From contig JAHBWG010000021.1 in assembly GCA_019637095.1 (NCBI GenBank), positions 1 to 64,000 of the forward strand: a DNA stretch of 64,000 bases, in the 5' to 3' direction. Shown one piece after another: positions 1 through 64,000 of this stretch. Origin of the DNA: Sandaracinaceae bacterium. Lineage in GTDB: Bacteria; Myxococcota_A; Polyangia; Polyangiales; Sandaracinaceae. The notes below the pieces were generated by a model. That model searched no databases. It saw nothing but the letters and a program-made list of their open reading frames with translations, and was not told where the DNA came from. Each line of letters begins with the position of its first letter. The first letter of the stretch is position 1. The position numbers and the translations under genes are program-made.

Positions 1-2085
1 CAGCGCGTCGATGCGCTCGCGCTCGGGCGCGTCGGCGGCCTCCTCGTGGAGCGCCATCTCCTCGTCGGCCGGCGGCGCGAGCACGAGCACGACCGAGTCG
101 CGGCCGGTGCGCGCCCCCGCGTGCGCGAGCCGCTCCGCCTCGCGGCGCACGTCGGTGTAGGTCCCCTCGATCAGCACGACCTCCGCGTCGAGCGGGTCGG
201 GCCGGTGGTGGCGGCGCAGGTGCCCGAGCTCGGTCTCCGCGCGGCGCAGGTGCCGCTCCGCGTCGCCGGCGCGCCGCAGGTGCCACGGGACCTCCGCCGC
301 CTCGCACGCCTCGGCGATCGTCGCGAGCGGGATCGCCTCGCCATGCGCGTCCGCGAGATCGCGGCGGCGCAGCAGCGCGCGCGCGAGCCGCGGCGCGCCG
401 TCGCGATCGAACACGCGCATCGGCGCCGCGAGGACGTGGCGCGCCCACGCGACCATCCCCGACGCGCTCGGGCCCACCGTCGCGAGCAGGACCGGCGGGT
501 AGGGCGCGTCGTGCAGCGTGTCGAGGGCCGTCCACACGCGGCGCATCACCATGTGCAGGTGCATCTCCGCGACGCCGGCGAAGCGATCCACGTCGTCGGC
601 GATCACGAGCCCGAGCGAGGCGAAGAACGGCTCCATGCGCTCGAGGCCGAGCACGTCCGACTCGAGCTGCTCGAGCCCGGCGACGACGACGGCAGGCGTG
701 CGGCCGGCGAGGACGGTCTCGGCGAGGTCCTCGCCCGCGACGACGACGGAGAGGTTCCAGCGCGCGCTCGAGCGCGTCAGCGCGTCGCGCAGGCGGATCG
801 CCCACGCGCGCGCGGCCGGGAAGTCGCGCACGAGCACCAGCGTCGTCGCGCCGCGGTCGAGGTGGACGTAGAGCGCGGACAGGCACGTCAGCGTCGTGCG
901 CCCCGAGCCCTCGGGCGCGAGCACGAGCGCGTGCGGCGTGCTCAGGTCCGCCTGCTGGATCGGCGCGGGGCCGATCTGCTCCTCGAGCACCGGCGCCGCG
1001 CCGAGCCCGGCGGGCGAGCTCATCGTCCAGACCGCGCGCAGATGATCGAGCACCTCGCGCTGGTGCGCGTAGGGCTGCGTCTGCCCGGTCAGCGCTTCGA
1101 ACGCCTCCGCGACGAGCGGGCTCTCGGTGTCGTGGAAGCCGGCGAGCTCGGCCTCCTTCGCGGGGTGCTCCTCGAGCGACTCGAGGAACGCGCCCGGCAA
1201 CTTGGCTTGCAATGCGTCACCGAGGCGGCGGAGCGGATCGGGCGGCGGCCCCGGCAGCGGCTCCTCTTCGTCGCTCGCCGCCTTCTTCTTCTCCTCGGCG
1301 GCCGGCGAGCCCTCGAGCACGAGGTGGATGCTCAGCGCGAAGAGCACGTACCAGCCGAGCACCCACGCGCCGGGCGACGGCGCCGAGGCGATCGGCGCAC
1401 CGAGGAGCGCGCGTGTCGCGTCGAGCCCCACGGCGCCGCACTGGAGCGCGGCCTCGCTCCCCACCCGGTGCGACTCGTTGGCGAGCAGGATCCCACACAG
1501 GACGAGCACCGGCCACGCGACCTGCACGAGCCGCTTGGCCCAGCCGCGGAAGCGCTGGTCGGCGCGCCGCGCCGTGCTCGCGCCGACCCAGCGGAAGTAG
1601 AACGGCAGCGCCTCGGTCGGGGTGCTCCAGCGGATCGGGGTGTCGCGGTAGATCCACGCGAGCACCGTGCGCACCAGCACGATGACGAGCGCCCACGCCG
1701 CGAGGTGGACCGCGAGGCCGGCAGCGGGGTGCTCCGCGAGAGGCAGCACCGGCCACGCCCAGTCGCCGAGCAGCTTCCACTCGAAGAAGCTCAGCCGCGC
1801 CCAGTCCTCGGCGCCGACGCTCGAGGGCCGATCGACCGTCGCCATGAGCAGCGGATCGACGAGGCGCGCGGTGAGGTAGATCGCGATCGCGAAGAGGCCC
1901 GACGCGAGCCAGCCGGTCGCGAGGCTCCCTGCGTCCGCGCGCACGAGCTTGCCGAGCCAGCGCAAGACGCCGCTGCCGAGCACGCCGCCCGCCGAGATCC
2001 CGGCGATGACCGCGACCATCAGCGTCGCGCCGTAGTGCTCCGCGCCCGCGGCGAGCGGACAGAGGATCGCGTCGAGCCACCCCAT
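1..2085 (-). CDS. Membrane-anchored P-loop ATPase, SF2 helicase-like (3' end beyond window)
   Basis: The frame is open from an ATG at 2085 down to base 1 (695 codons), so the C-terminus lies outside the window. The first 260 or so residues hold about five hydrophobic stretches (near residues 20-45, 55-75, 115-140, 170-190 and 220-240), which predicts an inner-membrane anchor. A soluble region follows, with a Walker A-like loop (GSGRTT, about 393-398) and a Walker B-like acidic cluster (ADDVD, 496-500), placed as motifs I and II of a DEAD/SF2 ATPase. The region near the window edge (VVLIEGTYTDV) could begin the second RecA-like domain. The DEAD signature is not exact, so RNA/DNA helicase activity is inference. 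It is preceded by an IS remnant and a hairpin, so it probably has its own promoter. Confidence 0.7.
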   Translation of the reverse strand, partial: MGWLDAILCPLAAGAEHYGATLMVAVIAGISAGGVLGSGVLRWLGKLVRADAGSLATGWLASGLFAIAIYLTARLVDPLLMATVDRPSSVGAEDWARLSFFEWKLLGDWAWPVLPLAEHPAAGLAVHLAAWALVIVLVRTVLAWIYRDTPIRWSTPTEALPFYFRWVGASTARRADQRFRGWAKRLVQVAWPVLVLCGILLANESHRVGSEAALQCGAVGLDATRALLGAPIASAPSPGAWVLGWYVLFALSIHLVLEGSPAAEEKKKAASDEEEPLPGPPPDPLRRLGDALQAKLPGAFLESLEEHPAKEAELAGFHDTESPLVAEAFEALTGQTQPYAHQREVLDHLRAVWTMSSPAGLGAAPVLEEQIGPAPIQQADLSTPHALVLAPEGSGRTTLTCLSALYVHLDRGATTLVLVRDFPAARAWAIRLRDALTRSSARWNLSVVVAGEDLAETVLAGRTPAVVVAGLEQLESDVLGLERMEPFFASLGLVIADDVDRFAGVAEMHLHMVMRRVWTALDTLHDAPYPPVLLATVGPSASGMVAWARHVLAAPMRVFDRDGAPRLARALLRRRDLADAHGEAIPLATIAEACEAAEVPWHLRRAGDAERHLRRAETELGHLRRHHRPDPLDAEVVLIEGTYTDVRREAERLAHAGARTGRDSVVLVLAPPADEEMALHEEAADAPERERIDAL

Positions 2086-2154
2086 GGGCCGGCGCAGGAT
2101 ACCTTGCCTCGGCGACGCGGGCGGCGTTAGCCGGTCGACCGTTCGCCCCGAGCC

Positions 2155-2173
2155 GACCTCGCGGGGCGAGGTC
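2155..2173 (-). terminator. Short GC-rich hairpin, possible terminator
   Basis: A perfect 7-bp inverted repeat (GACCTCG/CGAGGTC) surrounds a 5-base loop. It lies between the end of the transposase remnant and the start of the ATPase gene, both on the minus strand, and could stop transcription arriving from the right. There is no U-tract, so its function is uncertain. Confidence 0.3.
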
Positions 2174-2282
2174 ACGACGTTCACTCCCTCTGGGCTCGCG
2201 CGTCGAGCAACCCGAGGAGCAGCGGCAGCACGATCCGATCGCGCGGGCGGCCTAGTACCTGTGCACAGAGGAGGCGACCGGT

Positions 2283-2580
2283 TCAGGCTGCGGCGGCTGA
2301 CACCTCGGGGCGGGCGACGGCCGGGTAGGAGCGGCCCATCTTCTCGCGGGCCTTCTCGACGGTGAACATCCACCGGACGCGGGCGCCCGAGCCGTTGCGC
2401 GCCTTCTCCCACGCCGCGTTTCTCGCGAACCAGGGTCGCCTCGTCCTCGATGCGCCTGTCGAGGCACTGGCTCTCGAGCACGCCGATCTCGATCTCGACC
2501 GCGTTCAACCAGCTCGCGTGTTTGGGCACGAAGTGGAACTCGATGCGGCGCGCGCTCGTCGCCCGACATCGGACGTACCC
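2283..2580 (-). pseudogene. IS630-family transposase remnant (C-terminal part, frameshifted)
   Basis: Read on the minus strand, the segment encodes the hallmark of the IS630 DDE transposase C-terminus: FHFVPKHASWLNAVEIEIG carries the HASWLN motif and the third acidic residue of the DDE triad. After about 20 further codons the frame moves by one base near 2413-2424, and the adjacent frame continues with the family's tail (KARNGSGARVRWMFTVEKA) to a TGA at 2283. The N-terminal HTH and the first two acidic residues are absent, and no clear terminal inverted repeats were found. This is a dead fragment of an insertion sequence. Confidence 0.75.
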
Positions 2581-2621
2581 GTACACCTGGCGAGGGCCCG
2601 GGGCGATCCCCGGCCGGCGCG

Positions 2622-3413
2622 TCAGGGGGCGGGCAGGTCGACGGCGAAGCCGCCCGCGAGGAACATCGGGCTCATCAGGTCGCCGGAGAAGAACCAGACC
2701 TGGAGGCGGACGCGGCCCATCGCCGGGAGCTCGAGAGACTGGAAGCCCACGAACCGCTCGCCGAAGTCCTCCGTCGGCCAGCTCAGCGACCACGGATCGC
2801 CGGAGCCGCCGACCGAGCCGGTGTGGAACTCGTGGCCAAGGTGCATGAAGAAGCCGGGTCCCGGGCTCGCCCGCGAGAGCGCGCCCGAGAAGCGCACCAC
2901 GGCTCGGCGCCCGTCGGGCGCGCAGAAGAAGCGGAGGTCGCCCGCGTAGTCGAGGAGCTCGCAGCGCTTCTCCCAATCGTGGGAGTGGCCGAACGGAGGC
3001 TCGGCGCGGCACGCTTCGCTCGAGCTCGACGGCGTGAACGCTTGCGCCGCGCCGCACTCGACGTAGTCGCCGTAGCCTTGCGCGGCGAGCTGATGCATCA
3101 CGCAAGCCGCGTGGTCGAAGCAGGCGGGCCGCTCGCAGGTGCTCGGGAGCCCGCGCGCGCCGCTCGGGCCCTCGCCGCAGCCGAGGGGCCCGGCGTCGCC
3201 CTCGAGCGCGCTCGCGTCGTGAGCGCCGCCGTCGTGTGCGCCGCCGTCGTGCGCGCCGCCGTCGGGGAGCGCCGCGTCGAGCGCGGCGGCGTCCGCAGGC
3301 CCGCTTCCGTCCGCGCCCGCGGCCGCGTCGCGAGCGTGTCTGTCCTCGCCGCACCCCGAGGCGAGCGCGAGCGCGCACGCGGCGAGGGCGGCGCCCGTGC
3401 GCCGTCGCATCAT
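2622..3413 (-). CDS. Hypothetical lipoprotein with Asp/Ala-rich linker
   Basis: This 263-residue protein starts with a lipoprotein signal (MMRRRTGAALAACALALASGC), so it should be lipidated at about Cys21 and anchored in the envelope. A linker of some 50 residues follows, rich in Asp, Ala and Gly, with three copies of GGAHD. The remaining 190 residues form a predicted beta-rich domain with several cysteines. I recognise no family. The gene is divergent from the GYF/AgmX-type gene at 3632, with 218 bp between the starts. The only element downstream on its strand is the transposase remnant. Confidence 0.75.
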   Translation of the reverse strand: MMRRRTGAALAACALALASGCGEDRHARDAAAGADGSGPADAAALDAALPDGGAHDGGAHDGGAHDASALEGDAGPLGCGEGPSGARGLPSTCERPACFDHAACVMHQLAAQGYGDYVECGAAQAFTPSSSSEACRAEPPFGHSHDWEKRCELLDYAGDLRFFCAPDGRRAVVRFSGALSRASPGPGFFMHLGHEFHTGSVGGSGDPWSLSWPTEDFGERFVGFQSLELPAMGRVRLQVWFFSGDLMSPMFLAGGFAVDLPAP

Positions 3414-3631
3414 GGCCCCCCTCGTTGCGAGCCTCGGCGCGCGCGTTCACCCCGCGCCGAGCCCGAGGACACGTCGCGGAGGTGGTTGGTGTTCGCACCC
3501 AAGGCGCGCGAGGGCGTCGTGTCCATCCCGTCGAGCGCCGCGGAGTGGTCTCGCGTGCCCGCCGGTCGGGCGCGCGGGCGGGGCGCCCGTGCGTCCGACG
3601 CGATGTCCGACACGATGGAGGAGCCGGAGCG

Positions 3632-4858
3632 ATGAGCGAACGATGTCCGAGCTGCGAGGCGAGCTGCGACGCGGGGAGCGCGCGCTGCGCGCGCTGCGGC
3701 GCGTCCCTCGACGACTGGTTCGTCTGCGTCGAGGGTCGGGCCGACGGACCGCACTCGCGCGGCGCGCTCGCGGCGCGGATCGCGCGGCGAGAGCTCACCT
3801 CGGACACGCTGGTGTGGCGCGAGGGGATGAGCGGCTGGGCGGCCGCGCGCGATGCGCGCCTGTGCGACGCGCCCTCGGCTCCGGCGGCGGCACGGAGCGA
3901 GAGCTCCGTCCTCTTCTCACTCGCGAACCTCACCGACCTCGCCCGCGGCGCGGCCGCGCGCGACGACGGCGTGAGCCGCGCGGACGGCTCGGGGCTCATC
4001 GACATCCGCGCCCTCGCGCGCGGCGCCGAGGAGGCCGCGCCGGCGCCCGCCGCGTCCGAGGAATGGCTCGCGATCGGCGATCGCCTGCTCGGGGCTCCCC
4101 TCGCGGGGCCCGTCGCCGGGCCCGTGGTCGCGCCCGCGCGCGGCGGCGGCTCGAGCGCGCTCCCGATCGCGATCGGCGGCGCGGTGTCGCTCGTCGCGAT
4201 CGCCGCCGCCGCCGCGGTGATCGTCGTGGTGGAGCTCGCGCCGCGTCGCGACGACGCGCCGCCCGCCGCGCTCGCGAGCGAGTCGGCACCGGTCGTCGCG
4301 GGCGCCGGGCTCGAGCTGACGGCGCCGCGCGATCCGAGCGCGGTCGCCCCGTCGGAGGAGCGGGCGGCGCCGAGCGAGGACGCCGTGGCGTCCCCGCCGG
4401 CGCGCACCACGGAGAACGACGCGCCCCGTCGCGTCCCGCGCGCCGAGGCCCGCCCGCCGCGCCGCCCGCCGCGCGAGCCGGCGACGAGCCCGCCGGTCGC
4501 CTCGCGCGAGCGCGCCCCGCTCACGGTCGCCGGCGACGATCCGCTCTCGCGGATCTTCGATGCGCGCCCTGCGCCGGCGCCGCGGCCGGTGCGCGAGCTC
4601 CCGTCGACCCCGAGCCGCGACGACGTGGTCGCGGCGATGCGCGCGCTCGAGGCGCCGGTCCGCGCCTGCGGCGACGGGTCGGTTCGTAGCATGCAAGTGG
4701 ACTTCCGCTTCGCGTCGAGCGGAGCGCTCACCCGCGCCGACGTGCGCGGCGACGTCGCCGAGCCGGTCCGCGCGTGCGTCGCCCGCGCCGCGCGCGGCGC
4801 CCGCGTGCCCGCGTTCGCGCGCGACTCGTTCTCCGTGACCTATCCCTTCCGACTGTGA
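3632..4858 (+). CDS. Zinc-ribbon/GYF-domain membrane protein with AgmX/PglI-like C-terminus
   Basis: The start chosen is ATG 3632, where the family homology begins; the frame is open further upstream. The 408-residue protein has an N-terminal zinc ribbon (Cys5, 8, 19, 22), then a GYF_2-type domain at about 29-75 (WFVCVEGRADGPHSRGAL, SGWAAARD). One transmembrane helix lies near 170-195, followed by a long Pro/Ala/Glu-rich linker. The C-terminal 80 residues (from about 325) resemble the AgmX/PglI or TonB-like domain of myxobacterial motility and envelope proteins. The order suggests a cytoplasmic sensor end, a membrane pass and a periplasm-spanning arm. The gene converges with the kinase gene 21 bp downstream. 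The role in gliding or envelope energisation is inference from domain type. Confidence 0.8.
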   Translation: MSERCPSCEASCDAGSARCARCGASLDDWFVCVEGRADGPHSRGALAARIARRELTSDTLVWREGMSGWAAARDARLCDAPSAPAAARSESSVLFSLANLTDLARGAAARDDGVSRADGSGLIDIRALARGAEEAAPAPAASEEWLAIGDRLLGAPLAGPVAGPVVAPARGGGSSALPIAIGGAVSLVAIAAAAAVIVVVELAPRRDDAPPAALASESAPVVAGAGLELTAPRDPSAVAPSEERAAPSEDAVASPPARTTENDAPRRVPRAEARPPRRPPREPATSPPVASRERAPLTVAGDDPLSRIFDARPAPAPRPVRELPSTPSRDDVVAAMRALEAPVRACGDGSVRSMQVDFRFASSGALTRADVRGDVAEPVRACVARAARGARVPAFARDSFSVTYPFRL

Positions 4859-4879
4859 GCGCGAGCGGCGAGCGCGTCG

Positions 4880-7642
4880 TCATCCGCGCCTGCGAAGCGT
4901 GGCGAGCCGGCGACGCGCCTCGTGGGCGGGTGCGGATCGGCCGCGCGCCTCGTGCGCCTCGGCCGTCCACTCGAGGCACGGGCCGACGAGGGCGGCCCAC
5001 GCCCACGCGAACACGCGCGGGGTGACGACCTCCTCGCACGCGGCGACGAGCTCGTCGTGCTCGCCGAGCGCGCGGAGCGCGCTCGCGCGCGCGTGGTGCT
5101 CGAGCACGAGGAACGTTCCGTCCGCGCTCGCGCGGGCGGCGCGTGCCCACGCGTCCGCCGCCGCGCGGGGCTCGCCGGCGCGCTCGGCGGTGATGGCCTC
5201 GGCCGCGGCGCGCACCTCGGGCGCGAGGCTCGCGCGCGCGCTCGCGACCCGAGCGTCGTCCGCGGTCCGCCGGGCCGCGAGGAGCTCCACCATCGCCATG
5301 CGGACGTCGGACGGAACGCTCGCGCGCGCCGCGGCGATGATGTCCGGCAGCGCGTCGGGCTCGGCCTCCGCGAGCTCCAGCGTCAGCAGCCGGAGCCACG
5401 CCGCGCGGCTCGACGGACGCGCGTCGAGCGTGCGGCGCGCGCGGTCGCGGTGCGCGGCGCGCAGCAGGGCGTCCTCGTCGCGGAGCGTCGCGAGCGCGGC
5501 GGCGACGAGCCCTGCGTCCGTCGGGGTCAGCGTGGTGGCGTACTGGTCCGCGACGAGCTCGGCGAGGTCGGGCTGGCCTCGCACGAGCAGCGCGATCGCG
5601 AGCAGGCGGATCGTGGGCGAGGTCGCGGTCTGCGCGTCACCGGCCTCGGTCATGCGCGAGAGCAGCTCGGCGGCGCCCGCATAGTCGCCGCGCGCCATCC
5701 GGGCGCGCGCCGGCATCTGCGGGAGCGAGGTGTGGTCGACCTCCTCGGCGCGCCGGATCGCTCGCGTCGCGAGCGCCTCGTCGCCCGCCGCGCACGCGCG
5801 GTCGAGCACGTGGTCGAGCCCGAGGTCGGAGCCTTCGATGCCGGCGAGGTGCTGCCGGTAGATCTCCATCGCCTCGTCGGCGAGGCCGCTGTGGAAGAGG
5901 GCCTCGAAGAGGCCGTAGTGCAGCTCGCGCGAGCCCTCTCCGAGCGCGTACGCGCGCCGGAACCGCTCGAGCGCGTCCTCGTTGTCGCCGCGCGCGAGCC
6001 GCTCGACGCCCTCGAGGAGCGCGCGCTCCGCGCCGGACGTCAGCCCGGCCCGCGCGCGCTCGGCGTGCCCGGCGACCACGTCGGCGCCCTGCCCGCGCCA
6101 CCACGCGATCATCGTCGCGTGGTAGTGCGCGCGCGGGTCGTCGGGGTCGAGCGCCATCGCGCGCGCCACGTGGTCCTCGGCCTCGGCGAGGGCGTTGCGG
6201 CCGAGCGCGTGCTCGGCGCGGGCGAGCTCGACCGCGAGGCTCGGCGCCTCGGACGGAGCGCCGCTGCGCGCGCTCCCGCGGAGCGACGACGCGACGCCCA
6301 GCGCCATGTCGCGCACCGTCGTCGCGAGCCGGGCGCGCGGCACCGATCGCTCGAAGGTCGCCGTCGGCTCACCCGAGGCGCGGAGCAGCGTGATGCGCAC
6401 GCGCGCGCCCTCACCGTCGGGATCGATCTCGCCGCGCGCGATGTGGGTGGCGCCCAGCGATCGCGCGGCGTGCTGCCAGGGCGGGCTCGGCCCGTGCTCG
6501 TCGCCCGCGTGCTCGGCCAGCCGGTGGGCGCCCAGCGTCTCGATGCCGGCGGCGCGCGTCAGCTCGGTCGCCAGCACGTACGGCAGCGCGGTGCGCGAGA
6601 ACGCGAGGTCGACGTCGGCGGTGCGGTCCTCGAACGGCGGGACCGCGACGAGCGGGGGCGGGTCCGCGGCCGCGACGGGCGCCGCCTCGGGCGCGTCTCG
6701 GGCGAGGAAGGCCGTCGCGAGCAGCGCGAGGAGCAGGGCTGCGCCGAGCGCGGTGACGAGCGCGGTGACGAGCGCGCGCCGCGGCGCGCCGCCGCGAGGC
6801 GTCGCGAGCGCGTCGCGGAACGCGGCGGCGGAGGGCCAGCGGTTCGCGGGATCGATCTCCAGCGCCTTCGCGATGGCGCGCGCGAGGGCGGTGTCGTGGA
6901 GGGCGCCGGCGAGCGCTCGTCGCACCTGGTCGGCGTCGCCCGCCTCGTGCGCGCGCAGCCCGGTCGCGGCGCGGAAGAGCGTCGCGCCGGCCGCGTAGAC
7001 GTCGCTGCGCGCGTCGGCCACGCCGCGGAGCTGCTCGGGCGCCATGTAGCCGAGCGTCCCGAGCACCTCGCCGGTGCTCGTCAGCTCGCTCTCGGGGAGC
7101 CGCGCGATCCCGAAGTCCGCGAGGCGGACCGAGCCGTCGGCGGCGAGGAGCACGTTGGACGGCTTGACGTCGCGGTGCACGATCCTCGCCTCGTGCGCCG
7201 CGTGCAGCGCGTCGAGCATCTCGCGCCCGATCGCGCGGATCCGATCGGGCGGGAGCGGGCCCTGGGCGAGCCGCTCGCCGAGGGATGCGCCGCCGACGAG
7301 CTCCATCACGAGGAAGCAGCCGTCGTCGTCGACCTCGTGCACCTGGACGATGTTCGGGTGCGAGAGCCGCGCCGCCGCCTGGGCCTCCTGGAACAGGCGC
7401 GCGCGCGGTCGGTCGTGAGCATCGAGGAGCACCAGCTTGACGGCGACCTCGCGCCCGAGCCGTCGGTCGTGCGCGGCGACCACCAACCCCATCGCGCCGC
7501 GGCCGAGCACGCGCTCCACGACGAAACGCTCGGGGAGCCGCGCGAGGACCGCCTCGAGCTCGGTCGTGGCGCAGGGCGCGTCGGGCGCGGGCAGGGTCTG
7601 GGTGCTGCTCAGGCCGTCGGGCACGTTGCCCATCCCGTTCAC
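4880..7642 (-). CDS. Ser/Thr protein kinase with membrane segment and TPR tail
   Basis: A 920-residue Hanks-type kinase. The catalytic domain spans about 40-285 and is complete: Gly-rich loop LGRGAMG (46-52), Lys69, HRDVKPSN (156-163), DFG (176-178) and APE. One transmembrane helix lies at about 290-312. A segment near 325-440 (PPLVAVPPFEDRT) resembles the TolB-N/CsgG-like modules that follow kinases in this group. The remainder is alpha-helical TPR-like repeat, a likely partner-binding scaffold. The start may be GTG 7642 or ATG 7633. It is divergent from the FHA/sigma-54 regulator, with only 70 bp between them. FHA domains bind phospho-threonine, so kinase and regulator may work as a pair (inference). 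Confidence 0.9.
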   Translation of the reverse strand: MNGMGNVPDGLSSTQTLPAPDAPCATTELEAVLARLPERFVVERVLGRGAMGLVVAAHDRRLGREVAVKLVLLDAHDRPRARLFQEAQAAARLSHPNIVQVHEVDDDGCFLVMELVGGASLGERLAQGPLPPDRIRAIGREMLDALHAAHEARIVHRDVKPSNVLLAADGSVRLADFGIARLPESELTSTGEVLGTLGYMAPEQLRGVADARSDVYAAGATLFRAATGLRAHEAGDADQVRRALAGALHDTALARAIAKALEIDPANRWPSAAAFRDALATPRGGAPRRALVTALVTALGAALLLALLATAFLARDAPEAAPVAAADPPPLVAVPPFEDRTADVDLAFSRTALPYVLATELTRAAGIETLGAHRLAEHAGDEHGPSPPWQHAARSLGATHIARGEIDPDGEGARVRITLLRASGEPTATFERSVPRARLATTVRDMALGVASSLRGSARSGAPSEAPSLAVELARAEHALGRNALAEAEDHVARAMALDPDDPRAHYHATMIAWWRGQGADVVAGHAERARAGLTSGAERALLEGVERLARGDNEDALERFRRAYALGEGSRELHYGLFEALFHSGLADEAMEIYRQHLAGIEGSDLGLDHVLDRACAAGDEALATRAIRRAEEVDHTSLPQMPARARMARGDYAGAAELLSRMTEAGDAQTATSPTIRLLAIALLVRGQPDLAELVADQYATTLTPTDAGLVAAALATLRDEDALLRAAHRDRARRTLDARPSSRAAWLRLLTLELAEAEPDALPDIIAAARASVPSDVRMAMVELLAARRTADDARVASARASLAPEVRAAAEAITAERAGEPRAAADAWARAARASADGTFLVLEHHARASALRALGEHDELVAACEEVVTPRVFAWAWAALVGPCLEWTAEAHEARGRSAPAHEARRRLATLRRRG

Positions 7643-7712
7643 CGTACGGCCGCGGCGCGTCCCGGCGCAATGGCCCCGCCGTCAGCCAGCGGCCGTAGGC
7701 CGCGCGCGCGGG

Positions 7713-9557
7713 ATGGGGTACGCTCGCCACATCGAGCCTGACGATCTCACCCACGATCGCGCGGCCACGCTCAGCGGAGGCGAGCCGCTCGCGCTCGTCA
7801 TCGAGGCGGGCGGCGACGTGCGCATCGAGCGGCTCGGCGCGGGACGCGCCCTGGTGATCGGGCGCAGCGCGCCGGCCGACGTGGTGATCTCCGATCGCGC
7901 GCTCTCGCGCCAGCACGCGCGCGTCGAGGCGCTCGGGGATCGCGTGCGGTTCGAGGACCTGGGCTCGAAGAACGGGGTCCGCCTGCGCGGCCGCCGCGTG
8001 GAGCGCGCGGAGGTGCACCCGGGGGAGCTCGTCGAGCTCGGCAGCGTGCGCGTGCTCGTCGCGTCGTTCGCGCGCACGGCCGTGTCGGTCGCCGCCCCGT
8101 CGGACGACGGCGCGCTCGAGCGGCTCGAGGAGGATGTGCTGCGCAGCCGGCACTTCGGCCGCCCGCTGTCGATCGCGCTCGTCGAGCTCGGCGGATCGCT
8201 CCGTCGCGACACGCCGGCCTTCGCGCGCGCGCTCTCGCCGATCGATCGCGTCGCCCGCTACACCGCGCGGATGCTGCTCGTGGTCTTCCCCGAGGCGAGC
8301 GCTCTCGAAGCGCGGGCACGCTTGCTGTCCGCGCTGCGCGCGCTGCCGGCCGGCGCCCGCGCCGCGGTGGCGAGCCATCCGGCGTGCGGGGCGGGCGCCG
8401 AGGCGCTGCTCGCGTCGGCGATGAGCGCGCTGCGAGGCGCCTCGGCAGGCGAGGTCGCCCTCGCGCAGGCCGCCGCGCCGGACGCCGACGAGCAGGAGGT
8501 CGTCTCCCCTGGTCTGCGCGCGGTCCGCGAGCTCGCCGACCGCTACGCGCGCTCGCCGCTGCCCGTCCTGCTCCACGGGGAGACCGGCAGCGGCAAGGAG
8601 CTGCTCGCGCGGCGCATCCACGAAGCGAGCGGCCGCGACGGACCGCTCCGCGTGCTCAACTGCGCGGCCATCCCGAGCACGTTGCTCGAGGCGACGCTCT
8701 TCGGGCACGTGCGAGGTGCCTTCACCGGCGCCGACGCGGACCGCCGCGGCGTCTTCGAGGACGCGCAAGGCGGCACCGTGTTCCTCGACGAGATCGGCGA
8801 GCTCGCGCTCGCCGCGCAGGCGGCGCTCCTGCGCGTGCTCGACACCAAGACGCTGACGCCCGTGGGCGGTCACCAGGAGGTCTCGGTCGACGTGCGCATC
8901 GTCGCGGCCACGCACCGCGACCTCGAGGCGATGGTGGAGCGAGGGGAGTTCCGGCTCGATCTCCTCCATCGCCTCAACACCCTCGTGCTCGGCGTGCCGC
9001 CGCTGCGCGATCGACCCGAGGACGTCGTCGCGCTCGCGCACGCGTTCGTGCGCCGCGCCGCGCGCGACCACGGCCGCTCCGTCCCGAGCATCGAGCCGGC
9101 CGCGATGCAGCTCTTGCTGGACTGGCCGTGGCCGGGGAACGTCCGCGAGCTCAAGAACGTGATCGAGCGCGCGGTGCTCCTCGCCCGCGACTCGGTCGGG
9201 ATCGCGGAGCTCCCCGAGCGCATCTGCGCCGCCGTCACGCACCGGCTCGCCGGCGCCCCGGCGCACGACGACGAGCCGGCGCACGACGACGAGCCGGCGC
9301 ACGACGACGAGCCGGCGCACGACGACGAGCCGGGCGCGGCGCCGCCGGACGCGACGAGCGGCGGACCGAGCGCGCAGGGCGAGCTCGATCTGCGCGCGCG
9401 CGTGCGCGCCTACGAGGCGAAGCTCATCCTAGCGGCGCTCGAGCGCACGAACGGAAACCAGGTCGTGGCCGCGCGCCTGCTCGGGCTCCCGCGCCGCACG
9501 CTCGTGCACAAGATCGCGAAGCTCGGCATCCGCCGCGTCTTCGTCACGCGCACCTGA
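7713..9557 (+). CDS. FHA-domain sigma-54-dependent transcriptional activator
   Basis: The 614-residue protein has an FHA domain at about 25-117 (GRSAPADVVISD, LSRQHARVE, GSKNG), a middle region (135-250) like a degenerate GGDEF-type fold, and a sigma-54 AAA+ domain with Walker A GETGSGKE (289-296) and GAFTGA (335-340). An Ala-His-Asp-rich linker of four perfect hexapeptide repeats precedes a Fis-type HTH at the C-terminus (NQVVAARLLGLPRRTL). GAFTGA is the sigma-54 contact loop, so it should activate RpoN promoters. The FHA domain implies control by a phosphothreonine signal, for which the divergent kinase is the obvious candidate. It ends 13 bp from a convergent lipoprotein gene. Confidence 0.93.
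   Translation: MGYARHIEPDDLTHDRAATLSGGEPLALVIEAGGDVRIERLGAGRALVIGRSAPADVVISDRALSRQHARVEALGDRVRFEDLGSKNGVRLRGRRVERAEVHPGELVELGSVRVLVASFARTAVSVAAPSDDGALERLEEDVLRSRHFGRPLSIALVELGGSLRRDTPAFARALSPIDRVARYTARMLLVVFPEASALEARARLLSALRALPAGARAAVASHPACGAGAEALLASAMSALRGASAGEVALAQAAAPDADEQEVVSPGLRAVRELADRYARSPLPVLLHGETGSGKELLARRIHEASGRDGPLRVLNCAAIPSTLLEATLFGHVRGAFTGADADRRGVFEDAQGGTVFLDEIGELALAAQAALLRVLDTKTLTPVGGHQEVSVDVRIVAATHRDLEAMVERGEFRLDLLHRLNTLVLGVPPLRDRPEDVVALAHAFVRRAARDHGRSVPSIEPAAMQLLLDWPWPGNVRELKNVIERAVLLARDSVGIAELPERICAAVTHRLAGAPAHDDEPAHDDEPAHDDEPAHDDEPGAAPPDATSGGPSAQGELDLRARVRAYEAKLILAALERTNGNQVVAARLLGLPRRTLVHKIAKLGIRRVFVTRT
9261..9332 (+). repeat. Four perfect 18-bp tandem repeats inside the FHA/sigma-54 gene
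   Basis: The unit GCGCACGACGACGAGCCG is repeated four times without a mismatch and encodes AHDDEP in each copy. It forms an acidic linker between the AAA+ domain and the DNA-binding HTH. Identity at every base, including third positions, points to recent expansion by slippage. Copy number could vary between strains without breaking the frame. Confidence 0.95.
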
Positions 9558-9570
9558 GGACGCGTCTCGG

Positions 9571-10935
9571 TCAGGGGGTCGCGGACGGGACCCGGTACGC
9601 GACCACGACGGGGGGCACGTCGAACATCCCGACCTGCCCTGCGCCGTAGAGCGTCAAGTACAAGAGGCCTCGGTCCGGCGCGTACGCGCCGCCGCTGATG
9701 TGGTGCTGGCCGTCGCCGTCGAACGGGACCGACCACGGCCCGTACGCGTAGGGCCTCGGCGCCCAGGGCTCCTCGGCCGCCAGGATCTCGTTCAGATCGA
9801 AGAACCAGTAGTAGTTCGAGTGGTCGCGTGCGCCGCGCGCGCAGAAGCCCCCGCAGAGGTTTCCGTCGTCCTGACGGATCTTGTAGCCGATGCCGGTCTC
9901 CGAGCCGCCCAGGCTGCCGAACAGCGCGTAGGTGCGCGTCCCCGGCACCACGAACCCGTACATGGCCGTCGCGAGCCAGTTCCAGAGCGCCGAGGCGCGC
10001 GCGCCCGGCTCGCACACGGTCGTGCCCTCGTCGTCGAGCGCCTCGCACTGGCTCTCGACGGCGCGCGGATCGAGGAAACGCCCGCCCGAGTGGGGGTAGA
10101 CCTGGTGCCGGCGCGTCGGCACGTCGCGCGCCGCGGGCGCGGCGGCGACGAGCGCGGACGGGTCGAAGGTGTAGAGCGAGGGTCCCACGCTGTAGCGCGA
10201 GATGATCGAGTAGTTGGAGGCCCAGCCCACCAGCGCGGGCCCGCCGAGCGGCCCGTGCCACTCCGGGGGCAGCGGCGCCATGAAGCCCGCGGCCAGCGCG
10301 GCGCCCTCGAGGCGGAAGTATCCGTCGATCGTCCCGTCGAGCACGCCGCCTCGGACGATCAGCGTCGTGTCGGCGACCTCGCCGCCGGCGTCGTACCAGA
10401 CGTTCGCGTTGACCACGAGGTCGCCGTCGACCCAGAGCATGCCGGTGATCATGTCGAGCCGCTCCGGGTTGCCGCCCGCGTCGAGGATCGGCTGGAAGCC
10501 CTGGAGCGCGCGGTCCACGACCGGCAGCTCGGAGAGCTCGGTCCCCGTACCGAGCGAGGGCGGGAGCGCGAACTCGGCCACCATCGCGTCGGGGCGGAAC
10601 CCGGCCAGGTAGAACGAGCCGTTGGGGCCGTGGTCGGGGCAGTAGCCCAGCGTCCCGATCGCGAAGTCGGTCGACGAGGCGCCGTGCGTCCCTCCCGCGA
10701 TGCGGAAGGCGCCCGCGTACTCGAAGTCCCCGATCCCCACGAGGCCCTCGGGCGGCGGCCCACCGTCGAGCGCGCCAGCGTCGCGGCCCGCGGCGTCCAT
10801 CGGTGAAGGCCGCGCGTCGGCCGGCGCGGGGCTCGCGTCGGGCGGCGCCGACGCGTCCGGGCCGCTGGAAGGGGCGGTGTCGCACGAGGCCAACGTCGAG
10901 AGCCCGATCGCGGCGAGCAGGGAGGTGATTCTCAT
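9571..10935 (-). CDS. Hypothetical lipoprotein, possibly beta-propeller
   Basis: A 454-residue protein with a lipoprotein signal (MRITSLLAAIGLSTLASC) followed by a Pro/Asp/Ala linker of about 45 residues. An AAGGTGA ribosome-binding sequence lies just upstream of ATG 10935. The mature domain has short repeating beta-type segments (GFQPILDAGGNPERL, YKIRQDDGNLCGGFC, HHISGGAYAPDRGLLYLTL) like those of propeller proteins that record observed values, but no family was identified. It sits between the convergent sigma-54 regulator and the tubulin-like operon on the same strand, 189 bp away. No catalytic motif was seen. Confidence 0.8.
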   Translation of the reverse strand: MRITSLLAAIGLSTLASCDTAPSSGPDASAPPDASPAPADARPSPMDAAGRDAGALDGGPPPEGLVGIGDFEYAGAFRIAGGTHGASSTDFAIGTLGYCPDHGPNGSFYLAGFRPDAMVAEFALPPSLGTGTELSELPVVDRALQGFQPILDAGGNPERLDMITGMLWVDGDLVVNANVWYDAGGEVADTTLIVRGGVLDGTIDGYFRLEGAALAAGFMAPLPPEWHGPLGGPALVGWASNYSIISRYSVGPSLYTFDPSALVAAAPAARDVPTRRHQVYPHSGGRFLDPRAVESQCEALDDEGTTVCEPGARASALWNWLATAMYGFVVPGTRTYALFGSLGGSETGIGYKIRQDDGNLCGGFCARGARDHSNYYWFFDLNEILAAEEPWAPRPYAYGPWSVPFDGDGQHHISGGAYAPDRGLLYLTLYGAGQVGMFDVPPVVVAYRVPSATP

Positions 10936-11042
10936 GGCTCACCTTGCAGCAACTCGGGAGCCACGCCCACGACAGGCGATCGGTGCGGCTGCGCCCGAGC
11001 CGCGCCGGGCGGCGCGCGGCCGAGTGAGCAACGTCTTGCTCT

Positions 11043-11058
11043 GCGCCGGGGCGCAGTC
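11043..11058 (-). terminator. Hairpin downstream of the tubulin-like operon
   Basis: A 6-bp perfect stem (CTGCGC/GCGCAG) with a 4-base loop lies about 67 bp after the stop of the last tubulin-like gene. It is a plausible terminator, but it lacks a U-tract and such hairpins are common at this GC content. Confidence 0.3.
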
Positions 11059-11124
11059 GCCGGGCCGGACCGTTGCCTCGTCCGGCTCGCCGCGCGGCGT
11101 GGAGGTGCAGCCCACACCGGGCGC

Positions 11125-13584
11125 TCACGCGGAGCGAGGGGGGGATCGAGGCTCGCGCGCGGTGAGGGACGCGACGGCGCCCTCGGCGATGTCGCCGATG
11201 GCGACGACGTAGAACGCGCGGTCGGGGTCGAGGCCGCGGTGGACGGGGATGCGCACGCGGCCGCCGGCGCCCTCCTCGGCGAGGAAGCGTCGGGTCGCGT
11301 CGTACGCGCGCGGCGGGGCGATGAGCTCGCCCTCGAGCACGGTCGCGGCGTCGGCGCCGAGATCGTGGCCCGAGACGTTGAGGGCGACCTTGAGCGAGCG
11401 CGCCTGGCGGCGCGCGAACGCGGCGAGCGCCTGCGCGGTGGCCTCGGCGCTCTCGGGCATCGCGAGCGGGTCCCACAGCGCGGCCGGCTCGGCGTGCGTC
11501 CACGCCGCCTCGCGCAGCGCGCCGATGGAGGTGAACGGCGCCTCCTCGCGCCACCGCTCGCGGTAGCGCTGCTCGCGCGCGAGCGCGAAGAGCACGTCGC
11601 GCACGCGGCCGTCGCGCTCCTCGATCGGCAAGAGCGCGTCGAGGAAGCGCGCGGACTCGGGCGGCAGGAGCGACTCGATCAGCGCCTCGTCGCCCGCGCC
11701 GAAGAGCCCGCTCGCGTCGAGCCGTCCGTCCCGCGTCCGCTCGACCCGGACGGTGCGCAGCGACTCGAGCAGCTCGCCGCGCGCGCGCCGCGCGGCGCGG
11801 TCGATCAAGGTGAGCCGCTCGCGGTCGCCGAGGATCGCGGAGCGCACCGCGAGCAGCGCCTCGACCCGCGCGACCTCGCGCGCGAGCCGCAGGCGCGACG
11901 CGAAGTACTCGAGCACCGAGTCGCGCAGGCCGGTCACCGTGTTCTCGAGCGCGTCGAACATCGCGTGGAACGCCGCGGTGAGCGCGAGGTGCGCGCGCCG
12001 GTAGCGAAGGAACAGGTACGTGCCCGCGCCGGCGCTCGCGAAGAGGAGCGCGGTGAGCCACCCGCGCTCGCGCAGCCACGGCGACTGCCAGTCGGCCTCG
12101 CCGACCCCGATCGCGTCGGCGAGCGCGCGCAGGCCGAGCGGCAAGAAGAGCGTGACCAGGGTGACGAAGAGCCCGCCCCAGAGGATCATCCGGCCCAGGT
12201 CGGGCTTGCGGCGCGCGGCGTCCATCATCGCGGCGTGCGCGTCGCGGAACGCCTCGAACGACGGCGGCGGCACGGGCAGCGCCGCGTCGCGGTCGCGGAT
12301 CGCGTCCTCGAGCCGGAGCGAGACGGCGCGCTCCATCCGCTCGACGAGCGCGCCCGCGCGGCGGAACGCGACCGGCGACGGATCGGAGAACAGCGCGTCG
12401 TCCACGCGCCGCGCGATGCTCGCGACCACCGCGTCGCGGTCGGCGACCACCCGCTCGCGCTCCCCCGAGATGAGGTCGTCGAAGCGGCGGCGCTGCAAGA
12501 GCGTCCACGTCTTCTCGATCTCGCGCATGCGCGCGAGCGCCCAGCCGACGGGCGGGTCGGGCGCGGGCTGTCCGTCGTCCACGCTGGGGTCACCCGGGTC
12601 GGGGCCGTAGCGCGCGCGCGTGGTCTCGCTGCGCTCCCACCACGGCGGCTCGACGTCGCGCGCGATCGCGGGCGCGTAGCGGCCGAGCAGCTCGAGCACG
12701 TCGCGATCCGCGTCGCGCGGCGCGTCGAACGCGGCGAGCTCGACCTCCTCGATCGCGTCGATGTCGACGAAGTCCGCCCCGCCGCCCTCGGTCTGGGCGA
12801 TCACCGCGTCGACGACCTCGAGCGCCACCGCGTCCGTCGCGTAGCGCGTGAGCGCGCGGCGCGGGAGCTCGCTCACCGCGCAGACGAACGTGGCCAGCGG
12901 CGAGGCCGGGGCGTTGCCGTAGAGGAGGGGCGCGACGCGGCTCACCGCGCTCAGCGAGTACAGCAAGAGGCACAGGAAGTTGCGGACGCACTGCGTGAGC
13001 TCCGCGTCCCCCAGGACCGAGTACTCCGCGACGTCCTCGATCAAGAAGAGCTGCGGCACCGCGCGCCGGCGCGGGGGCGTCGCCGCGATGCGCTCGCCGA
13101 GCGCCTTCACGGCCGCGATCACGTCGTCGCCGCGCTCGAAGCCGCCCGGGTGCGGCATCGCGCAGAGCGGCAGCACCACGAGGTTGCGCTCCGCGCCCGT
13201 GCGGAACGACTCGAAGATCGGCGACAGCTCGCCGAGCAGGCGCGCCTCGATCGCGGCGAGCGCCGGCGCGAGCAGCGCGCGCGGCTCGCTCTCGCCGAGG
13301 TGCGCGACCACGAACACGTGCAGCCGCGTGAGCCCCTCGGCGCTGCGGCGGTCGCGCGCGCGCACCATGCGCCCGTGCGCGAGCAGGGCCTTGGCGTCCG
13401 CGAGCACGCGCTCGCCGATCGCGTCGGCGCGGGCGCCGCGCTCGAACGTCATCGACGTCAGCGCCGCGTCGTCCGGCGCGCCCCCGAGCGCCTCGGCGCG
13501 CTCGCGGATCACCCGGTCCACCACGCGCGCGCCGAAGCTCCCGAGCCCGACGAGGATCGACGGAACTTCGGGGTCCGTGATCAC
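11125..13584 (-). CDS. Tubulin-like partner protein with membrane segments (degenerate)
   Basis: An 819-residue product starting at GTG 13584, directly adjacent to the TGA of the upstream tubulin-like gene, so the two are almost certainly co-transcribed. Its N-terminus (PSILVGLGSFGARVVDRV) parallels the nucleotide-binding start of its neighbour (TPTLFVGLGGSGGRAIGRI), which suggests a common fold. However, the GGTGSG loop that defines tubulin/FtsZ GTPases was not found. Two hydrophobic helices near residues 464-485 and 505-528 predict membrane insertion. Long Arg/Glu-rich helical regions surround them. The likely role is a membrane-linked, non-hydrolysing partner of the first protein. Function is inference. 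Confidence 0.8.
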   Translation of the reverse strand: MITDPEVPSILVGLGSFGARVVDRVIRERAEALGGAPDDAALTSMTFERGARADAIGERVLADAKALLAHGRMVRARDRRSAEGLTRLHVFVVAHLGESEPRALLAPALAAIEARLLGELSPIFESFRTGAERNLVVLPLCAMPHPGGFERGDDVIAAVKALGERIAATPPRRRAVPQLFLIEDVAEYSVLGDAELTQCVRNFLCLLLYSLSAVSRVAPLLYGNAPASPLATFVCAVSELPRRALTRYATDAVALEVVDAVIAQTEGGGADFVDIDAIEEVELAAFDAPRDADRDVLELLGRYAPAIARDVEPPWWERSETTRARYGPDPGDPSVDDGQPAPDPPVGWALARMREIEKTWTLLQRRRFDDLISGERERVVADRDAVVASIARRVDDALFSDPSPVAFRRAGALVERMERAVSLRLEDAIRDRDAALPVPPPSFEAFRDAHAAMMDAARRKPDLGRMILWGGLFVTLVTLFLPLGLRALADAIGVGEADWQSPWLRERGWLTALLFASAGAGTYLFLRYRRAHLALTAAFHAMFDALENTVTGLRDSVLEYFASRLRLAREVARVEALLAVRSAILGDRERLTLIDRAARRARGELLESLRTVRVERTRDGRLDASGLFGAGDEALIESLLPPESARFLDALLPIEERDGRVRDVLFALAREQRYRERWREEAPFTSIGALREAAWTHAEPAALWDPLAMPESAEATAQALAAFARRQARSLKVALNVSGHDLGADAATVLEGELIAPPRAYDATRRFLAEEGAGGRVRIPVHRGLDPDRAFYVVAIGDIAEGAVASLTAREPRSPPRSA

Positions 13585-16500
13585 TCATCCCTCGAGCAGC
13601 TTCGTCGCCTCGCGCAGGGCCTGGTACTCGGCCTCCTCCGCCGCGTCGCGCGAGCTCATCACCTCGAGCTGCATCGCGCGCTTCTTCCACTCGGCGGCCG
13701 TCGCCGCGATCTCCGCGCTCAGCGCCTTGCTGCCGCCGACCTGCCGCGCGTCGGCGACGAGGGGCGCGACGGACGCGTCGTAGATGCTGGGCTTGTCCTT
13801 CTCGAGCGCGAGCAAGGCGCGGGCGGCGTCGCGCGCCGTGCTCGCGAGCGCGACGCGCGTGCCGAGGTCGGGCAGGTCGAGCGCGAGCGCCGCGCCTTCC
13901 CGCACGATCCGGCCGCGCGCGACGCCGAGCGCGAGCGCGTTGACGCCGAGGCGCGCGCGCTCGCGCTCGGCGGCGAGGGCGCGCTTGGCCTCGTCCGGAT
14001 CGAGGTCGGGCAGCGTCTCCCAGTGCTGGTCGATGTGGAGCGGCCAGCCCTTCTCGGGCTGCGCTTGGAAGCGCCGGTAGGCCTCCTTCATGTCCTCGTT
14101 GAGGTGGCGGAAGCAGTAGAGCGGCACGCCGAGGATCGAGCGGTAGACCACGACGCGATCCGGGTCCTGCCAGCCGTTGACGACGTTGGCGTTCTTGCCG
14201 TGCGTCGCCTCGTCGAGCGCCTCGCTGAAGGGGCCGGTCTGGAGCTGCGCGTGCAGGCCCAAGAGGAGCATGTCCGCGTGGTTGATCATGCCCTTCGTCT
14301 CGACGTCGTGGCGGGTGAGCGGCGCCGCCTTCGCGACGGCCATCCCGATCTTCTGGCGCGCGTAGCGGCGCACGGGATCTTGCTGCCAGAGCGAGGTCGC
14401 GGAGAGCGGCGAGGCGTCGCCGAGCGCCTGGCGCGGCGAGGCGCCGACGCGCTCCGTGGTGAGCCCGTAGTACTTGGCCTCGAGCGCGAGCGCGTCGTCG
14501 AGCCGCAGGCCCTGGCGCTCGAAGGGGTCGTCGCTGGCGGGATCGCCGAGGATCTGCTTGGTGAGGAAGCGCTCGGCGGCGCCGACGAGCGAGCGCTCGA
14601 CGTCCGCGATCATCTCGCGCGCGGTGCGCCGCAGCGGGCGGCCGCCCTCGTCGAACTTCGGGCGCAGCGCCTCGCGCACCGCGAAGAGCACCTCCGTCTG
14701 GTCGCTCGACTCGGGACGCGTCGCGACCTGGTCCTCGTAGTACCAGCTCCAGAAGCGGTCGCGGCCGTTCGGGTGCTGGAGCACCTCGACGTCGAGCGTG
14801 TAGTCGTTGGACTGCGCGTCGGGGCCGCCGTCGTGCTCGAAGCGGCGCGCCTTCTCCTCGAGCTCGGTCGCGAGCCGGCCCGCGCTGCTCTCGATGTTGC
14901 GGAAGCTCCCGCGCAGCGTGTCGCCGGCGCGCCCGATCGCGACGAGGAAGTCGTAGAGCGCCCCCCAGATGAGCAGCCCGCGGCTCTTGTCGACGTACTC
15001 GTTGAAGGTCGCGACGGTGCGCTCGCGCGCCGCGTCGAAGTCCTTGTCCTGCCGCGTGAGCAGCTTGTCCCAGCCGCCGTGCGTGCGCTTGATCTCGGCG
15101 GCGAGGCCGTCCATCTCGCTGCGGAAGCGGCTGTCGCGCCCGAGATCGGCCTCGGCGCGCAGGCGCGCCACGGTCCGCGCGAGCTCGTCGAGCTGATCGC
15201 TCGCGAGCCGCCCGCCGGTCTGCCGCAGCTTCACCAGGACGTAGCGCTGCTCGTACGGGCTCAGCTCGGGCGACGCGTCGGGGCCGGCGCGGCTCATCAG
15301 CTCGGCCCACCAGTCGCCGCTCTCCACCTGTGCGAGCAGCGACGCGAGCCGCGCGTCGATCTGCGCCTTGGCGTCGGCGACCTCGCGCGCGAGCGTGTTC
15401 ATCGTCTGCGCGGGCGTCCACGAGCCGTCGAGGATGCGGTTCGCGCTGATCTCGCGGACCTGCGCGCAGCGCGCGCGCAGGTCGTCCTCGATCGACTTGA
15501 CGGCCTCGTCGAGCCGCAGCGTCGCGGTGTCGCGGACGGTGTGCAGGCGCTTCCACGTGCCGCCCTCGCGATCCTGGTCTGCGAGCATGTCGAGCTTGGC
15601 GACGAACGCGCCGTCGAGCCGCTCGGCGCGCGCCTCGGGGCTGAGCCGCTCGAGCTCCTCGCGGTCGACGGCGAACTGGCGGAAGCGGTCGCGCTGCGAC
15701 TCGCTGACGAGCGAGGGGTCGTCGAGCAGGAGATAGCGGCGCACCGCCGTCGCGGCGAAGCGCCGCGCGCAGTACTCGAGCAGATCCTTGCGCGGCAGGA
15801 GCAGCAGCGAGGCGCCGAGCGTGCCGTAGAACGCGGTGTAGCCTCCGTCGCCGAGCTCCGGCGGGAACACGCGCCGGCTCTCCTTGGTGTAGTTGTCGTA
15901 GTCGGCCTGCTGATCGCCGAGGATCGGGCTGAAGATCTGGAGGTAGGTGGCGTCGGAGAGGGCCTCGCCGACGTCGTCGACCGAGAAGTGCTGCGGACGA
16001 TCGACCACGTACGTCAGGTCGAACGGGCGGCGGCGGACGGTGCGCTTGTGCCGGTTGCGCGGGTCGTAGTGGAAGACGCGCTCGTCGGCGCCGGCGACCT
16101 GCGTGTCGAGCCGCGCGAGGTGCTCGAGCTCCTTGAGCGCGGCGTAGCCGTTCGCGAGCGTTCCGTCGCGGTTCATGCCGACGACCTCCTCGAACGCGTC
16201 CGGCAGGATCGCGAAGCCGAAGACGCGGCTGGACTTGTCGTCGAGCAGATCGCGCAACAGGTACGCGAACGGCAGGAACGCGCCCGAGCCGGTGCCGCCC
16301 GCGATGCTGAAGTAGACGAACACCTGCACCGCGGCGCCGTGGCGGCGCATGCCGTGCTCGTGCGAGCGCAGGTCGCGCAGGAGGTCCGCGATCTGACGCG
16401 GGAGCTCGCCGACCTCGATCGAGCGGAAGAAGCCGAGGCGGCTCTCGACGCGGATCTGCCCGGCGCCGGCGCCGCTCTCCTCGCGGAAGCGGTAGAACGG

Positions 16501-16821
16501 GTGGACCCACTGCGTGAAGTAGTCGTCCGCGTCGGCGAACGTCTCGCCGCGCCGCAGGCGCGAGTACTCCACCTTGTCGAAGTCGCTCAGCGTGATCGTG
16601 GCGTCGACGTGCCCGACCGCGCCGTAGCCCTGCCGCAGGCGGGCGAGGTCGGCGGCGTTCGTGTCGATCGCCACGAAGCGCACGAGGTTCTTGAACCGCA
16701 GCCCGTAGTCCTCGGAGTCGCGCAGGCGCTTGGCGATACGGCCGATGGCCCGGCCCCCCGAGCCCCCCAGCCCGACGAACAGCGTGGGGGTGATCTCTCC
16801 CGGCATGATCTTGATCGGCAT
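13585..16821 (-). CDS. Tubulin/FtsZ-like GTPase (Tubulin_2-type)
   Basis: A 1,078-residue protein. The N-terminal Rossmann-like start carries GLGGSGGRAIGRIAKRL (about 17-33), followed by AIDTNAADLARL, the equivalent of the loop after beta-2. The tubulin signature AGGTGSGAF lies at 174-182. FtsZ is about 350-400 residues, so this is a much longer tubulin-superfamily branch. From about residue 400 the protein is largely helical and charged, possibly coiled-coil. It is the first gene of a two-gene unit. Large tubulin-like proteins of this type have been proposed to remodel membranes together with VWA-domain proteins. Polymerisation and GTP use here are predicted only. It is divergent from ppk1, with 54 bp between them. 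Confidence 0.88.
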   Translation of the reverse strand: MPIKIMPGEITPTLFVGLGGSGGRAIGRIAKRLRDSEDYGLRFKNLVRFVAIDTNAADLARLRQGYGAVGHVDATITLSDFDKVEYSRLRRGETFADADDYFTQWVHPFYRFREESGAGAGQIRVESRLGFFRSIEVGELPRQIADLLRDLRSHEHGMRRHGAAVQVFVYFSIAGGTGSGAFLPFAYLLRDLLDDKSSRVFGFAILPDAFEEVVGMNRDGTLANGYAALKELEHLARLDTQVAGADERVFHYDPRNRHKRTVRRRPFDLTYVVDRPQHFSVDDVGEALSDATYLQIFSPILGDQQADYDNYTKESRRVFPPELGDGGYTAFYGTLGASLLLLPRKDLLEYCARRFAATAVRRYLLLDDPSLVSESQRDRFRQFAVDREELERLSPEARAERLDGAFVAKLDMLADQDREGGTWKRLHTVRDTATLRLDEAVKSIEDDLRARCAQVREISANRILDGSWTPAQTMNTLAREVADAKAQIDARLASLLAQVESGDWWAELMSRAGPDASPELSPYEQRYVLVKLRQTGGRLASDQLDELARTVARLRAEADLGRDSRFRSEMDGLAAEIKRTHGGWDKLLTRQDKDFDAARERTVATFNEYVDKSRGLLIWGALYDFLVAIGRAGDTLRGSFRNIESSAGRLATELEEKARRFEHDGGPDAQSNDYTLDVEVLQHPNGRDRFWSWYYEDQVATRPESSDQTEVLFAVREALRPKFDEGGRPLRRTAREMIADVERSLVGAAERFLTKQILGDPASDDPFERQGLRLDDALALEAKYYGLTTERVGASPRQALGDASPLSATSLWQQDPVRRYARQKIGMAVAKAAPLTRHDVETKGMINHADMLLLGLHAQLQTGPFSEALDEATHGKNANVVNGWQDPDRVVVYRSILGVPLYCFRHLNEDMKEAYRRFQAQPEKGWPLHIDQHWETLPDLDPDEAKRALAAERERARLGVNALALGVARGRIVREGAALALDLPDLGTRVALASTARDAARALLALEKDKPSIYDASVAPLVADARQVGGSKALSAEIAATAAEWKKRAMQLEVMSSRDAAEEAEYQALREATKLLEG

Positions 16822-16875
16822 GTCGGGCGAAGCGTAGCAGTGGAGCCCGAGCCCGGGATCTCGTAAGTTCGCAGC

Positions 16876-19047
16876 ATGACCGAGCTATCGAGCAGCCAGG
16901 AGCGCGCCTCGATCCCTCACCCGGCCCCGCCGCCGGAGGCCCTCGATCCGGACGCTCCGGAGCTGCTCTTGAACCGCGAGCTGACCTGGCTCGCGTTCAA
17001 CCGCCGCGTGCTCGCGGAGGCCGAGGACCCGAGCAACCGGCTGCTCGAGCGCGTGAAGTTCCTCGCGATCGCGAACGGGACGCTCGACGAGTTCGTGATG
17101 AAGCGGATCGGCGGCCTCAAGCAGCAGATCGCGGCGGGCGTGACCGAGCGCACCGTCGACGGTCGGACGCCGCGCGAGCAGCTCGCCGAGTGCTACGCGG
17201 TGATGCGCGGGCTCGGTGATCGATCGCAAGAGCTCTTGCGCGAGCTGCGGCGGGAGCTCGCCGCCGAGGGGATCGTCCTGGCGAGCTGGCGCGATCTCTC
17301 GCCCGAGGACCAGCAGACGCTCCGCGCGCACTACCTCGAGAACGTGTTCCCGCTCGTGACACCGCAGGCGATGGACCCGGCGCACCCGTTCCCGTTCGTC
17401 TCGAACCTCTCGCTGAACCTGTTCGTCACGCTGCGGCGCGCGGAGGACGATCCGGAGCGGCTGCGCGCGCGGGTGAAGGTGCCGGTCGGCCGCGGCGTCC
17501 CGCGCTTCCTGTCGGTGGGCGCGACGTACGTCCCGCTCGAGGACGTGATGGCGAACAACCTCGACCTGCTCTTCCCCGAGATGCTCGTCGACCAGGTCGA
17601 GATGTTCCGCGTGACGCGCAACTCGAACACCGAGCGCGACGAGGAGCAGGCGGACGATCTGCTCGCCCTCATCGAGACGGAGCTCAAGGAGCGCAAGTTC
17701 GCTTCCATCGTGCGGATGACCGTCGCGGCCGGGATGACGCCGCTGACGCGCGGCTACCTCGCGGCGGAGCTCGGCCTGCACGAGGAGGACGACGTCTTCG
17801 AGATGCCGGGGATGCTCGGCCTCGCCGACCTGATGGAGCTCGTGCGCGCGGACCGGCCGGACCTGCGCGACGAGCCCCACCACCCGGCGGACTTCCCCGA
17901 GTTCACCACCGAGCGGAACATCTTCCACGTCATCCGCGAGCGCGGCTCCGTGCTCGTCCACCACCCCTACCAGTCGTTCGCGACGAGCGTCGAGCGCTTC
18001 CTCGAGGAGGCGGCCAACGACCCGAAGGTGCGCGCGATCAAGGCGACCATCTACCGCACGGGGGAGGAGTCCAAGGTCGTCCAGCACCTCGAGACCGCGG
18101 CGCGCAACGGCAAGCAGGTCGCGGTGGTCGTCGAGCTGAAGGCGCGCTTCGACGAGCAGGCGAACATCAAGTGGGCCAACCGGCTCGAGTCGGTAGGCAT
18201 CCACGTCACGTACGGGGTCGTCGGGCTCAAGACGCACTGCAAGGTGATCCTCGTGGTGCGGCAGGACTACGGCGGCCTGCGCCGCTACGCGCACATCGGC
18301 ACGGGCAACTACCACTCCGGCACGGCGCGGCTCTACACGGACCTCGGCTTGTTCACGTGCGACCCGGGCATCGGCCACGACCTGACCGAGCTCTTCAACT
18401 ACCTCACCACGGGCTACACGCCGGGGCGGCGCTACCAGAAGCTCCTGCCGGCGCCGAAGGTGCTCAAGCGGGCCATCCTCGCGCGCATCGCGCGCGAGGC
18501 GGAGCACGTCGCGCGCGGCGAGCGCGGGCTCATCCGCATGAAGATGAACGCGCTCGAGGACGCCGACGTGACGCGCGCGCTCTACCGCGCGGCGCAGCGC
18601 GGGGTGCGCATCGAGCTGATCGTGCGCGACACCTGCCGGCTCCGCCCCGGCATCCCCGGGCTGAGCGAGAACATCCGCGTCATCAGCATCGTGGGCCGGT
18701 TCCTCGAGCACATGCGCATCTACTACTTCCACAACGCAGGCGAGGAGGAGTACTACCTCGGCTCCGCGGACCTGATGCAGCGCAACCTCGAGAGCCGCAT
18801 CGAGACGGTGGCGCCGGTCGACGATCCGGCGCTGCGAGAGGAGCTGCGCTTCATCCTCGACACGCAGCTCTCCGATCAGAAGAGCGCGTGGGAGATGCTC
18901 TCGGACGGCACGCACGTCCAGGGCAACGGCGAAGGCAAGAGCTCGCACGAGGTGTTCGCCAAGCGCGCCGAGGCGCAGCTGCGCGCGGCGACGGGGCTCC
19001 AGGCGCGCAAGACCAAGACCGTCGCGGCGCGCAACTGGCGCCGCTGA
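16876..19047 (+). CDS. ppk1: Polyphosphate kinase 1
   Basis: A 723-residue PPK1 of full length. It makes long-chain polyphosphate from ATP reversibly. The N-terminal domain carries LLNRELTWLAFNRRVLAEAE, a PPK1 signature. The C-terminal catalytic half has the conserved KTHCK with the phosphorylated histidine, IGTGNYH, and the arginine-rich region near the second active-site histidine. Polyphosphate in myxobacteria is linked to starvation and development. The gene is divergent from the tubulin-like operon. A small hypothetical gene follows 75 bp downstream on the same strand. Confidence 0.97.
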   Translation: MTELSSSQERASIPHPAPPPEALDPDAPELLLNRELTWLAFNRRVLAEAEDPSNRLLERVKFLAIANGTLDEFVMKRIGGLKQQIAAGVTERTVDGRTPREQLAECYAVMRGLGDRSQELLRELRRELAAEGIVLASWRDLSPEDQQTLRAHYLENVFPLVTPQAMDPAHPFPFVSNLSLNLFVTLRRAEDDPERLRARVKVPVGRGVPRFLSVGATYVPLEDVMANNLDLLFPEMLVDQVEMFRVTRNSNTERDEEQADDLLALIETELKERKFASIVRMTVAAGMTPLTRGYLAAELGLHEEDDVFEMPGMLGLADLMELVRADRPDLRDEPHHPADFPEFTTERNIFHVIRERGSVLVHHPYQSFATSVERFLEEAANDPKVRAIKATIYRTGEESKVVQHLETAARNGKQVAVVVELKARFDEQANIKWANRLESVGIHVTYGVVGLKTHCKVILVVRQDYGGLRRYAHIGTGNYHSGTARLYTDLGLFTCDPGIGHDLTELFNYLTTGYTPGRRYQKLLPAPKVLKRAILARIAREAEHVARGERGLIRMKMNALEDADVTRALYRAAQRGVRIELIVRDTCRLRPGIPGLSENIRVISIVGRFLEHMRIYYFHNAGEEEYYLGSADLMQRNLESRIETVAPVDDPALREELRFILDTQLSDQKSAWEMLSDGTHVQGNGEGKSSHEVFAKRAEAQLRAATGLQARKTKTVAARNWRR

Positions 19048-19122
19048 CGCATCCTCGCCGTGGCTGGCACCGCGGCGCGCGCGGTGCTCGACACCAGCGC
19101 GCGCGCGTTGGAGGATGGGTGC

Positions 19123-19764
19123 GTGGGCGAAGTGCTCCTCTCGGTCGACGTCGGCGACGCGAGCCCGGCGTCGGCGCGCGCGTTCGCGGACGCGCTCGGG
19201 CGGCGCCGCTACCGCCGCGTCGAGGGCGTGCCCGGCGCGTACGCGTGTCACTTCGAGCACGGGTTCGTCGACGAGGTGCGGCGGATCGTCGCCCACGACC
19301 TGCGCGCCGCCGCGGAGGAGGCGAGCGTCTCGGCGTGGCGCGCGGCGCACGCGTGGTCGGCGGCCGGGCACGCGCTCGCGCGCGCGGCGGATGTCGCGCC
19401 GCGCGCCGAGGGCGACGCCGGCGGCGCGCCGTGGGCGGACGGCGCCGCGCCGGTCGGCCCGCTCGCCGACGTGCTGCTCTTGCTCGGGGTGGCCCCCCAG
19501 GACGAGGCGCCCCTCGCGCGCGCGCTCGTCGCGCGCGGTTGGGCGCGCGCCGACGGCCTCGGCGCGGCGCTCGTGCACCGCTACGACCTCGGGATGTTCG
19601 CCCCGCTCGAGGCGCGGGTCCGGCGCGACGTCGTCGCCGCGGCGGCGGAGGCCCGCGTCGCGGCGTGGGCGGCGGCGTGGTGCGCGTCGAGCTTCGAGCA
19701 CACCGTCGTCGAGGGCGAGCCGGCGCGCGTCGCCCGCCGCCTCCCGTGGGATCCCGTCGAGTAG
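19123..19764 (+). CDS. Hypothetical protein with an internal duplication
   Basis: The start GTG 19123 is preferred because a GGAGG sequence lies about 8 bases upstream; an earlier in-frame GTG at 19060 has no such site. The product is 213 residues, Ala/Arg-rich, with no signal peptide and no recognised domain. The two halves look alike: each has a short beta-strand lead, an RAFADALGRRR or LARALVARGWA helix, a hydrophobic turn, then a long helix ending in the Ala/Trp-rich AAEEASVSAWRAAHAWSAA or AAAEARVAAWAAAWCASS. This suggests duplication of an 85-residue unit. It follows ppk1 but nothing ties its job to polyphosphate. Confidence 0.6.
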   Translation: MGEVLLSVDVGDASPASARAFADALGRRRYRRVEGVPGAYACHFEHGFVDEVRRIVAHDLRAAAEEASVSAWRAAHAWSAAGHALARAADVAPRAEGDAGGAPWADGAAPVGPLADVLLLLGVAPQDEAPLARALVARGWARADGLGAALVHRYDLGMFAPLEARVRRDVVAAAAEARVAAWAAAWCASSFEHTVVEGEPARVARRLPWDPVE

Positions 19765-19819
19765 CCAGGCAGCGCCTGCGCGCGCGACTCGCGCGCGCGA
19801 GCGGTGGTAGCCTCGGCGC

Positions 19820-21442
19820 ATGGGGACACATCGGTGGGGGCGGTTCGCGCTTGCCTGCGCCGTGCTCGCGGCGTGCGATGGGTCGAGCGCGCCGGACGCG
19901 GGAGCGCCCGAGGACGGCGGCGCGACGGGCCCGCTCGTCGTGACGACGACCTCGGGCCCCGTCGAAGGCGGCACGCGCGGCGAGGTGCACGCGTTCTACG
20001 GGATCCCGTACGCGGCGCCGCCGGTCGGCGACCTCCGGTTCCGCGCGCCGGCGCCGGTCGTGCCCTGGACGGAGCCCCGCGACGCGACCCAGCTCGGCGC
20101 CTATTGCCCGCAGCGCGAGCCGATCCCTCCGCTCGCCGTGCGCGGCGCCGAGTCGGAGGGCTGCCTCGAGCTGAACGTGTTCACCCCCGCGCTCGCGCCG
20201 GCGGCGCCGCTGCCCGTCCTCGTGTTCTTCCACGGCGGCGCGTTCACCCTCGGCGCGGCCACCACCGAGCTCTACGAGGGAGACCGGCTCGCCGCGCGCG
20301 GCGCGGTGGTGGTCACCGTCAACTACCGGCTCGGCTACGCGGGGTTCCTCGCGCACCCCGCGCTCGACGCCGAGGCGGGCGGCTCGAGCGGGATGTACGG
20401 CATCCTCGATCAGCAAGCCGCCTTGCGCTGGGTGCGCGACAACGCCGCGGCGTTCGGCGGGGACCCGTCGCGCGTGGCGATCTTCGGGGAGTCGGCGGGC
20501 GCGCTCAGCGTGTGCGTGCATTACTTCTCGCCCGGCTCGCGCGGGCTCTTCGCGGCCGCGATCTCCCAGAGCGGGAGCTGCTTCGGGAGCTCGACCTCCG
20601 TCATCGGGCCCGCGGACCGCGCCGCCGCGCGCGCGCGCGGGGTCGAGCACGCGACCGCGCTCGGGTGCCCGGGCACCGACGCGGCGGCGGCGAGCTGCTT
20701 GCGCGCGCTCCCCATCGACACGCTCGTCGACGCGCTCTCGACCACCGGGTTCACGCTGGGCGGCGACGCGGCGTACGGCGTGCTCTCGATGGGTCCCAAC
20801 GTCGACGGGACGGTGCTGCCGGACGCGCCCGAGGTGCTCGTCGCGTCGGGCGCGCACGCGGGGGTGCCGTACCTGTTGGGCACGAACCGCGACGAGGGCA
20901 CCTTCTTCAGCGACGACGCGACGGTCACCACCGAGGAGGCGTACGCGGCGTGGGTGCGGGGCTTCTGGCCCGAGCACGCCGACGCGATCCTCGGGCTCTA
21001 CCCCGTCGCCACGCACGGCAGCCCGCTCGCCGCGTACGACGTGGTGCTCCGGGACCTCGCGTTCGCGTGCCCGACGCGCGAGCTCGCGCGCGGCCTGAGC
21101 GCGGGCGGCGTGCCCGTCTACCTGTACGAGCTGAACCACACCAACGCGGCGGCGGTGATGCTGGGGCTCGGGGTCAGCCACGGGGTCGACCTGCTCTACG
21201 TCTTCGGCAACGCGCCGCTCCCGTTCGCGCGGCCGAGCGCGGCCGAGCGGAACCTCACCGAGAGCGTGCAAGCCTACTGGACAGGCTTCGCCGCCGCTCG
21301 CGACCCGAACGGCGTGGCCGCGGTCGCGTGGCCGCGACACGATGCGAGCGACGCCTACCTCGAGCTGAACGATCCGTCCGTCCCCTCGACGGCCTACTAC
21401 CGCGACGCGTGCGAGGCGCTCGCCGCTGCGACGGCCCCCTGA
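19820..21442 (+). CDS. Type-B carboxylesterase, lipoprotein
   Basis: A 540-residue secreted esterase. The signal peptide ends in a lipobox (VLAACD, Cys19), followed by an Asp/Gly linker. The carboxylesterase/cholinesterase fold is complete: oxyanion-hole FFHGGAF (136-142), nucleophile elbow GESAG with Ser225, a probable acidic residue Glu359 in GTNRDEG and a probable His454 in VSHGVD. The conserved N-terminal EGCLELNVF is present. It should hydrolyse esters of small alcohols or acids at the cell surface; the natural substrate cannot be told from sequence. The downstream alpha/beta hydrolase gene is convergent, 44 bp away. Confidence 0.93.
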   Translation: MGTHRWGRFALACAVLAACDGSSAPDAGAPEDGGATGPLVVTTTSGPVEGGTRGEVHAFYGIPYAAPPVGDLRFRAPAPVVPWTEPRDATQLGAYCPQREPIPPLAVRGAESEGCLELNVFTPALAPAAPLPVLVFFHGGAFTLGAATTELYEGDRLAARGAVVVTVNYRLGYAGFLAHPALDAEAGGSSGMYGILDQQAALRWVRDNAAAFGGDPSRVAIFGESAGALSVCVHYFSPGSRGLFAAAISQSGSCFGSSTSVIGPADRAAARARGVEHATALGCPGTDAAAASCLRALPIDTLVDALSTTGFTLGGDAAYGVLSMGPNVDGTVLPDAPEVLVASGAHAGVPYLLGTNRDEGTFFSDDATVTTEEAYAAWVRGFWPEHADAILGLYPVATHGSPLAAYDVVLRDLAFACPTRELARGLSAGGVPVYLYELNHTNAAAVMLGLGVSHGVDLLYVFGNAPLPFARPSAAERNLTESVQAYWTGFAAARDPNGVAAVAWPRHDASDAYLELNDPSVPSTAYYRDACEALAAATAP

Positions 21443-21486
21443 GGACGCACGAGGTCGGCGACGAGGCGGCGCGGAACGCGCGCGGC

Positions 21487-22701
21487 TCATCGCGCCGGGC
21501 GCCCGAGGTGCGCCGCGAGGAACGCTTCGAAGGCCGGCCACGCGTCGTCGCCCGCGCTCACGGCGGGGATCTCGTCGTGGCCGCACGCGAGCTCGATGAG
21601 GCGCACGTTCGGGTGCTCGGCGGCCAGCGCGCGGCTGAGCGCGGGGTCGATCGTGCGATCCGCGCCGCCGTGCGCGACGAGGACGGGGAGGGTGCGCGAC
21701 ATGCGCGCGGCGGGCCGCCACGAGGTCATCGGCCGCTGGCCCATCGCGCGGGCGAGGTGCGCGGTGCCGTTCAGGATCGGGACGCGCAGCGGCCCGAGCA
21801 GGCGCGTGCGCTGCGCGACGAGCGGCGGGTAGCTCGAGGCGGGCGCGAGCGCGATCACCGCGCGCACCCGCGCGCGCTCCGAGGCGGCGAGCACGATGCC
21901 GCCGCCCATCGAGGTGCCGGCCATCGCGAGCGCGCCGCCGTCGATCGAGGGCTGGCCGCGGAGCCACGCGAGCGCGGCCTCGACGTCGCGCGTCTCGCGC
22001 TGCCCGTAGGTGACGACCGCGCCCTCGCTCGTGCCGTGCGCGCGCACGTCGACGCGCAGGACGTGCAGGTCCATCGCGCGCAGCCGCGCGACCCACGGCA
22101 GCCAGCGGTCGCGCCCGTCCGAGACGCCGTGGACGAGCAGGACCGCGCCCGCGCCCTCGACGCCGGGTGTGTACGTCGCCCCGAGCCGGTAGCCGTCGGA
22201 GGTCTCGAGCGCGACCGCGCGCTCGTCGGCGCCGATCGCGGGGCGCGCGTGGAAGAGGCGCGCCGGCACGACCACGAGCTGCGTGTTGACGAGGACGACG
22301 GAGGCTGCGGCGAGGAGGTAGACGCCGGGCGCCGCGGCGACGAGCGCGAGCGCGACCCGCGCGGGGCGTGACCCCTCGATCCTCCAGGCCGCGCGCGCCG
22401 CGTGGACGACCGCGACCAGGCCGAGGAAGAGGATCCCGCCGGTGAGCCACGACAGCGCGAGCGGGCTGCGCGGCCACGCGAGCACCGCGAGCCACGGCGC
22501 GCCGAGCGCGCCGACGACGGCGCGGGCGCGCGCGTCGCGCCGCGTGACGTGGAGCGCGAGGAGCGGCAGCGCGAGCCCGAGCCCGCACGCCGCGAACCGA
22601 TCGTCGGCGCTCGTGAGCGCGTCGGGAGGCGCTCGAGCGCGCGCGCGCGGCGCGGCGCGGCGCCGCGGCGGCGCGCGCGGCGGCGCGCCACGCCGCGTCA
22701 G
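21487..22701 (-). CDS. Membrane alpha/beta hydrolase
   Basis: The C-terminal 270 residues are an alpha/beta hydrolase of the YqkD/BAAT-like type: HG oxyanion region (LLVHGVSDGRDRW), nucleophile elbow GTSMGG, Asp in HGGADRTI and His in CGHDEI. About four hydrophobic segments precede it (including LGLALPLLALH and GGILFLGLVAVVHAA), so the catalytic domain is tethered to the membrane. The start is unclear: there is no ATG in the first part of the frame, and a CTG near 22701 or an internal GTG near 22485 are candidates. The gene begins where the aldo/keto reductase gene ends, which suggests one transcript. Confidence 0.8.
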   Translation of the reverse strand: MTRRGAPPRAPPRRRAAPRARARAPPDALTSADDRFAACGLGLALPLLALHVTRRDARARAVVGALGAPWLAVLAWPRSPLALSWLTGGILFLGLVAVVHAARAAWRIEGSRPARVALALVAAAPGVYLLAAASVVLVNTQLVVVPARLFHARPAIGADERAVALETSDGYRLGATYTPGVEGAGAVLLVHGVSDGRDRWLPWVARLRAMDLHVLRVDVRAHGTSEGAVVTYGQRETRDVEAALAWLRGQPSIDGGALAMAGTSMGGGIVLAASERARVRAVIALAPASSYPPLVAQRTRLLGPLRVPILNGTAHLARAMGQRPMTSWRPAARMSRTLPVLVAHGGADRTIDPALSRALAAEHPNVRLIELACGHDEIPAVSAGDDAWPAFEAFLAAHLGRPAR

Positions 22702-23561
22702 ATGACGCCACGCCAGTCGCGCCCGACCGCGTCGGCGCGCGCCGCGAGCTCGGCGAGCAGCGCGTCCGGCAGAGGCCCGCGCGCCACCGCGTCGATCGCC
22801 GCGTCGAGGTGCGCGGGCTTGGCGGTGCCCACGAGCGCGGCCGAGACCGTCGGCGCGAACGCGGCGTAGCGCAGCGCCACCTCCGGCCAGTCGTCGCGGG
22901 TCAGGCCGAGGGCCTCGTAGCGGCGCCGGTACTCGACGCGATCCGGGCTCGCGTCGGGCCCGAGCGGGTGCCAGCACGCGTTCGCGAGCGGGCGCTTCGC
23001 CAGGACGCCGACCCCGCCCCGGATCGGCGCGCGCACGCCGTTCGGATCCCACGGGCTCACCGAGCGCTGCACCACGCCGAAGCGGCCCGTCTCGAGGGCG
23101 GCCGCGAGATCCTCCTCCTCGCCGGAGTACGCGGCGGCGCGCACCTTGCCGGAGGCGACCGCGTCGTCGATCGCGCCGAGCACGTCCTCGCGCGAGAGCA
23201 CGTGTCGCGGGCACGAGTGGAGGTGCACGACGTCGAGCCGCTCCATGCCCATCACGCGGAGCGCGCGCTCCACGCCGGCGCGGACGCAGGGCCCCGTCCA
23301 GTCCTCGTGGCCCTCGACGCCGTAGCCGACCTTCGTCGAGACGACGACGCGATCGCGGACCGGCGCGAGCGCGCGGCCGAGGCGGGCCTCCGACTCGCCG
23401 TAGCTCCGCGCCGTGTCGAAGAGCGTCACCCCGCGCTCGAGCGCGCGATCGACCAGGGCGCGCGCGTCGCGCTCGTCGAGCGCGGGCTCGCCGAGCGGCC
23501 CGCCGCCGAGGCCCAGGACCGACACCTCGAGGCCGGTGTCTCCGAGTGCTCGCCGCTGCAC
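22698..23561 (-). CDS. Aldo/keto reductase
   Basis: A 287-residue NAD(P)H-dependent oxidoreductase of the AKR superfamily. Visible are GLGGGPLG (start of the barrel), DTARSYG with the catalytic Asp and Tyr, a Lys in STKVGYG, HLHSC with the active-site His, and the C-terminal cofactor-binding segment (SAALVGTAKPAHL). The start is taken as GTG 23561, where homology begins; the frame stays open much further upstream but crosses the divergent CBS gene. Such enzymes reduce aldehydes or sugars; the substrate is unknown. The gene appears to lead a unit with the membrane hydrolase. Confidence 0.92.
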   Translation of the reverse strand: MQRRALGDTGLEVSVLGLGGGPLGEPALDERDARALVDRALERGVTLFDTARSYGESEARLGRALAPVRDRVVVSTKVGYGVEGHEDWTGPCVRAGVERALRVMGMERLDVVHLHSCPRHVLSREDVLGAIDDAVASGKVRAAAYSGEEEDLAAALETGRFGVVQRSVSPWDPNGVRAPIRGGVGVLAKRPLANACWHPLGPDASPDRVEYRRRYEALGLTRDDWPEVALRYAAFAPTVSAALVGTAKPAHLDAAIDAVARGPLPDALLAELAARADAVGRDWRGVI

Positions 23562-23607
23562 GGGCTGGACTCTAGTACGCCCGCGTGTACCTGTGTGCCA
23601 CCGACGC

Positions 23608-24369
23608 ATGCCGAACTTCAAGACGCCCGTCCTCGAGTACACGACGTCCCCCATCCTCGGCGTCTCGCCCGGCGCCTCCGCGCTCGAGGCCGAGCGCCTG
23701 ATCACCTCGCACGAGGTGTCCGCGCTCGGCGTGCTCGACGCAGGCGCGCTGGTCGGGGTGATCTCGCGGACCGACCTGATCGACGCGGCGACCGGCGAGC
23801 CGGGCCAGGTGTTCGGCCTGCCCGACGTGCCGGTCCGCTCGCTCATGACCGCGAGCCCGATCACCGTCGCGGCCGACGCGCCGCTCGACGCCGTCGCGCG
23901 GGTCTTCCTGCGCGAGCGCATCCACCGCGTGTTCGTCGAGCGCGACGGCGCGCCGTTCGGCGTGTGCTCCACGCGCGATCTGATGCGCGCGGTCCACGAC
24001 GCGCGCGTCACGCAGCCGGCGATCGAGATCGCGACGACGGGCATCGTCCGCGTCGAGGCGACGGACTCGCTCTCGCTCGCGGTGAGCCGGCTCGAGGCGT
24101 CCAACAAGCAAGGCCTCGTCGTCGTCGACGAGGGCTGGCCCGTCGGCACGTTCTCGCAGCTCGACGCGCTCTACGCGCGCGCGCGCGATCCGCGCACGTC
24201 GGTCGAGGAGGTGATGAGCTCGCGCGTGCTCGCGCTGCCGCCGTCGATCCCGCTCCACCGCGCGGCGCGGCAGGCGCTCGCGCTGAACGTGCGGCGGATC
24301 CTGCTGGTCGACGAGGGCGCGATCCGCGGCATCGTGAGCACGTTCGACTTCGCGCGCGTCATGCGCTGA
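23608..24369 (+). CDS. Four-CBS-domain protein
   Basis: A 253-residue protein made of four CBS motifs, that is, two Bateman modules. Repeating cues are LGVLDAGALVGVISRTDLI, FVERDGAPFGVCSTRDLM, GLVVVDEGWPVGTFSQLDAL and ILLVDEGAIRGIVSTFDFA. Each is preceded by a segment such as VRSLMTASPITVAAD or VEEVMSSRVLALPPS. CBS pairs bind adenine nucleotides and act as cytosolic energy or ligand sensors. No effector domain is attached. It converges with the Tes-like radical SAM gene, 4 bp away. Confidence 0.92.
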   Translation: MPNFKTPVLEYTTSPILGVSPGASALEAERLITSHEVSALGVLDAGALVGVISRTDLIDAATGEPGQVFGLPDVPVRSLMTASPITVAADAPLDAVARVFLRERIHRVFVERDGAPFGVCSTRDLMRAVHDARVTQPAIEIATTGIVRVEATDSLSLAVSRLEASNKQGLVVVDEGWPVGTFSQLDALYARARDPRTSVEEVMSSRVLALPPSIPLHRAARQALALNVRRILLVDEGAIRGIVSTFDFARVMR

Positions 24370-24373
24370 CGCG

Positions 24374-25846
24374 CTACGGGGCCGCGACGGTCGGCAGGCG
24401 CCGGCGGCCGGAGAGCTGGGCGCGGATCTCCTCGAGGCGCGCGCGCTGATCGTCGCCGCGGTAGAGGAGGTTGTAGGTGTCGAAGGGCACCATGCGCTCG
24501 CCGTCGGGGGTCGCGATGTGCACGCAGCTCTTGCGGACGGAGCGCAGATCGAGCGTGTGCCTGTCGAGGAACGCCATGATGACGACGCGGAACACGCGCT
24601 CGTAGCCGAGGTCGGGCGCCGCCTCGATGCTCGGGAGGCAGCACAACAGGTCGCGCAGCGCGTGGCTCGCGCCCTCCGGCCCGTGGCCCGTGGAGAACGC
24701 GCCGAAGAGGTGCCGCACCACCTCGGCGCGCAGCGCCTCGTCGCCCTCGTAGAGGATCGTGTTCTTGCCCGCGCCGAGCAGGAGCTCCGCCGGGACGTGC
24801 CGCGTCAGCGGGGTGAGCGTCGCGTAGGCGTCGCCCTCGCCGCGGATCGCGTAGGCCATCGCGAGCGTGTCGGGGTGGCAGGGCACGGGCACCACGTCGG
24901 CCGCGGTGAAGGTCGGGGACTGCTCGTAGATCGCGCGGCGCACCGCGGAGAGCGGCAGGCGGTGGAGCCGCGGATCGAACGCGGGGTCGTTGCGGCCGGC
25001 CTCGTGGATCGGCTGGAACGTCACGCCGCGCACGGCGCGGTGCCGCGCGGCGAGCGCCAGGATCTCGCCGACGCGGTCGTCGTTGAGCCCGCGCTGGAGC
25101 GTGGTGACGAGCGTGGTGGAGAGCCCGACCTCGTCGAGCCGCTCGAGGGCGCGCAGCTTGAGCTCGGTCAGCGCCGCGCCGCGCAGCGCGCGGTGCACGT
25201 CGTCCGAGAGGCCGTCGAGCTGCAGGTAGATCTCGAAGCCGGGCGCGTACGCCGCGAGCCGCTCGGCGAACCCGTCCTCGCGCGCGATCCGCAGGCCGTT
25301 CGTGTTGAGCATCAGGTGCTTGATCGGACGGCGGCGGCACTCGTCGAGGATCGCGAACAGCTCGGGGTGCGTGGTCGGCTCGCCGCCCGAGACCTGCACC
25401 ACGTCGGGCCGGCGCTCGTTCAGGACGATGCGGTCGAGCATGCGGCGCACCTGCTCGAGCGAGCGCACGCTCTCACGATCGGGGCCGCTCGAGGCGAAGC
25501 AGGTAGGGCAACGAAGATTGCAATGGTCCGTGATCTCGAGCAGGCACACGCACCCGTGCTGCTCGTGGTCGGGGCAGATCCCGCAGTCGTAGGGGCAGCC
25601 GTGCTCGACGCGGGTGTTGTAGCGCTCGACCTGCTCCGGCTCCTTCAGGAAGACCTCGCGGCAGAGGCGCCAGTACTCGGCGTCGTCCGAGAGCAGGACC
25701 CGCTCGGGCCCGTGCTCGAGGCAGCGCTTGAGCAGGTACACGCAGCCGTCCTCGATGACCTCCTTGGCGTCACACACGACGAGGCAGCGCGAGCAGAGCG
25801 CGCGTGTCGACGCGTAGAACAGGTAGGGCCGCTGCCGCCGCTGCAT
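24374..25846 (-). CDS. Radical SAM protein of the tetraether synthase (Tes/MJ0619) family
   Basis: A 490-residue radical SAM enzyme, about the length of archaeal MJ0619. ATG 25846 has a GAGG about 6 bases upstream and is preferred over GTG 25861. The layout matches the family: N-terminal rubredoxin-like cysteines (C18, C21, then C42 in KRCLEHG), an auxiliary cluster motif CPYDCGICPDHEQHGC (C84, C88, C91, C99), the radical SAM cluster CNLRCPTC (109-116), then SGGEPTTHPEL. Archaeal Tes joins lipid tails by C-C bond formation to make membrane-spanning tetraethers; related proteins were also annotated as pterin methyltransferases. Here the reaction could be coupling or methylation of lipid chains. 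Specificity cannot be read from sequence. Confidence 0.88.
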   Translation of the reverse strand: MQRRQRPYLFYASTRALCSRCLVVCDAKEVIEDGCVYLLKRCLEHGPERVLLSDDAEYWRLCREVFLKEPEQVERYNTRVEHGCPYDCGICPDHEQHGCVCLLEITDHCNLRCPTCFASSGPDRESVRSLEQVRRMLDRIVLNERRPDVVQVSGGEPTTHPELFAILDECRRRPIKHLMLNTNGLRIAREDGFAERLAAYAPGFEIYLQLDGLSDDVHRALRGAALTELKLRALERLDEVGLSTTLVTTLQRGLNDDRVGEILALAARHRAVRGVTFQPIHEAGRNDPAFDPRLHRLPLSAVRRAIYEQSPTFTAADVVPVPCHPDTLAMAYAIRGEGDAYATLTPLTRHVPAELLLGAGKNTILYEGDEALRAEVVRHLFGAFSTGHGPEGASHALRDLLCCLPSIEAAPDLGYERVFRVVIMAFLDRHTLDLRSVRKSCVHIATPDGERMVPFDTYNLLYRGDDQRARLEEIRAQLSGRRRLPTVAAP

Positions 25847-26030
25847 GCGACCTCGTACCACATGCCTCGCGGCTTGACCCGGGCGCGGTGCGCGGGCGAT
25901 CTCGTCGACCCGAGCTCGGGGCCGCCAGGTGCTGTCGGCGCGTCACGCGGCTCCCCGTCCTCGTGTGGATCTCCCTCCACCTCCTCCGCACGCCGCTCGC
26001 GCGTGCGCGCCGTCGCGGGAGGCGTGAGCG

Positions 26031-26458
26031 GTGGGGCGCGCCGACTTCGACGGGACGAGCCGCTTCGAGCTCCGCCGGCGGCTCGGCGAGGGCGGGATGG
26101 GCGTGGTCTACGAGGCCTACGACGCCGAGCGCCGGCAGCTCGTGGCGCTCAAGACGCTCCAGCGCGCGGACGCGCGCTCGCTCTTGCGCTTCAAGAACGA
26201 GTTCCGCGCCCTGCACGACATCGAGCACCCGAACCTCGTGAGCCTCTACGAGCTGTTCGAGCACGAGGGGGCGTGGTTCTTCACGATGGAGCTGGTCGAG
26301 GGGGTCGACTTCCTGACGCACGTGCGCGGCCACGAGCCGCGCGCCGGGCTCGACGAGGCGAAGCTGCGTGCGGCGATGGGCGAGCTCGCGCGCGGCGTCG
26401 TCGCGCTGCACCGCGCAGACCGGGTCCATCGCGACATCAAGCCGTCGAACCTCCGGGG
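26031..26458 (+). pseudogene. Truncated Ser/Thr kinase gene (N-terminal part only)
   Basis: GTG 26031 follows a GGGAGG sequence. The product begins as an ordinary Hanks kinase: [12 protein letters not shown] glycine loop, ALKTL with the ATP-binding Lys, a hinge MELVEG and the catalytic-loop start HRDIKPSNL. Similarity ends there. The DFG motif, activation loop and C-lobe are missing, and the same frame runs without a stop into the antitoxin gene at 26514. The N-lobe resembles the large multidomain kinases of myxobacteria (kinase plus AAA/TPR). No remainder of the kinase was found downstream. Catalytically it should be dead. Confidence 0.85.
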
Positions 26459-26498
26459 TGACGCGCGCGGGGCGCGGTCGCCTCGATGGTGTCGAATG

Positions 26499-26513
26499 GG
26501 TATCGTTCGTACC
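26499..26513 (+). promoter_or_regulatory. Partial palindrome at the vapB start, possible autoregulatory operator
   Basis: GGTATCGTTCGTACC sits directly in front of the vapB ATG and has 4-bp arms (GGTA/TACC) around a 7-base centre. VapB antitoxins usually repress their own promoter at palindromes near the start codon. Location and symmetry fit, but the arms are short. Confidence 0.3.
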
Positions 26514-26759
26514 ATGAAGACTGCCATCGATGGCGCTGGCCGCGTGGTCGTGCCCAAGGCGATGCGCGACGCGCTCGGTCTCGGCGCGGGCCAGAGCGTC
26601 GACATCCGGCTCGTCGATGGACGCCTGGAGATCGAGCCCAGCGCGACGCCCATGAAGCTCGTGCGGCGGGGGAAGCGACTCGCGGCCGAGCCCGATCGCG
26701 AGCTGCCGACCTCGACCGCCGCCGACGTGCGCAGCGCGCTCGAGGGGGTCCGCCGGTGA
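26514..26759 (+). CDS. vapB: AbrB/VapB-type antitoxin
   Basis: An 81-residue protein with a swapped-hairpin AbrB DNA-binding domain at its start ([20 protein letters not shown], then [13 protein letters not shown]). The remainder is a flexible charged tail, as in VapB antitoxins that plug the PIN toxin. The stop overlaps the next start (GTGA at 26756-26759), the usual arrangement of a vapBC pair. The reading frame is also continuous with the upstream kinase fragment, so a kinase-VapB fusion could be made from the kinase start. The pair is probably an acquired module. Confidence 0.85.
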
Positions 26760-27163
26760 TCGCCGTCGACACGAGCATCGTGGTCGCGGCGTTCGCGAGC
26801 TGGCACGAGCTCCACGATCGAGCCTGACGTGGTGAACGACGACGAGGTACGCCTCGTCGCGCACTGCGCGTACGAGCGCTACTCCGTGTTGACGCGCCTC
26901 CCGCCGCCTCATCGGGCGCCCGCCAGCATCGTGGCGAGGTTTCTGGACGAGCGCTCTCCCGGAGCCTGGCTCACGCTCCCGCCCCGCAAGGCGCGGGCGT
27001 CGATCGCGCGCCTCGCCAGCTCCGGGATCCGCGGCGGCGCGGCCTACGACGCGCTCGTCGCGGCGACCGCGGCCCACGCGGGGGCGACGCTCGTGTCGTG
27101 TGACCGGCGCGCCCGGGTGAGCTACGATGTCGTCGGCGTCGAGTACGAGCTGGTCGCTCGACC
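26756..27163 (+). pseudogene. vapC: PIN-domain toxin VapC, frameshifted
   Basis: From GTG 26756 the product starts as a PIN ribonuclease ([18 protein letters not shown], with the first catalytic Asp) but meets TGA about 23 codons in. The PIN domain continues in another frame from about 26829: VAHCAYERYSVLTRLP (second acidic patch), YDALVAATAAHAGATLVSCD (third acidic residue) and YDVVGVEYELV. A +1 shift between the two parts and the lack of a proper stop indicate a broken toxin. VapC enzymes cut RNA and halt growth; loss leaves the antitoxin unpaired. A programmed shift is possible but has no visible slippery site. Confidence 0.75.
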
Positions 27164-27290
27164 CCGGCTCCGCTCGCGTCGTCGCGAGCGCCTCGCGATC
27201 GGCTCGACGCGCGCCTCGACCCGGCGTGCGCTCGGGAACGCCCGGCGCGCGATGGTGAAGGCCTCGTCGAGCCGGGCCTCGCGCACGCGT

Positions 27291-29735
27291 TCAAGGGCGG
27301 AACTGGAGGTAGTCGTCGCCGCGGCGCAGGGTGATGCGGCTCGCGACGAGGTGCTCGCCGGCTTTGATCTCGACCCAGCCGCCCGACTCCTCGAACTTCT
27401 CCGTGCCGGGGCCGTCGACGACGAGCGCGGCGCCGCCGCCGGGCTTCGCGACGATGCGCGCGTCGTCGGCCTGGCCCTGGAGCGAGGGCAGCGGCGCGTT
27501 CGATCCGCCGAGGGAGAGCGTCGCGTCCTTGCGGAAGCGCCGGCGCGTCTGCGCGAACGCCGCGAGCTCGTACCAGCCCTCGTCGCCTTGCCGTACGCGC
27601 AAGAGCGCCTCGTGCGAGTCGGCCCACACGAGGATCGCGCCCTTGCGGAAGCTCGCCGGCGAGAGGAACCCGCGCACCAGCCAGATCAGGAAGAGGATCG
27701 CGAGCACGAGCGCGGTCCACTTCGCGATGAGGCGCCCCGGGCAGACCCAGAAGCCGGCGTCCTCGACGGTGACCGCGAGCGGTACGCGCAGCTCGGAGCC
27801 GTCGGGCGCCGAGAGCACGAGCGCGCCCTCGTACTCGCGCGCGCCGCAGCAGTCCTCGGCGCTCGCGCGCACCCGCACCGTGATGGTGCGCGCCTCGGCG
27901 TCGGCGCGCGCGCGCGCCTCGGCCTCGACCGGCGCGACCTCGAGCTCGTCCGCGTCGAGCTCGACCCGCGCCCTCACCAGCGTCGGCGCGAGCGGGCCCG
28001 GCACGGTGAGCTCGGCGCTCGCCTCCTCGCCGCGGCGCACGGACAGCCGCACGCGCTCGACCGGCGCGTAGCGCAGCGTCGCGCGGATCGGGATCGAGCG
28101 CTCGGGCACCTCCGCGCTGGCGCGGATCGTCGCGCGCAGCTGCACGGGCAGCGGCCGCGCGTCCGCGCTCACCGCAGGACAGAACGCGGTCCCCGACACG
28201 TCGAGCTGCACCTGGAAGGGATCGGTCAGCTCGATCTCGGCGGGCGTCGGCGCGCAGCGCACGCAGGCGGCGGCGTCGCCCTCGGCGGCGCACTCGATCG
28301 CCGCGCGCGCGTCCGCCGGGAACGCGCCGCTGACCGTGAGCGCGACCTGCCGCGTGCTCTCCTCGGGGAGCGTCCCGAGCTCGACCTCCTGGATCGGTCG
28401 CGCCGGCTCGCTCGCGAGCGCGACGCGGTGCACGCCGAACGCGACGGCGCTGAACGCGCGCGCGGCGCGCACGGGTACGGCCATCGCGGCGCCCGACGCG
28501 CGGAAGGTCCGCTCGTGTCGCCCGAGCGGCATCTCGGCGCCGAGCTGCGCGTGGAACGTTCCGTCGGGGCCCGCCTGCATCGCGCTCGCGTCGAAGCAAG
28601 CCTCGTTGCTGCACACCTCGATCGCGAGCTCGAACGAGCGGGTGGGGTGGATGGTCTCGCCCGCGTCGCCGACGAGGCGCGCCCACGCGCACGCGGGCTG
28701 GCCCGCGCGCACGCTGCGCTCGTGGCTCCACGGCGGCGCGGGCGCCTCGCCGCAGGGCGCGACGATCGCCTCGACGCGCAGCCGCCCGTAGACCGGGATC
28801 ACGAGCACCTCGGCGCCCGCCGTCGAGCTGCGCACCGCGTACGGCGTCGCGCTCGGTCCGTCCGCGGCGGTGCGCAGGCTCCAGCGGTACTGCGGGTGGC
28901 GGTACGTCGGGCCGCCGGGCAGCGCCGAGCCCTGGCCGTGCTCGACGCGCTCGAGCGCGATGCGCTCGACGCCCTGCTCCTGGATCGCGAGCACGCGCAC
29001 CACGCGCGCGCCGGCGAACGTGCGCTCGAGGCCCACGCGGCCGCCGTCGTCGTAGCGCAGGCCGCGGCTGAACGAGAGCACCTCGGCGAACGCGCGCAGC
29101 AGCGCCCGCGCGTCGAACGCGACGCGCGTCTCTCCGGTCCAGCCGGTCGCGCGGGCCATCTCGATCAGGATGGGGTCGGCGCGCTCGCGGCCCTCCTGCA
29201 TCAGGAGCACGAAGCGGAACCGCCCCTCGCGGTGCGCGCGCAGCCCGCCGAGCCACTCGCTCGCGCTCGGGAGCGCGCCCTGGTTGCACGCTCCGTCCGT
29301 CAACAAGAGCAGCGTCTGCGGCGCGCCCGCGGTGGCCATCGACTCGAGGATCGAGCGCGCGCGCTCGAGCGCCTCGCGGCACGGCGTCGCGCCCTGGTGT
29401 CGCTCGAGGTTCGGCGCGCCGATCGGGCGCGTGCCCTCCGCGCCGTCGCGTCCGTCGAGCAGCTCGCGCGGCGAGCGGAACGCGGGCCCGGCCACCGCGC
29501 CCGTCGCGAGCTCGTTCAGCCCGGCGAGCATCACCTGATCGCCGTCCTCGAGCGCGCCGACGAACGCGTACGCGGCCATCGTCACGAGCCGGCGGGGATC
29601 GTTCTGATCCATCGAGCCCGAGTCGTCGAGCACGAGCAGGTACTGCCCGTACGACGCCGACTGCGCCGAGGCGACGGAGGCGACCGAGCTGCCGAGCGAG
29701 CTCGCGAGCGCGAGAGCGAGGACCGAGCGACGCAT
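27291..29735 (-). CDS. Secreted/membrane VWA-domain protein
   Basis: The start ATG 29735 is chosen because it gives a clean signal peptide (MRRSVLALALASSLGSSVA, cleavage near ASA-QS). The 814-residue product has a von Willebrand A domain at about 30-220 with the MIDAS motif DDSGS (37-41, Asp37/Ser39/Ser41) that binds a metal ion. Several beta-sandwich-like segments with paired cysteines follow (to about 640). One transmembrane helix (LVLAILFLIWLVRGFL) and a short C-terminal beta domain complete it. The VWA part should lie outside the inner membrane. VWA proteins are partners of large tubulin-like proteins in proposed remodelling systems, but this gene is about 10 kb from that pair. It is divergent from the GH19-like gene. 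Confidence 0.9.
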   Translation of the reverse strand: MRRSVLALALASSLGSSVASVASAQSASYGQYLLVLDDSGSMDQNDPRRLVTMAAYAFVGALEDGDQVMLAGLNELATGAVAGPAFRSPRELLDGRDGAEGTRPIGAPNLERHQGATPCREALERARSILESMATAGAPQTLLLLTDGACNQGALPSASEWLGGLRAHREGRFRFVLLMQEGRERADPILIEMARATGWTGETRVAFDARALLRAFAEVLSFSRGLRYDDGGRVGLERTFAGARVVRVLAIQEQGVERIALERVEHGQGSALPGGPTYRHPQYRWSLRTAADGPSATPYAVRSSTAGAEVLVIPVYGRLRVEAIVAPCGEAPAPPWSHERSVRAGQPACAWARLVGDAGETIHPTRSFELAIEVCSNEACFDASAMQAGPDGTFHAQLGAEMPLGRHERTFRASGAAMAVPVRAARAFSAVAFGVHRVALASEPARPIQEVELGTLPEESTRQVALTVSGAFPADARAAIECAAEGDAAACVRCAPTPAEIELTDPFQVQLDVSGTAFCPAVSADARPLPVQLRATIRASAEVPERSIPIRATLRYAPVERVRLSVRRGEEASAELTVPGPLAPTLVRARVELDADELEVAPVEAEARARADAEARTITVRVRASAEDCCGAREYEGALVLSAPDGSELRVPLAVTVEDAGFWVCPGRLIAKWTALVLAILFLIWLVRGFLSPASFRKGAILVWADSHEALLRVRQGDEGWYELAAFAQTRRRFRKDATLSLGGSNAPLPSLQGQADDARIVAKPGGGAALVVDGPGTEKFEESGGWVEIKAGEHLVASRITLRRGDDYLQFRP

Positions 29736-29852
29736 CGCGGCCCGACGGTAGCGCCGAATCGCGCCGAGCACAGCAAATCGCCGCGGGCGCGTTGACCCGA
29801 TCGGGGCGGCCCGCGGCACGGACCGCGTGAGCCCCGACGAGGAGGAGTGACC

Positions 29853-31205
29853 GTGCGACCGACCCCGTGGACCCTCGCCCTGTTCGCGCTCGCCGCCTGC
29901 GAGCCCGCGCCCGCCGATCCCGACGCCGCCGCGGCGAGCGACGCCGCCTCGCCGCCGGTTCCGTCGGACGCGGGCGCGCTCGCGGACGGCGCGCGTCCAC
30001 CCCCGCCGCGGCTCGACGGCGCCGCGCCGCCGCCGCCTGCGTGCGCGCCGGCCTGCGAGGCGGGGCGCGTCTGCGTCGACGGACGCTGCGAGGCCACGGT
30101 CTCGGGGACCGCTGCGCTCGACGCGGTGCTGCTCGAGCGCGCGGCGCGCTTCGACGCGGAGATCCTGATCTCGGAGCAGCCGGACGGGAGCTGGACGCCG
30201 TCGACGATCTATCGCTGGCAAGACTTCTTGCAGGCCGTGTACGACATGCACGCGCGCGGCGTCGGCGACTTTCGCCTCTTCCTGGGCGATCCGAGCGCGC
30301 CCGAGGCGCTGCGGGCGCGCCAGGGCCTCGTGAACCTCGCGGCGTTCCTCGCGCAGAGCATGAAGGAGACGATCCGCTACGACGCGTGCGACGAGAACAG
30401 CTGGGACGCGACGAGCGGCTACGCGGTCGCCAACGCGTGCGGGCAGCTCGGGCAGCGCTACGAGGACTACGACTGCGAGATGGCCTGCCCGCGCGATCGG
30501 GCGATGACGCAGGTCGCGCGCACGCACGCGCGCTGGTACGGCGCGCCGGGCCCGCTCTTCTGCGCGCCCGACGCGGCGCTGCGCGCCGCCGGCCTCACGC
30601 CGGGCGGCCGCTGGAACTACGGGCACGACTGCTGGCCGTACCCGGCGACCGAGGCGGGCTTCACGCCGTCGGACGCGCCGCCGTGGTCGCGGCCCGAGTG
30701 CGAGGTCTACGCCGGGCAGCGCGGCGGCCGCTTCGAGTGGGACGGCTCCGGCGGGTCGGTCGAGGGCTGCTGCTGGTGGGGCCGCGGCGTCATCCAGACG
30801 ACCGGCCGCTGCAACTTCGGGATCCTCAACCACCACCTCGGCCGCTCGCACCTCGACCCCGCGCGCTTCGCGCACCCCGCCGCGCCGCTGTACGCCGACG
30901 TCGACTTCTGCCGCGACCCGGAGGTGATCTGCGCGAGCGCCGCGCACCCCGAGCTGAAGTGGGTCGCGGGCCTGTTCTACTGGATGAGCAGCGTCGAGAC
31001 CTACGACGAGGGCGGCTGGCGTTACCTCGACGCGCTGCGCGCCTACGTGGACGGCGGCCTCGTGGGCTCCTCGTTCATCGACGCGGTCAGCGGGATCGTG
31101 AACCGCGGCTGCCACGAGCCTCCGTGCGCGAGCGGCCCCGTCGACGGGCTCGACGACCGGCGCGCCAACTTCGAGCGGGTCCTCTCGGTGATGGGCCTGC
31201 GCTGA
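29853..31205 (+). CDS. GH19 chitinase-like lipoprotein
   Basis: GTG 29853 has GGAGGAG at proper distance; GTG 29847 overlaps that site. The 450-residue product has a lipobox (LFALAACE), a Pro/Ala/Asp linker, a short Cys cluster (CAPACEAGRVCVDGRC) and a domain resembling the lysozyme-like fold of glycoside hydrolase family 19: AAFLAQSMKETIRYDAC, then CCWWGRGVIQTTGRCNFG, the counterpart of the chitinase YGRGPIQL motif. It would cut chitin or peptidoglycan at the cell surface, which fits a predator. The catalytic glutamates were not assigned with certainty. Its stop is followed by a hairpin. Confidence 0.8.
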   Translation: MRPTPWTLALFALAACEPAPADPDAAAASDAASPPVPSDAGALADGARPPPPRLDGAAPPPPACAPACEAGRVCVDGRCEATVSGTAALDAVLLERAARFDAEILISEQPDGSWTPSTIYRWQDFLQAVYDMHARGVGDFRLFLGDPSAPEALRARQGLVNLAAFLAQSMKETIRYDACDENSWDATSGYAVANACGQLGQRYEDYDCEMACPRDRAMTQVARTHARWYGAPGPLFCAPDAALRAAGLTPGGRWNYGHDCWPYPATEAGFTPSDAPPWSRPECEVYAGQRGGRFEWDGSGGSVEGCCWWGRGVIQTTGRCNFGILNHHLGRSHLDPARFAHPAAPLYADVDFCRDPEVICASAAHPELKWVAGLFYWMSSVETYDEGGWRYLDALRAYVDGGLVGSSFIDAVSGIVNRGCHEPPCASGPVDGLDDRRANFERVLSVMGLR

Positions 31206-31220
31206 GCGGATCGCCGGGGG

Positions 31221-31252
31221 CGTGTGGGCGCGGTAGGGAGCGGGCCCACACG
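31221..31252 (+). terminator. Hairpin after the GH19-like gene
   Basis: A perfect 9-bp stem CGTGTGGGC/GCCCACACG encloses a 14-base loop, 16 bases after the stop codon of the GH19-like gene. There is no U-tract, so it may act with Rho or only stabilise the message. Confidence 0.4.
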
Positions 31253-31294
31253 GGGCACCGAAGCAGACAAAACGCGCCGCGCTCGATCTGCGCG

Positions 31295-31325
31295 TTGACC
31301 TGAACACCGGCAGGCCAGGTACAGT
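31295..31325 (+). promoter_or_regulatory. Weak sigma-70-like promoter before the HEAT-repeat gene
   Basis: TTGACC and TACAGT are separated by 19 bases, 23 bases before the GTG start. The match to the -35 box is good, but the spacing is longer than the usual 17. Local A+T is higher than in the flanks. Treat as a candidate only. Confidence 0.25.
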
Positions 31326-31347
31326 CGTAGGGTTCGGAACCTCGGTC

Positions 31348-32289
31348 GTGCCGTTGGGTCGTTCTCGCCGCTCGTTCGCCTCGGGGCTGCTCGCGTTGGC
31401 CGGGCTGTCTCTCGGCCTCGCGTTCGCGCCGGCGCTCGCGCAGACCGACCACGCCACGGTGATCCGGGTGCTGGAGGGCGGGCGCGACTTCCGCGCGCGC
31501 GCCCGCGCCGCGCTCGCCCTCGGCTCGAGCGCGGACCCGGCGGTCGTGCCGGCGCTCATCGCCGCGCTCGAGGACGCGAACCCGGCGGTGCGCGCGGCGG
31601 CGGCCACCGGGCTCGGCCGGCTCGCCGACGCGCGCGCGCTCCCGCCGCTGCGGGTGCGGCTCTCCGATCCCGAGCGCGCGGTGCGCGCGGAGGCGCAGCG
31701 GGCGATCGCCGCGATCGAGATCGCGCGCGCGCGCCCCGCGCCGAGCGCCGCGCTCGCGGCGACCCTGCCGGCCAGCGCGGCGGATCGGCTGCCGTCGTTC
31801 ACGGTCGTGCCGCGCGCCCAGGACATCGTGTGGTCGAGCGTGCGCTACGTCGTCGTGCTCGGCACGATGGAGAACCGCAGCCGCTACCGCGACGACGGGC
31901 TGAGCGGCCTGATGGCGTCCGAGGTCGGCCGGAGCCTCGTGGTCCTGCGCGGGGTCGCGACGTTCCCCGACGGGCAGGTGCCTCCCGAGGCGGAGCGCGA
32001 GATCCAGCGACGGCGCCTGCCGAAGCTGCGGCTCGAGGGCTCGCTGAACCGCGTCGAGCCGCGCGTCGAGCCCCGCGAGATGAGCGTGCGCTGCGAGGTC
32101 TCGCTGATGCTGCTCGACGACGCGGGGCGCAACATGCGCAGCGTGCTCAACGGCGCGGCGACCGGCGTCGCGCCCCGGGCGGGCGCGCGCCCGCAGCAGG
32201 AGCAGCGCCTCGCGCGCCAGGCGCTGAGCGGCGCGGTCCGCTCCGCGATGCAAGGCGCCGCGCACGCCATCTCGAGCGCCGCGCGTTGA
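31348..32289 (+). CDS. Periplasmic HEAT-repeat protein
   Basis: A 313-residue product with a signal peptide (RRSFASGLLALAGLSLGLAF, cleavage near ALA-QT). Residues about 35-130 form two or three HEAT repeats (RARARAALALGSSADPAVVP, NPAVRAAAATGLGRLADARA, ERAVRAEAQRAIAAIE), a docking scaffold. The C-terminal 160 residues form a mixed alpha/beta domain (SVRYVVVLGTMENRSRY, LPKLRLEGSLNRVE) that I cannot name. It appears to act in the periplasm. Another lipoprotein gene follows in the same direction. Confidence 0.8.
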   Translation: MPLGRSRRSFASGLLALAGLSLGLAFAPALAQTDHATVIRVLEGGRDFRARARAALALGSSADPAVVPALIAALEDANPAVRAAAATGLGRLADARALPPLRVRLSDPERAVRAEAQRAIAAIEIARARPAPSAALAATLPASAADRLPSFTVVPRAQDIVWSSVRYVVVLGTMENRSRYRDDGLSGLMASEVGRSLVVLRGVATFPDGQVPPEAEREIQRRRLPKLRLEGSLNRVEPRVEPREMSVRCEVSLMLLDDAGRNMRSVLNGAATGVAPRAGARPQQEQRLARQALSGAVRSAMQGAAHAISSAAR

Positions 32290-32372
32290 GCTGGCTGGAG
32301 GGGCGCTTCGCACCCGGGCGCACCGCGCGGCGCGATCGCGCGCGCGGCGGGCCTTCGCGCTATGGTTCGGCC

Positions 32373-32993
32373 GTGCGACGACTGCTCCTCTCTCTCTGCC
32401 TCGGGCTCGCCGCGTGCACCCCGCAGGGCGATCCGGCGATCGGCCCGGACGGGTTCTCGGACGACTTCGAGCGCGAGACGCTCGGCGATCACTGGCACAA
32501 CACCGGCGGCCGCTACCAGATCCGCGACGGCTGGCTCAACGTGCGCGGCGCGCGCAACCGCCCGCTCTGGCTGCGGCGGCGTCTGCCGCGCGACGTGCGC
32601 ATCTCGTTCGACGTGCGCTCGGAGAGCCCCGCGGGCGACATCAAGGTCGAGGTCTTCGGCGACGGGTCCTCGCGCGCGACGTCGGAGAGCTACACCGCGA
32701 CGAGCTACGTCGTGATCTTCGGCGGGTGGAACAACACGATCAACGCGATCGCGCGCATGAACGAGCACGGCGACGACCGGGTCGTCGGGCCGCGCCGGCC
32801 CGTCGAGATCGGGCGGACGTACCGCATGCGGATCGAGCGGCGTGGGAACCGCATCAGCGCGTGGGTCGACGACGAGCCGCTCGCGTCGATGGACGACCCC
32901 GAGCCGCTCGCGGGCCGCGGGCACGACCACTTCGCGTTCAACGACTGGGACGCCGATCTCTGGTTCGACAACCTGCGGATCGAGCCGCTCTGA
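32373..32993 (+). CDS. Lipoprotein with concanavalin-like (DUF1080-type) domain
   Basis: GTG 32373 starts a 206-residue product with a lipobox (LLLSLCLGLAACT). The mature part reads like a laminin-G/concanavalin-type lectin fold: FSDDFERETLGDHWHNTGG at the start, IRDGWLNVRG, RISFDVRSE, YRMRIERRGNRISAWVDD and FAFNDWDADLWFDNLRIE at the end. This is the usual layout of DUF1080 or GH16-like carbohydrate-binding domains. No catalytic residues are evident. It may bind glycans at the cell surface (inference). Confidence 0.8.
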   Translation: MRRLLLSLCLGLAACTPQGDPAIGPDGFSDDFERETLGDHWHNTGGRYQIRDGWLNVRGARNRPLWLRRRLPRDVRISFDVRSESPAGDIKVEVFGDGSSRATSESYTATSYVVIFGGWNNTINAIARMNEHGDDRVVGPRRPVEIGRTYRMRIERRGNRISAWVDDEPLASMDDPEPLAGRGHDHFAFNDWDADLWFDNLRIEPL

Positions 32994-33046
32994 GTCTTCG
33001 AAGGTCTTCGAGCCGCTGGACGGAGTAGAATTCGAGCGCGGCAAGC

Positions 33047-34070
33047 ATGGACGCCAAGCAGTTCGACATCCTGTTGCACGACGCCGAGGTGAAGCTGAAG
33101 CGCCTCAAGGCGCTCTACGAGCAGTGGTTCCAAGGGATCGAGCGGCTCGAGCCGACGGTGCCGCGCAAAGAGCTCGATCGCGTCTTCGAGGTGCTCAACA
33201 AGGAGAAGCCGCGCAACACGGCGTCGCGCTTCAAGCTCAACACGATCCAGGCGCGCTACGGCACCTACGCGACGCACTGGCAGCGCATCGCGCGCCAGAT
33301 CGAGGAGGGGACCTACGAGCGCGACCTGCGCCGCGTGCAGCGCCGCAAGGCCGCGCCCAAGCGCGAGCGCGCCGAGGAGGTGCGGGCGTACGAGATCGAC
33401 ATCGAGACGGACGACTTCGATCCGGACTCGCTCTTCGCCAACGACGAGATCTCGAGCATCCTCACCGCGCTCGACGACAAGGCGCCGAGGCCGTCGGCGG
33501 CGCCCGCGCGCCGCGGGCTCAGCGCGTTCTCGGGGCTCTCCGGCGCGAAGTCGGCGCCGCCGAGGGTCGACGACTCGGTCCCGCCGCTCGCGGGCGAGGA
33601 CACGGCGCCCAACGCGGTCAACCCGTTCGCGCCGGTCGCGGCGACCTTCGGCAAGCCGAAGTCGCACCGGCCCCCCGCGGGGACCGGGCCGCGCCCCGCG
33701 CACCCGGACTCCGGGACGCGGCCGCTCCCGCCTGCGCCGCCGGTCCCCGGCGCCCGGCCCGGCGCCGCCGCTCGCCGGGTGAGCGGGGCGCGCCCCGCGC
33801 CGCCCCCGCCGCCTGTTTGCCTGGTTGCGCTGCTCTGCCGCCCCGCGACGCCGGCGGCGCTGGCGGTTCGATCCGATGCAGCGGCTCTACGAGGACTTCG
33901 TCGCCGCGCGCCGTCGCACCGCCGCGGGCGGCGCGCTCAGCTACGACAAGCTCGTCGAGAAGGTCGAGGGGATGCGCAGCCAGCTGCGCGCCAAGCACGG
34001 CGACAAGCGCATCGACTTCGAGGTCGTCGTCAAGGACGGCAAGGTCGGCCTCAAGCCGAAGATCGGCTGA
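33047..34070 (+). pseudogene. MXAN_5187-like protein gene with one frameshift
   Basis: From ATG 33047 about 250 codons read well: a charged N-terminal helical region (DILLHDAEVKLKRLKALYEQ), an acidic stretch and a long Pro/Ala linker. In the Pro-rich part (about 33795-33870) the frame becomes implausible, while the +1 frame carries a conserved ending (FDPMQRLYEDFVAARRRTA, KRIDFEVVVKDGKVGLKPKI) like the C-terminal domain of MXAN_5187-type proteins. One extra base, or two missing, is needed to join them. The segment is GC-rich with C runs, so a sequencing error is possible. The gene overlaps the convergent hemerythrin-like gene by 20 bp. Confidence 0.65.
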
Positions 34071-34497
34071 GCGTGCCGAGGGGCGCGTCGTCCGCGTCGG
34101 CCATCGGGTAGAGCTCGCGATCTTCGCGCATCATCCGCCAGCCCAGGCGCGCGAGGACGCGCGCCAGCTCGATGCGAAACCGGATGCGCCGCGCGTCGAT
34201 CACCTCGGCGCCGTCCCAGCGCGCCGCGAGCTCGTCCATCATGCCGTAGAGCGGGCCGAGCTCGTCGTGGAGCGCGCGGGCGCGCGCGCGGACGTCGGGG
34301 TCGGCGTGCGCGAGCAGGGCAGGGTAGAGCGCCTCGTTCTCCATCGCGGCGTGCACGCGCAGCGTCCCGAGGAAGCGGCGGAGCAGCACGACGATCCGGT
34401 CGGCGTCGTAGCCGGGCGTGAGCGCGGCCCTCGAGAGCTCCGCGGCGAGGCGCTGGAGCTCGCGGTGCTGGCGCCGGAAGGTGGTCGTCGCGGCCAT
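34051..34497 (-). CDS. Hemerythrin-like HHE domain protein
   Basis: A 148-residue four-helix protein. Helix starts carry the metal-ligand pattern of the HHE family: FRRQHRELQ, VHAAMENEALYPAL (His and Glu of the second helix), ALHDELGPLYG and REDRELYPMAD. Such domains bind a di-iron centre and sense or store oxygen or nitric oxide, or act in redox defence. It is a single small domain in the cytosol. Its 3' end overlaps that of the frameshifted MXAN_5187-like gene. Confidence 0.88.
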   Translation of the reverse strand: MAATTTFRRQHRELQRLAAELSRAALTPGYDADRIVVLLRRFLGTLRVHAAMENEALYPALLAHADPDVRARARALHDELGPLYGMMDELAARWDGAEVIDARRIRFRIELARVLARLGWRMMREDRELYPMADADDAPLGTLSRSSA

Positions 34498-34552
34498 CGT
34501 CGTGCCTCCGACGGATCCTACGAGCCGCGCGTGGGAACGGATCGGCAGACCT

Positions 34553-35821
34553 TCACTCGGCGCCGGGGTGACGGCGGCGGCGGCGGGTCCGCGTGCGCGG
34601 CCGCGCGACGGCCTCGCCCGCGGGGCGGTCGTCGAGCCAGTCCGGCCGCCGCTCGCCGCGCGCGTGGCACTCGATCCCGAACAGCGTCGCCGCCTCGTCG
34701 AAGTACTCGCGCCGCGGCAGCGCGCCGAGCTTGCCGCCGCGCATGCGGCGGCTGGCCCCGACGAGCGTGCGGACGCGCTCCTTGAGGCGGCGCGGCACCG
34801 CGAGGCCGTCGACGACCTCCTGCATCAGCGCCTCGTACGCGCGGGTCGCGTCCTTCGCGCCGTCGACCGCCTCCTCGATCGGCCCCAGGAGCAGCGCGGC
34901 GAGCATCACCGCGTCGGTCGGCAGCGCGCCGGCGCGCTTGAGCGTGTCGATCGCGTCGAGGCGGCCCCAGAGCAGGCGCGCCTCCGGTGGGTCGTCGTCG
35001 AGGTGCATCGCGAGCTGTGGCATCAAGACGCCGAGCGCGCCGAGCTCCCACATCAGCCAGAAGCTCCGGTGCGCCGCGCCGCCGCGCAGGAGGCGCAAGA
35101 TCTCTTCCAGCAGCCGAGGCCGCGCCGCGCGCGCGAGCTCCTCGCGCTGCGCGACCATCGCCTCGACGACCTCGGGATCGATCCCGAGGTCGAGCCGCGC
35201 GCTGAACTTGATCGCGCGCAGGATGCGCACCGGATCCTCGCGGAAGCGCACGTCCGGCTGCCCGATCGTGCGCACGACGCGCCCGCGGATGTCGCGCATC
35301 CCGCCGACGTAGTCGATGACGGTGTTGGCTTCGCTGTCGTAGAAGAGCCCGTTGATGGTGAAGTCGCGGCGCATCGCGTCTTCCCACGGCTCGCCGAACA
35401 CGTTGTCGTGCCGGATCAGGAGGTCGACGTCGTCGCGGCGCCGCGACTCGTCGTCCTCCACGATGTCCTCTTCCGTCGGGTCGCGTCGGAACGTCGCCGT
35501 CTCGATGATCTTGCCGCCCGCGAAGAGGATGTGCGCGAGCCGGAAGCGGCGGCCGATCACGCGGCAGTTGCGGAAGAGGGCGCGCACCTCGTTGGGCCGC
35601 GCGCTCGTCGCGATGTCGAAGTCCTTGGGCTTGGCCCCGAGCAGGAGATCGCGCACGCCGCCGCCGACGAGGTAGGCGTGGTGCTTGTTCCGGCGCAGCC
35701 GGCGGATCACCTTCAGCGCGTCCGGGTCGACGTCGTCGGGACGGACCTCGGCGTCGTAGACCTCGGGCTCCGGTGTGTTCGGCGGTTCGGGCGGAGGCGT
35801 GGCCGGTTCCATGCGGGTCAT
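34553..35821 (-). CDS. pcnB: Poly(A) polymerase
   Basis: A 422-residue class II nucleotidyltransferase. Start ATG 35821 or 35812. The head domain has LVGGGVRDLLLG, DFDIAT with the metal-binding DxD, RRDFTINGLFYD and RFREDPVRILRAIKFSARL. After the neck and body, the C-terminus is a very basic tail (Arg-rich over the last 20 or so residues), typical of PcnB and not of CCA-adding enzymes, which lack such a tail. It adds 3' poly(A) that targets RNA for decay. An acidic N-terminal extension of about 40 residues (PPPEPPNTPEPEVYDAE) is unusual but common in myxobacteria. The gene is divergent from nagZ. Confidence 0.9.
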   Translation of the reverse strand: MTRMEPATPPPEPPNTPEPEVYDAEVRPDDVDPDALKVIRRLRRNKHHAYLVGGGVRDLLLGAKPKDFDIATSARPNEVRALFRNCRVIGRRFRLAHILFAGGKIIETATFRRDPTEEDIVEDDESRRRDDVDLLIRHDNVFGEPWEDAMRRDFTINGLFYDSEANTVIDYVGGMRDIRGRVVRTIGQPDVRFREDPVRILRAIKFSARLDLGIDPEVVEAMVAQREELARAARPRLLEEILRLLRGGAAHRSFWLMWELGALGVLMPQLAMHLDDDPPEARLLWGRLDAIDTLKRAGALPTDAVMLAALLLGPIEEAVDGAKDATRAYEALMQEVVDGLAVPRRLKERVRTLVGASRRMRGGKLGALPRREYFDEAATLFGIECHARGERRPDWLDDRPAGEAVARPRTRTRRRRRHPGAE

Positions 35822-35903
35822 GGCGAAGGTGGGACGCGTAGCACGGCGTTGGGGCCCCCCGCCCCCGAGAACGCACCCTGTAGCACGACGTAGGATGACG
35901 CGC

Positions 35904-36959
35904 ATGAAGGACTCCATCGCCGGTCAGGTCTTGCTCGCGGGCTACCCCGCGGGGGGGCCGCCCGCCGCGCTCGTCGACGCCCTCGCGGCCGACGCGCTCG
36001 CCGGGGTGATCCTCTTCAAGCGCAACACGGCCGCCGGACCCGAGGACGTCGCGGCGCAGGTGGCGCGGCTCGCGGAGGCGAGCGCGCGGACGCCGCTGGT
36101 GGCGATCGATCAGGAGGGCGGGCGCGTCCAGCGGCTGCGCGCGCCGGTGCTCGAGCTGCCGCCGATGCGTGCCCTCGGGGCGCGGGACGAGCCTGCGCTG
36201 ACGCGCCGGGCGGCGAACGCGCTCGGGCGCCAGCTCGCCGCGCTCGGGATCAACGTCGACCTCGCGCCGGTGCTCGACGTGGACACCAACCCCGACAACC
36301 CCGTCATCGGCGATCGCAGCTTCGGCGCGGACCCGCACCTCGTGGCGCGGCACGGCCTGGCGTTCGCGCGCGGCCTCGCCGACGCGGGGGTGCTCGCGTG
36401 CGGCAAGCACTTCCCCGGGCACGGCGACACGGTGGAGGACAGCCACCTCGCGCTGCCGGCGCTCGCCCACGACATGGCGCGGCTCGAGGCGGTGGAGCTC
36501 GTCCCGTTCCGCGCCGCTCGGGCGGAGCTCCCCGCCATGATGACCGCGCACATCGTGTTCCGCGCGCTCGACGCCGAGCGGCCGGCGACGCTCTCGCGCC
36601 GCGTCGTCACCGGGCTGTTGCGCGAGCAGCTCGGCTTCGCGGGGCTCGTGGTGAGCGACGACCTCGAGATGAAGGCGATCGCGGATCACTACTCGGTGCC
36701 GCGCGCGGCCGTCGAGGCGATCCGCGCGGGGTGCGACCTCTTGCTGATCTGCTCCCGGCTCGACTGGGTGGCCGAGGCGCGCGAGGCGATCGCGCGCGAG
36801 GCCGCGGCGGACGCGGCGTTCGCGGCGCGCCTGCGCGAGGCGGCCGCGCGGGTCGGCGCCGCCCGCGCGCGGGTGCGCTGCGCGCCGGTCTCGCCCGAGG
36901 TGCTCGCCCGCGCGCTCGACGACGAGGACGCCCGGTCGGTGCGGGCGGCGCTGGCGTAG
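35904..36959 (+). CDS. nagZ: Beta-N-acetylhexosaminidase, GH3 family
   Basis: A 351-residue GH3 enzyme. ATG 35904 is preferred because AGGA lies about 7 bases before it; ATG 35895 is in frame too. Signature: KHFPGHGDT, with the catalytic His-Asp loop nearby, and VSDDLEMKAI with the nucleophile Asp. NagZ removes N-acetylglucosamine from muropeptides in the cytosol during peptidoglycan recycling, which also feeds beta-lactamase induction in some bacteria. No signal peptide is present, which fits the cytosolic enzyme. The gene is followed by the diguanylate cyclase gene 57 bp downstream. Confidence 0.93.
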   Translation: MKDSIAGQVLLAGYPAGGPPAALVDALAADALAGVILFKRNTAAGPEDVAAQVARLAEASARTPLVAIDQEGGRVQRLRAPVLELPPMRALGARDEPALTRRAANALGRQLAALGINVDLAPVLDVDTNPDNPVIGDRSFGADPHLVARHGLAFARGLADAGVLACGKHFPGHGDTVEDSHLALPALAHDMARLEAVELVPFRAARAELPAMMTAHIVFRALDAERPATLSRRVVTGLLREQLGFAGLVVSDDLEMKAIADHYSVPRAAVEAIRAGCDLLLICSRLDWVAEAREAIAREAAADAAFAARLREAAARVGAARARVRCAPVSPEVLARALDDEDARSVRAALA

Positions 36960-37016
36960 TCGGCGCGAGGAACGAGGTGCCCGAGGGCGCGCGCTCCGCG
37001 CTATCGTGACGGAGTC

Positions 37017-38165
37017 GTGGCGGGGAAGGCCGAGACGGATGGCGAGGCGCGCGCGCGCCTCGAAGCGGAGAACGCCTCGCTGCGGCGCGCGATCGAGATC
37101 CTGCACGAGGTCTCGACGCTCGTGCGCGCCGCGCAGGAGCTCGAGCCGACCCTCTACGCGCTCCTGACCGGCGTGACCGCGGGGGTCGGGCTCGGGATGC
37201 ACCGCGCGGCGATCTTCCTCGAGCGCGACGGCGCGCTCGTCGGCGCGGCCGGGGTCGGCCCGCTCGACGAGGCGGAGGCGGATCGGGTCTGGCGCTCGAT
37301 CGAGCGCGAGCAGCCCGACCTGCGCACGCTCTACGCCTCGGGGCTCTCGCTCCGCAAGCGGCCCGGCTCGTTCGATCGCGTGGTGCGCGCCGCGCGCGTG
37401 GCGGTCGCGGACGACTCCGCGCTCGCGACCGCGTACCGCGAGGCGCGGCTCGTCTACGGCGCCGAGCGGGGCGCGGCGGCCGCGGGTCCGTTCGACGCGG
37501 CGACGGTGCTCGCCGCGCCGCTCCGCGGCGAGGAGCGCGTGCGCGGCGTCCTCGTCGCGGACCGGCGCTTCCGCGGCGCGGCGCCCGACGCGGAGGCGCG
37601 CCTCGTGTTCGACCTGCTCGCGGATCACGCGGGGCGCGCGGTCGAGAACGCCGAGCGGTACGAGGCGCTCGCGGCGGAGGCGAGCACGGACGCGCTCACG
37701 GGGCTCGGGACCCGGCGGCGGTTCGCGGAGCAGCTCGATCGCGTCGTCGCCGCGGGCCGCGCGCACGGGCGGCCGGTGGGCCTCTTGATGATCGATCTCG
37801 ACGACTTCAAGCGGCTCAACGACACGTACGGACATCCGGTCGGCGACGCCGTGCTGCGCGAGGTCGGCCGGCGCCTCGCGACGGCGCTGCGCCCGAACGA
37901 GGGCTTCCGCTACGGCGGCGAGGAGCTCGCGGTGCTCCTCTCGGCGGTCGACGCGGACGGGCTCGCGTCGGCCGCCGAGCGAGTCTTCGCGGCGATCACG
38001 GGCGAGCCGTTCGCGCTCCCCGGCGGGCCGACGCTCGCCCTGCGCTGCTCGATCGGCGGCGCGCTCGGCGTCGACGGAGCCGAGGGGCTCGTGCGCGACG
38101 CGGACGACGCGCTCCTCGCGGCCAAGCGCGCGGGCAAGCACCGCATCGAGCTCGCCGCGCGTTGA
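37017..38165 (+). CDS. GAF-GGDEF diguanylate cyclase
   Basis: A 382-residue protein starting at GTG 37017. A short coiled coil (about 10-40) leads into a GAF domain (42-215), then a GGDEF domain (220-380) with STDALTGLGTRRRF, DLDDFKRLNDTYGH and the active site GGEEL (300-304), a functional variant of GGDEF. It should make cyclic-di-GMP when the GAF ligand is sensed. The inhibitory I-site position carries RPNE instead of RxxD, so product feedback may be weak. No membrane segment. C-di-GMP in these bacteria governs motility and matrix. Confidence 0.9.
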   Translation: MAGKAETDGEARARLEAENASLRRAIEILHEVSTLVRAAQELEPTLYALLTGVTAGVGLGMHRAAIFLERDGALVGAAGVGPLDEAEADRVWRSIEREQPDLRTLYASGLSLRKRPGSFDRVVRAARVAVADDSALATAYREARLVYGAERGAAAAGPFDAATVLAAPLRGEERVRGVLVADRRFRGAAPDAEARLVFDLLADHAGRAVENAERYEALAAEASTDALTGLGTRRRFAEQLDRVVAAGRAHGRPVGLLMIDLDDFKRLNDTYGHPVGDAVLREVGRRLATALRPNEGFRYGGEELAVLLSAVDADGLASAAERVFAAITGEPFALPGGPTLALRCSIGGALGVDGAEGLVRDADDALLAAKRAGKHRIELAAR

Positions 38166-38202
38166 GCGCCGGATGGCGCGACAGACGCGCGATGAGCTCG
38201 CG

Positions 38203-38763
38203 TCACTCTGCGCGGACGGTGAAGCGCAGGACGTCCGCGGGCGCGTCGCCGACCTCGACGACGTAGACGCCGAGCGCGCGGCCGGCGAACGCGACGCTGA
38301 CGCTCGCGTGGGTCGCGGGCTCGCCGCAGCGCTCGAGGCGCGCGACGGTCACGCGGTGCTCTCCGGGGCCGAGCGCGCCCGCGAGGTAGAGCGGCGCGGG
38401 CGGGCCGGGGCGCTCCTCGCAGTCGGTGGCCGGCGCCTCCGCGCGCAGCCCCGCGGGCGCGACCTCCACGGCGAGCCGCGCGCCATCGCTCCACGCGAGG
38501 CCGACCGCGAGCGCGTCGCTCCCGGGCGCGCCGTCGCAGCCCTCGTCGATGCGGCCGTCGCAGTCCGCGTCGAGCGCGTCGCAGCGCTCCGTCTCGAAGC
38601 AGACGGGCTCCATCGCGCGCGCTCCGTCGGCGGTGGTGGGGTCCGCGACGGTGAGCGTCGTCGGCGGCGGTGGCGTCGCGGGAGGCGCGCTCGCGCCGCA
38701 GCCCGCGAGGACGCTGCAGCCCGCGAGGACCATCGAGAAGGCGAGACGGAGCGGGCGGGCCAT
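38203..38763 (-). CDS. Small lipoprotein with MopE-like Ca-binding motif
   Basis: A 186-residue product from ATG 38763. The signal region (MARPLRLAFSMVLAGCSVLAGC) has two candidate lipobox cysteines, and a Pro/Thr linker follows. Residues about 60-75 carry DALDADCDGRIDEGCDG, the Asp-rich putative metal-binding repeat common in myxobacterial lipoproteins (MopE-like), with spaced cysteines. The last 110 residues look beta-rich (LAVEVAPAGLRAEAPATDC, APLYLAGALGPGEHRVTV). Function unknown. It is divergent from the S10 peptidase gene. Confidence 0.8.
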   Translation of the reverse strand: MARPLRLAFSMVLAGCSVLAGCGASAPPATPPPPTTLTVADPTTADGARAMEPVCFETERCDALDADCDGRIDEGCDGAPGSDALAVGLAWSDGARLAVEVAPAGLRAEAPATDCEERPGPPAPLYLAGALGPGEHRVTVARLERCGEPATHASVSVAFAGRALGVYVVEVGDAPADVLRFTVRAE

Positions 38764-38813
38764 GGTACGGCGGGATAGCACGGCGCCGGGGCGCGCGTGC
38801 GATGAGGAGCGAG

Positions 38814-40277
38814 ATGGCAGCCGAGCCCGAGACCGAGAAGGAGAAGCCCGCGCGTCGCGCCGAGGATCGCCCACCGCCCGTCGAGCGCACCGTGGCGAGC
38901 GAGCGCTCCGTCGAGATCGGCGGACAGACCGTGCGTTACACGGTGACCGCGGGGACGATCTTCCTGCGCGACGCGAAGGACGATCCGCGCGCGGAGGTGT
39001 TCTACGTCGCGTACGTGCGCGACGTGCCCGACCCGACGCCGCGCCCCGTCGTGTTCGCGTTCAACGGAGGGCCCGGCTCGAGCGCGGTGTGGCTGCACCT
39101 GGGCACGCTCGGTCCGCGGCGCGTCGAGGCGGCGGACGCGGCGCCCTCGCCGAGCGGTCCCGTGCGCATCGTGGACAACGCCGACTCGATCCTCGACGCG
39201 GCGGACCTCGTCTTCATCGATCCGGTCGGCACCGGCTGGAGCCGCCCGCTCGGCGACGCGAAGGCCACCGAGTTCCACAGCGTGGACGACGACGCGCGCT
39301 CGGTCGCGGAGGTCATCCAGCGCTGGACGAGCCGCAACGGCCGCTGGGCCTCGCCGAAGCTGCTCGCGGGCGAGAGCTACGGCGCGACGCGCGCCGGCCG
39401 GCTCGCCGCGATGCTCGCCGACGAGGGCGTGATGCTCGACGGCGTCGCGCTCGTCTCGCCGGCGCTCATGTTCCAGGCGCTCGTGTTCGAGACGGGCAAC
39501 GACCTGCCTTACGTCCTCTACCTCCCGGGCTACGCGGCGGCGGCCGCGTACCACGAGCGGCTCTCGCCGGCGCCGCGCGACCTCGCCGCGTACCTGCGCG
39601 AGGTCGAGGCGTTCGCCCTCGACGAGTACGCGCCCGCGCTGCTCAAGGGCGCCGCGCTCCCCACCGAGCGACGCGACGCGCTCGCCGAGCGGCTCGGGCA
39701 GATGACCGGCCTCGACCCCGCGCTCTGGCGCCGGCACGAGCTGCGCGTCGATCTGTCCCGCTTCTGCCGCGAGCTGCTGCGCGACGAGGGGCGCATCGTC
39801 GGCCGGCTCGACGCGCGCTTCGTCGGCGCGCTCCCGCGCGACGAGGACGACCCGGGCGAGCACGACCCGGCGTTCTTCTTCCCGTATGGGCCCTACACCG
39901 CGGCGATCCAGCACTACCTCACGCGCGAGCTCGGCTACGAGGAGGAGCGCCGCTACGAGGTCATCAGCCTCTCCGTCAACGAGACGTGGCGGTGGAGCGA
40001 GCCCAAGCAGAAGCGCATGGGCTACGTCGACACCGCGTCGGATCTGCGGCGCGCGATGACCCACCACCCGCACCTCACGGTGCTGTTCGCCAACGGCTAC
40101 TACGACCTCGCGACGCCGTACTTCGCGTCGATGCACACCGCGCGACATCTCGGCCGCGAGCCCGCGATCCGCGCACAGGTGCGCGAGTCGTTCTACGAGG
40201 CGGGGCACATGATGTACCTGCACCCGCCCTCGCGCGCGCGCCTGCGCCGCGACCTGCTCGAGCTCCTCGGCGGCTGA
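38814..40277 (+). CDS. S10 family serine carboxypeptidase-like protein
   Basis: ATG 38814 is favoured by GAGGAG just before it; ATG 38802 is also in frame. The 487-residue protein has NGGPGSS (84-90), the oxyanion motif of S10, nucleophile elbow GESYG with Ser188, an Asp in FANGYYDLATP and His in EAGHMMYLHP, which together make the triad. No signal peptide is visible, so it may act in the cytosol or leave by another route. S10 enzymes trim residues from peptide C-termini. Its TGA abuts the TCA (stop of the next, opposite gene), with no spacer. Confidence 0.92.
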   Translation: MAAEPETEKEKPARRAEDRPPPVERTVASERSVEIGGQTVRYTVTAGTIFLRDAKDDPRAEVFYVAYVRDVPDPTPRPVVFAFNGGPGSSAVWLHLGTLGPRRVEAADAAPSPSGPVRIVDNADSILDAADLVFIDPVGTGWSRPLGDAKATEFHSVDDDARSVAEVIQRWTSRNGRWASPKLLAGESYGATRAGRLAAMLADEGVMLDGVALVSPALMFQALVFETGNDLPYVLYLPGYAAAAAYHERLSPAPRDLAAYLREVEAFALDEYAPALLKGAALPTERRDALAERLGQMTGLDPALWRRHELRVDLSRFCRELLRDEGRIVGRLDARFVGALPRDEDDPGEHDPAFFFPYGPYTAAIQHYLTRELGYEEERRYEVISLSVNETWRWSEPKQKRMGYVDTASDLRRAMTHHPHLTVLFANGYYDLATPYFASMHTARHLGREPAIRAQVRESFYEAGHMMYLHPPSRARLRRDLLELLGG

Positions 40278-41777
40278 TCACAGCACGTCGCTGCAGATCG
40301 GCGCCAGGCACGCGCCGCGCGGCTCCGGCACGCACGCGAGGCCGGCGGCGCAGTCCTCCTCGAAGAGGCAGCGCTCGCCCGCGACGCCGAGGTCCGCGCA
40401 CGCGAAGCCGCCGCTCGCCGAGGGCGCGCACGCGCCCTGGCACTCGTTGCCCGCCGAGCAGGACGCGCCGGCCGGGCGGCGGGCCGCGCAGGCGAGGCGG
40501 TCGAAGTCGCAGAAGAGGCTGGCCGCGCAGGTCGCGTCGTTCTCGCACCGCGCGCCCTCGCCCGCGCGCACGCGGCAGACGCTGCCCGAGGGCTCGAACG
40601 CGCAGCCGAGCTCCGCCGCGCAGCGGTTGTCGACGGTGCACGGCTCGCCCGCGCCGCCGAGCGGGCGGCACGCGAGGTCGCCTTCGGCGCCGGGGAGGCA
40701 GCCGAGGCCGTCCGCGCAGACGCGCGGGCCGAGCTCGTCGAGCAGGCACGGCGAGCCCTCGCCCCCCGGCGCGCGACAGCGGCTGTCGAGCATGTCGCAG
40801 CCGAGACCGACGCCGCAGCGCACGCCGTCGGCGCACGGCTCGCCCTCGCCCGGCAGCGGTGCGCAGACGCCGCGCACGAGGTCGCACGCGAGACCCGCAT
40901 CGCACGCGCTCGCGTCCGCGCAGGGCTCGCCCTCGGCCGCGCGCGGCCGGCACGCGCGCAGGCGCGCGCAGCGCGAGAGGTTGCCGCAGTCCGCGTCGGT
41001 CGCGCAGCCGCCGGCCGCGGGCGCGCACGCGCCGTCCTCGCAGCGCGCGCCCACCGGGCACGTCGCTGCGCTGATGCAAGTGCCGCCGGCGAGCGCGGCG
41101 CACGAGCCGGCGACGCACGAGAGCGGCGGCGCGCACGGCAGTCGCTCGCTGCACGCGTCCCCCACGCCCGCCGGCGCGCGGCACGCGCCGTCGATGCACA
41201 CGAGCTCGAGCGCGCAGTCGTACGGTCCGCTGCACGGCTGGCCGCGCTCGCGCCGCGTCGCGCAGCGACCGTCGAGGCACGCGCCCGCGCCGTCCGCGCA
41301 GACGGGCGCCTCGCACGCCTCGCCGAGGCCGGCGTTCGCGGTGAAGAACGGCTCGCAGTACGCGAAGAGCGTGACCGCGCTCGGCCGCGCGCACGCGGGC
41401 GTCTCGGCCGCGAGCCGCGCCACGCACGCCGCCGCCGCCTCCTCGCGCAGGCGGCCCTCACCGCGCGCGATCGCTTCGCGCAGGCCGCGGAGCGAGCTCA
41501 CGCAGGCGTCGCGCTGGCGCGCTACGCAGGCCGCGACGTCGAGCGCTCCGCCGGGCAGCACCGCGCCGCACCCGCACTCGGCGCCGGCCCCGCACGCGAG
41601 CTCCGCGACCGGCGCGCAGTACACCTCCGCCAGATCGCCGCCGGCGGCCGCGTCGAGCGCGCCCGCGTCCGCCGGCGCGGCGTCGAGCGCGCCCGCGTCG
41701 AGCGGTGTCGCGCCGCCGTCGCACGCGACAGCGAGCAGGAGGAGCGAACCGGGCCCGAGAGAACGCCAAGAGCGCAT
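40278..41777 (-). CDS. Cys-rich lipoprotein with Dickkopf-like repeats
   Basis: A 499-residue lipoprotein (signal ends LLLLAVAC) with an Asp/Ala linker. A 120-residue Ala-rich helical domain is followed by about ten short Cys-rich repeats of the type GEPCADGVRCGVGLGCD, GEPCTVDNRCAAELGCAF and GARCENDATCAASLFCDF. This EGF/Dickkopf-like pattern (GxxCxxxxxCxxGxxC) is common in secreted myxobacterial proteins and probably binds other surface proteins. The enzymatic role, if any, is unknown. It converges with the S10 peptidase gene without a gap. Confidence 0.85.
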   Translation of the reverse strand: MRSWRSLGPGSLLLLAVACDGGATPLDAGALDAAPADAGALDAAAGGDLAEVYCAPVAELACGAGAECGCGAVLPGGALDVAACVARQRDACVSSLRGLREAIARGEGRLREEAAAACVARLAAETPACARPSAVTLFAYCEPFFTANAGLGEACEAPVCADGAGACLDGRCATRRERGQPCSGPYDCALELVCIDGACRAPAGVGDACSERLPCAPPLSCVAGSCAALAGGTCISAATCPVGARCEDGACAPAAGGCATDADCGNLSRCARLRACRPRAAEGEPCADASACDAGLACDLVRGVCAPLPGEGEPCADGVRCGVGLGCDMLDSRCRAPGGEGSPCLLDELGPRVCADGLGCLPGAEGDLACRPLGGAGEPCTVDNRCAAELGCAFEPSGSVCRVRAGEGARCENDATCAASLFCDFDRLACAARRPAGASCSAGNECQGACAPSASGGFACADLGVAGERCLFEEDCAAGLACVPEPRGACLAPICSDVL

Positions 41778-41817
41778 GGTGCGGATGCTTGTCCGCCCCA
41801 GGTCTGCGCGCAACGCG

Positions 41818-42433
41818 TCACACGTCGGCGGGATCCGGCGGGTTCCAGATCAGGTCCTCCGCGAGGCCGAGCTCGGCGAGCTCGTCGGCGCGCGAGCCCG
41901 CCTCGCCGACGCAGAAGAACTCGTCCAGCTGCGGGGGGGGCGACGTCGGTCGCTGACAAGGCGGCGTGCATCTGTCCACGGTGATGGATCTGGTGCTGGT
42001 AGAGGTGCGCGAGCATCCGCACGAGGGGATCACGCGTCTCGCCTCGGGCGCGCAGGATGGGCACGACGAGCTGGCCGAGCGTCGCGTCGTCGAGCGAGCG
42101 CGCGAGGGCGATCAGGCGCATGTCCGCCGCACGCTGGGCGGCGGCGAGCGCGGCGCACGTGAGGAATGGCTCCTCGGGCTCGAAGAAGCGACCTGGGCGC
42201 GGCTCGGGAGCCCGGCCATCGAGCGCGCGCTCCATCGCGTCGAGGTAGAACCAGTCGACCGTCAGGAGGTGATTGGCGGTCGCGCGGAGCGAGCCGAAGA
42301 AGAGCGCGCGCGGCGCGGCGAAGTCTTCGTCCGAGAGGCGAGCGCACGAGCCGAGCAGGCGGTGGTTCGCCCACGCCGAATTGCACGCCATCGTGAAGAG
42401 GTGGTGAGCGAGGGGATCGCGCGGGGTGCTCAC
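41818..42433 (-). pseudogene. DinB-family protein gene, frameshifted at a C8 tract
   Basis: The gene starts at GTG 42433 and reads as a DinB/YfiT-type metalloprotein for 165 codons: AHHLFTMACNSAWANHRLL, LLTVDWFYLDAM, and AHLYQHQIHHRGQMHAALS with the metal-binding histidines. At a run of eight C (plus-strand G, 41933-41940) the frame shifts; the next frame continues correctly (PPQLDEFFCVGEAGSRADE, LIWNPPDPADV) to a stop at 41818. Seven C would restore one frame. This is either a real inactivation, slippage-mediated phase variation or a sequencing artefact. It follows a lipoprotein gene on the same strand by 4 bp. Confidence 0.8.
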
Positions 42434-42437
42434 GAGG

Positions 42438-43034
42438 TCAGCTCGGGCGGACGCCGCGGATGTTCGTCGAGAGCTCCTCCGGCGCCTCCTCGAGGGCGCC
42501 GGCGACGTCGGCGCACGGGACGAGCTCGCGCACCCGCAGGTGCTCCTCGGGCGGGTCGCGAAAGGGCGGGCTCGAGTTGAGGATGTCCACCTCGCCGACC
42601 CACGCGTCGAGGTGCGCGCGCGAGGCCCCGGGCGGGGACGTGATCAGCACGACCGCGCAGCGCCCGTTCGCGTGGAGGAGCGCGGCGCCGACGCTCGCCG
42701 CGCGGCAGCCCTGCCGCGGGCAGACGCGCTCCGGCGAGGGGCGGACGTCGATCGGCGCGCCGTCGGCGACCTCCTCGGTGAGCGCGACGAGGCGGCGCTG
42801 CACGGCGGCCGCGGTGGCCGCGAGCGCCTCGTCCGAGCCGGCCGGCACGATGCGCGGCCACAGGACCACGTAGCCGCCGGGCTCGCCGCGCGAGGTGCTC
42901 ACGCGCGGGTCGCGCTCGCCCTCGAAGCTCGCGGCGTACGCGGGGTCGTGCCCGTCGGGGAAGGTCGGCTCCGCGCTCGCGCCGCCGCAGCCGGCGGCGA
43001 CGAGGAGCCCGAGCGTGGAGGAGAGCGCGCGCAT
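42438..43034 (-). CDS. Hypothetical lipoprotein
   Basis: A 198-residue protein with a lipoprotein signal (MRALSSTLGLLVAAGC). The mature part has two cysteine pairs (for example ERVCPRQGCRAA) and a probable alpha/beta fold (GGYVVLWPRIVPA, VVLITSPPGASRAHLDAW). No family recognised. The DinB-type gene follows after 4 bp on the same strand, so they are likely co-transcribed. It is divergent from the polyprenyl synthase operon, sharing a 68-bp promoter region. Confidence 0.75.
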   Translation of the reverse strand: MRALSSTLGLLVAAGCGGASAEPTFPDGHDPAYAASFEGERDPRVSTSRGEPGGYVVLWPRIVPAGSDEALAATAAAVQRRLVALTEEVADGAPIDVRPSPERVCPRQGCRAASVGAALLHANGRCAVVLITSPPGASRAHLDAWVGEVDILNSSPPFRDPPEEHLRVRELVPCADVAGALEEAPEELSTNIRGVRPS

Positions 43035-43102
43035 CCCCGATGCGTACCACGGCTCGCCCACCGGATGACACGCGCCGCGCTCGGCGCGTAGCATCGCGCG
43101 CC

Positions 43103-44848
43103 GTGATCTCGTACGCCCCGATCGAGGAGCGCTGGTACGCCCCCCTGCTCCGCCCCGTGCGACCGGCGGTCGACCGCGCGCTCGCCGAGCTCGCGCCGCC
43201 CGGCGATCCATGGGCCCTGCCGCGCACCGGCCTCGGCGGCGCGCTGGTGCTGCACGTCGCGCGCGGCTTCGGCCTGCGCCGCGGGCGCCGCGCCGCGCGC
43301 GTCGCGGTGGCCGCGCTCGAGGGGTACAACCAGCGGGTCCACGTCGGCGAGCCGACGATCGAGGAGCGCGCGCGCTGGCTCGCGCGCGACCTCGAGTGGG
43401 CGCGCGAGACGTGGGAGTCGCTGCTCGAGCACGACGGCGCGATCGTCGACCGCGTCGTCGATCGGCTCTTCGGCGCGAACGGCGAGACGTGCGATCGCAC
43501 GATCCCGGAGGCGGTCCTGTTCCTGCGCGCGGCGGTCGCCGCGGGCGCGATCGTCGGCGAGGTGCCCGAGGGCGTGCACCACGCGCTCGACGAGCACGCG
43601 ACGTGGGTGGGGCTGAGCTGGGAGGCGCACCGCGGGACCCTCGGCCCGGAGGGCTGGTCGGGCGCGCTCGCCGCGGTCGGGCGGCGCGATCCGTTCCCCG
43701 AGGAGCCGGGCGCACGCGCGCGCGACGGCGCGCTCCGCGCGCTCGCCGAGCTGCCGCGCCGCCCTCCGGTCGGGCTGCTCGAGGCGGCGCTCGGGCGCGC
43801 GCTCGTCGAGGCGCCGCCCAAGGCGCGGCACCCGCGCGCGTGGGTGCCTCTGCGCGCCCCGGCGCCTCGCGCCGCCGCGGCCGCGCCGGCGCCCGACGAC
43901 GTGCTCACGGCGTTCGCGGCGCGCTGGCGGGCGCCGATCGAGGGCGCGCTCGCTTCGCTCGGCGAGAGCGGCTCCGACGCGCTCGCGAGCGCGGTCGCGT
44001 ACCTGCTCGGCCAGGGCGGCAAGCGGGTGCGCCCGCTCCTCGTGCTCGCCGCCGCGGAGGCGTGCGGCGGCCGCGCCGAGCGCGCGCTCCCCGCCGCGGC
44101 CGCGGTCGAGTGGCTCCATCAGGGCTCGCTCGTGCTCGACGACATCATCGACGACGCGCACCTGCGCCGCGGCGCGCCGCCGCTCCACGCGGCGACGTCG
44201 GACGCGTTCGCGACCGGCATCACCGTGTTCCTCTTCGCGCGGGTCCTGCGGCGCACCCACGGGATGCACCCCGACATCCGGCGCCACCTCGCGCGCGCCG
44301 CGGTCGCGCTCGCGGAGGGCGAGCGCCTCGAGCTGCACCACACCGGGATGACGCACGTCTCGTTGACCGGCTACTACCGCATCATCGAGGCGAAGACCGC
44401 GCGCCTGTTCGGCGCCGCCGCGCGCGCCGGCGCGCTCTCGGTCGACGCCCCTCCGCGCGCCGCCGCCGCGCTCGGGCGCTACGGGCGCGAGCTCGGGCTC
44501 GCGTTCCAGGTCGTCGACGACCTGCTCGACTACTTCGGCGACGAGGCCGCGCTCGGCAAGGCGCCGGGGACGGACCTGCGCGCGGCGAAGGTCACGCTGC
44601 CGCTGATCCTCCTGCGCGAGCGGCTCGGCGCCGCGGACCGGCGCCGGCTCGAGGCGGCCCTCGGGGACGGCGGAGCCTTCGGCTGGGTGCGCGCGGCGCT
44701 CGACGCGCACGAGGTCGAGGCGGCCTGCCGCGCGCGCGCCGCGACCCACACCGAGCGCGCCCTCGACGCCGCGCGCGCGCTCCCCGCGGGGTCCGGCCGC
44801 GACGTGCTCGAGGCCCTCGCGCTCGCGCTCGGAGGGCGGCGGTCGTGA
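43103..44848 (+). CDS. Polyprenyl synthase with an extra N-terminal IDS-like half
   Basis: A 581-residue protein from GTG 43103, about twice the usual length for a prenyltransferase. The C-terminal half (about 275-570) is a complete isoprenyl diphosphate synthase: GGKRVRPLLVL, first Asp-rich motif DDIIDD (346-351), second DDLLD (472-476), GTDLRAAKVTLP. The N-terminal 240 residues resemble the same helical fold (HHALDEHATWVGLSWEAH against AALGRYGRELGLAFQVVDD) but show no Asp-rich motif, so they look like a degenerate duplicate or regulatory half. It condenses C5 units into a polyprenyl diphosphate. It heads an operon; the next start overlaps its stop (GTGA). Confidence 0.88.
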   Translation: MISYAPIEERWYAPLLRPVRPAVDRALAELAPPGDPWALPRTGLGGALVLHVARGFGLRRGRRAARVAVAALEGYNQRVHVGEPTIEERARWLARDLEWARETWESLLEHDGAIVDRVVDRLFGANGETCDRTIPEAVLFLRAAVAAGAIVGEVPEGVHHALDEHATWVGLSWEAHRGTLGPEGWSGALAAVGRRDPFPEEPGARARDGALRALAELPRRPPVGLLEAALGRALVEAPPKARHPRAWVPLRAPAPRAAAAAPAPDDVLTAFAARWRAPIEGALASLGESGSDALASAVAYLLGQGGKRVRPLLVLAAAEACGGRAERALPAAAAVEWLHQGSLVLDDIIDDAHLRRGAPPLHAATSDAFATGITVFLFARVLRRTHGMHPDIRRHLARAAVALAEGERLELHHTGMTHVSLTGYYRIIEAKTARLFGAAARAGALSVDAPPRAAAALGRYGRELGLAFQVVDDLLDYFGDEAALGKAPGTDLRAAKVTLPLILLRERLGAADRRRLEAALGDGGAFGWVRAALDAHEVEAACRARAATHTERALDAARALPAGSGRDVLEALALALGGRRS

Positions 44849-46455
44849 TCGCCCCCGTCGAGCTCGCCCGCCGCCTCGGGCTCTGGGTGATCGGGCTGTG
44901 CGTGATCGTGTTCTTCTACGGCCTGGGCAAGCTCGAGCTCGTGCGCGACCCCGTCGAGCTGCCGCTGACCGCCCTCGATCACGCGATCCCGTTCGTGCCG
45001 TGGACCGTCTGGCTCTACGGCACGATCACGTGGGCGAGCCTGGCCGCGTGGCTCACCTACCGCGAGCGCGCCGACGGCGCGCGCCTCATGACGGCGATCG
45101 GGCTCGCGTCGGCGCTGTGCGCGCTCGTGTTCGTGCTCTGGCCGACGACGTTCCCGCGCGAGCTCTACCCGCTGCCCGAGGGGCTCGGCGCGCGGACGCT
45201 CGCGGAGCTGCGCGAGCTGCGCGACGACGACAGCCCGAGCAACTGCTTCCCCTCGCTGCACGTCGCGCTCGCGTGGGCGATCGCGCTGACGTGGGCGTCG
45301 TGGCTGCGGCCCCGCGCGCTCGCGGCGCTCCCGATCGGGTGGGCGCTCGTGGTGAGCGTCACGACGATCACGACCAAGCAGCACTACGTGATCGACGTGC
45401 CGGCGGGGCTCGTCGTCGGCGTGCTCGCGTTCGTCGGCGCGCGGCGGGCGGTGCCGGGGACGCGCGCGACGCCGTTCTTCCTGCGCATCGGCGAGCGGCT
45501 CGAGCCGCGGTGGGACACGCACCGCGCGCGCCTCGCGAAGCTGCGCGAGACCGTCGAGGCCGGGCAGTGGTCGCTCGACGCGATCGCGTGGCCCAAGGGC
45601 CCGCTGGCGCCGCTCGATCCGACGCTCGTGCGGCTGATCAACGAGCTCATCTACGTCGAGGAGATCGCGGGGATGAACTTCGCGATCCTCGCGCGCGCGT
45701 CGCGCTCGGACGACCTCGCGACGCTCTACCGGCTCTTCGCCGAGGAGGAGCGGCGCCACGCCGACGGGCTGCGCCGCGTGCTCGCGCTGCACGAGGCGCC
45801 GCTCAACCCCCCGGGCCTGGGCAACTCGCTGGTGCTCGACGAGTTCGACGCGCTCGACCCGGAGTCGGTGGGCGACGTGTACCTCATCGCGACCGCCAAC
45901 CCCGTCTTCGAGACGATGCTCGACGCGGGCACGGTGCCGTTCCTGCGCACGCACCCGGCGCTCGCGAGCGACTGGTTCGAGGACTTCGTCAAGCGCATCA
46001 CGCGCGACGAGGCGGCGCACCTCGCGGTGAACTGGATGGTGATCCGCGAGGCGGGCGAGCGCTTTGGCGGCCTCCGCGGCCTGCGCCTGTTGCTCAACCC
46101 GAGCATCTTCCGCGGCATGATCGCGGTGCCGTTCATGTCGCTCGACGTGTACTCGCTCGCGCACCGGCTCGGCTACCGGTTCGAGACGCTGCTGCCGGCG
46201 TTCGGCAAGCTCTGGCGCTTGCACCGGCGCTACCCCGAGCTGCGCGCGTTCCCGCTCTGGTGGGTGTTCCGCGTCTTCACCGCCGCCGGCGCGGTCGCGA
46301 CGATGGTGACGGCCGGGCTCGTGCGCGCGGGCCTGCTCTTCGTGCGCTTCTGGACCGCGTTCACGCGCGCGACCGACCTCGTCGCGCGGCTCGCGTGGGG
46401 TCGCGGGCTCTTGCGGCGCCGGGGGCTGCCCGCGCCCGGGCGCGCGGTGGGCTGA
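44845..46455 (+). CDS. PAP2 phosphatase fused to a ferritin-like di-iron domain
   Basis: A 536-residue membrane protein starting at GTG 44845, overlapping the previous stop. Residues 1-205 hold about five membrane helices with the PAP2 motifs PSLH (His139) and TTKQHYVID (His180, Asp184), like the PAP2_3/Aur1 subgroup that handles lipid-linked phosphates. Residues 260-410 form a four-helix domain with a di-iron pattern: Glu272/Glu273, EEERRH (Glu302, His305), Glu356 and DEAAH (Glu389, His392), similar to AurF-like oxygenases. A C-terminal hydrophobic tail follows. The two activities in one chain suggest removal of phosphate from, and oxidation of, an isoprenoid or lipid made by the upstream synthase. 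I know no named family with this layout. Confidence 0.82.
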   Translation: MIAPVELARRLGLWVIGLCVIVFFYGLGKLELVRDPVELPLTALDHAIPFVPWTVWLYGTITWASLAAWLTYRERADGARLMTAIGLASALCALVFVLWPTTFPRELYPLPEGLGARTLAELRELRDDDSPSNCFPSLHVALAWAIALTWASWLRPRALAALPIGWALVVSVTTITTKQHYVIDVPAGLVVGVLAFVGARRAVPGTRATPFFLRIGERLEPRWDTHRARLAKLRETVEAGQWSLDAIAWPKGPLAPLDPTLVRLINELIYVEEIAGMNFAILARASRSDDLATLYRLFAEEERRHADGLRRVLALHEAPLNPPGLGNSLVLDEFDALDPESVGDVYLIATANPVFETMLDAGTVPFLRTHPALASDWFEDFVKRITRDEAAHLAVNWMVIREAGERFGGLRGLRLLLNPSIFRGMIAVPFMSLDVYSLAHRLGYRFETLLPAFGKLWRLHRRYPELRAFPLWWVFRVFTAAGAVATMVTAGLVRAGLLFVRFWTAFTRATDLVARLAWGRGLLRRRGLPAPGRAVG

Positions 46456-46457
46456 GC

Positions 46458-47231
46458 GTGCGCGTCGCGCCCCTCGCCCTGCTCGCGCTCGGCTGCGGTG
46501 AGGCCGCGGCGTCGACCGCCGGCGTCACGCGCGGCGCTCCGTCGGACCGCGCGCTCTGGGTGCTCACCTACAACGTCAACTTCGAGCGCCCGGACGACGC
46601 GACGGTCGCGGCGATCGAAGAGGCGGACGCGGACCTCGTGTTCCTCGAGGAGACGCACGAGCGCTGGGAAGCCTCGATCCGCGCGCGGCTCGGCGCGCGC
46701 TACCCGCACGTGACGTTCCGCCACGCGCCGGCCGAGGGCGGGCTCGCGATCCTCTCGCGCTACCCGTTCGCCGAGGTGCGCCACGGGCTCGCGGAGGGCG
46801 GCGCGTTCCCGTCCTGGCGGGTGACCGTCGCGACGCCGCTCGGCGCGCTCGACGTGCTCCTCGTGCACCTCCACCCGCCGCTCGACGAGGACGGGCGGCT
46901 CGTCACCGGCTACTTCACGACGTCGGAGCGTCGCCTGCGCGAGCTGCGCGCGCACCTCGGCGCTCGCGCGCCCGACCTCGTGCTCGGCGACTTCAACGAG
47001 GGCGAGGGCCCGGCGCTCGAGCACCTCGCCGCGCTCGGCCTGCGCGACGCGCAGCGCGCGTGGCCGCCCGTCGAGGACACGTGGTCGTGGGACGTGGGCG
47101 CGACCGAGCTCGTGGGCTGCCCGGACCACGTCTTCGTGGGGCCCGCGCTCGCGATCACCGCCGTGCAGGTGATGCCGCGCGGCGGCTCCGATCACCGCCC
47201 GCTCCGCGTCGCGCTCGAGCGCGCGCGATGA
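46458..47231 (+). CDS. Endonuclease/exonuclease/phosphatase-fold protein
   Basis: GTG 46458 lies 2 bases after the previous stop. The 257-residue product begins with a lipobox-like stretch (LALLALGCGE), then the EEP fold: VLTYNVNFE (Asn), FLEETHERW (Glu, metal ligand), HLHPP, LGDFNEG (Asp-x-Asn) and GGSDHRPL (Asp-His). All active-site cues are present. Members cleave phosphodiesters or phosphomonoesters of nucleic acids, inositol lipids or sphingolipids; being exported and in a lipid operon, it may be a phospholipase-type enzyme (inference). Confidence 0.88.
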   Translation: MRVAPLALLALGCGEAAASTAGVTRGAPSDRALWVLTYNVNFERPDDATVAAIEEADADLVFLEETHERWEASIRARLGARYPHVTFRHAPAEGGLAILSRYPFAEVRHGLAEGGAFPSWRVTVATPLGALDVLLVHLHPPLDEDGRLVTGYFTTSERRLRELRAHLGARAPDLVLGDFNEGEGPALEHLAALGLRDAQRAWPPVEDTWSWDVGATELVGCPDHVFVGPALAITAVQVMPRGGSDHRPLRVALERAR

Positions 47232-47734
47232 GCCGCACGACGCGGGGCGCGGTGTGGATCGTGCGCGCGGCGCTCGCGCTCGCGCTCGGGGTCGAGCTGC
47301 TCGTGCTGCACTTCCCGGTGCCCGAGGCCGTCGATCGCCCGCGCCAGCGCGACGTGCGCGGCGCGTGGGAGGCCGCCGCGCGGGTCGGCCGCGCCGGCGG
47401 CCGCTTCGTCCCCGCCGCGCTCGAGCCCGTGCTCGAGCCGATCCCCGGCGACAAGGCGGCCCACTTCCTCTTGTTCCTGCCGCTCGGCGTGCTCGCGGCG
47501 GCCGAGCGGCGGCTGCACGGCCCGCTCGGCGTGCGCCGCGCCGCGCTCGTCACGTTCGCGCTCGTCCTCTACGCGGTCGCGGGTGAGCTCGCGCAGGTGT
47601 TCGGCCGCCAGGCGGAGGTGCTCGACGCGCTCGCCAACGCGCTCGGCGCGATCGCGGGCGTGAGCTTCGTCGCCGTCTTCACTCGGCCACCGCGCGCGCG
47701 GCCGAAACGTGGCCGCGGGGTGCCCGAGCCGTGA
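47228..47734 (+). CDS. VanZ-like membrane protein
   Basis: A 168-residue product whose ATG overlaps the previous stop (ATGA). About four hydrophobic segments and the VanZ cues are visible: IPGDKAAHFLLFLPLG (Asp, His) and YAVAGELAQVFGRQAEVLDA (Glu, Asp). VanZ-like proteins are membrane proteins of uncertain job; the name comes from a teicoplanin-resistance gene and does not imply resistance here. As the last gene of the operon it may act on the same lipid product. Confidence 0.85.
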   Translation: MSRTTRGAVWIVRAALALALGVELLVLHFPVPEAVDRPRQRDVRGAWEAAARVGRAGGRFVPAALEPVLEPIPGDKAAHFLLFLPLGVLAAAERRLHGPLGVRRAALVTFALVLYAVAGELAQVFGRQAEVLDALANALGAIAGVSFVAVFTRPPRARPKRGRGVPEP

Positions 47735-47740
47735 CCCAAT

Positions 47741-47770
47741 TTCCTGCGGCTGCCACCGCAGCGCTACAAT
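47741..47770 (+). promoter_or_regulatory. Candidate promoter before the DAGET lipoprotein gene
   Basis: TACAAT at 47765-47770 matches the -10 consensus at five of six positions and is preceded by TTCCTG 18 bases upstream, a weak -35. A short hairpin (CTGCGG/CCGCAG) lies between. The gene starts 22 bases later, and GGAGG at 47781 gives a good ribosome-binding site. Confidence 0.35.
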
Positions 47771-47792
47771 GGAGGCCGTTGGAGGTGTGGCG

Positions 47793-48422
47793 ATGAGAGC
47801 TTGGATGGGATGGATGCTGGTCGGCGCGCTCGCGCTCGGCACGGCGGGATGTGACGACGACGCGATGGGCGAGACCGACGGCGGCGGCGCCATGGACGCG
47901 GGCGGTGGCGGCGGCACCGACGGAGGCGGCGCGGGGAGCGACGCGGGCGAGACGCCAACGGACGCGGGCGAGACCGACGCGGGCGAGACCGACGCGGGCG
48001 AGACGCCGATGGACGCGAGCACGACGCCGACGGACGGCGCCGTCCCGCCCACCGACGGCGGCACCGCGGGGCGGATCGCCTGCGGCGACACCACCTGCGA
48101 CGCCGCGACGCAGATCTGCTGCACGACCGGGGGCCTCGGCGGCGCGACGCCGATGTGCATCGGCGCGAGCGAGACGTGCGCGGGCGCGCCCTCGTCGTGC
48201 GACGGCCCGGAGGACTGCGAGGGCGCGGCCGTCTGCTGCGCGCGGTTCTCGGGGGGAACCGTCACCGCCGAGTGCACCACGGATTGTGGGCTCGCGTCGT
48301 CGGAGCTCTGTCACACCGCGGCGGACTGTAGCGACTCCATGGACATGTGCTGCCCGTTCATGTTCGGCGGTGTCTCGTCGAGTAGCTGCCGGCGCGTCTG
48401 TGGCATCGGGCCGATGCCGTAG
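47793..48422 (+). CDS. Lipoprotein with Asp/Gly repeat linker and Cys-rich domain
   Basis: A 209-residue product with GGAGG 7 bases before ATG 47793 and a lipobox (ALALGTAGCD). The linker of about 65 residues is made of Gly runs and TDAGE units, three of them identical at DNA level. The C-terminal half is Cys-rich with repeated CC pairs (CDAATQICCTTGG, EGAAVCCARFSGG, SMDMCCPFMFGG), a disulfide-bonded module common in this group's surface proteins. Function unknown. A strong hairpin follows directly. Confidence 0.85.
   Translation: MRAWMGWMLVGALALGTAGCDDDAMGETDGGGAMDAGGGGGTDGGGAGSDAGETPTDAGETDAGETDAGETPMDASTTPTDGAVPPTDGGTAGRIACGDTTCDAATQICCTTGGLGGATPMCIGASETCAGAPSSCDGPEDCEGAAVCCARFSGGTVTAECTTDCGLASSELCHTAADCSDSMDMCCPFMFGGVSSSSCRRVCGIGPMP
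47961..48005 (+). repeat. Three 15-bp tandem repeats in a lipoprotein linker
   Basis: GACGCGGGCGAGACC occurs three times in a row (last base differs in the final copy), with a further isolated copy at 47940. Each unit encodes DAGET. It extends the linker between the lipid anchor and the Cys-rich domain. Confidence 0.85.
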
Positions 48423-48427
48423 TCCTG

Positions 48428-48461
48428 CCGAGGCCCTCGGGAGTCCTGCCGAGGGCCTCGG
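48428..48461. terminator. Perfect 13-bp hairpin between convergent genes
   Basis: CCGAGGCCCTCGG and its exact reverse complement CCGAGGGCCTCGG flank an 8-base loop. The hairpin begins 6 bp after one stop codon and lies 27 bp from the other. Being symmetrical, it could terminate transcription from both sides. No U-tract is present. Confidence 0.6.
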
Positions 48462-48487
48462 GCGCGCCGGCCCCAACCACTGTCGCG

Positions 48488-49879
48488 TCAGGGGAGCGAC
48501 ACCCGCACCAGATCGGCGGAGCTCGTCGCGCGTCCATCCCCGAGCTGGCCGAACTCACCAAGCCCGAGGCAAGAGACGCTCGCGTCCGCCACGACGCAGA
48601 CATGCCCGGCGCTCACTGCCACATCGGTCGCTCCCTCGATACCCGACAGGCGAGCTGGAGGCGATCCGCCGCTTTGCACTACCCCCTCCCTACCGATGCG
48701 GGCGAAGTCCGAGCCCCAGCATGTGACGTTTCGGCTAGGACCGTGGATGGCGCAGGTGCCATGTCCCATCTGCGCACCGGCGATACGATGCACGTCGCTG
48801 ACGGCAAGAACCTCCTCGGGCTCAGGGTGCTCCTCGAGTGCATCGCCTCCGCTCGCTAGAGAGACAGCTACGCCGAAACAGGCTGCGGACCCGTCCAGTC
48901 GACGAACACACGTTCCATCGGCACTCGTTGCGACCTCGGCCACCTGTGTGAGTCCGGGCACCGATCGGAAGACCGTAGCGCTCGCCAACGTAGCGCGTGG
49001 CACGCCGAGTTGGCCGTACCGATTCTCGCCATGGCAATACACGCGTCCATCGAAGGTAACGGCGCATGCATGTCCACCTCCTGCGCTCAGTGCCTGCGCC
49101 CATGAGCCGCTGCGGTCGGAGGCGACGACGAGCATCGGCTCCGTTCGCCAATCCCAACAATGCGGTCCGGTCGCTGCGGCAAGCGCACAGCCAAAGAAGG
49201 CAGACTGTGCCACGGCGAGCGCGGGCGGAACGTTGATGGGTTCCGGCGAGACACGATCGCCACCAGACCAGGCACCGTTGTTCGCTCCCCAGCAGCGGAC
49301 TTGACCCGTTCGCCGTGTTGCGCACGTCGTTCCCGCCGTGTCCGATCCCGCGGCGGACACATCGACGGCGTCTGTCAGTTCTCGCACCTCGACGGGCACG
49401 GTGCTCGGACTGACAGTCCCGTCTCCGAGCTGTCCGTTGATGTTGCGTCCCCAGCAGAACACTCTCCCGCTCGCGCGCAGGGTACACGTATGGTCGAAGG
49501 CGGCGGTTACCGCTACCGGAGGATCGAGACATTCACCGTTGCGGCAGATCCACTGCGCCTCGCACCTGCGGTCACATGCGCCGCAGTTGTCCATGGAGCT
49601 TTGAAGATCTACGCAAGTTCCAGAACAGCTGTGGGTATCGCTGCGGCACCCTGCATCTAGTGGCGAACTCGCGTCGTCAGGCGGAGCGGCGCCGTCCAGT
49701 CCCGCGGCGTCGGCATCGGGCTCGCGGGTGCCGGCATCGGAGCTCGCGCCACCATCCGGATCGGCGAACGTCGTATGCTGGATCAGAAGAGAACACCCGG
49801 CGGCGAGCACTCCCAGCGCCACCGCGAATGCTGGGCGTAGATCCACATGGAGGGGTGAGGTTGGAGCGCGATCCAGCAT
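48488..49879 (-). CDS. RCC1-repeat lipoprotein of lower GC content
   Basis: A 463-residue secreted protein. The signal has a lipobox (VALGVLAAGCS), followed by an Asp/Ala linker, a Cys-rich part (CRSDTHSCSGTCVD, NCGACDRRC) of the Stig1-like type, and about seven RCC1/BLIP-II repeats (FDHTCTLRASGRVFCWGRN, GGHACAVTFDGRVYCHGEN, GHGTCAIHGPSRNVTCWGS, AGHVCVVADASVSCLG). The repeats should close into a propeller. Codon use differs from its neighbours: third positions hold many A/T and overall GC is visibly lower, which points to recent transfer or relaxed selection. Confidence 0.88.
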   Translation of the reverse strand: MLDRAPTSPLHVDLRPAFAVALGVLAAGCSLLIQHTTFADPDGGASSDAGTREPDADAAGLDGAAPPDDASSPLDAGCRSDTHSCSGTCVDLQSSMDNCGACDRRCEAQWICRNGECLDPPVAVTAAFDHTCTLRASGRVFCWGRNINGQLGDGTVSPSTVPVEVRELTDAVDVSAAGSDTAGTTCATRRTGQVRCWGANNGAWSGGDRVSPEPINVPPALAVAQSAFFGCALAAATGPHCWDWRTEPMLVVASDRSGSWAQALSAGGGHACAVTFDGRVYCHGENRYGQLGVPRATLASATVFRSVPGLTQVAEVATSADGTCVRRLDGSAACFGVAVSLASGGDALEEHPEPEEVLAVSDVHRIAGAQMGHGTCAIHGPSRNVTCWGSDFARIGREGVVQSGGSPPARLSGIEGATDVAVSAGHVCVVADASVSCLGLGEFGQLGDGRATSSADLVRVSLP

Positions 49880-49918
49880 TGGGAGAAGCTACCACCTTGC
49901 AGCCGTGGATGCATGGCC

Positions 49919-51445
49919 TCACTCGACGACGAGGGCGAAGGGGCCGAAGTCGCGGTGGTAGGGGCGCACCACCGCGCGGTAGGTCCCGGGCTCGAGCCGG
50001 CGCGTGATGCGCGCGTCGAGCCCCTCGCCCGAGTCGTCGTCGGCGGCGATGCGCTTGGTCGGTCCCCAGAGCTCGAGGTAGAGGTCGAGGCTGGAGCGGG
50101 TCTCGAGCCGCACCTCGCGCGCCCGATCCACGCGCACGAGGTAGGTGCGTCGCGGGCACGAGAGCGTCAGCTCGCTCGCGGCGCGGCCCTCGAGGGCGAC
50201 CGGCTCGCCGCAGCCGAGCGTCGGCGGCGCGAGCCCCGTCACGCGGATCGCCGCGAGCGCGAGCGCGGCGAGCGCGATGAACGCCCACGGCCAGCGCGGC
50301 GGCTCGCGTCGGGCCGCGGCCGGGGCGCGCGGCGCGACCGGCGGCGTCGCGCCCGCGACCTTGCGCATCACCCACTCGAGCGGGCCGCGCGCGAGGCGCG
50401 CGCGGTAGGCGTACGCGCCGAGCACCACGGTGACGACGAAGCCCGCCCAGTAGAGCGTGAGCGCGGGCCAGTCCATCGCCCGCGAGAGGCCCAGCAGCCA
50501 GCGGGGGATGCCCACGCCGACGAGCGCGTGCAGCACGTAGATCGACAAGGAGAGTTGCCCGGTCGCGACGAGCGCGCGCACCAGCGTCGCGCGCGGCCAG
50601 CGCTCGGCGACCTCTTGGCACACGCAGATCGCGAGCACGCTCGTCGAGGCCGCGCCCGCCACGTAGAGCGGCTCGGGCGACCAGCCCGTGCCGAGCAGCC
50701 GCGCGAGCGGGCCGGGCCACGCGCCGTGCGCGGCGAGCGCGCCGAGCGCGGTCGAGGCGAGCTCGGCGACGAGCGCGCCGGTGGCCGCGCCGAGGAGCAG
50801 GCGGCGGCGCGTGCCGCGGTCCGTCAGGTCGGCTCTCCCGATCCACATGCCGACGAGCACGAACGCGATCCAGGGCAGCACGGGGTGGATGCCGCCGACG
50901 AGCACGTCGGTCGCCATCCCGCGCACGGACCAGTAGTCGGGCTCGGGCCACTCGAACGCGTAGTCGAGCAGCGCCGCGAACAGGGTCACGGCCACCGCCG
51001 CCCCGAGCAGCTCGCGGCGCGTGAAGTCGAGGAACACGAGGGCCGCGAGCGCGAGGAAGAAGGCGTAGAAGTGGAGGATGTCGATCCGCCACACGAGGAT
51101 CAGCAGGTTGCCGGCGGCGAGCAGGAAGAGCGCGCGCTTGAGCAACGTGACGCGGGCGCGCCCGCGCTCGGGGCTGCGCGACAAGAGGGCGATGCCCGCG
51201 CCCGCGAGCGTGACGAACAGCGCCGACGAGCGGCCGCTCGGCGTGTGGATGAGCCACCGCCACGGCAGGCCGTCGAGCTGCTCGCCGGGGCGCGAGAGCA
51301 GGAACACCTGGAAGTTGATCAGGACCATCGCGAGGATCGCGACGGCGCGCGCGAGGTCGAGCCCTTCGACACGGCTGCGCGAGGGCTCGGGTGGCGGCAC
51401 GGCGCCGGAGTGTAGACCAGCGCGCGCCGCGTGGCGCGGCCCCAT
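49919..51445 (-). CDS. YeiB/DUF418-like membrane acyltransferase with C-terminal beta domain
   Basis: A 508-residue polytopic protein with about ten hydrophobic helices. The start RVEGLDLARAVAILAMVLINF is typical of DUF1624/DUF418 (YeiB, heparan-acetyltransferase-like) proteins. GIHPVLPWIAFVLVGMWIGR and LSIYVLHALVGVG are the other hallmarks. An unusual C-terminal part (about 410-508), after an Ala/Arg linker and one more helix, reads as a PPC-like beta domain (RLETRSSLDLYLELWGP, YRAVVRPYHRDFGPFALVV). The start may be ATG 51445 or GTG 51400. It may move acyl groups across the membrane; the substrate is unknown. Confidence 0.83.
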   Translation of the reverse strand: MGPRHAARAGLHSGAVPPPEPSRSRVEGLDLARAVAILAMVLINFQVFLLSRPGEQLDGLPWRWLIHTPSGRSSALFVTLAGAGIALLSRSPERGRARVTLLKRALFLLAAGNLLILVWRIDILHFYAFFLALAALVFLDFTRRELLGAAVAVTLFAALLDYAFEWPEPDYWSVRGMATDVLVGGIHPVLPWIAFVLVGMWIGRADLTDRGTRRRLLLGAATGALVAELASTALGALAAHGAWPGPLARLLGTGWSPEPLYVAGAASTSVLAICVCQEVAERWPRATLVRALVATGQLSLSIYVLHALVGVGIPRWLLGLSRAMDWPALTLYWAGFVVTVVLGAYAYRARLARGPLEWVMRKVAGATPPVAPRAPAAARREPPRWPWAFIALAALALAAIRVTGLAPPTLGCGEPVALEGRAASELTLSCPRRTYLVRVDRAREVRLETRSSLDLYLELWGPTKRIAADDDSGEGLDARITRRLEPGTYRAVVRPYHRDFGPFALVVE

Positions 51446-51466
51446 GGAGGCCGAGCCCCTACGAGC

Positions 51467-52699
51467 TCAACGCCAGCACTCGGCGCGCAGCGTCGCCACC
51501 CGCGAGCTCAGCCCGCTCCCCGTGGTGAACGCCATCAAGAGCGCCTGGTCGGGGAGCGTCACCACGTAGAGCTGGTCCGGCCGTTCGACCTCGGCCACCG
51601 TGGAGACCGACGCGCTCGCGTCGAAGCGTGCGTCGAGCGAGCCGATGCGCATCCGACTCCCGTCCGTGTAGACGATGGCGAGCTCGTCGCCGCGCGGGAT
51701 CATCCGCCAGCCCGTCTCGGGCACCGGCCCGAGCTCTGGGTATACGATCGGCCCGACGACGTCCCCGTCCTCGTCGAGCTGCACCATCGCGAGCCGGAAC
51801 TCGTCGCCCTCGACCTGCTCGATCCAGCCGAGCGCCCAGCCGACGCCGTGGCGCAGCAGGCGCGGGCGCCGCAGGTTCGCGTCTGTCGCGTGCACCTCGG
51901 TGAGGCGCCCCTCGCCGGTGCGCCAGTCGAGCACGCCCGCGCGCACCGGCCCGCCGACGCGCGGCACCGTGCCGACGACGATCCGCTCCGCGTCGAGCGG
52001 CTCGTAGTCGAAGCCGAAGGCGTCGAGCAGCAGGCCCGGCGCGCCGCGCTCGAGCCGCGGCGGCGTCAGGCTCGTGAGGTGCCCGAACTGCCGGTTCGGC
52101 AGGTCCGCGCCGATCCCGCGCAGCAGGAGGAGCACGCCGCCCGCGGGGCTCGGTCGCACGATGCGGCAGGGGTCGTTCGTGAGCACGATGGCGGGCTCCC
52201 CGAGCAGGCGCACCTCGCACGAGTCTCGTTGATACGAGGTCGCGAGCACGCCCAGCGAGCTGCGCGAGAGCTCGACGGGGGGGCCGAACAGAGGCCCCTC
52301 GGGTGGCGCGAACAAGACCTCCTCCGCGATCGGGCGCCCGTACGCGTCGAGGCGCGCGAGGGTGCGGGGGCGGGTGCCGTCGCGGTTGGTCGACCCGTAG
52401 CCGACGAGGGCGCCATCGCCGTCGGCGATGAGCGGCCCTGCGTACGCGGTCGGCGGCGTGCTCGTCAGGTACGTCGGGCCGTGCGTCACGAGCCAGCACT
52501 CCGGCGGCGGCTCGTCCGGTGGCGGAGGTGGCGGAGGCGGCGGCGGCGGCGGCGGCGGCGGCGGGAGATCGGGAGGCGGCGCGGGGATGCTCGCGTCGGG
52601 TGCGCTCGCGTCGCCTTCGATCCAGTGCGCGAGGTAGCACCCGCTCGCCGCCAGCGCGGCGACGGCATGGAGGAGCACAGGCGTGGCCCGGGGACTCAT
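51467..52699 (-). CDS. Lipoprotein with polyproline linker, possibly beta-propeller
   Basis: A 410-residue product with a lipobox (AVAALAASGCY). The linker holds about 16 consecutive prolines encoded by a near-pure CCG run. The remainder is beta-rich, repeated segments (TLARLDAYGRPIAEEVLF, MVQLDEDGDVVGPIVYP, MRIGSLDARFDASASVS) similar to propeller proteins. No catalytic motif. The downstream membrane acyltransferase starts 21 bp after its stop on the same strand, which suggests an operon. Confidence 0.8.
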   Translation of the reverse strand: MSPRATPVLLHAVAALAASGCYLAHWIEGDASAPDASIPAPPPDLPPPPPPPPPPPPPPPPDEPPPECWLVTHGPTYLTSTPPTAYAGPLIADGDGALVGYGSTNRDGTRPRTLARLDAYGRPIAEEVLFAPPEGPLFGPPVELSRSSLGVLATSYQRDSCEVRLLGEPAIVLTNDPCRIVRPSPAGGVLLLLRGIGADLPNRQFGHLTSLTPPRLERGAPGLLLDAFGFDYEPLDAERIVVGTVPRVGGPVRAGVLDWRTGEGRLTEVHATDANLRRPRLLRHGVGWALGWIEQVEGDEFRLAMVQLDEDGDVVGPIVYPELGPVPETGWRMIPRGDELAIVYTDGSRMRIGSLDARFDASASVSTVAEVERPDQLYVVTLPDQALLMAFTTGSGLSSRVATLRAECWR

Positions 52700-52722
52700 C
52701 GGCCGAGAGGCTCGCTCCGCCC

Positions 52723-53559
52723 TCACGGATCGAGCACGATCAGCTTGGTGCGTCCGTCCGACGGGATCCAGTGGTAGTGCCGCTCCGCGGCCTCGCGGAA
52801 CCCCGCGCCCTCGCCCTCGACGGGCTCGAGCGTCCCACCGCACAGCGCGACGCGATCGCCGCGTCGCAGCCGCGCGGTCGCCGCCGAGCCCGCCCCGCGG
52901 ATCGGCGGCGGGAGGCCCCGCCACGAGGCGGCGAGGGGGGAGCTGCCGTGTCGCCAGCGCGCGTCGGGGACCCGGACGTCCACGCGCCCGATCGGCACCG
53001 TGATGCGCTCGCCCGGCCGGCGCAGGACGAGCGCCTCCTCGACGCGCGCGTCGCGCAGCACGACGAGCTTCGGGTCGCGTCGCTGGTGGAGCTCGGTCGC
53101 GACGAGCGCGCCCTCGGCGAGCCTCGCCTCGATCGTCTCGCCCGACGCCACCTCGCCGCGCGGGACGGCGCCGTAATACGGTCTGCGCTCTTCGGCGGCG
53201 GAGTAGATCACGAACGCGAGCCAGCACGCCGCGACGAGGCCGTAGGGGAGCCCGAGGAACCACGGCCAGTACGCGAGCACGCCGGGGATCAGCGCGTCGC
53301 CGGCCGCGCCCAACAGCAGGAAGAGCACGCCGATCGGCGCGAGCGTCGCGAGCGAGCTCACGAACAGCCGGCCGGCGAGGTCCGATCGGTCGACGTTCGG
53401 GGCCACGAGGATCGCCGCCTCGATGGCCGCCGCCGCGTCGGGCGCGTCGAGCGCGACGGGCCGCGCCGCGCGGCCGCAGCCGCATCGCTGGCCCGGGTCC
53501 AGGAGCGAGCGGCAGGTCAGGCAGAGGGCCGCGGGGGCCGGCGCGTTCGGACCGCTCAC
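52723..53559 (-). CDS. Membrane protein with zinc ribbon
   Basis: A 278-residue product from GTG 53559. The N-terminus has a Cys quartet (LCLTCRSL, RCGCGRAA) likely to bind zinc. Two hydrophobic segments (about 65-90 and 95-120) cross the membrane. The cytosolic C-terminal half is a basic beta-rich domain (RRDPKLVVLRDARVEEALVL, GERITVPIGRVDVRV). It resembles E3-ligase-like GIDE/MAPL proteins only in outline; no confident family. It is divergent from the hybrid kinase gene with just 8 bp between starts, so one start is probably internal or the promoters overlap. Confidence 0.75.
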   Translation of the reverse strand: MSGPNAPAPAALCLTCRSLLDPGQRCGCGRAARPVALDAPDAAAAIEAAILVAPNVDRSDLAGRLFVSSLATLAPIGVLFLLLGAAGDALIPGVLAYWPWFLGLPYGLVAACWLAFVIYSAAEERRPYYGAVPRGEVASGETIEARLAEGALVATELHQRRDPKLVVLRDARVEEALVLRRPGERITVPIGRVDVRVPDARWRHGSSPLAASWRGLPPPIRGAGSAATARLRRGDRVALCGGTLEPVEGEGAGFREAAERHYHWIPSDGRTKLIVLDP

Positions 53560-53567
53560 CCGACCGA

Positions 53568-55538
53568 ATGTACCTCGCGCCGGCGCGCCCGCGACCGACC
53601 TCGCACGAGTCCGTGAAGATGGACTTGCCAGGGAGCGGCGGGTTGTCGACCCTGCCGCGCGTGACGCTCGACGCCGACGCCGAGACGATCCTCTCGGCGC
53701 TGCCCGACCTCCTGTTCCGCATCGGCCGCGACGGCACGTTCCGCGGCTTCTGCGCGGCGGACCCCTCCGACCTCGTCGCGCCGCCCGAGCGCATCGTCGG
53801 AGCGACCGTCCGCGAGCTCCTGCCGCCGCCCGTCGCCGAGCGGGTGATGGAGAACCTCGAGGCGGTGATCGCCGACGGCGCAGACCGCCATTTCGTGTAC
53901 GCGCTGCCGATCCGCGGGGAGGAGCGCTGGTTCGAGGCGCGGATGGTGCGCTCTCGGCCCGACGAGTCGCTCACGATCGTGCGCGACGTCTCTGCGCTCA
54001 AGCACGAGGAGCGGCGCTTTGCGACCCTCGTCGCCGCGGTCGACGCGATCGTGTGGGAGGGGCGCGTCGAGGGCGACCTCGTGGAGTTCCACTTCGTGAG
54101 CGATCGCGCCGACGCGATCCTCGGCTTCCCCGCGGCGCGCTGGTACGAGCCCGGGTTCTGGCGCTCGCGCATTCACGACGAGGATCGCGACGCGGTCTGC
54201 GCGGAGTGCGCCGAGGCGGTGGCGCGCGGAGAGGACCACCGGCTCGAGTACCGGATGATCGCGGCCGACGGCCGCGTCGTCTGGCTCCGCGACATCGTGC
54301 GCGTCTTCTCCGGTGGCGTGTGCCGCGGCCTCATGATCGACGTGACCGAGCGCAAGGCGCTCGACGCCGAGCGGCGCCGGATCCGCGAGCAGCTCGTCTC
54401 GAGCCAGAAGCTCGAGAGCCTGGGCCTGCTCGCCGGCGGCATCGCGCACGACTTCAACAACCTCCTCACCGCGATCATCGGCAACGCGAGCCTGCTCCTC
54501 CTGCGGCTCGCTGCGGACAGCCCGCACCGTCGGCTCGTGGAGGAGATCGACCTCGCCGCGGACCGCGCCACCGCGCTGACGCGCCAGATCCTCGCGTACT
54601 CCGGCAAGGGCGCGCTCGAGCTGCGCCGCTTCGACGTGAGCGCCGCGATCCGGGACATCGAGCCGCTGTTGCGTACGTCGACGTCGAGCGCGGTCTCGCT
54701 CGAGCTCGACCTCGACGAGAACCTGCCCATCGTCGAGGGCGATCCGTCCCAGCTCCAGCAGGTCGTGATGAACCTCGTGCTCAACGGGGCGGACGCGCTC
54801 GAGGGGCGCCCCGGGCGCGTGCGCGTCGCGACGCGCGAGGTCGCGGTCGACACCTCGTTGGCCGGGACGTTCGACGTCGGCGCGAACGTGCGCGCGGGCC
54901 GCTACGTGCGCGTCGAGGTCAGCGACACGGGCCGCGGGATGAGCGCCGAGTGCGCGGCGCGCGCGCTCGACCCGTTCTTCACGACCAAGCCCGCGGGCCG
55001 CGGCCTCGGGCTCGCCGCGGTGGTCGGGATCGTGCGGAGCCACGGCGCCGGCCTGCGGATCGAGACGGCGCCCGGACGCGGGGCGACGTTCTCGGTGTTC
55101 TTCCCGGCGGGCGCCGGCGCGCCCGACGAGGTGCACGCGAGAGAGGAGCGGCCGGCGCGCGACGGGCGCGGGCTGCTGCTCGTGATCGACGACGAGCCGG
55201 CGCTGCGTACCTTCGCGCGCGAGGCGCTCGCGAGCTTCGGCTACGAGGTCGTGGTGGCCCCCGACGGGCGTGCGGGCGTCGAGCGCTTCGCGCGCCTCGG
55301 CGGCCGCGTGGATCTCGTCGTGCTCGACGTGACGATGCCCGTGATGAGCGGGCCGGAGTGCCTCGCGGCGCTCCGCGTCATCGACCCGCACGTGCGCGTG
55401 CTCGTCGTCAGCGGCTACGACGAGGCCACCGCCGAGGAGCGCGCCGCCCTCGAGGGCTGCGCCGGGTTCCTGCAGAAGCCGTTCAGCGCGCAGGCGCTCG
55501 CCGCGAAGGTCGAGGCGCTGCTCGCCTCGAAGGCATGA
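53568..55538 (+). CDS. PAS-PAS hybrid histidine kinase
   Basis: A 656-residue sensor without membrane helices. Two PAS domains (about 35-145 and 150-265; LPDLLFRIGRDGTFRGF, SDRADAILGF, VTERKALD) precede HisKA with GGIAHDFNNLLTAI (His294), an HATPase domain (NLVLNGADA, DTGRGM, GRGLGLAAV) and a C-terminal receiver with acidic pair DDE (541-543) and Asp587 in LVVLDVTMP. The GIAHDFNNLL variant is typical of soluble hybrid kinases. A phosphorelay partner is expected elsewhere. An alternative start is ATG 53619, which would relieve the 8-bp gap to the divergent gene. Confidence 0.93.
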   Translation: MYLAPARPRPTSHESVKMDLPGSGGLSTLPRVTLDADAETILSALPDLLFRIGRDGTFRGFCAADPSDLVAPPERIVGATVRELLPPPVAERVMENLEAVIADGADRHFVYALPIRGEERWFEARMVRSRPDESLTIVRDVSALKHEERRFATLVAAVDAIVWEGRVEGDLVEFHFVSDRADAILGFPAARWYEPGFWRSRIHDEDRDAVCAECAEAVARGEDHRLEYRMIAADGRVVWLRDIVRVFSGGVCRGLMIDVTERKALDAERRRIREQLVSSQKLESLGLLAGGIAHDFNNLLTAIIGNASLLLLRLAADSPHRRLVEEIDLAADRATALTRQILAYSGKGALELRRFDVSAAIRDIEPLLRTSTSSAVSLELDLDENLPIVEGDPSQLQQVVMNLVLNGADALEGRPGRVRVATREVAVDTSLAGTFDVGANVRAGRYVRVEVSDTGRGMSAECAARALDPFFTTKPAGRGLGLAAVVGIVRSHGAGLRIETAPGRGATFSVFFPAGAGAPDEVHAREERPARDGRGLLLVIDDEPALRTFAREALASFGYEVVVAPDGRAGVERFARLGGRVDLVVLDVTMPVMSGPECLAALRVIDPHVRVLVVSGYDEATAEERAALEGCAGFLQKPFSAQALAAKVEALLASKA

Positions 55539-55548
55539 GTCGACTCTC

Positions 55549-55962
55549 TCAGAGGTTCGCGAGGTCGGCGAGGCTGACGCCGATCGCCATGAGCACGAAG
55601 ACCAGGAGCACCGCGAGCGCGGTCGTCGCCCAGCCGACGTAGATCGCGCCCATCGCGAGGTTGCGCCCGCCGGGCTCGGACTCGCCGCGATCGATGCTCG
55701 CGACCTCGACGTGCCCGAGGATCGCGCCGACCACACCCAGGGGCAGGCAGCCGCTCACCGCGAGCAGCGACAGGATCAGCGCGACCGTCGCCATCGTGCT
55801 CGCGGGGGCGCGCTTGCCGACCCGCGCGTAGCAGGTCGTGCAGTACGTCTCCCACTCCTCGATCTCCGTGCACGCGGTGCAGACGTAGCTGCCGCACCGC
55901 GTGCACGTGTCGGTGGCTTCACGCTCGGGGTGGCTGGCGCACTTGGCGCCGGGGGCGACCAT
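55549..55962 (-). CDS. B-box zinc-finger/DUF4190 membrane protein
   Basis: A 137-residue product. The N-terminus is a B-box-type zinc site (CASHPEREATDTCTRCGSYVC, with CTACTE and YCTTCYAR): eight Cys/His. Two membrane helices of the DUF4190 kind follow (LSLLAVSGCLPLGVVGAILG and TTALAVLLVFVLMAIGVSL). It follows a 94-residue membrane protein with a 6-bp gap and is probably the end of a three-gene unit. Function unknown. Confidence 0.85.
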   Translation of the reverse strand: MVAPGAKCASHPEREATDTCTRCGSYVCTACTEIEEWETYCTTCYARVGKRAPASTMATVALILSLLAVSGCLPLGVVGAILGHVEVASIDRGESEPGGRNLAMGAIYVGWATTALAVLLVFVLMAIGVSLADLANL

Positions 55963-55968
55963 CGGGCG

Positions 55969-56253
55969 TCAGTAGCCGTAGCCGCCGTAGCCGCCGCCGT
56001 AGGTCGGAGACGGAGTCCCGAAGCGGATCAGCACGTTGCCGATCGTCCCGCAGCCGAGCGAGCCCGCGATGATCAGCCCCTTCTGCGGGTGCTCGAACTT
56101 CGCGAACATGTAGTAGAGGATGTAGCAGGGCACGCACAGGCACAGGAACCCCTCGCCCACGCTCGATTTGAACGCGTGGATGAGGATGATGATGTTGCAG
56201 ACCAGCCCGACCAGGGCGAAGAGGGCGCCGAACGCCAAGAGGACCATTTCCAC
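55969..56253 (-). CDS. Small membrane protein with Gly/Tyr tail
   Basis: GTG 56253 has GGAG 7 bases upstream; ATG 56247 is an alternative. The 94-residue product has one or two hydrophobic helices (LLAFGALFALVGLVCNIIIL and a Cys-rich FLCLCVPCYILYYMF) and ends in a low-complexity GGGYGGYGY. It lies between the DUF2752 gene (28 bp away) and the DUF4190 gene. No family recognised; it may form a complex with these neighbours. Confidence 0.75.
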   Translation of the reverse strand: MEMVLLAFGALFALVGLVCNIIILIHAFKSSVGEGFLCLCVPCYILYYMFAKFEHPQKGLIIAGSLGCGTIGNVLIRFGTPSPTYGGGYGGYGY

Positions 56254-56281
56254 GATCGTTCTCCTATCTTCCGTGTCGCCC

Positions 56282-56728
56282 TCAGAGGTGAGCGACGGTC
56301 TCGGGTGCGACGATGGCCACCGCGATGCGGCCAACGCCGAAGACGATGAAGCTCCCCACGAACGCCCAGTAGGCGCGGCGCGCGAGCGCGTCGTGGCGGA
56401 CGAGCGAGCGCACGAGCGTCCGGCGCGCGCGCGGCCAGACGAGCGCGACGACCAAGACGAGCGAGAGCGCGTACAGCGGGAAGCCGAACGGGTGGAACCC
56501 GGCCGCGTCCGCGAAGTGCAAGTGCGAGATGTTCGTGATGCTGCGCGTGAGCCCGCAGCCCGGACAGGGCAGGCCGGTGAGCGCCTTGATCCAACAGAGC
56601 GGCAGCCCCATGCCCGACTCGGGCAACAGGAACGAGGCCCCGAGCATCACGCTCGCGAGCCCGGTGCTCCAGGGAGAGAACAGGCGCCGGTAGATCGGCC
56701 GGTGCTCGACGTCGGTGGCGTCCGTCAT
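56282..56728 (-). CDS. DUF2752 membrane protein
   Basis: A 148-residue membrane protein with the DUF2752 signature LPCPGCGLTRS after WIKALTG, and three hydrophobic helices. DUF2752 members are found near TM2 and zinc-finger membrane proteins, as here. The gene heads a likely operon with the 94- and 137-residue membrane proteins. Biochemical role unknown. Confidence 0.88.
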   Translation of the reverse strand: MTDATDVEHRPIYRRLFSPWSTGLASVMLGASFLLPESGMGLPLCWIKALTGLPCPGCGLTRSITNISHLHFADAAGFHPFGFPLYALSLVLVVALVWPRARRTLVRSLVRHDALARRAYWAFVGSFIVFGVGRIAVAIVAPETVAHL

Positions 56729-56794
56729 GGTCCCCGCGCCGAGGATACGCCCGACGCCGCGCGAGATCCCCTCCCGTGTGCGCGCCGCGCGATC

Positions 56795-57682
56795 TCAGAA
56801 CACGTCGCAGCCGGCGGGGCGGCAGCGCCCGGCGACGCACACCTGCGACGCGCACGCGCCCGCGTCGTCGCACTCGGCGCCGTCGGGCGCGCCTCCGGCC
56901 GCGCAGCGCAGGCTCGCGCAGTAGTGCCCAGCGGCGCACTCGCGGCTCGACAGGCACTCGCCGCCGAGGGCGATCGCGACGCACCGCTCCGCCTCGCAGC
57001 GGCCCGTCCAGCACTCGGCGCCACTCGCGCACGCTTCGCCCTCCGCGCGCCACGCGCGGCAGACGCCCTCGTCGTCGCCCGCGGGCTCGCAGCGCAGCAC
57101 GAGGCGATCGATCGCGCCGCCGGTCCGCAGCGCCGCGTCGAGATCGACGCACTGCGCGAGCGGGCCGCAGCGCTCGCCCTCGTCGGCGGTGGCGCGGCAC
57201 GCGTGGGCGCCGTCCGCCGGCACGCACGAGCCGCCCGCGCACTCGCTGACGAGCTCGAACCCGAGCGGCGTGCACGCCTCGCCCGCGGTGCCCGTCCCGA
57301 CGAACGTGCCGCCGAGGTCGAACAGATCGGCCGCGCGCCAGTCGAGCGTCGCCACGAAGCCGGCGCAGCCCCGGCCGCGCAGCCGCCGAAGGAGCGCCGC
57401 GGCGCGCTCCGCGTCGTAGCGCACGCGCCCCTCGTCGACGGCGCGCACGAGCGCGGCCGAGGGGAAGTCCGCGCAGAGCCGGCGCTCCTCCGCGCGGCAG
57501 TCGCTCACCGTCGCCGCGCCGCACTCGCAGCCCTCGAGGGGGCTGCACACGGCGTCGAAGAACGACCGGCAGAAGCGCTCGAGCGCGACCGGATCCGTCG
57601 GGACGTGGCTCTCGGGCACGCAGCCGGCGGCGAGCACGCCGAGCAGCGCGGGCCAGGGACTTTTGGAGCCGCGCACGATCAC
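56795..57682 (-). CDS. Cys-rich lipoprotein, Dickkopf-like
   Basis: A 295-residue product starting at GTG 57682 or 57676. The lipobox is GVLAAGCV. An Ala/Arg-rich helical domain with a Cys set (CSPLEGCECG) is followed by short Cys-rich repeats (GEACASGAECWTGRCEAERC, CLSSRECAAGHYCASL, CDDAGACASQVCVAGRC). It is a shorter relative in style of the 499-residue protein at 40278, with a similar domain order. The gene is divergent from the beta-barrel gene, only 23 bp away. Confidence 0.82.
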   Translation of the reverse strand: MIVRGSKSPWPALLGVLAAGCVPESHVPTDPVALERFCRSFFDAVCSPLEGCECGAATVSDCRAEERRLCADFPSAALVRAVDEGRVRYDAERAAALLRRLRGRGCAGFVATLDWRAADLFDLGGTFVGTGTAGEACTPLGFELVSECAGGSCVPADGAHACRATADEGERCGPLAQCVDLDAALRTGGAIDRLVLRCEPAGDDEGVCRAWRAEGEACASGAECWTGRCEAERCVAIALGGECLSSRECAAGHYCASLRCAAGGAPDGAECDDAGACASQVCVAGRCRPAGCDVF

Positions 57683-57705
57683 GTCTCTACCGGTATCTTA
57701 GCGCG

Positions 57706-58332
57706 GTGGAAAGCTCCCTTCGCGGTCCGCTCACGCCGATCCTCGTCGCCGCCGCGATCGGCGTCGCAAGCTGCGTCCCGAGCGCGGCGCGCGCGGACGA
57801 GATGCCGACGATCGCGAGCGACGGGCTCTTCGTCGGGGCGCGGCTCGAGCCCGGCGGCGCGCTGCTCTTCGGCTACGACCTCGACGTCTACCTCACGGGC
57901 GATCGCGTGCTCAGCCTCGGCCCCGCGCTGACGTTCGCGTTCCTCGGCGAGGACGGCGCCGATCATGGGCGGCGGCAGGACTGGCTCCTCACGCTCGACT
58001 TCCTGCGCCTCAAGGTCGGCTTCGCGGCGGAGGGGCAGCTGCGCCCGTACCTCTCGATCGGCGGCGGGATGACCTACGCGTCGCTGCCCGCGCAGACGAG
58101 CGGGACGATCGAGGTGGTGCTGCCCGACGGGACCGTCACGAGCGCGGAGCGGCGCTTCTCCGCGACGGAAGACTTCGGCGGGCAGCTCTCGATCGGCGGC
58201 GGGCTCGACGCCTACCTCCTGCCCAACCTCGCCGTCTGCGTCGCGGTGGTCGGTCACCTCCGCCTCCACACGCAGGAGCGCCTGCCGCTGTTCTGGTCCG
58301 AGGTCATGGCGGGGATCCGGTTCGGGCTGTGA
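57706..58332 (+). CDS. Outer-membrane beta-barrel-like protein
   Basis: A 208-residue product with an N-terminal signal (ILVAAAIGVASCVPSAARA). The mature part has alternating hydrophobic strands (FGYDLDVYLTGDRVLSLGPA, LRPYLSIGGGMTYASL, QLSIGGGLDAYLLPNLAVCV) and ends in an aromatic-rich strand with a terminal leucine (WSEVMAGIRFGL), as in eight-stranded outer-membrane barrels. Its stop overlaps the next start (GTGA), so it is co-translated with the PPC-repeat lipoprotein. Confidence 0.82.
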   Translation: MESSLRGPLTPILVAAAIGVASCVPSAARADEMPTIASDGLFVGARLEPGGALLFGYDLDVYLTGDRVLSLGPALTFAFLGEDGADHGRRQDWLLTLDFLRLKVGFAAEGQLRPYLSIGGGMTYASLPAQTSGTIEVVLPDGTVTSAERRFSATEDFGGQLSIGGGLDAYLLPNLAVCVAVVGHLRLHTQERLPLFWSEVMAGIRFGL

Positions 58333-60314
58333 GGCGCGCCGCCGCGTCCGCCGCGATCGGGCTCGGGGCCGCGCTGCTCGCGGGCTGCTCGCCGCTCATC
58401 GGCCTCGTCGTGCGCGCCGCGCAGGGCGGCGCGTCCGAGCTGCGGGCCGGCGAGACGGTGCGCGGCACGACGCGCGGCCAGCCCGACGCGCACCAGCCGA
58501 GCTGCGGCGCGCCCGGCGGCGCCGGCGACCGCGCCTACGTCTTCGTCCCGGAGGCGACGGGCGTCCACACGATCGAGGTCGAGGCCACCTACGACTCGGT
58601 CGTCGCCGTGCGCGACGAGGCGGGCGAGTGGATCGCGTGCAACGACGACACCGAGCGCACCAACCACTCGGTCGTGCGCCCGTCGCTCGAGGCAGGGCGC
58701 CGCTACACGATCGTCGTCGACGGGTTCCGCGCCGCGACCGGGAGCTTCTCGCTGCGGCTCGACGCGCCCGAGCCCGAGCCGGAGCCCGTCCCCGCGCAGG
58801 GCGCGCTCGCGCTCGGCGAGCGGCGCGAGGGCGACACCCGCGGGCGTACGGACACGCGCACGCCGCCTTGCGGTGCGGCGGCCGGTAGCCCGGACCAGAC
58901 GTGGCGCTTCGTCGCGCCCGCGGCGGGGCGCTACGTCATCGACGTCGACTCGGCGGACTACGACGGCGTCCTCGCGGTCTACGCGCCGGGCGCGGCCGAT
59001 CCGATCGAGTGCAACGACGACCACGGCTCGACCCGCGCTTCCCGGGTCGTCGTCGAGCTCTCCGCGGGCCAGGCGATCGACGTGGTCGTCGACGGCTACC
59101 GCGGCGCGGAGGGTGCGTACGGCGTCGTCGTCCGCGCGCTCGACGCGGACGGGCCGGCGCCCACCTCGCAAGAGCTCTTGCTCGATACACCTGCGCGCGG
59201 CGACACCCGGCGCGGGACCGATCGGTTCCAGCCCGGGTGCGGCTCACAGCCCGGCGCGCGCGACGAGGCGTGGCTCTTCCGGCCGCCCGAGACGGGCGCC
59301 TATCGCTTCCACGTCGACGCCGAGTACGACTCGGTCCTCGCCGTCTACGAGCTCGGCGGGACCTCGCCGCTCCTCTGCAACGACGACTTCGGCTCCACGC
59401 GCGCCTCGCGCTTGGCCACGCGGCTCGAGCGGGGGCGCCGTTACCTCGTCGTCGTCGACGGCTACGCCCGCAACGAGGGCGCGTACACGCTGACCGCGAC
59501 GGCGGTCGTCTCGGGCGGCGGCGGCGCGTTGCGCGTCGGCGAGCTCGCGCGGGGCAACACCGCCGGGGGCGCAGACCAGCACACGCCCGCGTGCGGCAGC
59601 CGGCCCGGCAGCCCCGACGAGCGCTGGACCTTCACCGCCCCCGCGAGCGGCCAGTACACGTTCCACGTCGACGCGGACGACTTCGACTCCGTCCTCGCGC
59701 TCTACGACGCGCAAGGCCGCGAGCTCGCCTGCAACGACGACTTCGGCAACCTGCGCGCGAGCCGCGTCGAGGTGCCGCTGAGCGCGGGCGACACCGTCGT
59801 CGTCGTCGTCGATGGCTTCCAGGGCGCGAGCGGGAGCTACCAGCTCCGCGTCGCGCCGGCGGGCGCGCTCGGCCCTTCACCGACGCCTCCGCTGCCGCCG
59901 ACTCCCCCGCCTCCGCCGCCGGTCGAGGTGGAGAACATGGGCGCGATGGAGACGCGGTGCGCGAGCGCCCCGGCGCTCCCCGAGGGGCTCTCGGCCGGGC
60001 GCATCGTCGCGGCCACCAGGGCCGCGCGCACGTCCTGCGGGAGCGGGACCGGGGGCGACGCCGTCTACACCGTGCAGGTGCCCGCCGCGGCCACCCTCAC
60101 GCTGCGGACGGAGTCGACGCTCCCCATCGTGCTCGAGCTGCGCGCCGGCTGCTCGCGCGGCCACACCGTCGTCGCTTGCGAGACGGCCTCGAACGATCCC
60201 AACCGGGTCGCGCTCAGCGCGCGGCTCGAGCCCGGCCGCACCTACACCCTCGTCGTCGCCTCGCTGCGCGCGGGCGACGCGACGTTCGCCCTCGACGCGA
60301 CGATCGCCCCCTGA
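58329..60314 (+). CDS. Lipoprotein with tandem PPC-like domains
   Basis: GTG 58329 overlaps the barrel stop. The 661-residue product has a lipobox (LGAALLAGCS). The rest is four clear copies of a 115-residue domain, each with CGxxxG...RxF, YDSVVAVRDEAGEWIACNDD or a close form, then RYTIVVDGFRAATGSF; a fifth, more divergent copy follows a Pro-rich linker near 505-530. These are PPC (bacterial pre-peptidase C-terminal) like beta-sandwich domains, usually with calcium and adhesive roles. It probably makes a long rod on the cell surface, held near the barrel. Confidence 0.88.
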   Translation: MRRAAASAAIGLGAALLAGCSPLIGLVVRAAQGGASELRAGETVRGTTRGQPDAHQPSCGAPGGAGDRAYVFVPEATGVHTIEVEATYDSVVAVRDEAGEWIACNDDTERTNHSVVRPSLEAGRRYTIVVDGFRAATGSFSLRLDAPEPEPEPVPAQGALALGERREGDTRGRTDTRTPPCGAAAGSPDQTWRFVAPAAGRYVIDVDSADYDGVLAVYAPGAADPIECNDDHGSTRASRVVVELSAGQAIDVVVDGYRGAEGAYGVVVRALDADGPAPTSQELLLDTPARGDTRRGTDRFQPGCGSQPGARDEAWLFRPPETGAYRFHVDAEYDSVLAVYELGGTSPLLCNDDFGSTRASRLATRLERGRRYLVVVDGYARNEGAYTLTATAVVSGGGGALRVGELARGNTAGGADQHTPACGSRPGSPDERWTFTAPASGQYTFHVDADDFDSVLALYDAQGRELACNDDFGNLRASRVEVPLSAGDTVVVVVDGFQGASGSYQLRVAPAGALGPSPTPPLPPTPPPPPPVEVENMGAMETRCASAPALPEGLSAGRIVAATRAARTSCGSGTGGDAVYTVQVPAAATLTLRTESTLPIVLELRAGCSRGHTVVACETASNDPNRVALSARLEPGRTYTLVVASLRAGDATFALDATIAP

Positions 60315-60355
60315 CCCCGCTGGACGCGCGCCTCCGGCAGGCTTAGAGCTGAACC

Positions 60356-60910
60356 GTGCTCGCGAAGCTCTTCCTCGGGTTCGCCGTCGTCACGCTCCTC
60401 GAGACGTACCTCCTCTACGTCATCGGCGCGTGGATGGGCCCGTGGTGGACGCTCGCGCTCATCGTCGCCTCGGCGGCGCTCGGTGCGTTCCTCACCAAGC
60501 GCGAGGGCCTGAAGATCCTGCGCGCGTGGCGCGACTCGCTCGGCGCGGGCGAGCTGCCGGAGGAGGGCGTGCTCGGCGGCGTGCTCGTGCTGGTCGGCGC
60601 GGTGCTCCTCGTCACGCCCGGCGTGCTCACGGACCTCACCGGGGTCGTCCTGCTCGTCCCCCCGTCGCGGCGCTTCGTCGCCAAGCACCTCGGCGCCTAC
60701 CTCGAGAAGCGCTTCTCGCTCGGCCCGCCCGCGGTGACGCGGCGGGTGCGCGTGCAGCACGCCGACGGCACGACGAGCGAGCGCGTCGAGACGCACTTCG
60801 GCGGCGGCTTCGCCCGCTCGCGCGACCCGAACGTCATCGACACCGAGGGCGAGGTCGTCGAGCTGCGCCGCAAGAGCGACGGGCCCGGCGCGCGCGCCGA
60901 GCTGGAGTGA
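60356..60910 (+). CDS. fxsA: FxsA family membrane protein
   Basis: A 184-residue protein from GTG 60356. The FxsA core is clear: LFLGFAVVTLLETYLLYVIG, LKILRAWRDSLGAGELPEE and VLLVTPGVLTDLTGVVLLVP. Three membrane helices and a basic cytosolic tail that is longer than in the E. coli protein. FxsA overproduction blocks phage F exclusion in E. coli; its ordinary role is unknown. It converges with a response-regulator gene 11 bp away. Confidence 0.93.
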   Translation: MLAKLFLGFAVVTLLETYLLYVIGAWMGPWWTLALIVASAALGAFLTKREGLKILRAWRDSLGAGELPEEGVLGGVLVLVGAVLLVTPGVLTDLTGVVLLVPPSRRFVAKHLGAYLEKRFSLGPPAVTRRVRVQHADGTTSERVETHFGGGFARSRDPNVIDTEGEVVELRRKSDGPGARAELE

Positions 60911-60921
60911 TCGGCGCCCCC

Positions 60922-61632
60922 TCACTGCGCGCGGCCGACCAGCTTCTCGAGCAGCTCCGCCTGCGAGTGCACGTCGAGCTTCTGGAAGATCGACTTCAGG
61001 TGGTTGCGCACGGTGTGCGGGCTGATGCAGAGCGCCTTGGCGATCTGGGGCGGGCGCCGGTGATCGAGCAGGAGCTCGAGCACCTCGCGCTCGCGCCGCG
61101 AGAGCGCCTCGAGCCCCGGGAGGGCGCGGCGTGCCGGCCCCGCGGCGCCGGGATCGGCCGGCGCGAGGCCCGCGTCCGAGAGGGCGCGCGCGATCTGCGC
61201 GAGCGCGCGGTGGGCCCGCTCGAGGTGCGGCGCGGCGAGCGGCGGACCCGAGAGCGCGAGCTCGACGGACGCGACGAGCTGTCGCGCCGTGAACGGCTTG
61301 GCGACGAAGCCGCGCGCGCCCACGCCGCGCAGGCGCCGCAGCGTGTCGGCGTCGGTGTGGCCCGACACGAACAGCACCGGGGCGGGGAGCGCCTCGGCGA
61401 GCGCGACGCCGTCGTCGCCGCCGGCGAGCTCGATGTCGACGAGCACGAGGTCGAGCGGCACGTGCCGCGCGATCGCGAGCGCCGCGAGAGCGCTGCTCAC
61501 GATCCCCACGATCTCGTGGCCGTGCGCGAGCAACGTCGCCTCGATGTCGCGCGCCACGACCGGCTCGTCCTCGACGATGAGGATCCGGCCGACGTGCGCG
61601 GAGGCCTCGGAGCCAGGCGCGCGGGGCGACAT
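60922..61632 (-). CDS. LuxR-type response regulator
   Basis: A 236-residue protein: receiver (about 15-130) with acidic pair EDE (21-23), phosphorylation Asp66 in LVDIELA, conserved Ser/Thr in LFVSGH and Lys in FVAKPF; linker; and LuxR HTH (ALSRREREVLELLL, ISPHTVRNHLKSIFQKL). All receiver residues are present, so it should be phosphorylated by a histidine kinase. It lies near two other regulators with degenerate receivers. Confidence 0.93.
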   Translation of the reverse strand: MSPRAPGSEASAHVGRILIVEDEPVVARDIEATLLAHGHEIVGIVSSALAALAIARHVPLDLVLVDIELAGGDDGVALAEALPAPVLFVSGHTDADTLRRLRGVGARGFVAKPFTARQLVASVELALSGPPLAAPHLERAHRALAQIARALSDAGLAPADPGAAGPARRALPGLEALSRREREVLELLLDHRRPPQIAKALCISPHTVRNHLKSIFQKLDVHSQAELLEKLVGRAQ

Positions 61633-61884
61633 GACCCGGCTGCTCTAGCATGGGCTGGCTCGATGCCTCGAAAACGCGCGCCGCGATCCCCCGATCTGGC
61701 CGGTCGGGCGCGGCGAACCGCGCGAGGTGGGTCACCGCACGACGGAACGGCCACCCGAAATGGCGCACCCTGGCTATGGGATCGCCGCGATCGCGCTGCG
61801 ACAATCGTCGCCGTGCGAGACGGGGGACATCCGGGCGGTGGCGGGATCGGGCGGGCGACGTGGGGCGGGCTCCGCGAGGGACCG

Positions 61885-63198
61885 ATGGCTCGGGGAGGGC
61901 CGGTGCTCCACGAGGTCGCGCTCGCGACACGGGACCCGCGGCTCGTGCACGACGCGCCGATCCTCGCGGCGGAGCTCGGACTCGACCTGACGATCCTGGC
62001 GGACGCGACCGAGGTCCGCCACCGTCGCCTGGCCGAGCGCGGCGCGCTGGTGCTCGACCCGAGGGCGCCGGATCTGATCGAGGCGGCCGGGCGCGCGGAG
62101 CCGGTGGCAGACGTCGCCCAGCTCGCGGTGTGCGCGCTCGACTCCGAGGCGCGCGCGAGCCGGCTCGCGCCGCGCGAGGACCTGCGCCGTGCGCTCGAGC
62201 TCGCGCGCGGGCTCGCGCCGGCGCGCCCGCGGGACGCGGCCGACGACATCCTCGGCGTCTCGGCCTACGCCGCCCAGCAGCGCGAGCAGGTCCGCAGCGT
62301 CGCCGCCTTCTCGGACGTCTCGGTGCTCGTGCTCGGCGAGACCGGCACGGGCAAAGAGCTCGTCGCGCGCAGCATCCACGAGCTCTCGGCGCCGGAGCGG
62401 CCGTTCGTCGCCGTGAACTGCGCGGCGATCCCCGAGCACCTCGTCGAGTCCGAGCTCTTCGGGCACGCGGCGGGCGCGTTCACGGGCGCCCACGGCCCGC
62501 GCATCGGGCTGATGGAGGCGGCGGAGGACGGCACGCTCTTCCTCGACGAGATCGGCGAGATGCCGCGCGACCCGCAGAGCGCCTTGCTCCGTGCGATCGA
62601 GTACCGGACGTTCCGGCGCGTCGGCTCGAACCGCGACGTGCCGCTCCGCGCGCGCGTGCTCGCCGCGACCAACCGCTTCGCCCGCGAGGATCGCCGGCGC
62701 CTGCGGGGCGACCTGTACTTCCGGCTCGCTGGCGTCACGATCCTGACCGCGCCGCTGCGCGCGCGGCTCGTCGACGTGCCGGTGCTCGTGCGGCGCTGCC
62801 TCGAGGACTTCGCGCGGCGGCACGGCGGGCGGGGCACGGTGGCGGACGACGCGCTCGCGCGGCTCGCGCGCCACCCGTGGCCGGGCAACGTGCGCGAGCT
62901 CGGGGCGGTGAGCGCGCACGCAGCGATCCTCGCGCGCGGCGACACGGTCCGCGCCGCGCACGTCGAGGCGGCCCTCGAGAGCCGCATCGACGTGCGCTCG
63001 ACCCCTCCTCCGCCATCGACGCCGGGGGCGCGGGAGTCCGGCGAGCACCCCATCCTGCGTCCGCTCCCCGAGATGGAGCGCGAGCTGATCCGCCGCGCGC
63101 TCGCGGAGTGCGACGGAAACGTCAGCCGCGCGGCGCGCCTGCTCGAGGTGCCGCGCTCGACCCTGCGCGACAAGATGGAGCGCTACGGCTTCCGATAG
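61885..63198 (+). CDS. Sigma-54 activator with degenerate N-terminal receiver
   Basis: ATG 61885 is preferred (GAGGG upstream) over GTG 61813. The 437-residue protein begins with a 90-residue domain that resembles a receiver in length and strand order (VALATRDPRL, LTILADATEVRH, ALVLDPRAP), but its acidic site and Lys cannot be placed. The AAA+ domain has GETGTGKE (151-158), GAFTGA (197-202) and FLDEIGE. The C-terminus is a Fis-type HTH (GNVSRAARLLEVPRSTL). It should activate RpoN promoters in a non-phosphorylation mode (inference). The 252 bp upstream contain no gene. Confidence 0.92.
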   Translation: MARGGPVLHEVALATRDPRLVHDAPILAAELGLDLTILADATEVRHRRLAERGALVLDPRAPDLIEAAGRAEPVADVAQLAVCALDSEARASRLAPREDLRRALELARGLAPARPRDAADDILGVSAYAAQQREQVRSVAAFSDVSVLVLGETGTGKELVARSIHELSAPERPFVAVNCAAIPEHLVESELFGHAAGAFTGAHGPRIGLMEAAEDGTLFLDEIGEMPRDPQSALLRAIEYRTFRRVGSNRDVPLRARVLAATNRFAREDRRRLRGDLYFRLAGVTILTAPLRARLVDVPVLVRRCLEDFARRHGGRGTVADDALARLARHPWPGNVRELGAVSAHAAILARGDTVRAAHVEAALESRIDVRSTPPPPSTPGARESGEHPILRPLPEMERELIRRALAECDGNVSRAARLLEVPRSTLRDKMERYGFR

Positions 63199-63207
63199 CC
63201 CGTGCAA

Positions 63208-63915
63208 CTACCCGTCGACGCGGTCGCCGCTCGCGAGGACGACCTCGAGCAAGTCCTCTTGCGATGCGACACCCACCTTCGCGAACATCGACTTCAGGTG
63301 GTTGCGCACGGTGCTCGGGCTGATGCCGAGCTGCGCGGCGATCGTCTTGGGACGCTTGTGCGCGAGCAGCAGGCGGAGCACCTCCCGCTCGCGCGGTGAG
63401 AACGGCGCGTCGAGCGCGGCGGGCTCTGCGAGCCGCGCCGGCTCGACTCCGCCCGCCTCGAGGGCTCGCGCGAGCTCCGCTTGCACGCCGGAGAGGCGGC
63501 GGCCGACCGCGCGCAGCGCGCGCGCCCGACGCAGGCTCTCGCCGTGGGCCGCCGCCGACCGGACCGTCGCGTGGAGCTGGACCGCCGAGAGCGGCCAGGT
63601 CACGCAACCGAACACGTAGGGGGAGCCGAGCTCGTAGAGCGCGCCCGCGCTCGGGTCGGTCAAGAGCAGCACGCCGGGGACCGCGTACTCCTCGGCGAGC
63701 TCCTCGAGCAGCTCGACCGCCGTCGTGCGCCCGTCGAGCGAGCCGCCGGTGAGGAACACGTCGAGGCCGTAGTCGGCGGCCGCGCTGCGCGCCTCCGCGG
63801 CGCTCGGCGTCCCGAGGACCTCGAACCCGTACGAGCGCAGCGCCTCGCGGAGCTGGTGCCGGAGCTGCCGATCGGTGTGGCCGACGAGGGCGGTCTGCAC
63901 GAGGAGGCGCGACAC
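63208..63915 (-). CDS. LuxR-type regulator with degenerate receiver
   Basis: A 235-residue protein from GTG 63915. The C-terminal LuxR HTH is intact (FSPREREVLRLLL, ISPSTVRNHLKSMFAKV). The N-terminal receiver-like domain has lost its phosphorylation Asp: the strand reads VFLTGGSLDG where a VLLDxxLP is expected, and the acidic pair region is VGHTDRQ. The Lys strand reads CVTWPLS. It is thus a pseudo-receiver, possibly controlled by binding or dimer exchange. It converges with the sigma-54 activator gene, 9 bp away. Confidence 0.9.
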   Translation of the reverse strand: MSRLLVQTALVGHTDRQLRHQLREALRSYGFEVLGTPSAAEARSAAADYGLDVFLTGGSLDGRTTAVELLEELAEEYAVPGVLLLTDPSAGALYELGSPYVFGCVTWPLSAVQLHATVRSAAAHGESLRRARALRAVGRRLSGVQAELARALEAGGVEPARLAEPAALDAPFSPREREVLRLLLAHKRPKTIAAQLGISPSTVRNHLKSMFAKVGVASQEDLLEVVLASGDRVDG

Positions 63916-63917
63916 GT

Positions 63918-64000
63918 GACTCTCACGCCTGCGAGCAAGACCCGTACGCGCTCGCCCGCGCCACGGCCGCCTGGACGCTGGCGGACGGCGCTGGCGGAAT
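63918..64000 (+). CDS. Possible start of a gene leaving the window
   Basis: A GTG at 63918 follows a GAGGAGG sequence by about 10 bases and begins an open frame (VTLTPASKTRTRSPAPRPPG) to the window edge. Twenty-seven codons are too few for identification, and the start is divergent from the LuxR-type gene with no spacer. Weak evidence only. Confidence 0.3.

Follow-up and report, generated by a model that had tools for sequence, protein, structure and literature searches.

A predicted tubulin-fold protein without the phosphate loop, paired with a Tubulin_2 GTPase in a putative four-part membrane-associated unit of Myxococcota

Operons that combine FtsZ-like-1 (FtsZl1) and vWA genes were described by Makarova and Koonin in 2010, with a proposed role in membrane remodelling or vesicle biogenesis (PMC2875224). 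Protein kinases are often found in FtsZl1 operons; the T6-H7 region was not identifiable to those authors in FtsZl1 proteins, and reviewer 1 of the paper asked how a tubulin in the cytoplasm would be linked to a VWA protein in the periplasm (PMC2875224). Genomic combinations of tubulin and vWA genes have also been proposed to constitute conflict systems, in which inactive enzymes are a recurrent theme (Kaur et al. 2020, PMC7159879). The GAP1-N2 / DO-GTPase systems of that study resemble the locus described here in bringing tubulin and vWA genes together with membrane components, and their Firmicutes versions carry two tubulin genes with coiled coils, which were not described as a catalytic/degenerate pair. 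DISARM, Dpd, Druantia and ARMADA, in turn, all have a YprA-like helicase as a central component, according to a paper in whose text neither tubulin nor vWA is named (PMC12458937).

The locus under study lies in the window, by which we mean the whole 64,000-nucleotide stretch of Sandaracinaceae DNA that was analysed, and all of its genes are on the reverse strand. The gene at 13585..16821 codes for P0002, a soluble protein of 1078 aa that matches Pfam PF13809 (Tubulin_2) at E 2.4e-54, with 185.4 bits against a curated cut-off of 27. As an earlier note on this DNA had claimed, the tubulin T4 loop is intact in this protein (AGGTGSGAF, residues 174-182), and its AGGTGSG core (174-180) is invariant among 15 aligned orthologues. 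In the AF2 model, whose quality is low across a large part of the sequence past residue 270, the nucleotide domain resembles FtsZ1/CetZ (Z 18.4, rmsd 2.9, 181 residues aligned). The Pfam score, the GGTG(S/T)G loop and the genomic link to a VWA gene together place P0002 in FtsZl1. It probably does not qualify as the division FtsZ of this genome: it scores 28.5 bits with canonical FtsZ (PF00091), short of the cut-off of 33, and clear FtsZ-type genes are located elsewhere, on contigs C111 and C115. In view of the T6-H7 region that was not identified in 2010 and of the low-quality part of the model, proteins of the FtsZl1 family may be unable to form polymers.

The second gene (11125..13584) begins with a GTG codon immediately after the TGA that ends the tubulin gene. 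Its product, P0003, has 819 aa and shares with P0002 an N-terminal VGLGxxG motif, so that the description of two abutting genes with related N-termini holds. The pattern GG.G[ST]G occurs nowhere in P0003, and hydropathy places two hydrophobic helices at around 463-492 and 508-527, in agreement with the loop loss and the two membrane helices that had been noticed before. Both features extend to the family: the GGTG(S/T)G loop is missing in all 22 members compared, while the adjacent tubulins keep it, and a membrane hairpin is predicted from hydropathy in nearly all members. Structure prediction, on which the earlier note had staked its proposal, yielded an AlphaFold (AF2) model with pLDDT 80.2, for which the best 50 rows of VIA-align all belong to the tubulin superfamily (tubulin, FtsZ, TubZ and CetZ; 243-297 residues aligned), with the highest score for BtubB (Z 16.9, rmsd 4.3, 280/410 aligned), and with Z 16.5 and rmsd 3.8 for FtsZ 1w59. 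A plain Foldseek search with the full model instead ranked coiled-coil proteins first (dynein, alpha-pore-forming toxins and a dynamin-like protein). Since the VIA-align ranking consists of tubulins throughout, and the majority of the coiled-coil rows have rmsd >30, we read these as matches to the helical insert only. As modelled, P0003 is a member of the tubulin/FtsZ fold superfamily, with the hairpin (~463-527) placed in the helical insert, and we refer to it as a pseudo-tubulin.

The relationship can also be followed in profile comparisons. Using hhalign, P0003 matched the Tubulin_2 profile over the S6-H7 region at E 1.1e-6 (other choices of columns gave 5.2e-5 and 2.2e-5), in comparison with a best E of 0.12 for 20 column-shuffled controls and 0.28 for a reversed one. 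The T1 motif by itself aligned between P0003 and P0002 at E 4.6e-4, and the S6-H7 match is collinear with it. The C-terminal regions of P0002 and P0003 gave no significant profile match (E 0.12), and the model is therefore what argues for a C-terminal tubulin domain in P0003. BLAST of P0002 against P0003 recovered a 21-residue T1 stretch only, the Pfam scan of P0003 had no match up to E 1, and thus none reaching the Tubulin_2 cut-off, and phmmer against PDB found nothing relevant for either protein. At the level of sequence profiles, the homology of P0003 to Tubulin_2 is real.

In relatives, the pair belongs to a larger arrangement with the fixed order VWA, tubulin, pseudo-tubulin, helicase, found in Polyangiales and other Myxococcota. 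All four genes are present in the window, dispersed across 30 kb. The VWA gene (27291..29735) keeps its place in the order at 10.5 kb from the tubulin gene, and was previously regarded as a possible, distant partner; the partnership stands, and "possible" understates it. Its product shares 53-57% identity with the VWA protein whose gene neighbours that of the tubulin in relatives, and the VWA and tubulin genes adjoin each other in the f4, f12, f16 and f27 genomes; to the extent that identity and gene order can tell, it is the true partner. The 814-aa protein has a signal peptide, a periplasmic VWA domain (VWA_2, E 1.3e-5, slightly under the cut-off) with a beta-rich region and a MIDAS-like DDSGS, one TM helix by hydropathy at 669-687, and a cytoplasmic tail of ~125 residues, and the combination of signal peptide, TM and MIDAS is that described for vWA partners of FtsZl1 (PMC2875224).

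The fourth gene is represented by its N-terminal 695 codons (1..2085), being interrupted by the contig end and not through mutation. The fragment shares 67-69% identity with the gene that follows the pair in relatives. Full-length products of that gene have DEAD and MZB domains, the MZB with E 1.2e-7 and 2.9e-9 in f12 relatives and with E 0.014, under the cut-off, in the window's own clade. The SF2 core and MZB domain are those of YprA/MrfA helicases; the differences are an N-terminal membrane domain, with TM helices predicted from hydropathy, and altered Walker A and motif II (GSGRTT and DDVD in the window). In most relatives the Walker A lysine is likewise replaced by arginine (GSGR), being retained in L050, L143, L144 and L145, and motif II is DDxD/E rather than DExH. 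Other DISARM/ARMADA genes are missing beside this gene. The fold of this degenerate, membrane-anchored helicase suggests that it may bind nucleic acid. Between it and the pseudo-tubulin gene, the window has a gene for a Ser/Thr protein kinase with TPRs (4880..7642; Pkinase, E 2.6e-40). This kinase gene is not a conserved part of the operons that were compared, and is at most a candidate member of the unit.

The tubulin and pseudo-tubulin genes are adjacent in 13/13 close relatives, and lie on one contig in 25 of the 28 Myxococcota genomes in which a pseudo-tubulin was matched at E<=1e-5, as expected from the pairing proposed earlier. Querying contigs with an alignment gave 11 loci, while the P0003 sequence alone found no relatives. 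Overlaps of 4 bp occur between the pseudo-tubulin and helicase ORFs, as in L044 and L051. Co-transcription of all four genes is not required, since other genes split them in the window's genome and in at least one relative (G002). Distances vary together among tubulin, pseudo-tubulin and helicase (r 0.97, versus 0.74 for tubulin and RpoB), a correlation caused in part by two deep subtypes. The spread is patchy (13/97 relatives), and in G280, from a different family, the unit is closer to that of the window than RpoB predicts, which suggests transfer. Overall, the unit looks like an uncharacterised four-part machine rather than a lone gene pair; of the two-gene system with a VWA partner that had been proposed, the pair and the VWA link were borne out, while its size was underestimated by the missing helicase.

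Compared with known systems, the four-gene unit is a previously undescribed form of the vWA/FtsZl1 operons: the main text of PMC2875224 contains neither a loop-less, membrane-hairpin partner with tubulin fold nor the word helicase. It is in all likelihood not the published DO-GTPase conflict system, because DO-GTPase2 (PF19993) is absent from 10/10 carrier genomes in a search that detected the positive control, C. glutamicum; nor was a GAP1 domain seen in Pfam scans of the cassette proteins and some neighbours. Outside the phylum, Azospirillum has a similar layout of tubulin, a protein with a mid TM hairpin, and an N-TM helicase-like protein, and on two Deinococcota plasmids the downstream neighbour of tubulin is without TM and the fourth slot is taken by BrxL. 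The HMM did not show the downstream proteins of Azospirillum or Meiothermus/Thermus as pseudo-tubulins, and the likeness is one of layout.

Our preferred reading, to which we give about an even chance, is a four-component, membrane-associated tubulin system, in which a dead partner acts as template, cap or tether and the envelope is coupled to DNA or other cargo. The Tubulin_2 protein would be the sole GTP-competent subunit. The hairpin in the helical insert would hold the pseudo-tubulin in the inner membrane, where GTP-loaded Tubulin_2 subunits could add to it. In alpha/beta- with gamma-tubulin, BtubA/B, and FtsZ with FtsA/ZipA, a GTPase subunit is joined by a relative or a tether that is not the driver of turnover, and gamma-tubulin and the FtsZ membrane tethers offer an analogy for the role of the pseudo-tubulin; it differs from all of these in having a tubulin fold that lacks the loop and, within its helical insert, a membrane hairpin. 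The VWA protein may sense or grip something periplasmic and signal through its single TM helix to the cytoplasmic tail, and the helicase-like protein, membrane-held and with degraded ATPase motifs, would most likely bind nucleic acid rather than unwind it. The outcome would be a polymer or complex, switched by GTP, which connects the envelope with DNA or other cytoplasmic cargo.

A membrane-anchored degenerate helicase in the unit weakens a pure membrane-remodelling interpretation and opens others, DNA tethering or immunity. An anti-phage or anti-plasmid system, with VWA, tubulin and pseudo-tubulin as a GTP-switched membrane sensor, the helicase-like protein or BrxL as its DNA-recognising arm, and inactive enzymes as decoys or scaffolds, is possible though rather unlikely. 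It is consistent with the part played by YprA-like helicases in defence systems (PMC12458937), with the conflict-system proposal and its inactive enzymes (PMC7159879), with the patchy spread and suggested transfer, and with the presence of BrxL after the tubulin operon on Meiothermus and Thermus plasmids, the Meiothermus operon also lying beside DUF1156 and DUF499/Swt1-HEPN genes. However, PADLOC models gave weak partial matches only (E 0.0014 or worse), the four genes have no conserved nuclease, methylase or toxin beside them in Myxococcota, and the window neighbours are housekeeping or signalling genes. That the pseudo-tubulin recruits a tubulin polymer which bends or cuts the inner membrane, in remodelling or vesicle biogenesis, seems improbable: the operon type (PMC2875224), the three membrane proteins out of four, and the way in which the pseudo-tubulin fills the gap between cytoplasmic tubulin and periplasmic VWA protein all agree with it, but neither a GTPase nor an OmpA partner is conserved in the unit, and remodelling has no need of a nucleic-acid-type helicase fold. 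We consider it very improbable that P0003 is no tubulin relative, sharing a generic Rossmann glycine motif in a mere operon, as the empty Pfam scan, the short BLAST match and the coiled coils leading Foldseek might suggest, against the tubulin-only VIA-align ranking and the S6-H7 match collinear with T1.

Two questions remained after vWA/FtsZl1 operons had been described in 2010, namely how a tubulin in the cytoplasm acts together with a VWA protein in the periplasm, and whether filaments are formed (PMC2875224). A conserved membrane-anchored pseudo-tubulin would give a concrete answer to the first, and for the second it is a candidate nucleation partner. Having a degenerate helicase, or BrxL in Deinococcota, in the unit directs these systems toward DNA, and could decide between the membrane-remodelling and conflict-system proposals. 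It is also possible, though less likely than not, that the unit is a phylum-wide bacterial machine, cytoskeletal or immune, whose dead tubulin, inserted in the membrane, templates a live one, and whose membrane-bound dead helicase ties the assembly to DNA under a periplasmic VWA sensor; if true, such a machine would be a direct envelope-to-DNA linkage based on tubulin.

The loop-bearing protein P0002 (13585-16821, minus strand; 1078 aa, ATG start) clearly matched the Pfam Tubulin_2 model (E 2.4e-54) and stayed under the curated threshold for the general Tubulin/FtsZ model, which places it in the FtsZ-like-1 (FtsZl1) family defined by Makarova and Koonin in 2010 (PMC2875224). The genome encodes no other Tubulin_2 protein. 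Among 15 sequences of tubulins adjoining P0003-type genes, the AGGTGSG loop does not vary, and hydropathy revealed no hydrophobic membrane stretches in full-length P0002-type proteins. The same genome has FtsZ-type genes elsewhere: contigs C111, C115 and C46 (loci L148-L150) gave two strong FtsZ-type matches (ORFs of 482 and 389 aa) and a third, partial Tubulin match (539-aa ORF, E 2e-12); these represent either paralogues or contamination.

The start of the second gene, coding for P0003 (11125-13584, minus strand; 819 aa, GTG start), abuts the P0002 stop, and its product yielded no match in Pfam or NCBIfam. Profile-profile comparison of 15 P0003-type with 15 P0002-type sequences matched the S6-H7 region with E 1.1e-6 (choosing the columns differently gave 5.2e-5 and 2.2e-5), collinear with a T1 motif match at E 4.6e-4 when the N-terminal parts alone were compared; the best of twenty column-shuffled controls gave 0.12, and a reversed template 0.28. 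The AlphaFold2 model, built from 12 sequences (mean pLDDT 80.2, pTM 0.63), resembles tubulins, as the earlier note had supposed: all 50 VIA-align rows against PDB were tubulin, BtubA/B, TubZ, CetZ or FtsZ, the best being BtubB (Z 16.9, rmsd 4.3, 280 residues aligned), with archaeal FtsZ at Z 16.5, rmsd 3.8 and 243 aligned, over a range of residues 6 to 816. Plain Foldseek with the full-length model was less clear than VIA-align, because long helices dominate the model. The strand and helix order around T1, S4, S5 and S6 is also common to both proteins, and these three lines agree that P0003 is a tubulin relative. The model suggests that the C-terminal part completes the tubulin fold and that the helices bearing the membrane hairpin form an insert in it; this reading we infer, since the C-terminal parts of the two protein types gave no significant profile match. 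The GG.G[ST]G loop is missing from all 22 P0003-type proteins, its site after strand S4 being occupied by A/G-x-L-G-E or similar, and nearly all have, at a shared position (about 460-530 in P0003), one or two strongly hydrophobic segments, called from hydropathy and not by a trained predictor, in line with the earlier description of a degenerate, membrane-bound partner.

The pairing is likewise conserved in other genomes. Of 97 related genomes, the same 13 contain orthologues of P0003 and of full-length P0002, always adjacent and on one strand. When P0003-type and Tubulin_2 matches were tabulated in 284 Myxococcota genomes, 28 contained a P0003-type match (E 1e-5 or better), and Tubulin_2, found above the family cut-off in 66 genomes overall, was present in 27 of them; in 25 of the 28, the two genes share a contig and strand and are separated by a few kilobases. 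No recognisable partner accompanies the phylum's other Tubulin_2 genes, so the pair constitutes one branch of FtsZl1, not the whole family.

Gene calling and HMM searches around the loci revealed a fixed order: the VWA gene first, then Tubulin_2 and the pseudo-tubulin, and last the gene for a large membrane protein. This large protein has several N-terminal TM helices (by hydropathy), a DExH-like core and an MZB domain, and its helicase motifs are worn: the Walker A lysine is replaced by arginine in most cases (GSGRTT) and kept in some lineages, and motif II reads DDxD/E. In the window, all four genes keep this order on the minus strand but are dispersed, with a Ser/Thr kinase, an FHA/sigma-54 regulator, a lipoprotein-like gene, PPK1, an esterase and others interspersed among them; the helicase gene runs from 2085 down to base 1 (minus strand), where the end of contig C112, at which the window starts, interrupts it. 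It follows that the VWA protein at 27291-29735 (minus strand), which the earlier note regarded as a possible but distant partner, is the orthologue of the pair-adjoining VWA protein of relatives. The regulator, between cassette genes at 7437-9557 (plus strand), is a fusion of FHA domain, sigma-54 activator and Fis-type HTH typical of myxobacteria, and in a 242-aa ORF at 26031-26759 (plus strand) a truncated protein-kinase domain is, unusually, fused to a MazE/AbrB-type antitoxin domain at the C-terminus.

The VWA protein consists of a signal peptide, a periplasmic VWA domain, one TM and a cytoplasmic tail. Judging from sequence, its topology and that of the pseudo-tubulin bring cytoplasmic and periplasmic parts within mutual reach, which answers an objection from a reviewer of the 2010 paper (PMC2875224). 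Two genomes of family f4 have a second VWA-type gene after the helicase (L044, 17112-18533; L041, 17558-19081), so the unit may in some cases include two VWA proteins. Our confidence in the overall architecture (fold, loss of loop, pairing and four genes) is very high.

The vWA/tubulin association was already known (PMC2875224), and Kaur et al. (2020; PMC7159879) reported tubulin/vWA genes as parts of DO-GTPase/GAP1-N2 conflict systems, which in Firmicutes include two tubulin genes. DO-GTPase2 was found in none of ten genomes carrying the four-gene unit, with a positive C. glutamicum control, so the unit differs from that system. In the open literature (for the 2010 paper, its main text), we came across no account of a tubulin partner that lacks the loop and sits in the membrane, nor of the helicase as a fixed component. 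On an Azospirillum ramasamyi plasmid (L178, 8872-18756), Tubulin_2 precedes a 710-aa protein, which has a TM hairpin at its centre, and then an 1118-aa N-TM protein with weak helicase likeness (E 0.044), in the same layout as the Myxococcota unit but with almost no sequence similarity. Meiothermus and Thermus megaplasmids (L177, L179) carry VWA, Tubulin_2, a TM-free protein of 679 or 677 aa, and BrxL, the Meiothermus operon adjoining DUF1156 and DUF499/Swt1-HEPN genes in a defence-like neighbourhood. The middle proteins of all three are likened to P0003 by gene layout, not by sequence homology.

Tubulin, pseudo-tubulin and helicase show pairwise distances that correlate with one another at r 0.97; for tubulin and RpoB the value is r 0.74. 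Family f16 is 68% identical to the window's genome in RpoB and 59% in tubulin, while f12 is 76% identical in RpoB but only 28% in tubulin. These distances fit a unit that is inherited together, has two ancient subtypes and has undergone some transfer or differential loss. Its purpose may lie in holding or moving DNA; a role in immunity is possible, if doubtful, and one in membrane remodelling is improbable. We give about even chances to a template or tether model with DNA or other cargo, in which the GTP-competent tubulin would assemble onto the membrane-held pseudo-tubulin, the periplasmic VWA protein would signal through the membrane, and the helicase-like protein would contribute nucleic-acid binding.

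Follow-up and report, generated by a model that had tools for sequence, protein, structure and literature searches.

What four closely packed genes of a Sandaracinaceae bacterium might do together is the question raised by a locus in contig JAHBWG010000021.1 (assembly GCA_019637095.1). The window, meaning the whole stretch of DNA that was analysed, spans the first 64,000 nucleotides of this contig. A preliminary description had read the four genes as a single translation-coupled unit whose products make, dephosphorylate and oxidise an isoprenoid or a lipid. The features of the locus are as follows:

43065..43094, + strand: weak sigma-70-like promoter match (ATGACA-18-TAGCAT) just 5′ of the synthase gene, from a consensus scan
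43103..44848, + strand: gene 1, two-domain trans-polyprenyl diphosphate synthase (581 aa, GTG start, PF00348)
43103..43867, + strand: N-terminal domain of the synthase, a decayed synthase fold without Asp-rich motifs (profile alignment, PDB matches)
43886..44845, + strand: C-terminal catalytic domain of the synthase, with GGKRxRP, DDIID (aa 346-350) and DDLLD (aa 472-476)
44845..46455, + strand: gene 2, PAP2-di-iron fusion (536 aa, GTG start, 4-nt overlap with the synthase gene)
44845..45459, + strand: PAP2_3 membrane domain of the fusion, aa 1-205 (PF14378, 60 bits, and PF01569, 40 bits, both above cut-off)
45490..46284, + strand: ferritin-like di-iron domain of the fusion, aa 216-480 (AlphaFold model, structure match, ligands)
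46458..47231, + strand: gene 3, EEP-superfamily enzyme (257 aa, lipoprotein-like N terminus, PF03372)
47228..47734, + strand: gene 4, VanZ-like membrane protein (168 aa, PF04892, ATGA overlap with the EEP gene)

The coordinates and overlaps given in the preliminary description were confirmed: genes 1 and 2 share 4 nt (GTGA), genes 2 and 3 are separated by 2 nt and genes 3 and 4 share 4 nt (ATGA). Third-position GC was 0.96 to 0.99 in all four reading frames, the value expected of real genes here, and the frames were further supported by orthologues in other families, in which the sequence is conserved and most of the overlaps recur. The family assignments also held. Matches above the gathering score were obtained for polyprenyl_synt, PAP2_3/PAP2, Exo_endo_phos and VanZ, while the ferritin-like half was recognised by its fold and invariant ligands instead. 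The promoter scan 5′ of the synthase gene returned one weak match where 0.0 were expected. The four-gene unit contains no gene for a reductase or ferredoxin. None of the four proteins matched a PADLOC model, and an anti-phage defence system was ruled out on this ground.

Conservation was assessed in 377 Myxococcota genomes, with the N-extended synthase and the PAP2-di-iron fusion treated as pair 1 and the EEP enzyme and VanZ-like protein as pair 2. The two proteins of pair 1, with the fusion at full length, were present in exactly the same 13 genomes, spread over four families (hypergeometric p about 2e-24, a value that ignores kinship). Their genes were adjacent in all carriers but Sandaracinus, where they lie 14 kb apart, and nearly always overlapped by 4 bases, as observed in the window, Plesiocystis pacifica, a lake MAG and the G534 and f50 genomes. 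In Enhygromyxa salina SWB007, both genes were broken together. Pair 2 was detected in 6 of the 13 genomes with pair 1 and in 0 of the 364 without it. It adjoins pair 1 in the window and, in convergent orientation, in a single genome from another family but is unlinked in the other four of its six genomes, and it was not found beside pair 1 in Nannocystaceae, Sandaracinus or family f42.

The neighbourhood check proposed in the preliminary description, a search for the same four families together elsewhere, thus yielded one genome of another family with all four within a few kb. All four were present in four further genomes, but there as two separate pairs. The ground for refutation named in that description, absence of the set from every other genome, thereby falls away. 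The idea of one unit survived in the link between genes 1 and 2, which proved stronger than claimed, and failed in that there is not one invariant operon; the four-gene set is more than a chance assembly and is really two conserved pairs. An all-against-all comparison around the loci gave no other recurrent neighbours, only synteny within genera and widespread families (kinases, for example). The co-occurrence of pair 1 is also compatible with two enzymes that use different molecules within a single pathway.

The synthase matched PF00348 with 190.6 bits (gathering score, 27) and carries approximately 255 extra N-terminal residues, overlooked in the preliminary description, which themselves form a decayed synthase-like domain. 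In profile alignments with a diverse synthase set, this domain scored 32.5, compared with 13.7 ± 2.6 (maximum, 23.3) for 150 column shuffles. A 12-sequence profile of the domain gave trans-prenyl diphosphate synthases for all of its top five matches in the PDB (E values of 0.035 to 0.78). Direct comparison with the profile of the C-terminal domain alone produced a weak signal, which became clear only with the more diverse synthases and the shuffle control. The fold was assigned by remote homology; the AlphaFold prediction for the synthase, built from three sequences, is too poor in this region to show it. No DDxxD motif occurs before residue 346 of the window protein, and each orthologue has only two. 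By these comparisons, the N-terminal domain is a decayed copy of the synthase fold lacking the Asp-rich motifs, and hence the whole protein is a single-chain analogue of heteromeric synthases.

Both DDxxD motifs and GGKR(xRP) were intact in all nine full synthases checked. The closest solved relatives of the C-terminal domain are octaprenyl and decaprenyl synthases (5ze6, 3wjk and 3mzv), and its sequences formed one clade (99/98), whose sister group consists of other long-chain-type synthase paralogues carried by these genomes. As in long-chain enzymes, small residues (G, T or A, followed by S) precede the first Asp-rich motif. The product looks to be medium to long chain, a prediction drawn from the nearest relatives. 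A family 2 encapsulin cargo polyprenyl transferase (NF041169) was rejected, with a score of 170 falling far below the NCBI cut-off of 450.

The PAP2 domain was matched in 10 of 10 orthologues of the fusion, and residues R105, S137, H139, H180 and D184 were invariant in them. In the second half, the ligands E273, E302xxH305, E356 and E389xxH392 were likewise invariant among fusion orthologues. The AlphaFold model of this part had pLDDT values of mostly 70 to 94, and its best VIA match was the class Ib R2 protein 4dr0 (Z score, 16.9; 3.9 Å over 239 residues). The fold is of the R2/R2lox/monooxygenase type, a four-helix arrangement with E, ExxH, E and ExxH ligands; because the structure matches all tie, oxidase, desaturase and hydroxylase are not distinguishable by this means. 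No named di-iron family profile scored above its cut-off for this half, and a match to AurF was seen in distant relatives only (20.3 bits; cut-off, 29.6). Distant relatives on Mycolicibacterium plasmids have Baeyer-Villiger-type flavoenzymes, an SDR and a P450 as neighbours, and methyltransferases, which fit an oxygenated product, lie downstream in two genomes. No description of a PAP2-ferritin-like fusion was found in the open-access literature.

K/R outnumbered D/E in the loops assigned to the cytoplasm (2.3/1.0, 2.9/1.0, 2.3/0.0 and 3.0/2.3), and the loops with the PAP2 motifs had no such excess. These charges suggest that the phosphatase site is periplasmic and the di-iron domain cytoplasmic, a topology taken from hydropathy and charge only, because AlphaFold modelled the PAP2 half with low confidence. 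As the two active sites are predicted to face opposite sides of the membrane, an intermediate passing between them must cross it.

The EEP enzyme matched PF03372 with 71.5 bits (cut-off, 24.5), and its catalytic residues N39, E65, D178, N180, D245 and H246 were invariant in six orthologues. The VanZ-like protein of the window scored 31.8 bits with PF04892 (cut-off, 30.1), while three f50 orthologues fell below the cut-off at 20.6 to 26.8 bits. Coupling of a VanZ gene to the EEP gene was observed for all six close EEP orthologues and for none of 24 wider relatives.

Taken as a linked gene set of some soil and marine predatory bacteria, these genes probably serve to build, dephosphorylate and oxidise a long isoprenoid chain, a chemistry that fits the intact active sites. 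The cytosolic synthase would make a medium to long all-trans polyprenyl diphosphate with its C-terminal half, while the decayed N-terminal half would take the place of a small subunit, with a role in folding or chain length. On the periplasmic side, the PAP2 half of the fusion would take phosphate off the polyprenyl product or move a phosphate head group. The di-iron half, on the cytoplasmic side, could then hydroxylate, desaturate or otherwise oxidise the dephosphorylated chain, taking its electrons from a donor encoded elsewhere. In the window genome and five relatives, pair 2 would contribute two further proteins, the VanZ-like one in the membrane and the EEP enzyme as a lipoprotein-like phosphodiesterase or phosphatase in the periplasm. 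We give an even chance to genes 1 and 2 being a two-enzyme isoprenoid-lipid module of three steps, with pair 2 joining in six genomes. More tentative is the proposal of a new long-chain isoprenoid-lipid pathway in which a pseudo-heterodimeric synthase feeds a two-site membrane protein, with optional periplasmic processing by EEP-VanZ. No paper describing this gene composition was found in the open-access literature.

The PAP2_3 family includes Aur1-type enzymes, and the PAP2 half, which scores best with PAP2_3, might instead be a head-group phosphotransferase acting on polyprenol, with the EEP enzyme trimming phosphodiesters and the di-iron half modifying a polyprenyl-anchored head-group lipid. 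A weak match to phosphoinositol dihydroceramide synthase (12.7 bits) favours such a role, but an equally weak match to undecaprenyl-diphosphate phosphatase points the opposite way, and neither exceeds its cut-off. The linked phosphodiesterase-type EEP enzyme would suit it too but is absent from most genomes with pair 1, and we regard this explanation as unlikely.

It is quite unlikely that the chain made by the synthase becomes the side chain of a quinone or other prenylated aromatic that the di-iron half hydroxylates. The sister relationship of the synthase clade to long-chain-type paralogues would allow this, as would the presence of aromatic hydroxylases (2inn) within the di-iron fold; however, no UbiA-type aromatic prenyltransferase or quinone gene was recurrent near pair 1, and the diphosphate on which prenylation depends would be lost to a PAP2 phosphatase. 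Sandaracinus makes sandacrabins, farnesylated benzimidazoles whose prenyltransferase could not be assigned in the paper reporting them (PMC9306752). This link was retained as a weak rival only, their C15 chains being a misfit for a synthase that looks long chain.

A ferritin-like half serving as a rubrerythrin-like redox or iron-handling module, which protects or regulates the membrane enzyme without lipid oxidation, is very unlikely. Rubrerythrin was the best Pfam match of this half, below cut-off (18.3 versus 22.8 bits), but the best structural matches, over about 240 residues, were to catalytic R2, R2lox, desaturase and hydroxylase folds, and the setting of the Mycolicibacterium relatives and the 3′ methyltransferases also argue against it. 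That only chance and a high gene density placed genes 1 to 4 side by side, as the EEP and VanZ genes lying away from pair 1 in most genomes might imply, is already unlikely for pair 1 and hardly credible overall given the exact co-occurrence of genes 1 and 2 over four families, the repeated 4-nt overlaps and the finding of EEP-VanZ in pair 1 genomes only.

If correct, the proposed isoprenoid-lipid pathway would enlarge the repertoire of a phylum noted for its unusual natural products. It would also involve two enzyme architectures for which no counterpart was found here: a PAP2-di-iron oxidase fusion and a polyprenyl synthase in which a catalytic and a decayed domain are joined. The latter would offer a simple system for studying how chain length is set by non-catalytic subunits, and linkage of the VanZ-like protein would provide one context for that family. 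Because the genes of pair 1 co-occur exactly, the pathway can be tested in species that grow in culture (Plesiocystis pacifica and Sandaracinus).

Among known systems, the heteromeric trans-polyprenyl synthases (Micrococcus luteus HexA/HexB, Bacillus subtilis HepS/HepT and mint GPPS SSU/LSU; reviewed in PMC7839719) likewise combine a catalytic unit having two Asp-rich motifs with a non-catalytic relative that shares its fold but not these motifs. Here, in contrast, both units are fused in one chain with the decayed domain first, and none of 12 N-terminal domain members matched a Pfam small-subunit family at E up to 1. The C-terminal domain has the same catalytic motifs as octaprenyl and decaprenyl diphosphate synthases (5ze6, 3wjk and 3mzv), from which gene 1 differs by its extra N-terminal domain and its own separate clade. 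Gene 2 resembles PAP2_3/PAP2 lipid phosphatases and phosphotransferases in its above-cut-off Pfam match and conserved catalytic residues but is fused to a di-iron domain. That domain shares its fold and E/ExxH/E/ExxH ligands with R2-like ligand-binding oxidase and acyl-ACP desaturase, yet has only 8 to 16% identity to ferritin-like di-iron oxidases and would be membrane attached through the PAP2 half. The window proteins of pair 2 belong by above-cut-off Pfam matches to the EEP (DNase I/sphingomyelinase-like) superfamily and the VanZ-like family; unlike the wider EEP superfamily, the enzyme belongs to a tight EEP subgroup that shows translational coupling with a VanZ-like protein and was seen in pair 1 genomes only.

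The preliminary description had proposed a translation-coupled unit of four genes. These open reading frames and their junctions were borne out when the coordinates were re-read, and codon-position GC was as expected for local genes in all four. The family assignments also held, each with a Pfam match above the cut-off:

43103-44848, + strand: polyprenyl synthase (polyprenyl_synt)
44845-46455, + strand: PAP2/di-iron fusion (PAP2_3/PAP2)
46458-47231, + strand: EEP enzyme (Exo_endo_phos)
47228-47734, + strand: VanZ-like protein (VanZ)

The synthase and fusion genes overlap by GTGA, a 2-nt gap separates the fusion and EEP genes, and the EEP and VanZ-like genes overlap by ATGA. The genome containing the window comprises 9.25 Mb in 197 contigs. 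Sequence comparison placed the named relatives of the window in the Myxococcota (Plesiocystis pacifica, Enhygromyxa salina and, probably, Sandaracinus). On the same strand, 58 bases 3′ of the VanZ-like gene, lies a gene for a Cys/Asp-rich putative lipoprotein (47793-48422) without a Pfam match; no terminator-like site was found between these two genes.

A profile of the extra N-terminal domain of the synthase matched 13 of 377 Myxococcota genomes, and a fusion profile gave long matches in the same 13 (best stretch, E ≤ 2e-102), with the match in E. salina split in two; the PAP2 half alone was matched in five further genomes. The chance of such an overlap is ∼2e-24, a figure that assumes independent genomes, which these are not. 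The carriers are spread patchily over four families and, in the window's own class, synthase and fusion co-occur in the same six genomes. The two genes adjoin in the window, P. pacifica, the Myxococcota genomes G155 and G534 and, contig ends permitting, genomes of family f50, almost always with a 4-nt overlap. In a lake MAG, they are on different contigs whose ends share ∼28 bases and, read together, give an ATGA overlap. In Sandaracinus, they are 14 kb apart on the same strand. At the E. salina SWB007 locus (L046, 2259-4358), all that remains of the synthase is an N-terminal piece of ∼62 amino acids plus a C-terminal piece, and the reading frame of the fusion is broken; both genes appear to have decayed together or to have been affected by faulty assembly. 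In a tree, the window fusion clustered with Nannocystaceae (100/100) and not with Sandaracinus, a member of the same family as the window, a pattern suggestive of horizontal transfer or ancient paralogy.

EEP relatives are widespread among Myxococcota, occurring in 37 of 377 genomes at E values up to 1e-30, while a tight subgroup was confined to six genomes, partly by construction, as the profile was built from those six. A VanZ-like gene follows the EEP gene in all six, almost always with a 4-nt overlap, but was found at none of the 24 wider relatives examined. All six also carry the synthase-fusion pair. The two pairs adjoin co-directionally in the window and convergently in another Myxococcota genome, G466; in the remaining four genomes, EEP-VanZ lies either on a different contig or away from the first pair. 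In G466 (L138, 2219-2280), where the fusion and VanZ genes converge, their 3′ ends overlap by ∼60 bases. The EEP active-site residues are invariant among orthologues, and several begin with a lipoprotein-like signal read by eye (e.g., LVGC and LAAC).

Across ten fusion orthologues, PAP2 residues R105, S137, H139, H180 and D184 and di-iron residues E273, E302, H305, E356, E389 and H392 are invariant. Judged by hydropathy and loop charges, the fusion is predicted to cross the membrane six times, its PAP2 motifs facing the periplasm and its di-iron half the cytoplasm. The di-iron half, reasonably confident in an AlphaFold model, had tied best structural matches to R2 proteins, R2lox and bacterial multicomponent hydroxylases (Z ∼16 to 17; rmsd, 3.2 to 4.6 Å; ∼230 to 260 residues); acyl-ACP desaturases ranked first in Foldseek.

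In the lake MAG and in another Myxococcota genome, G554, the gene directly 3′ of the fusion encodes a methyltransferase, of a different family in each, and distant di-iron relatives on Mycolicibacterium plasmids lie among flavin monooxygenases and a P450; these contexts are weakly consistent with an oxygenated product. At the lake MAG locus (L048, 1597-3858), a SAM methyltransferase gene overlaps the end of the fusion gene, and a KAS III-like enzyme is encoded after it; the other loci lack this combination. The gene in G554 (L109, 7456-8307) is of the leucine carboxyl methyltransferase type (PF04072). The plasmid gene row, conserved between L059 (5209-12849) and L060 (5118-12759), comprises an SDR, three Baeyer-Villiger-type flavoenzymes, an alpha/beta hydrolase and a P450.

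The most economical reading, the observations being of gene content, linkage, motifs and fold, is that the synthase would make a long-chain polyprenyl diphosphate, the PAP2 half would remove phosphate or transfer a head group and the di-iron half would oxidize the product, with periplasmic processing by EEP with VanZ in some species.

GGKR and two DDxxD motifs are present in the synthase C-domain of all nine full orthologues; among solved structures, octaprenyl and decaprenyl synthases are its nearest relatives. The C-domains of the orthologues clustered as one group (99/98) in a tree that included further synthases from their genomes. The 255-residue N-domain matched no Pfam family and lacks Asp-rich motifs. 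It aligned collinearly with diverse synthases over 224 columns with a score of 32.5, compared with 13.7 ± 2.6 (maximum, 23.3) for 150 column shuffles and 14.8 for the reversed control. The best five matches of a 12-sequence profile in a PDB-wide search, each weak taken singly (E, 0.035 to 0.78), were all trans-prenyl diphosphate synthases. Taken together, these results are best explained by the N-domain being a decayed synthase domain.

The component enzymes are of known kinds; no description of the fused synthase, the PAP2-di-iron fusion or their pairing was found in an open-access collection of 5.39 million papers. Heteromeric synthases of like composition include HexA/HexB and HepS/HepT (PMC7839719), which similarly combine a catalytic unit with a non-catalytic relative without Asp-rich motifs; unlike these, the synthase described here would carry both parts in one chain.
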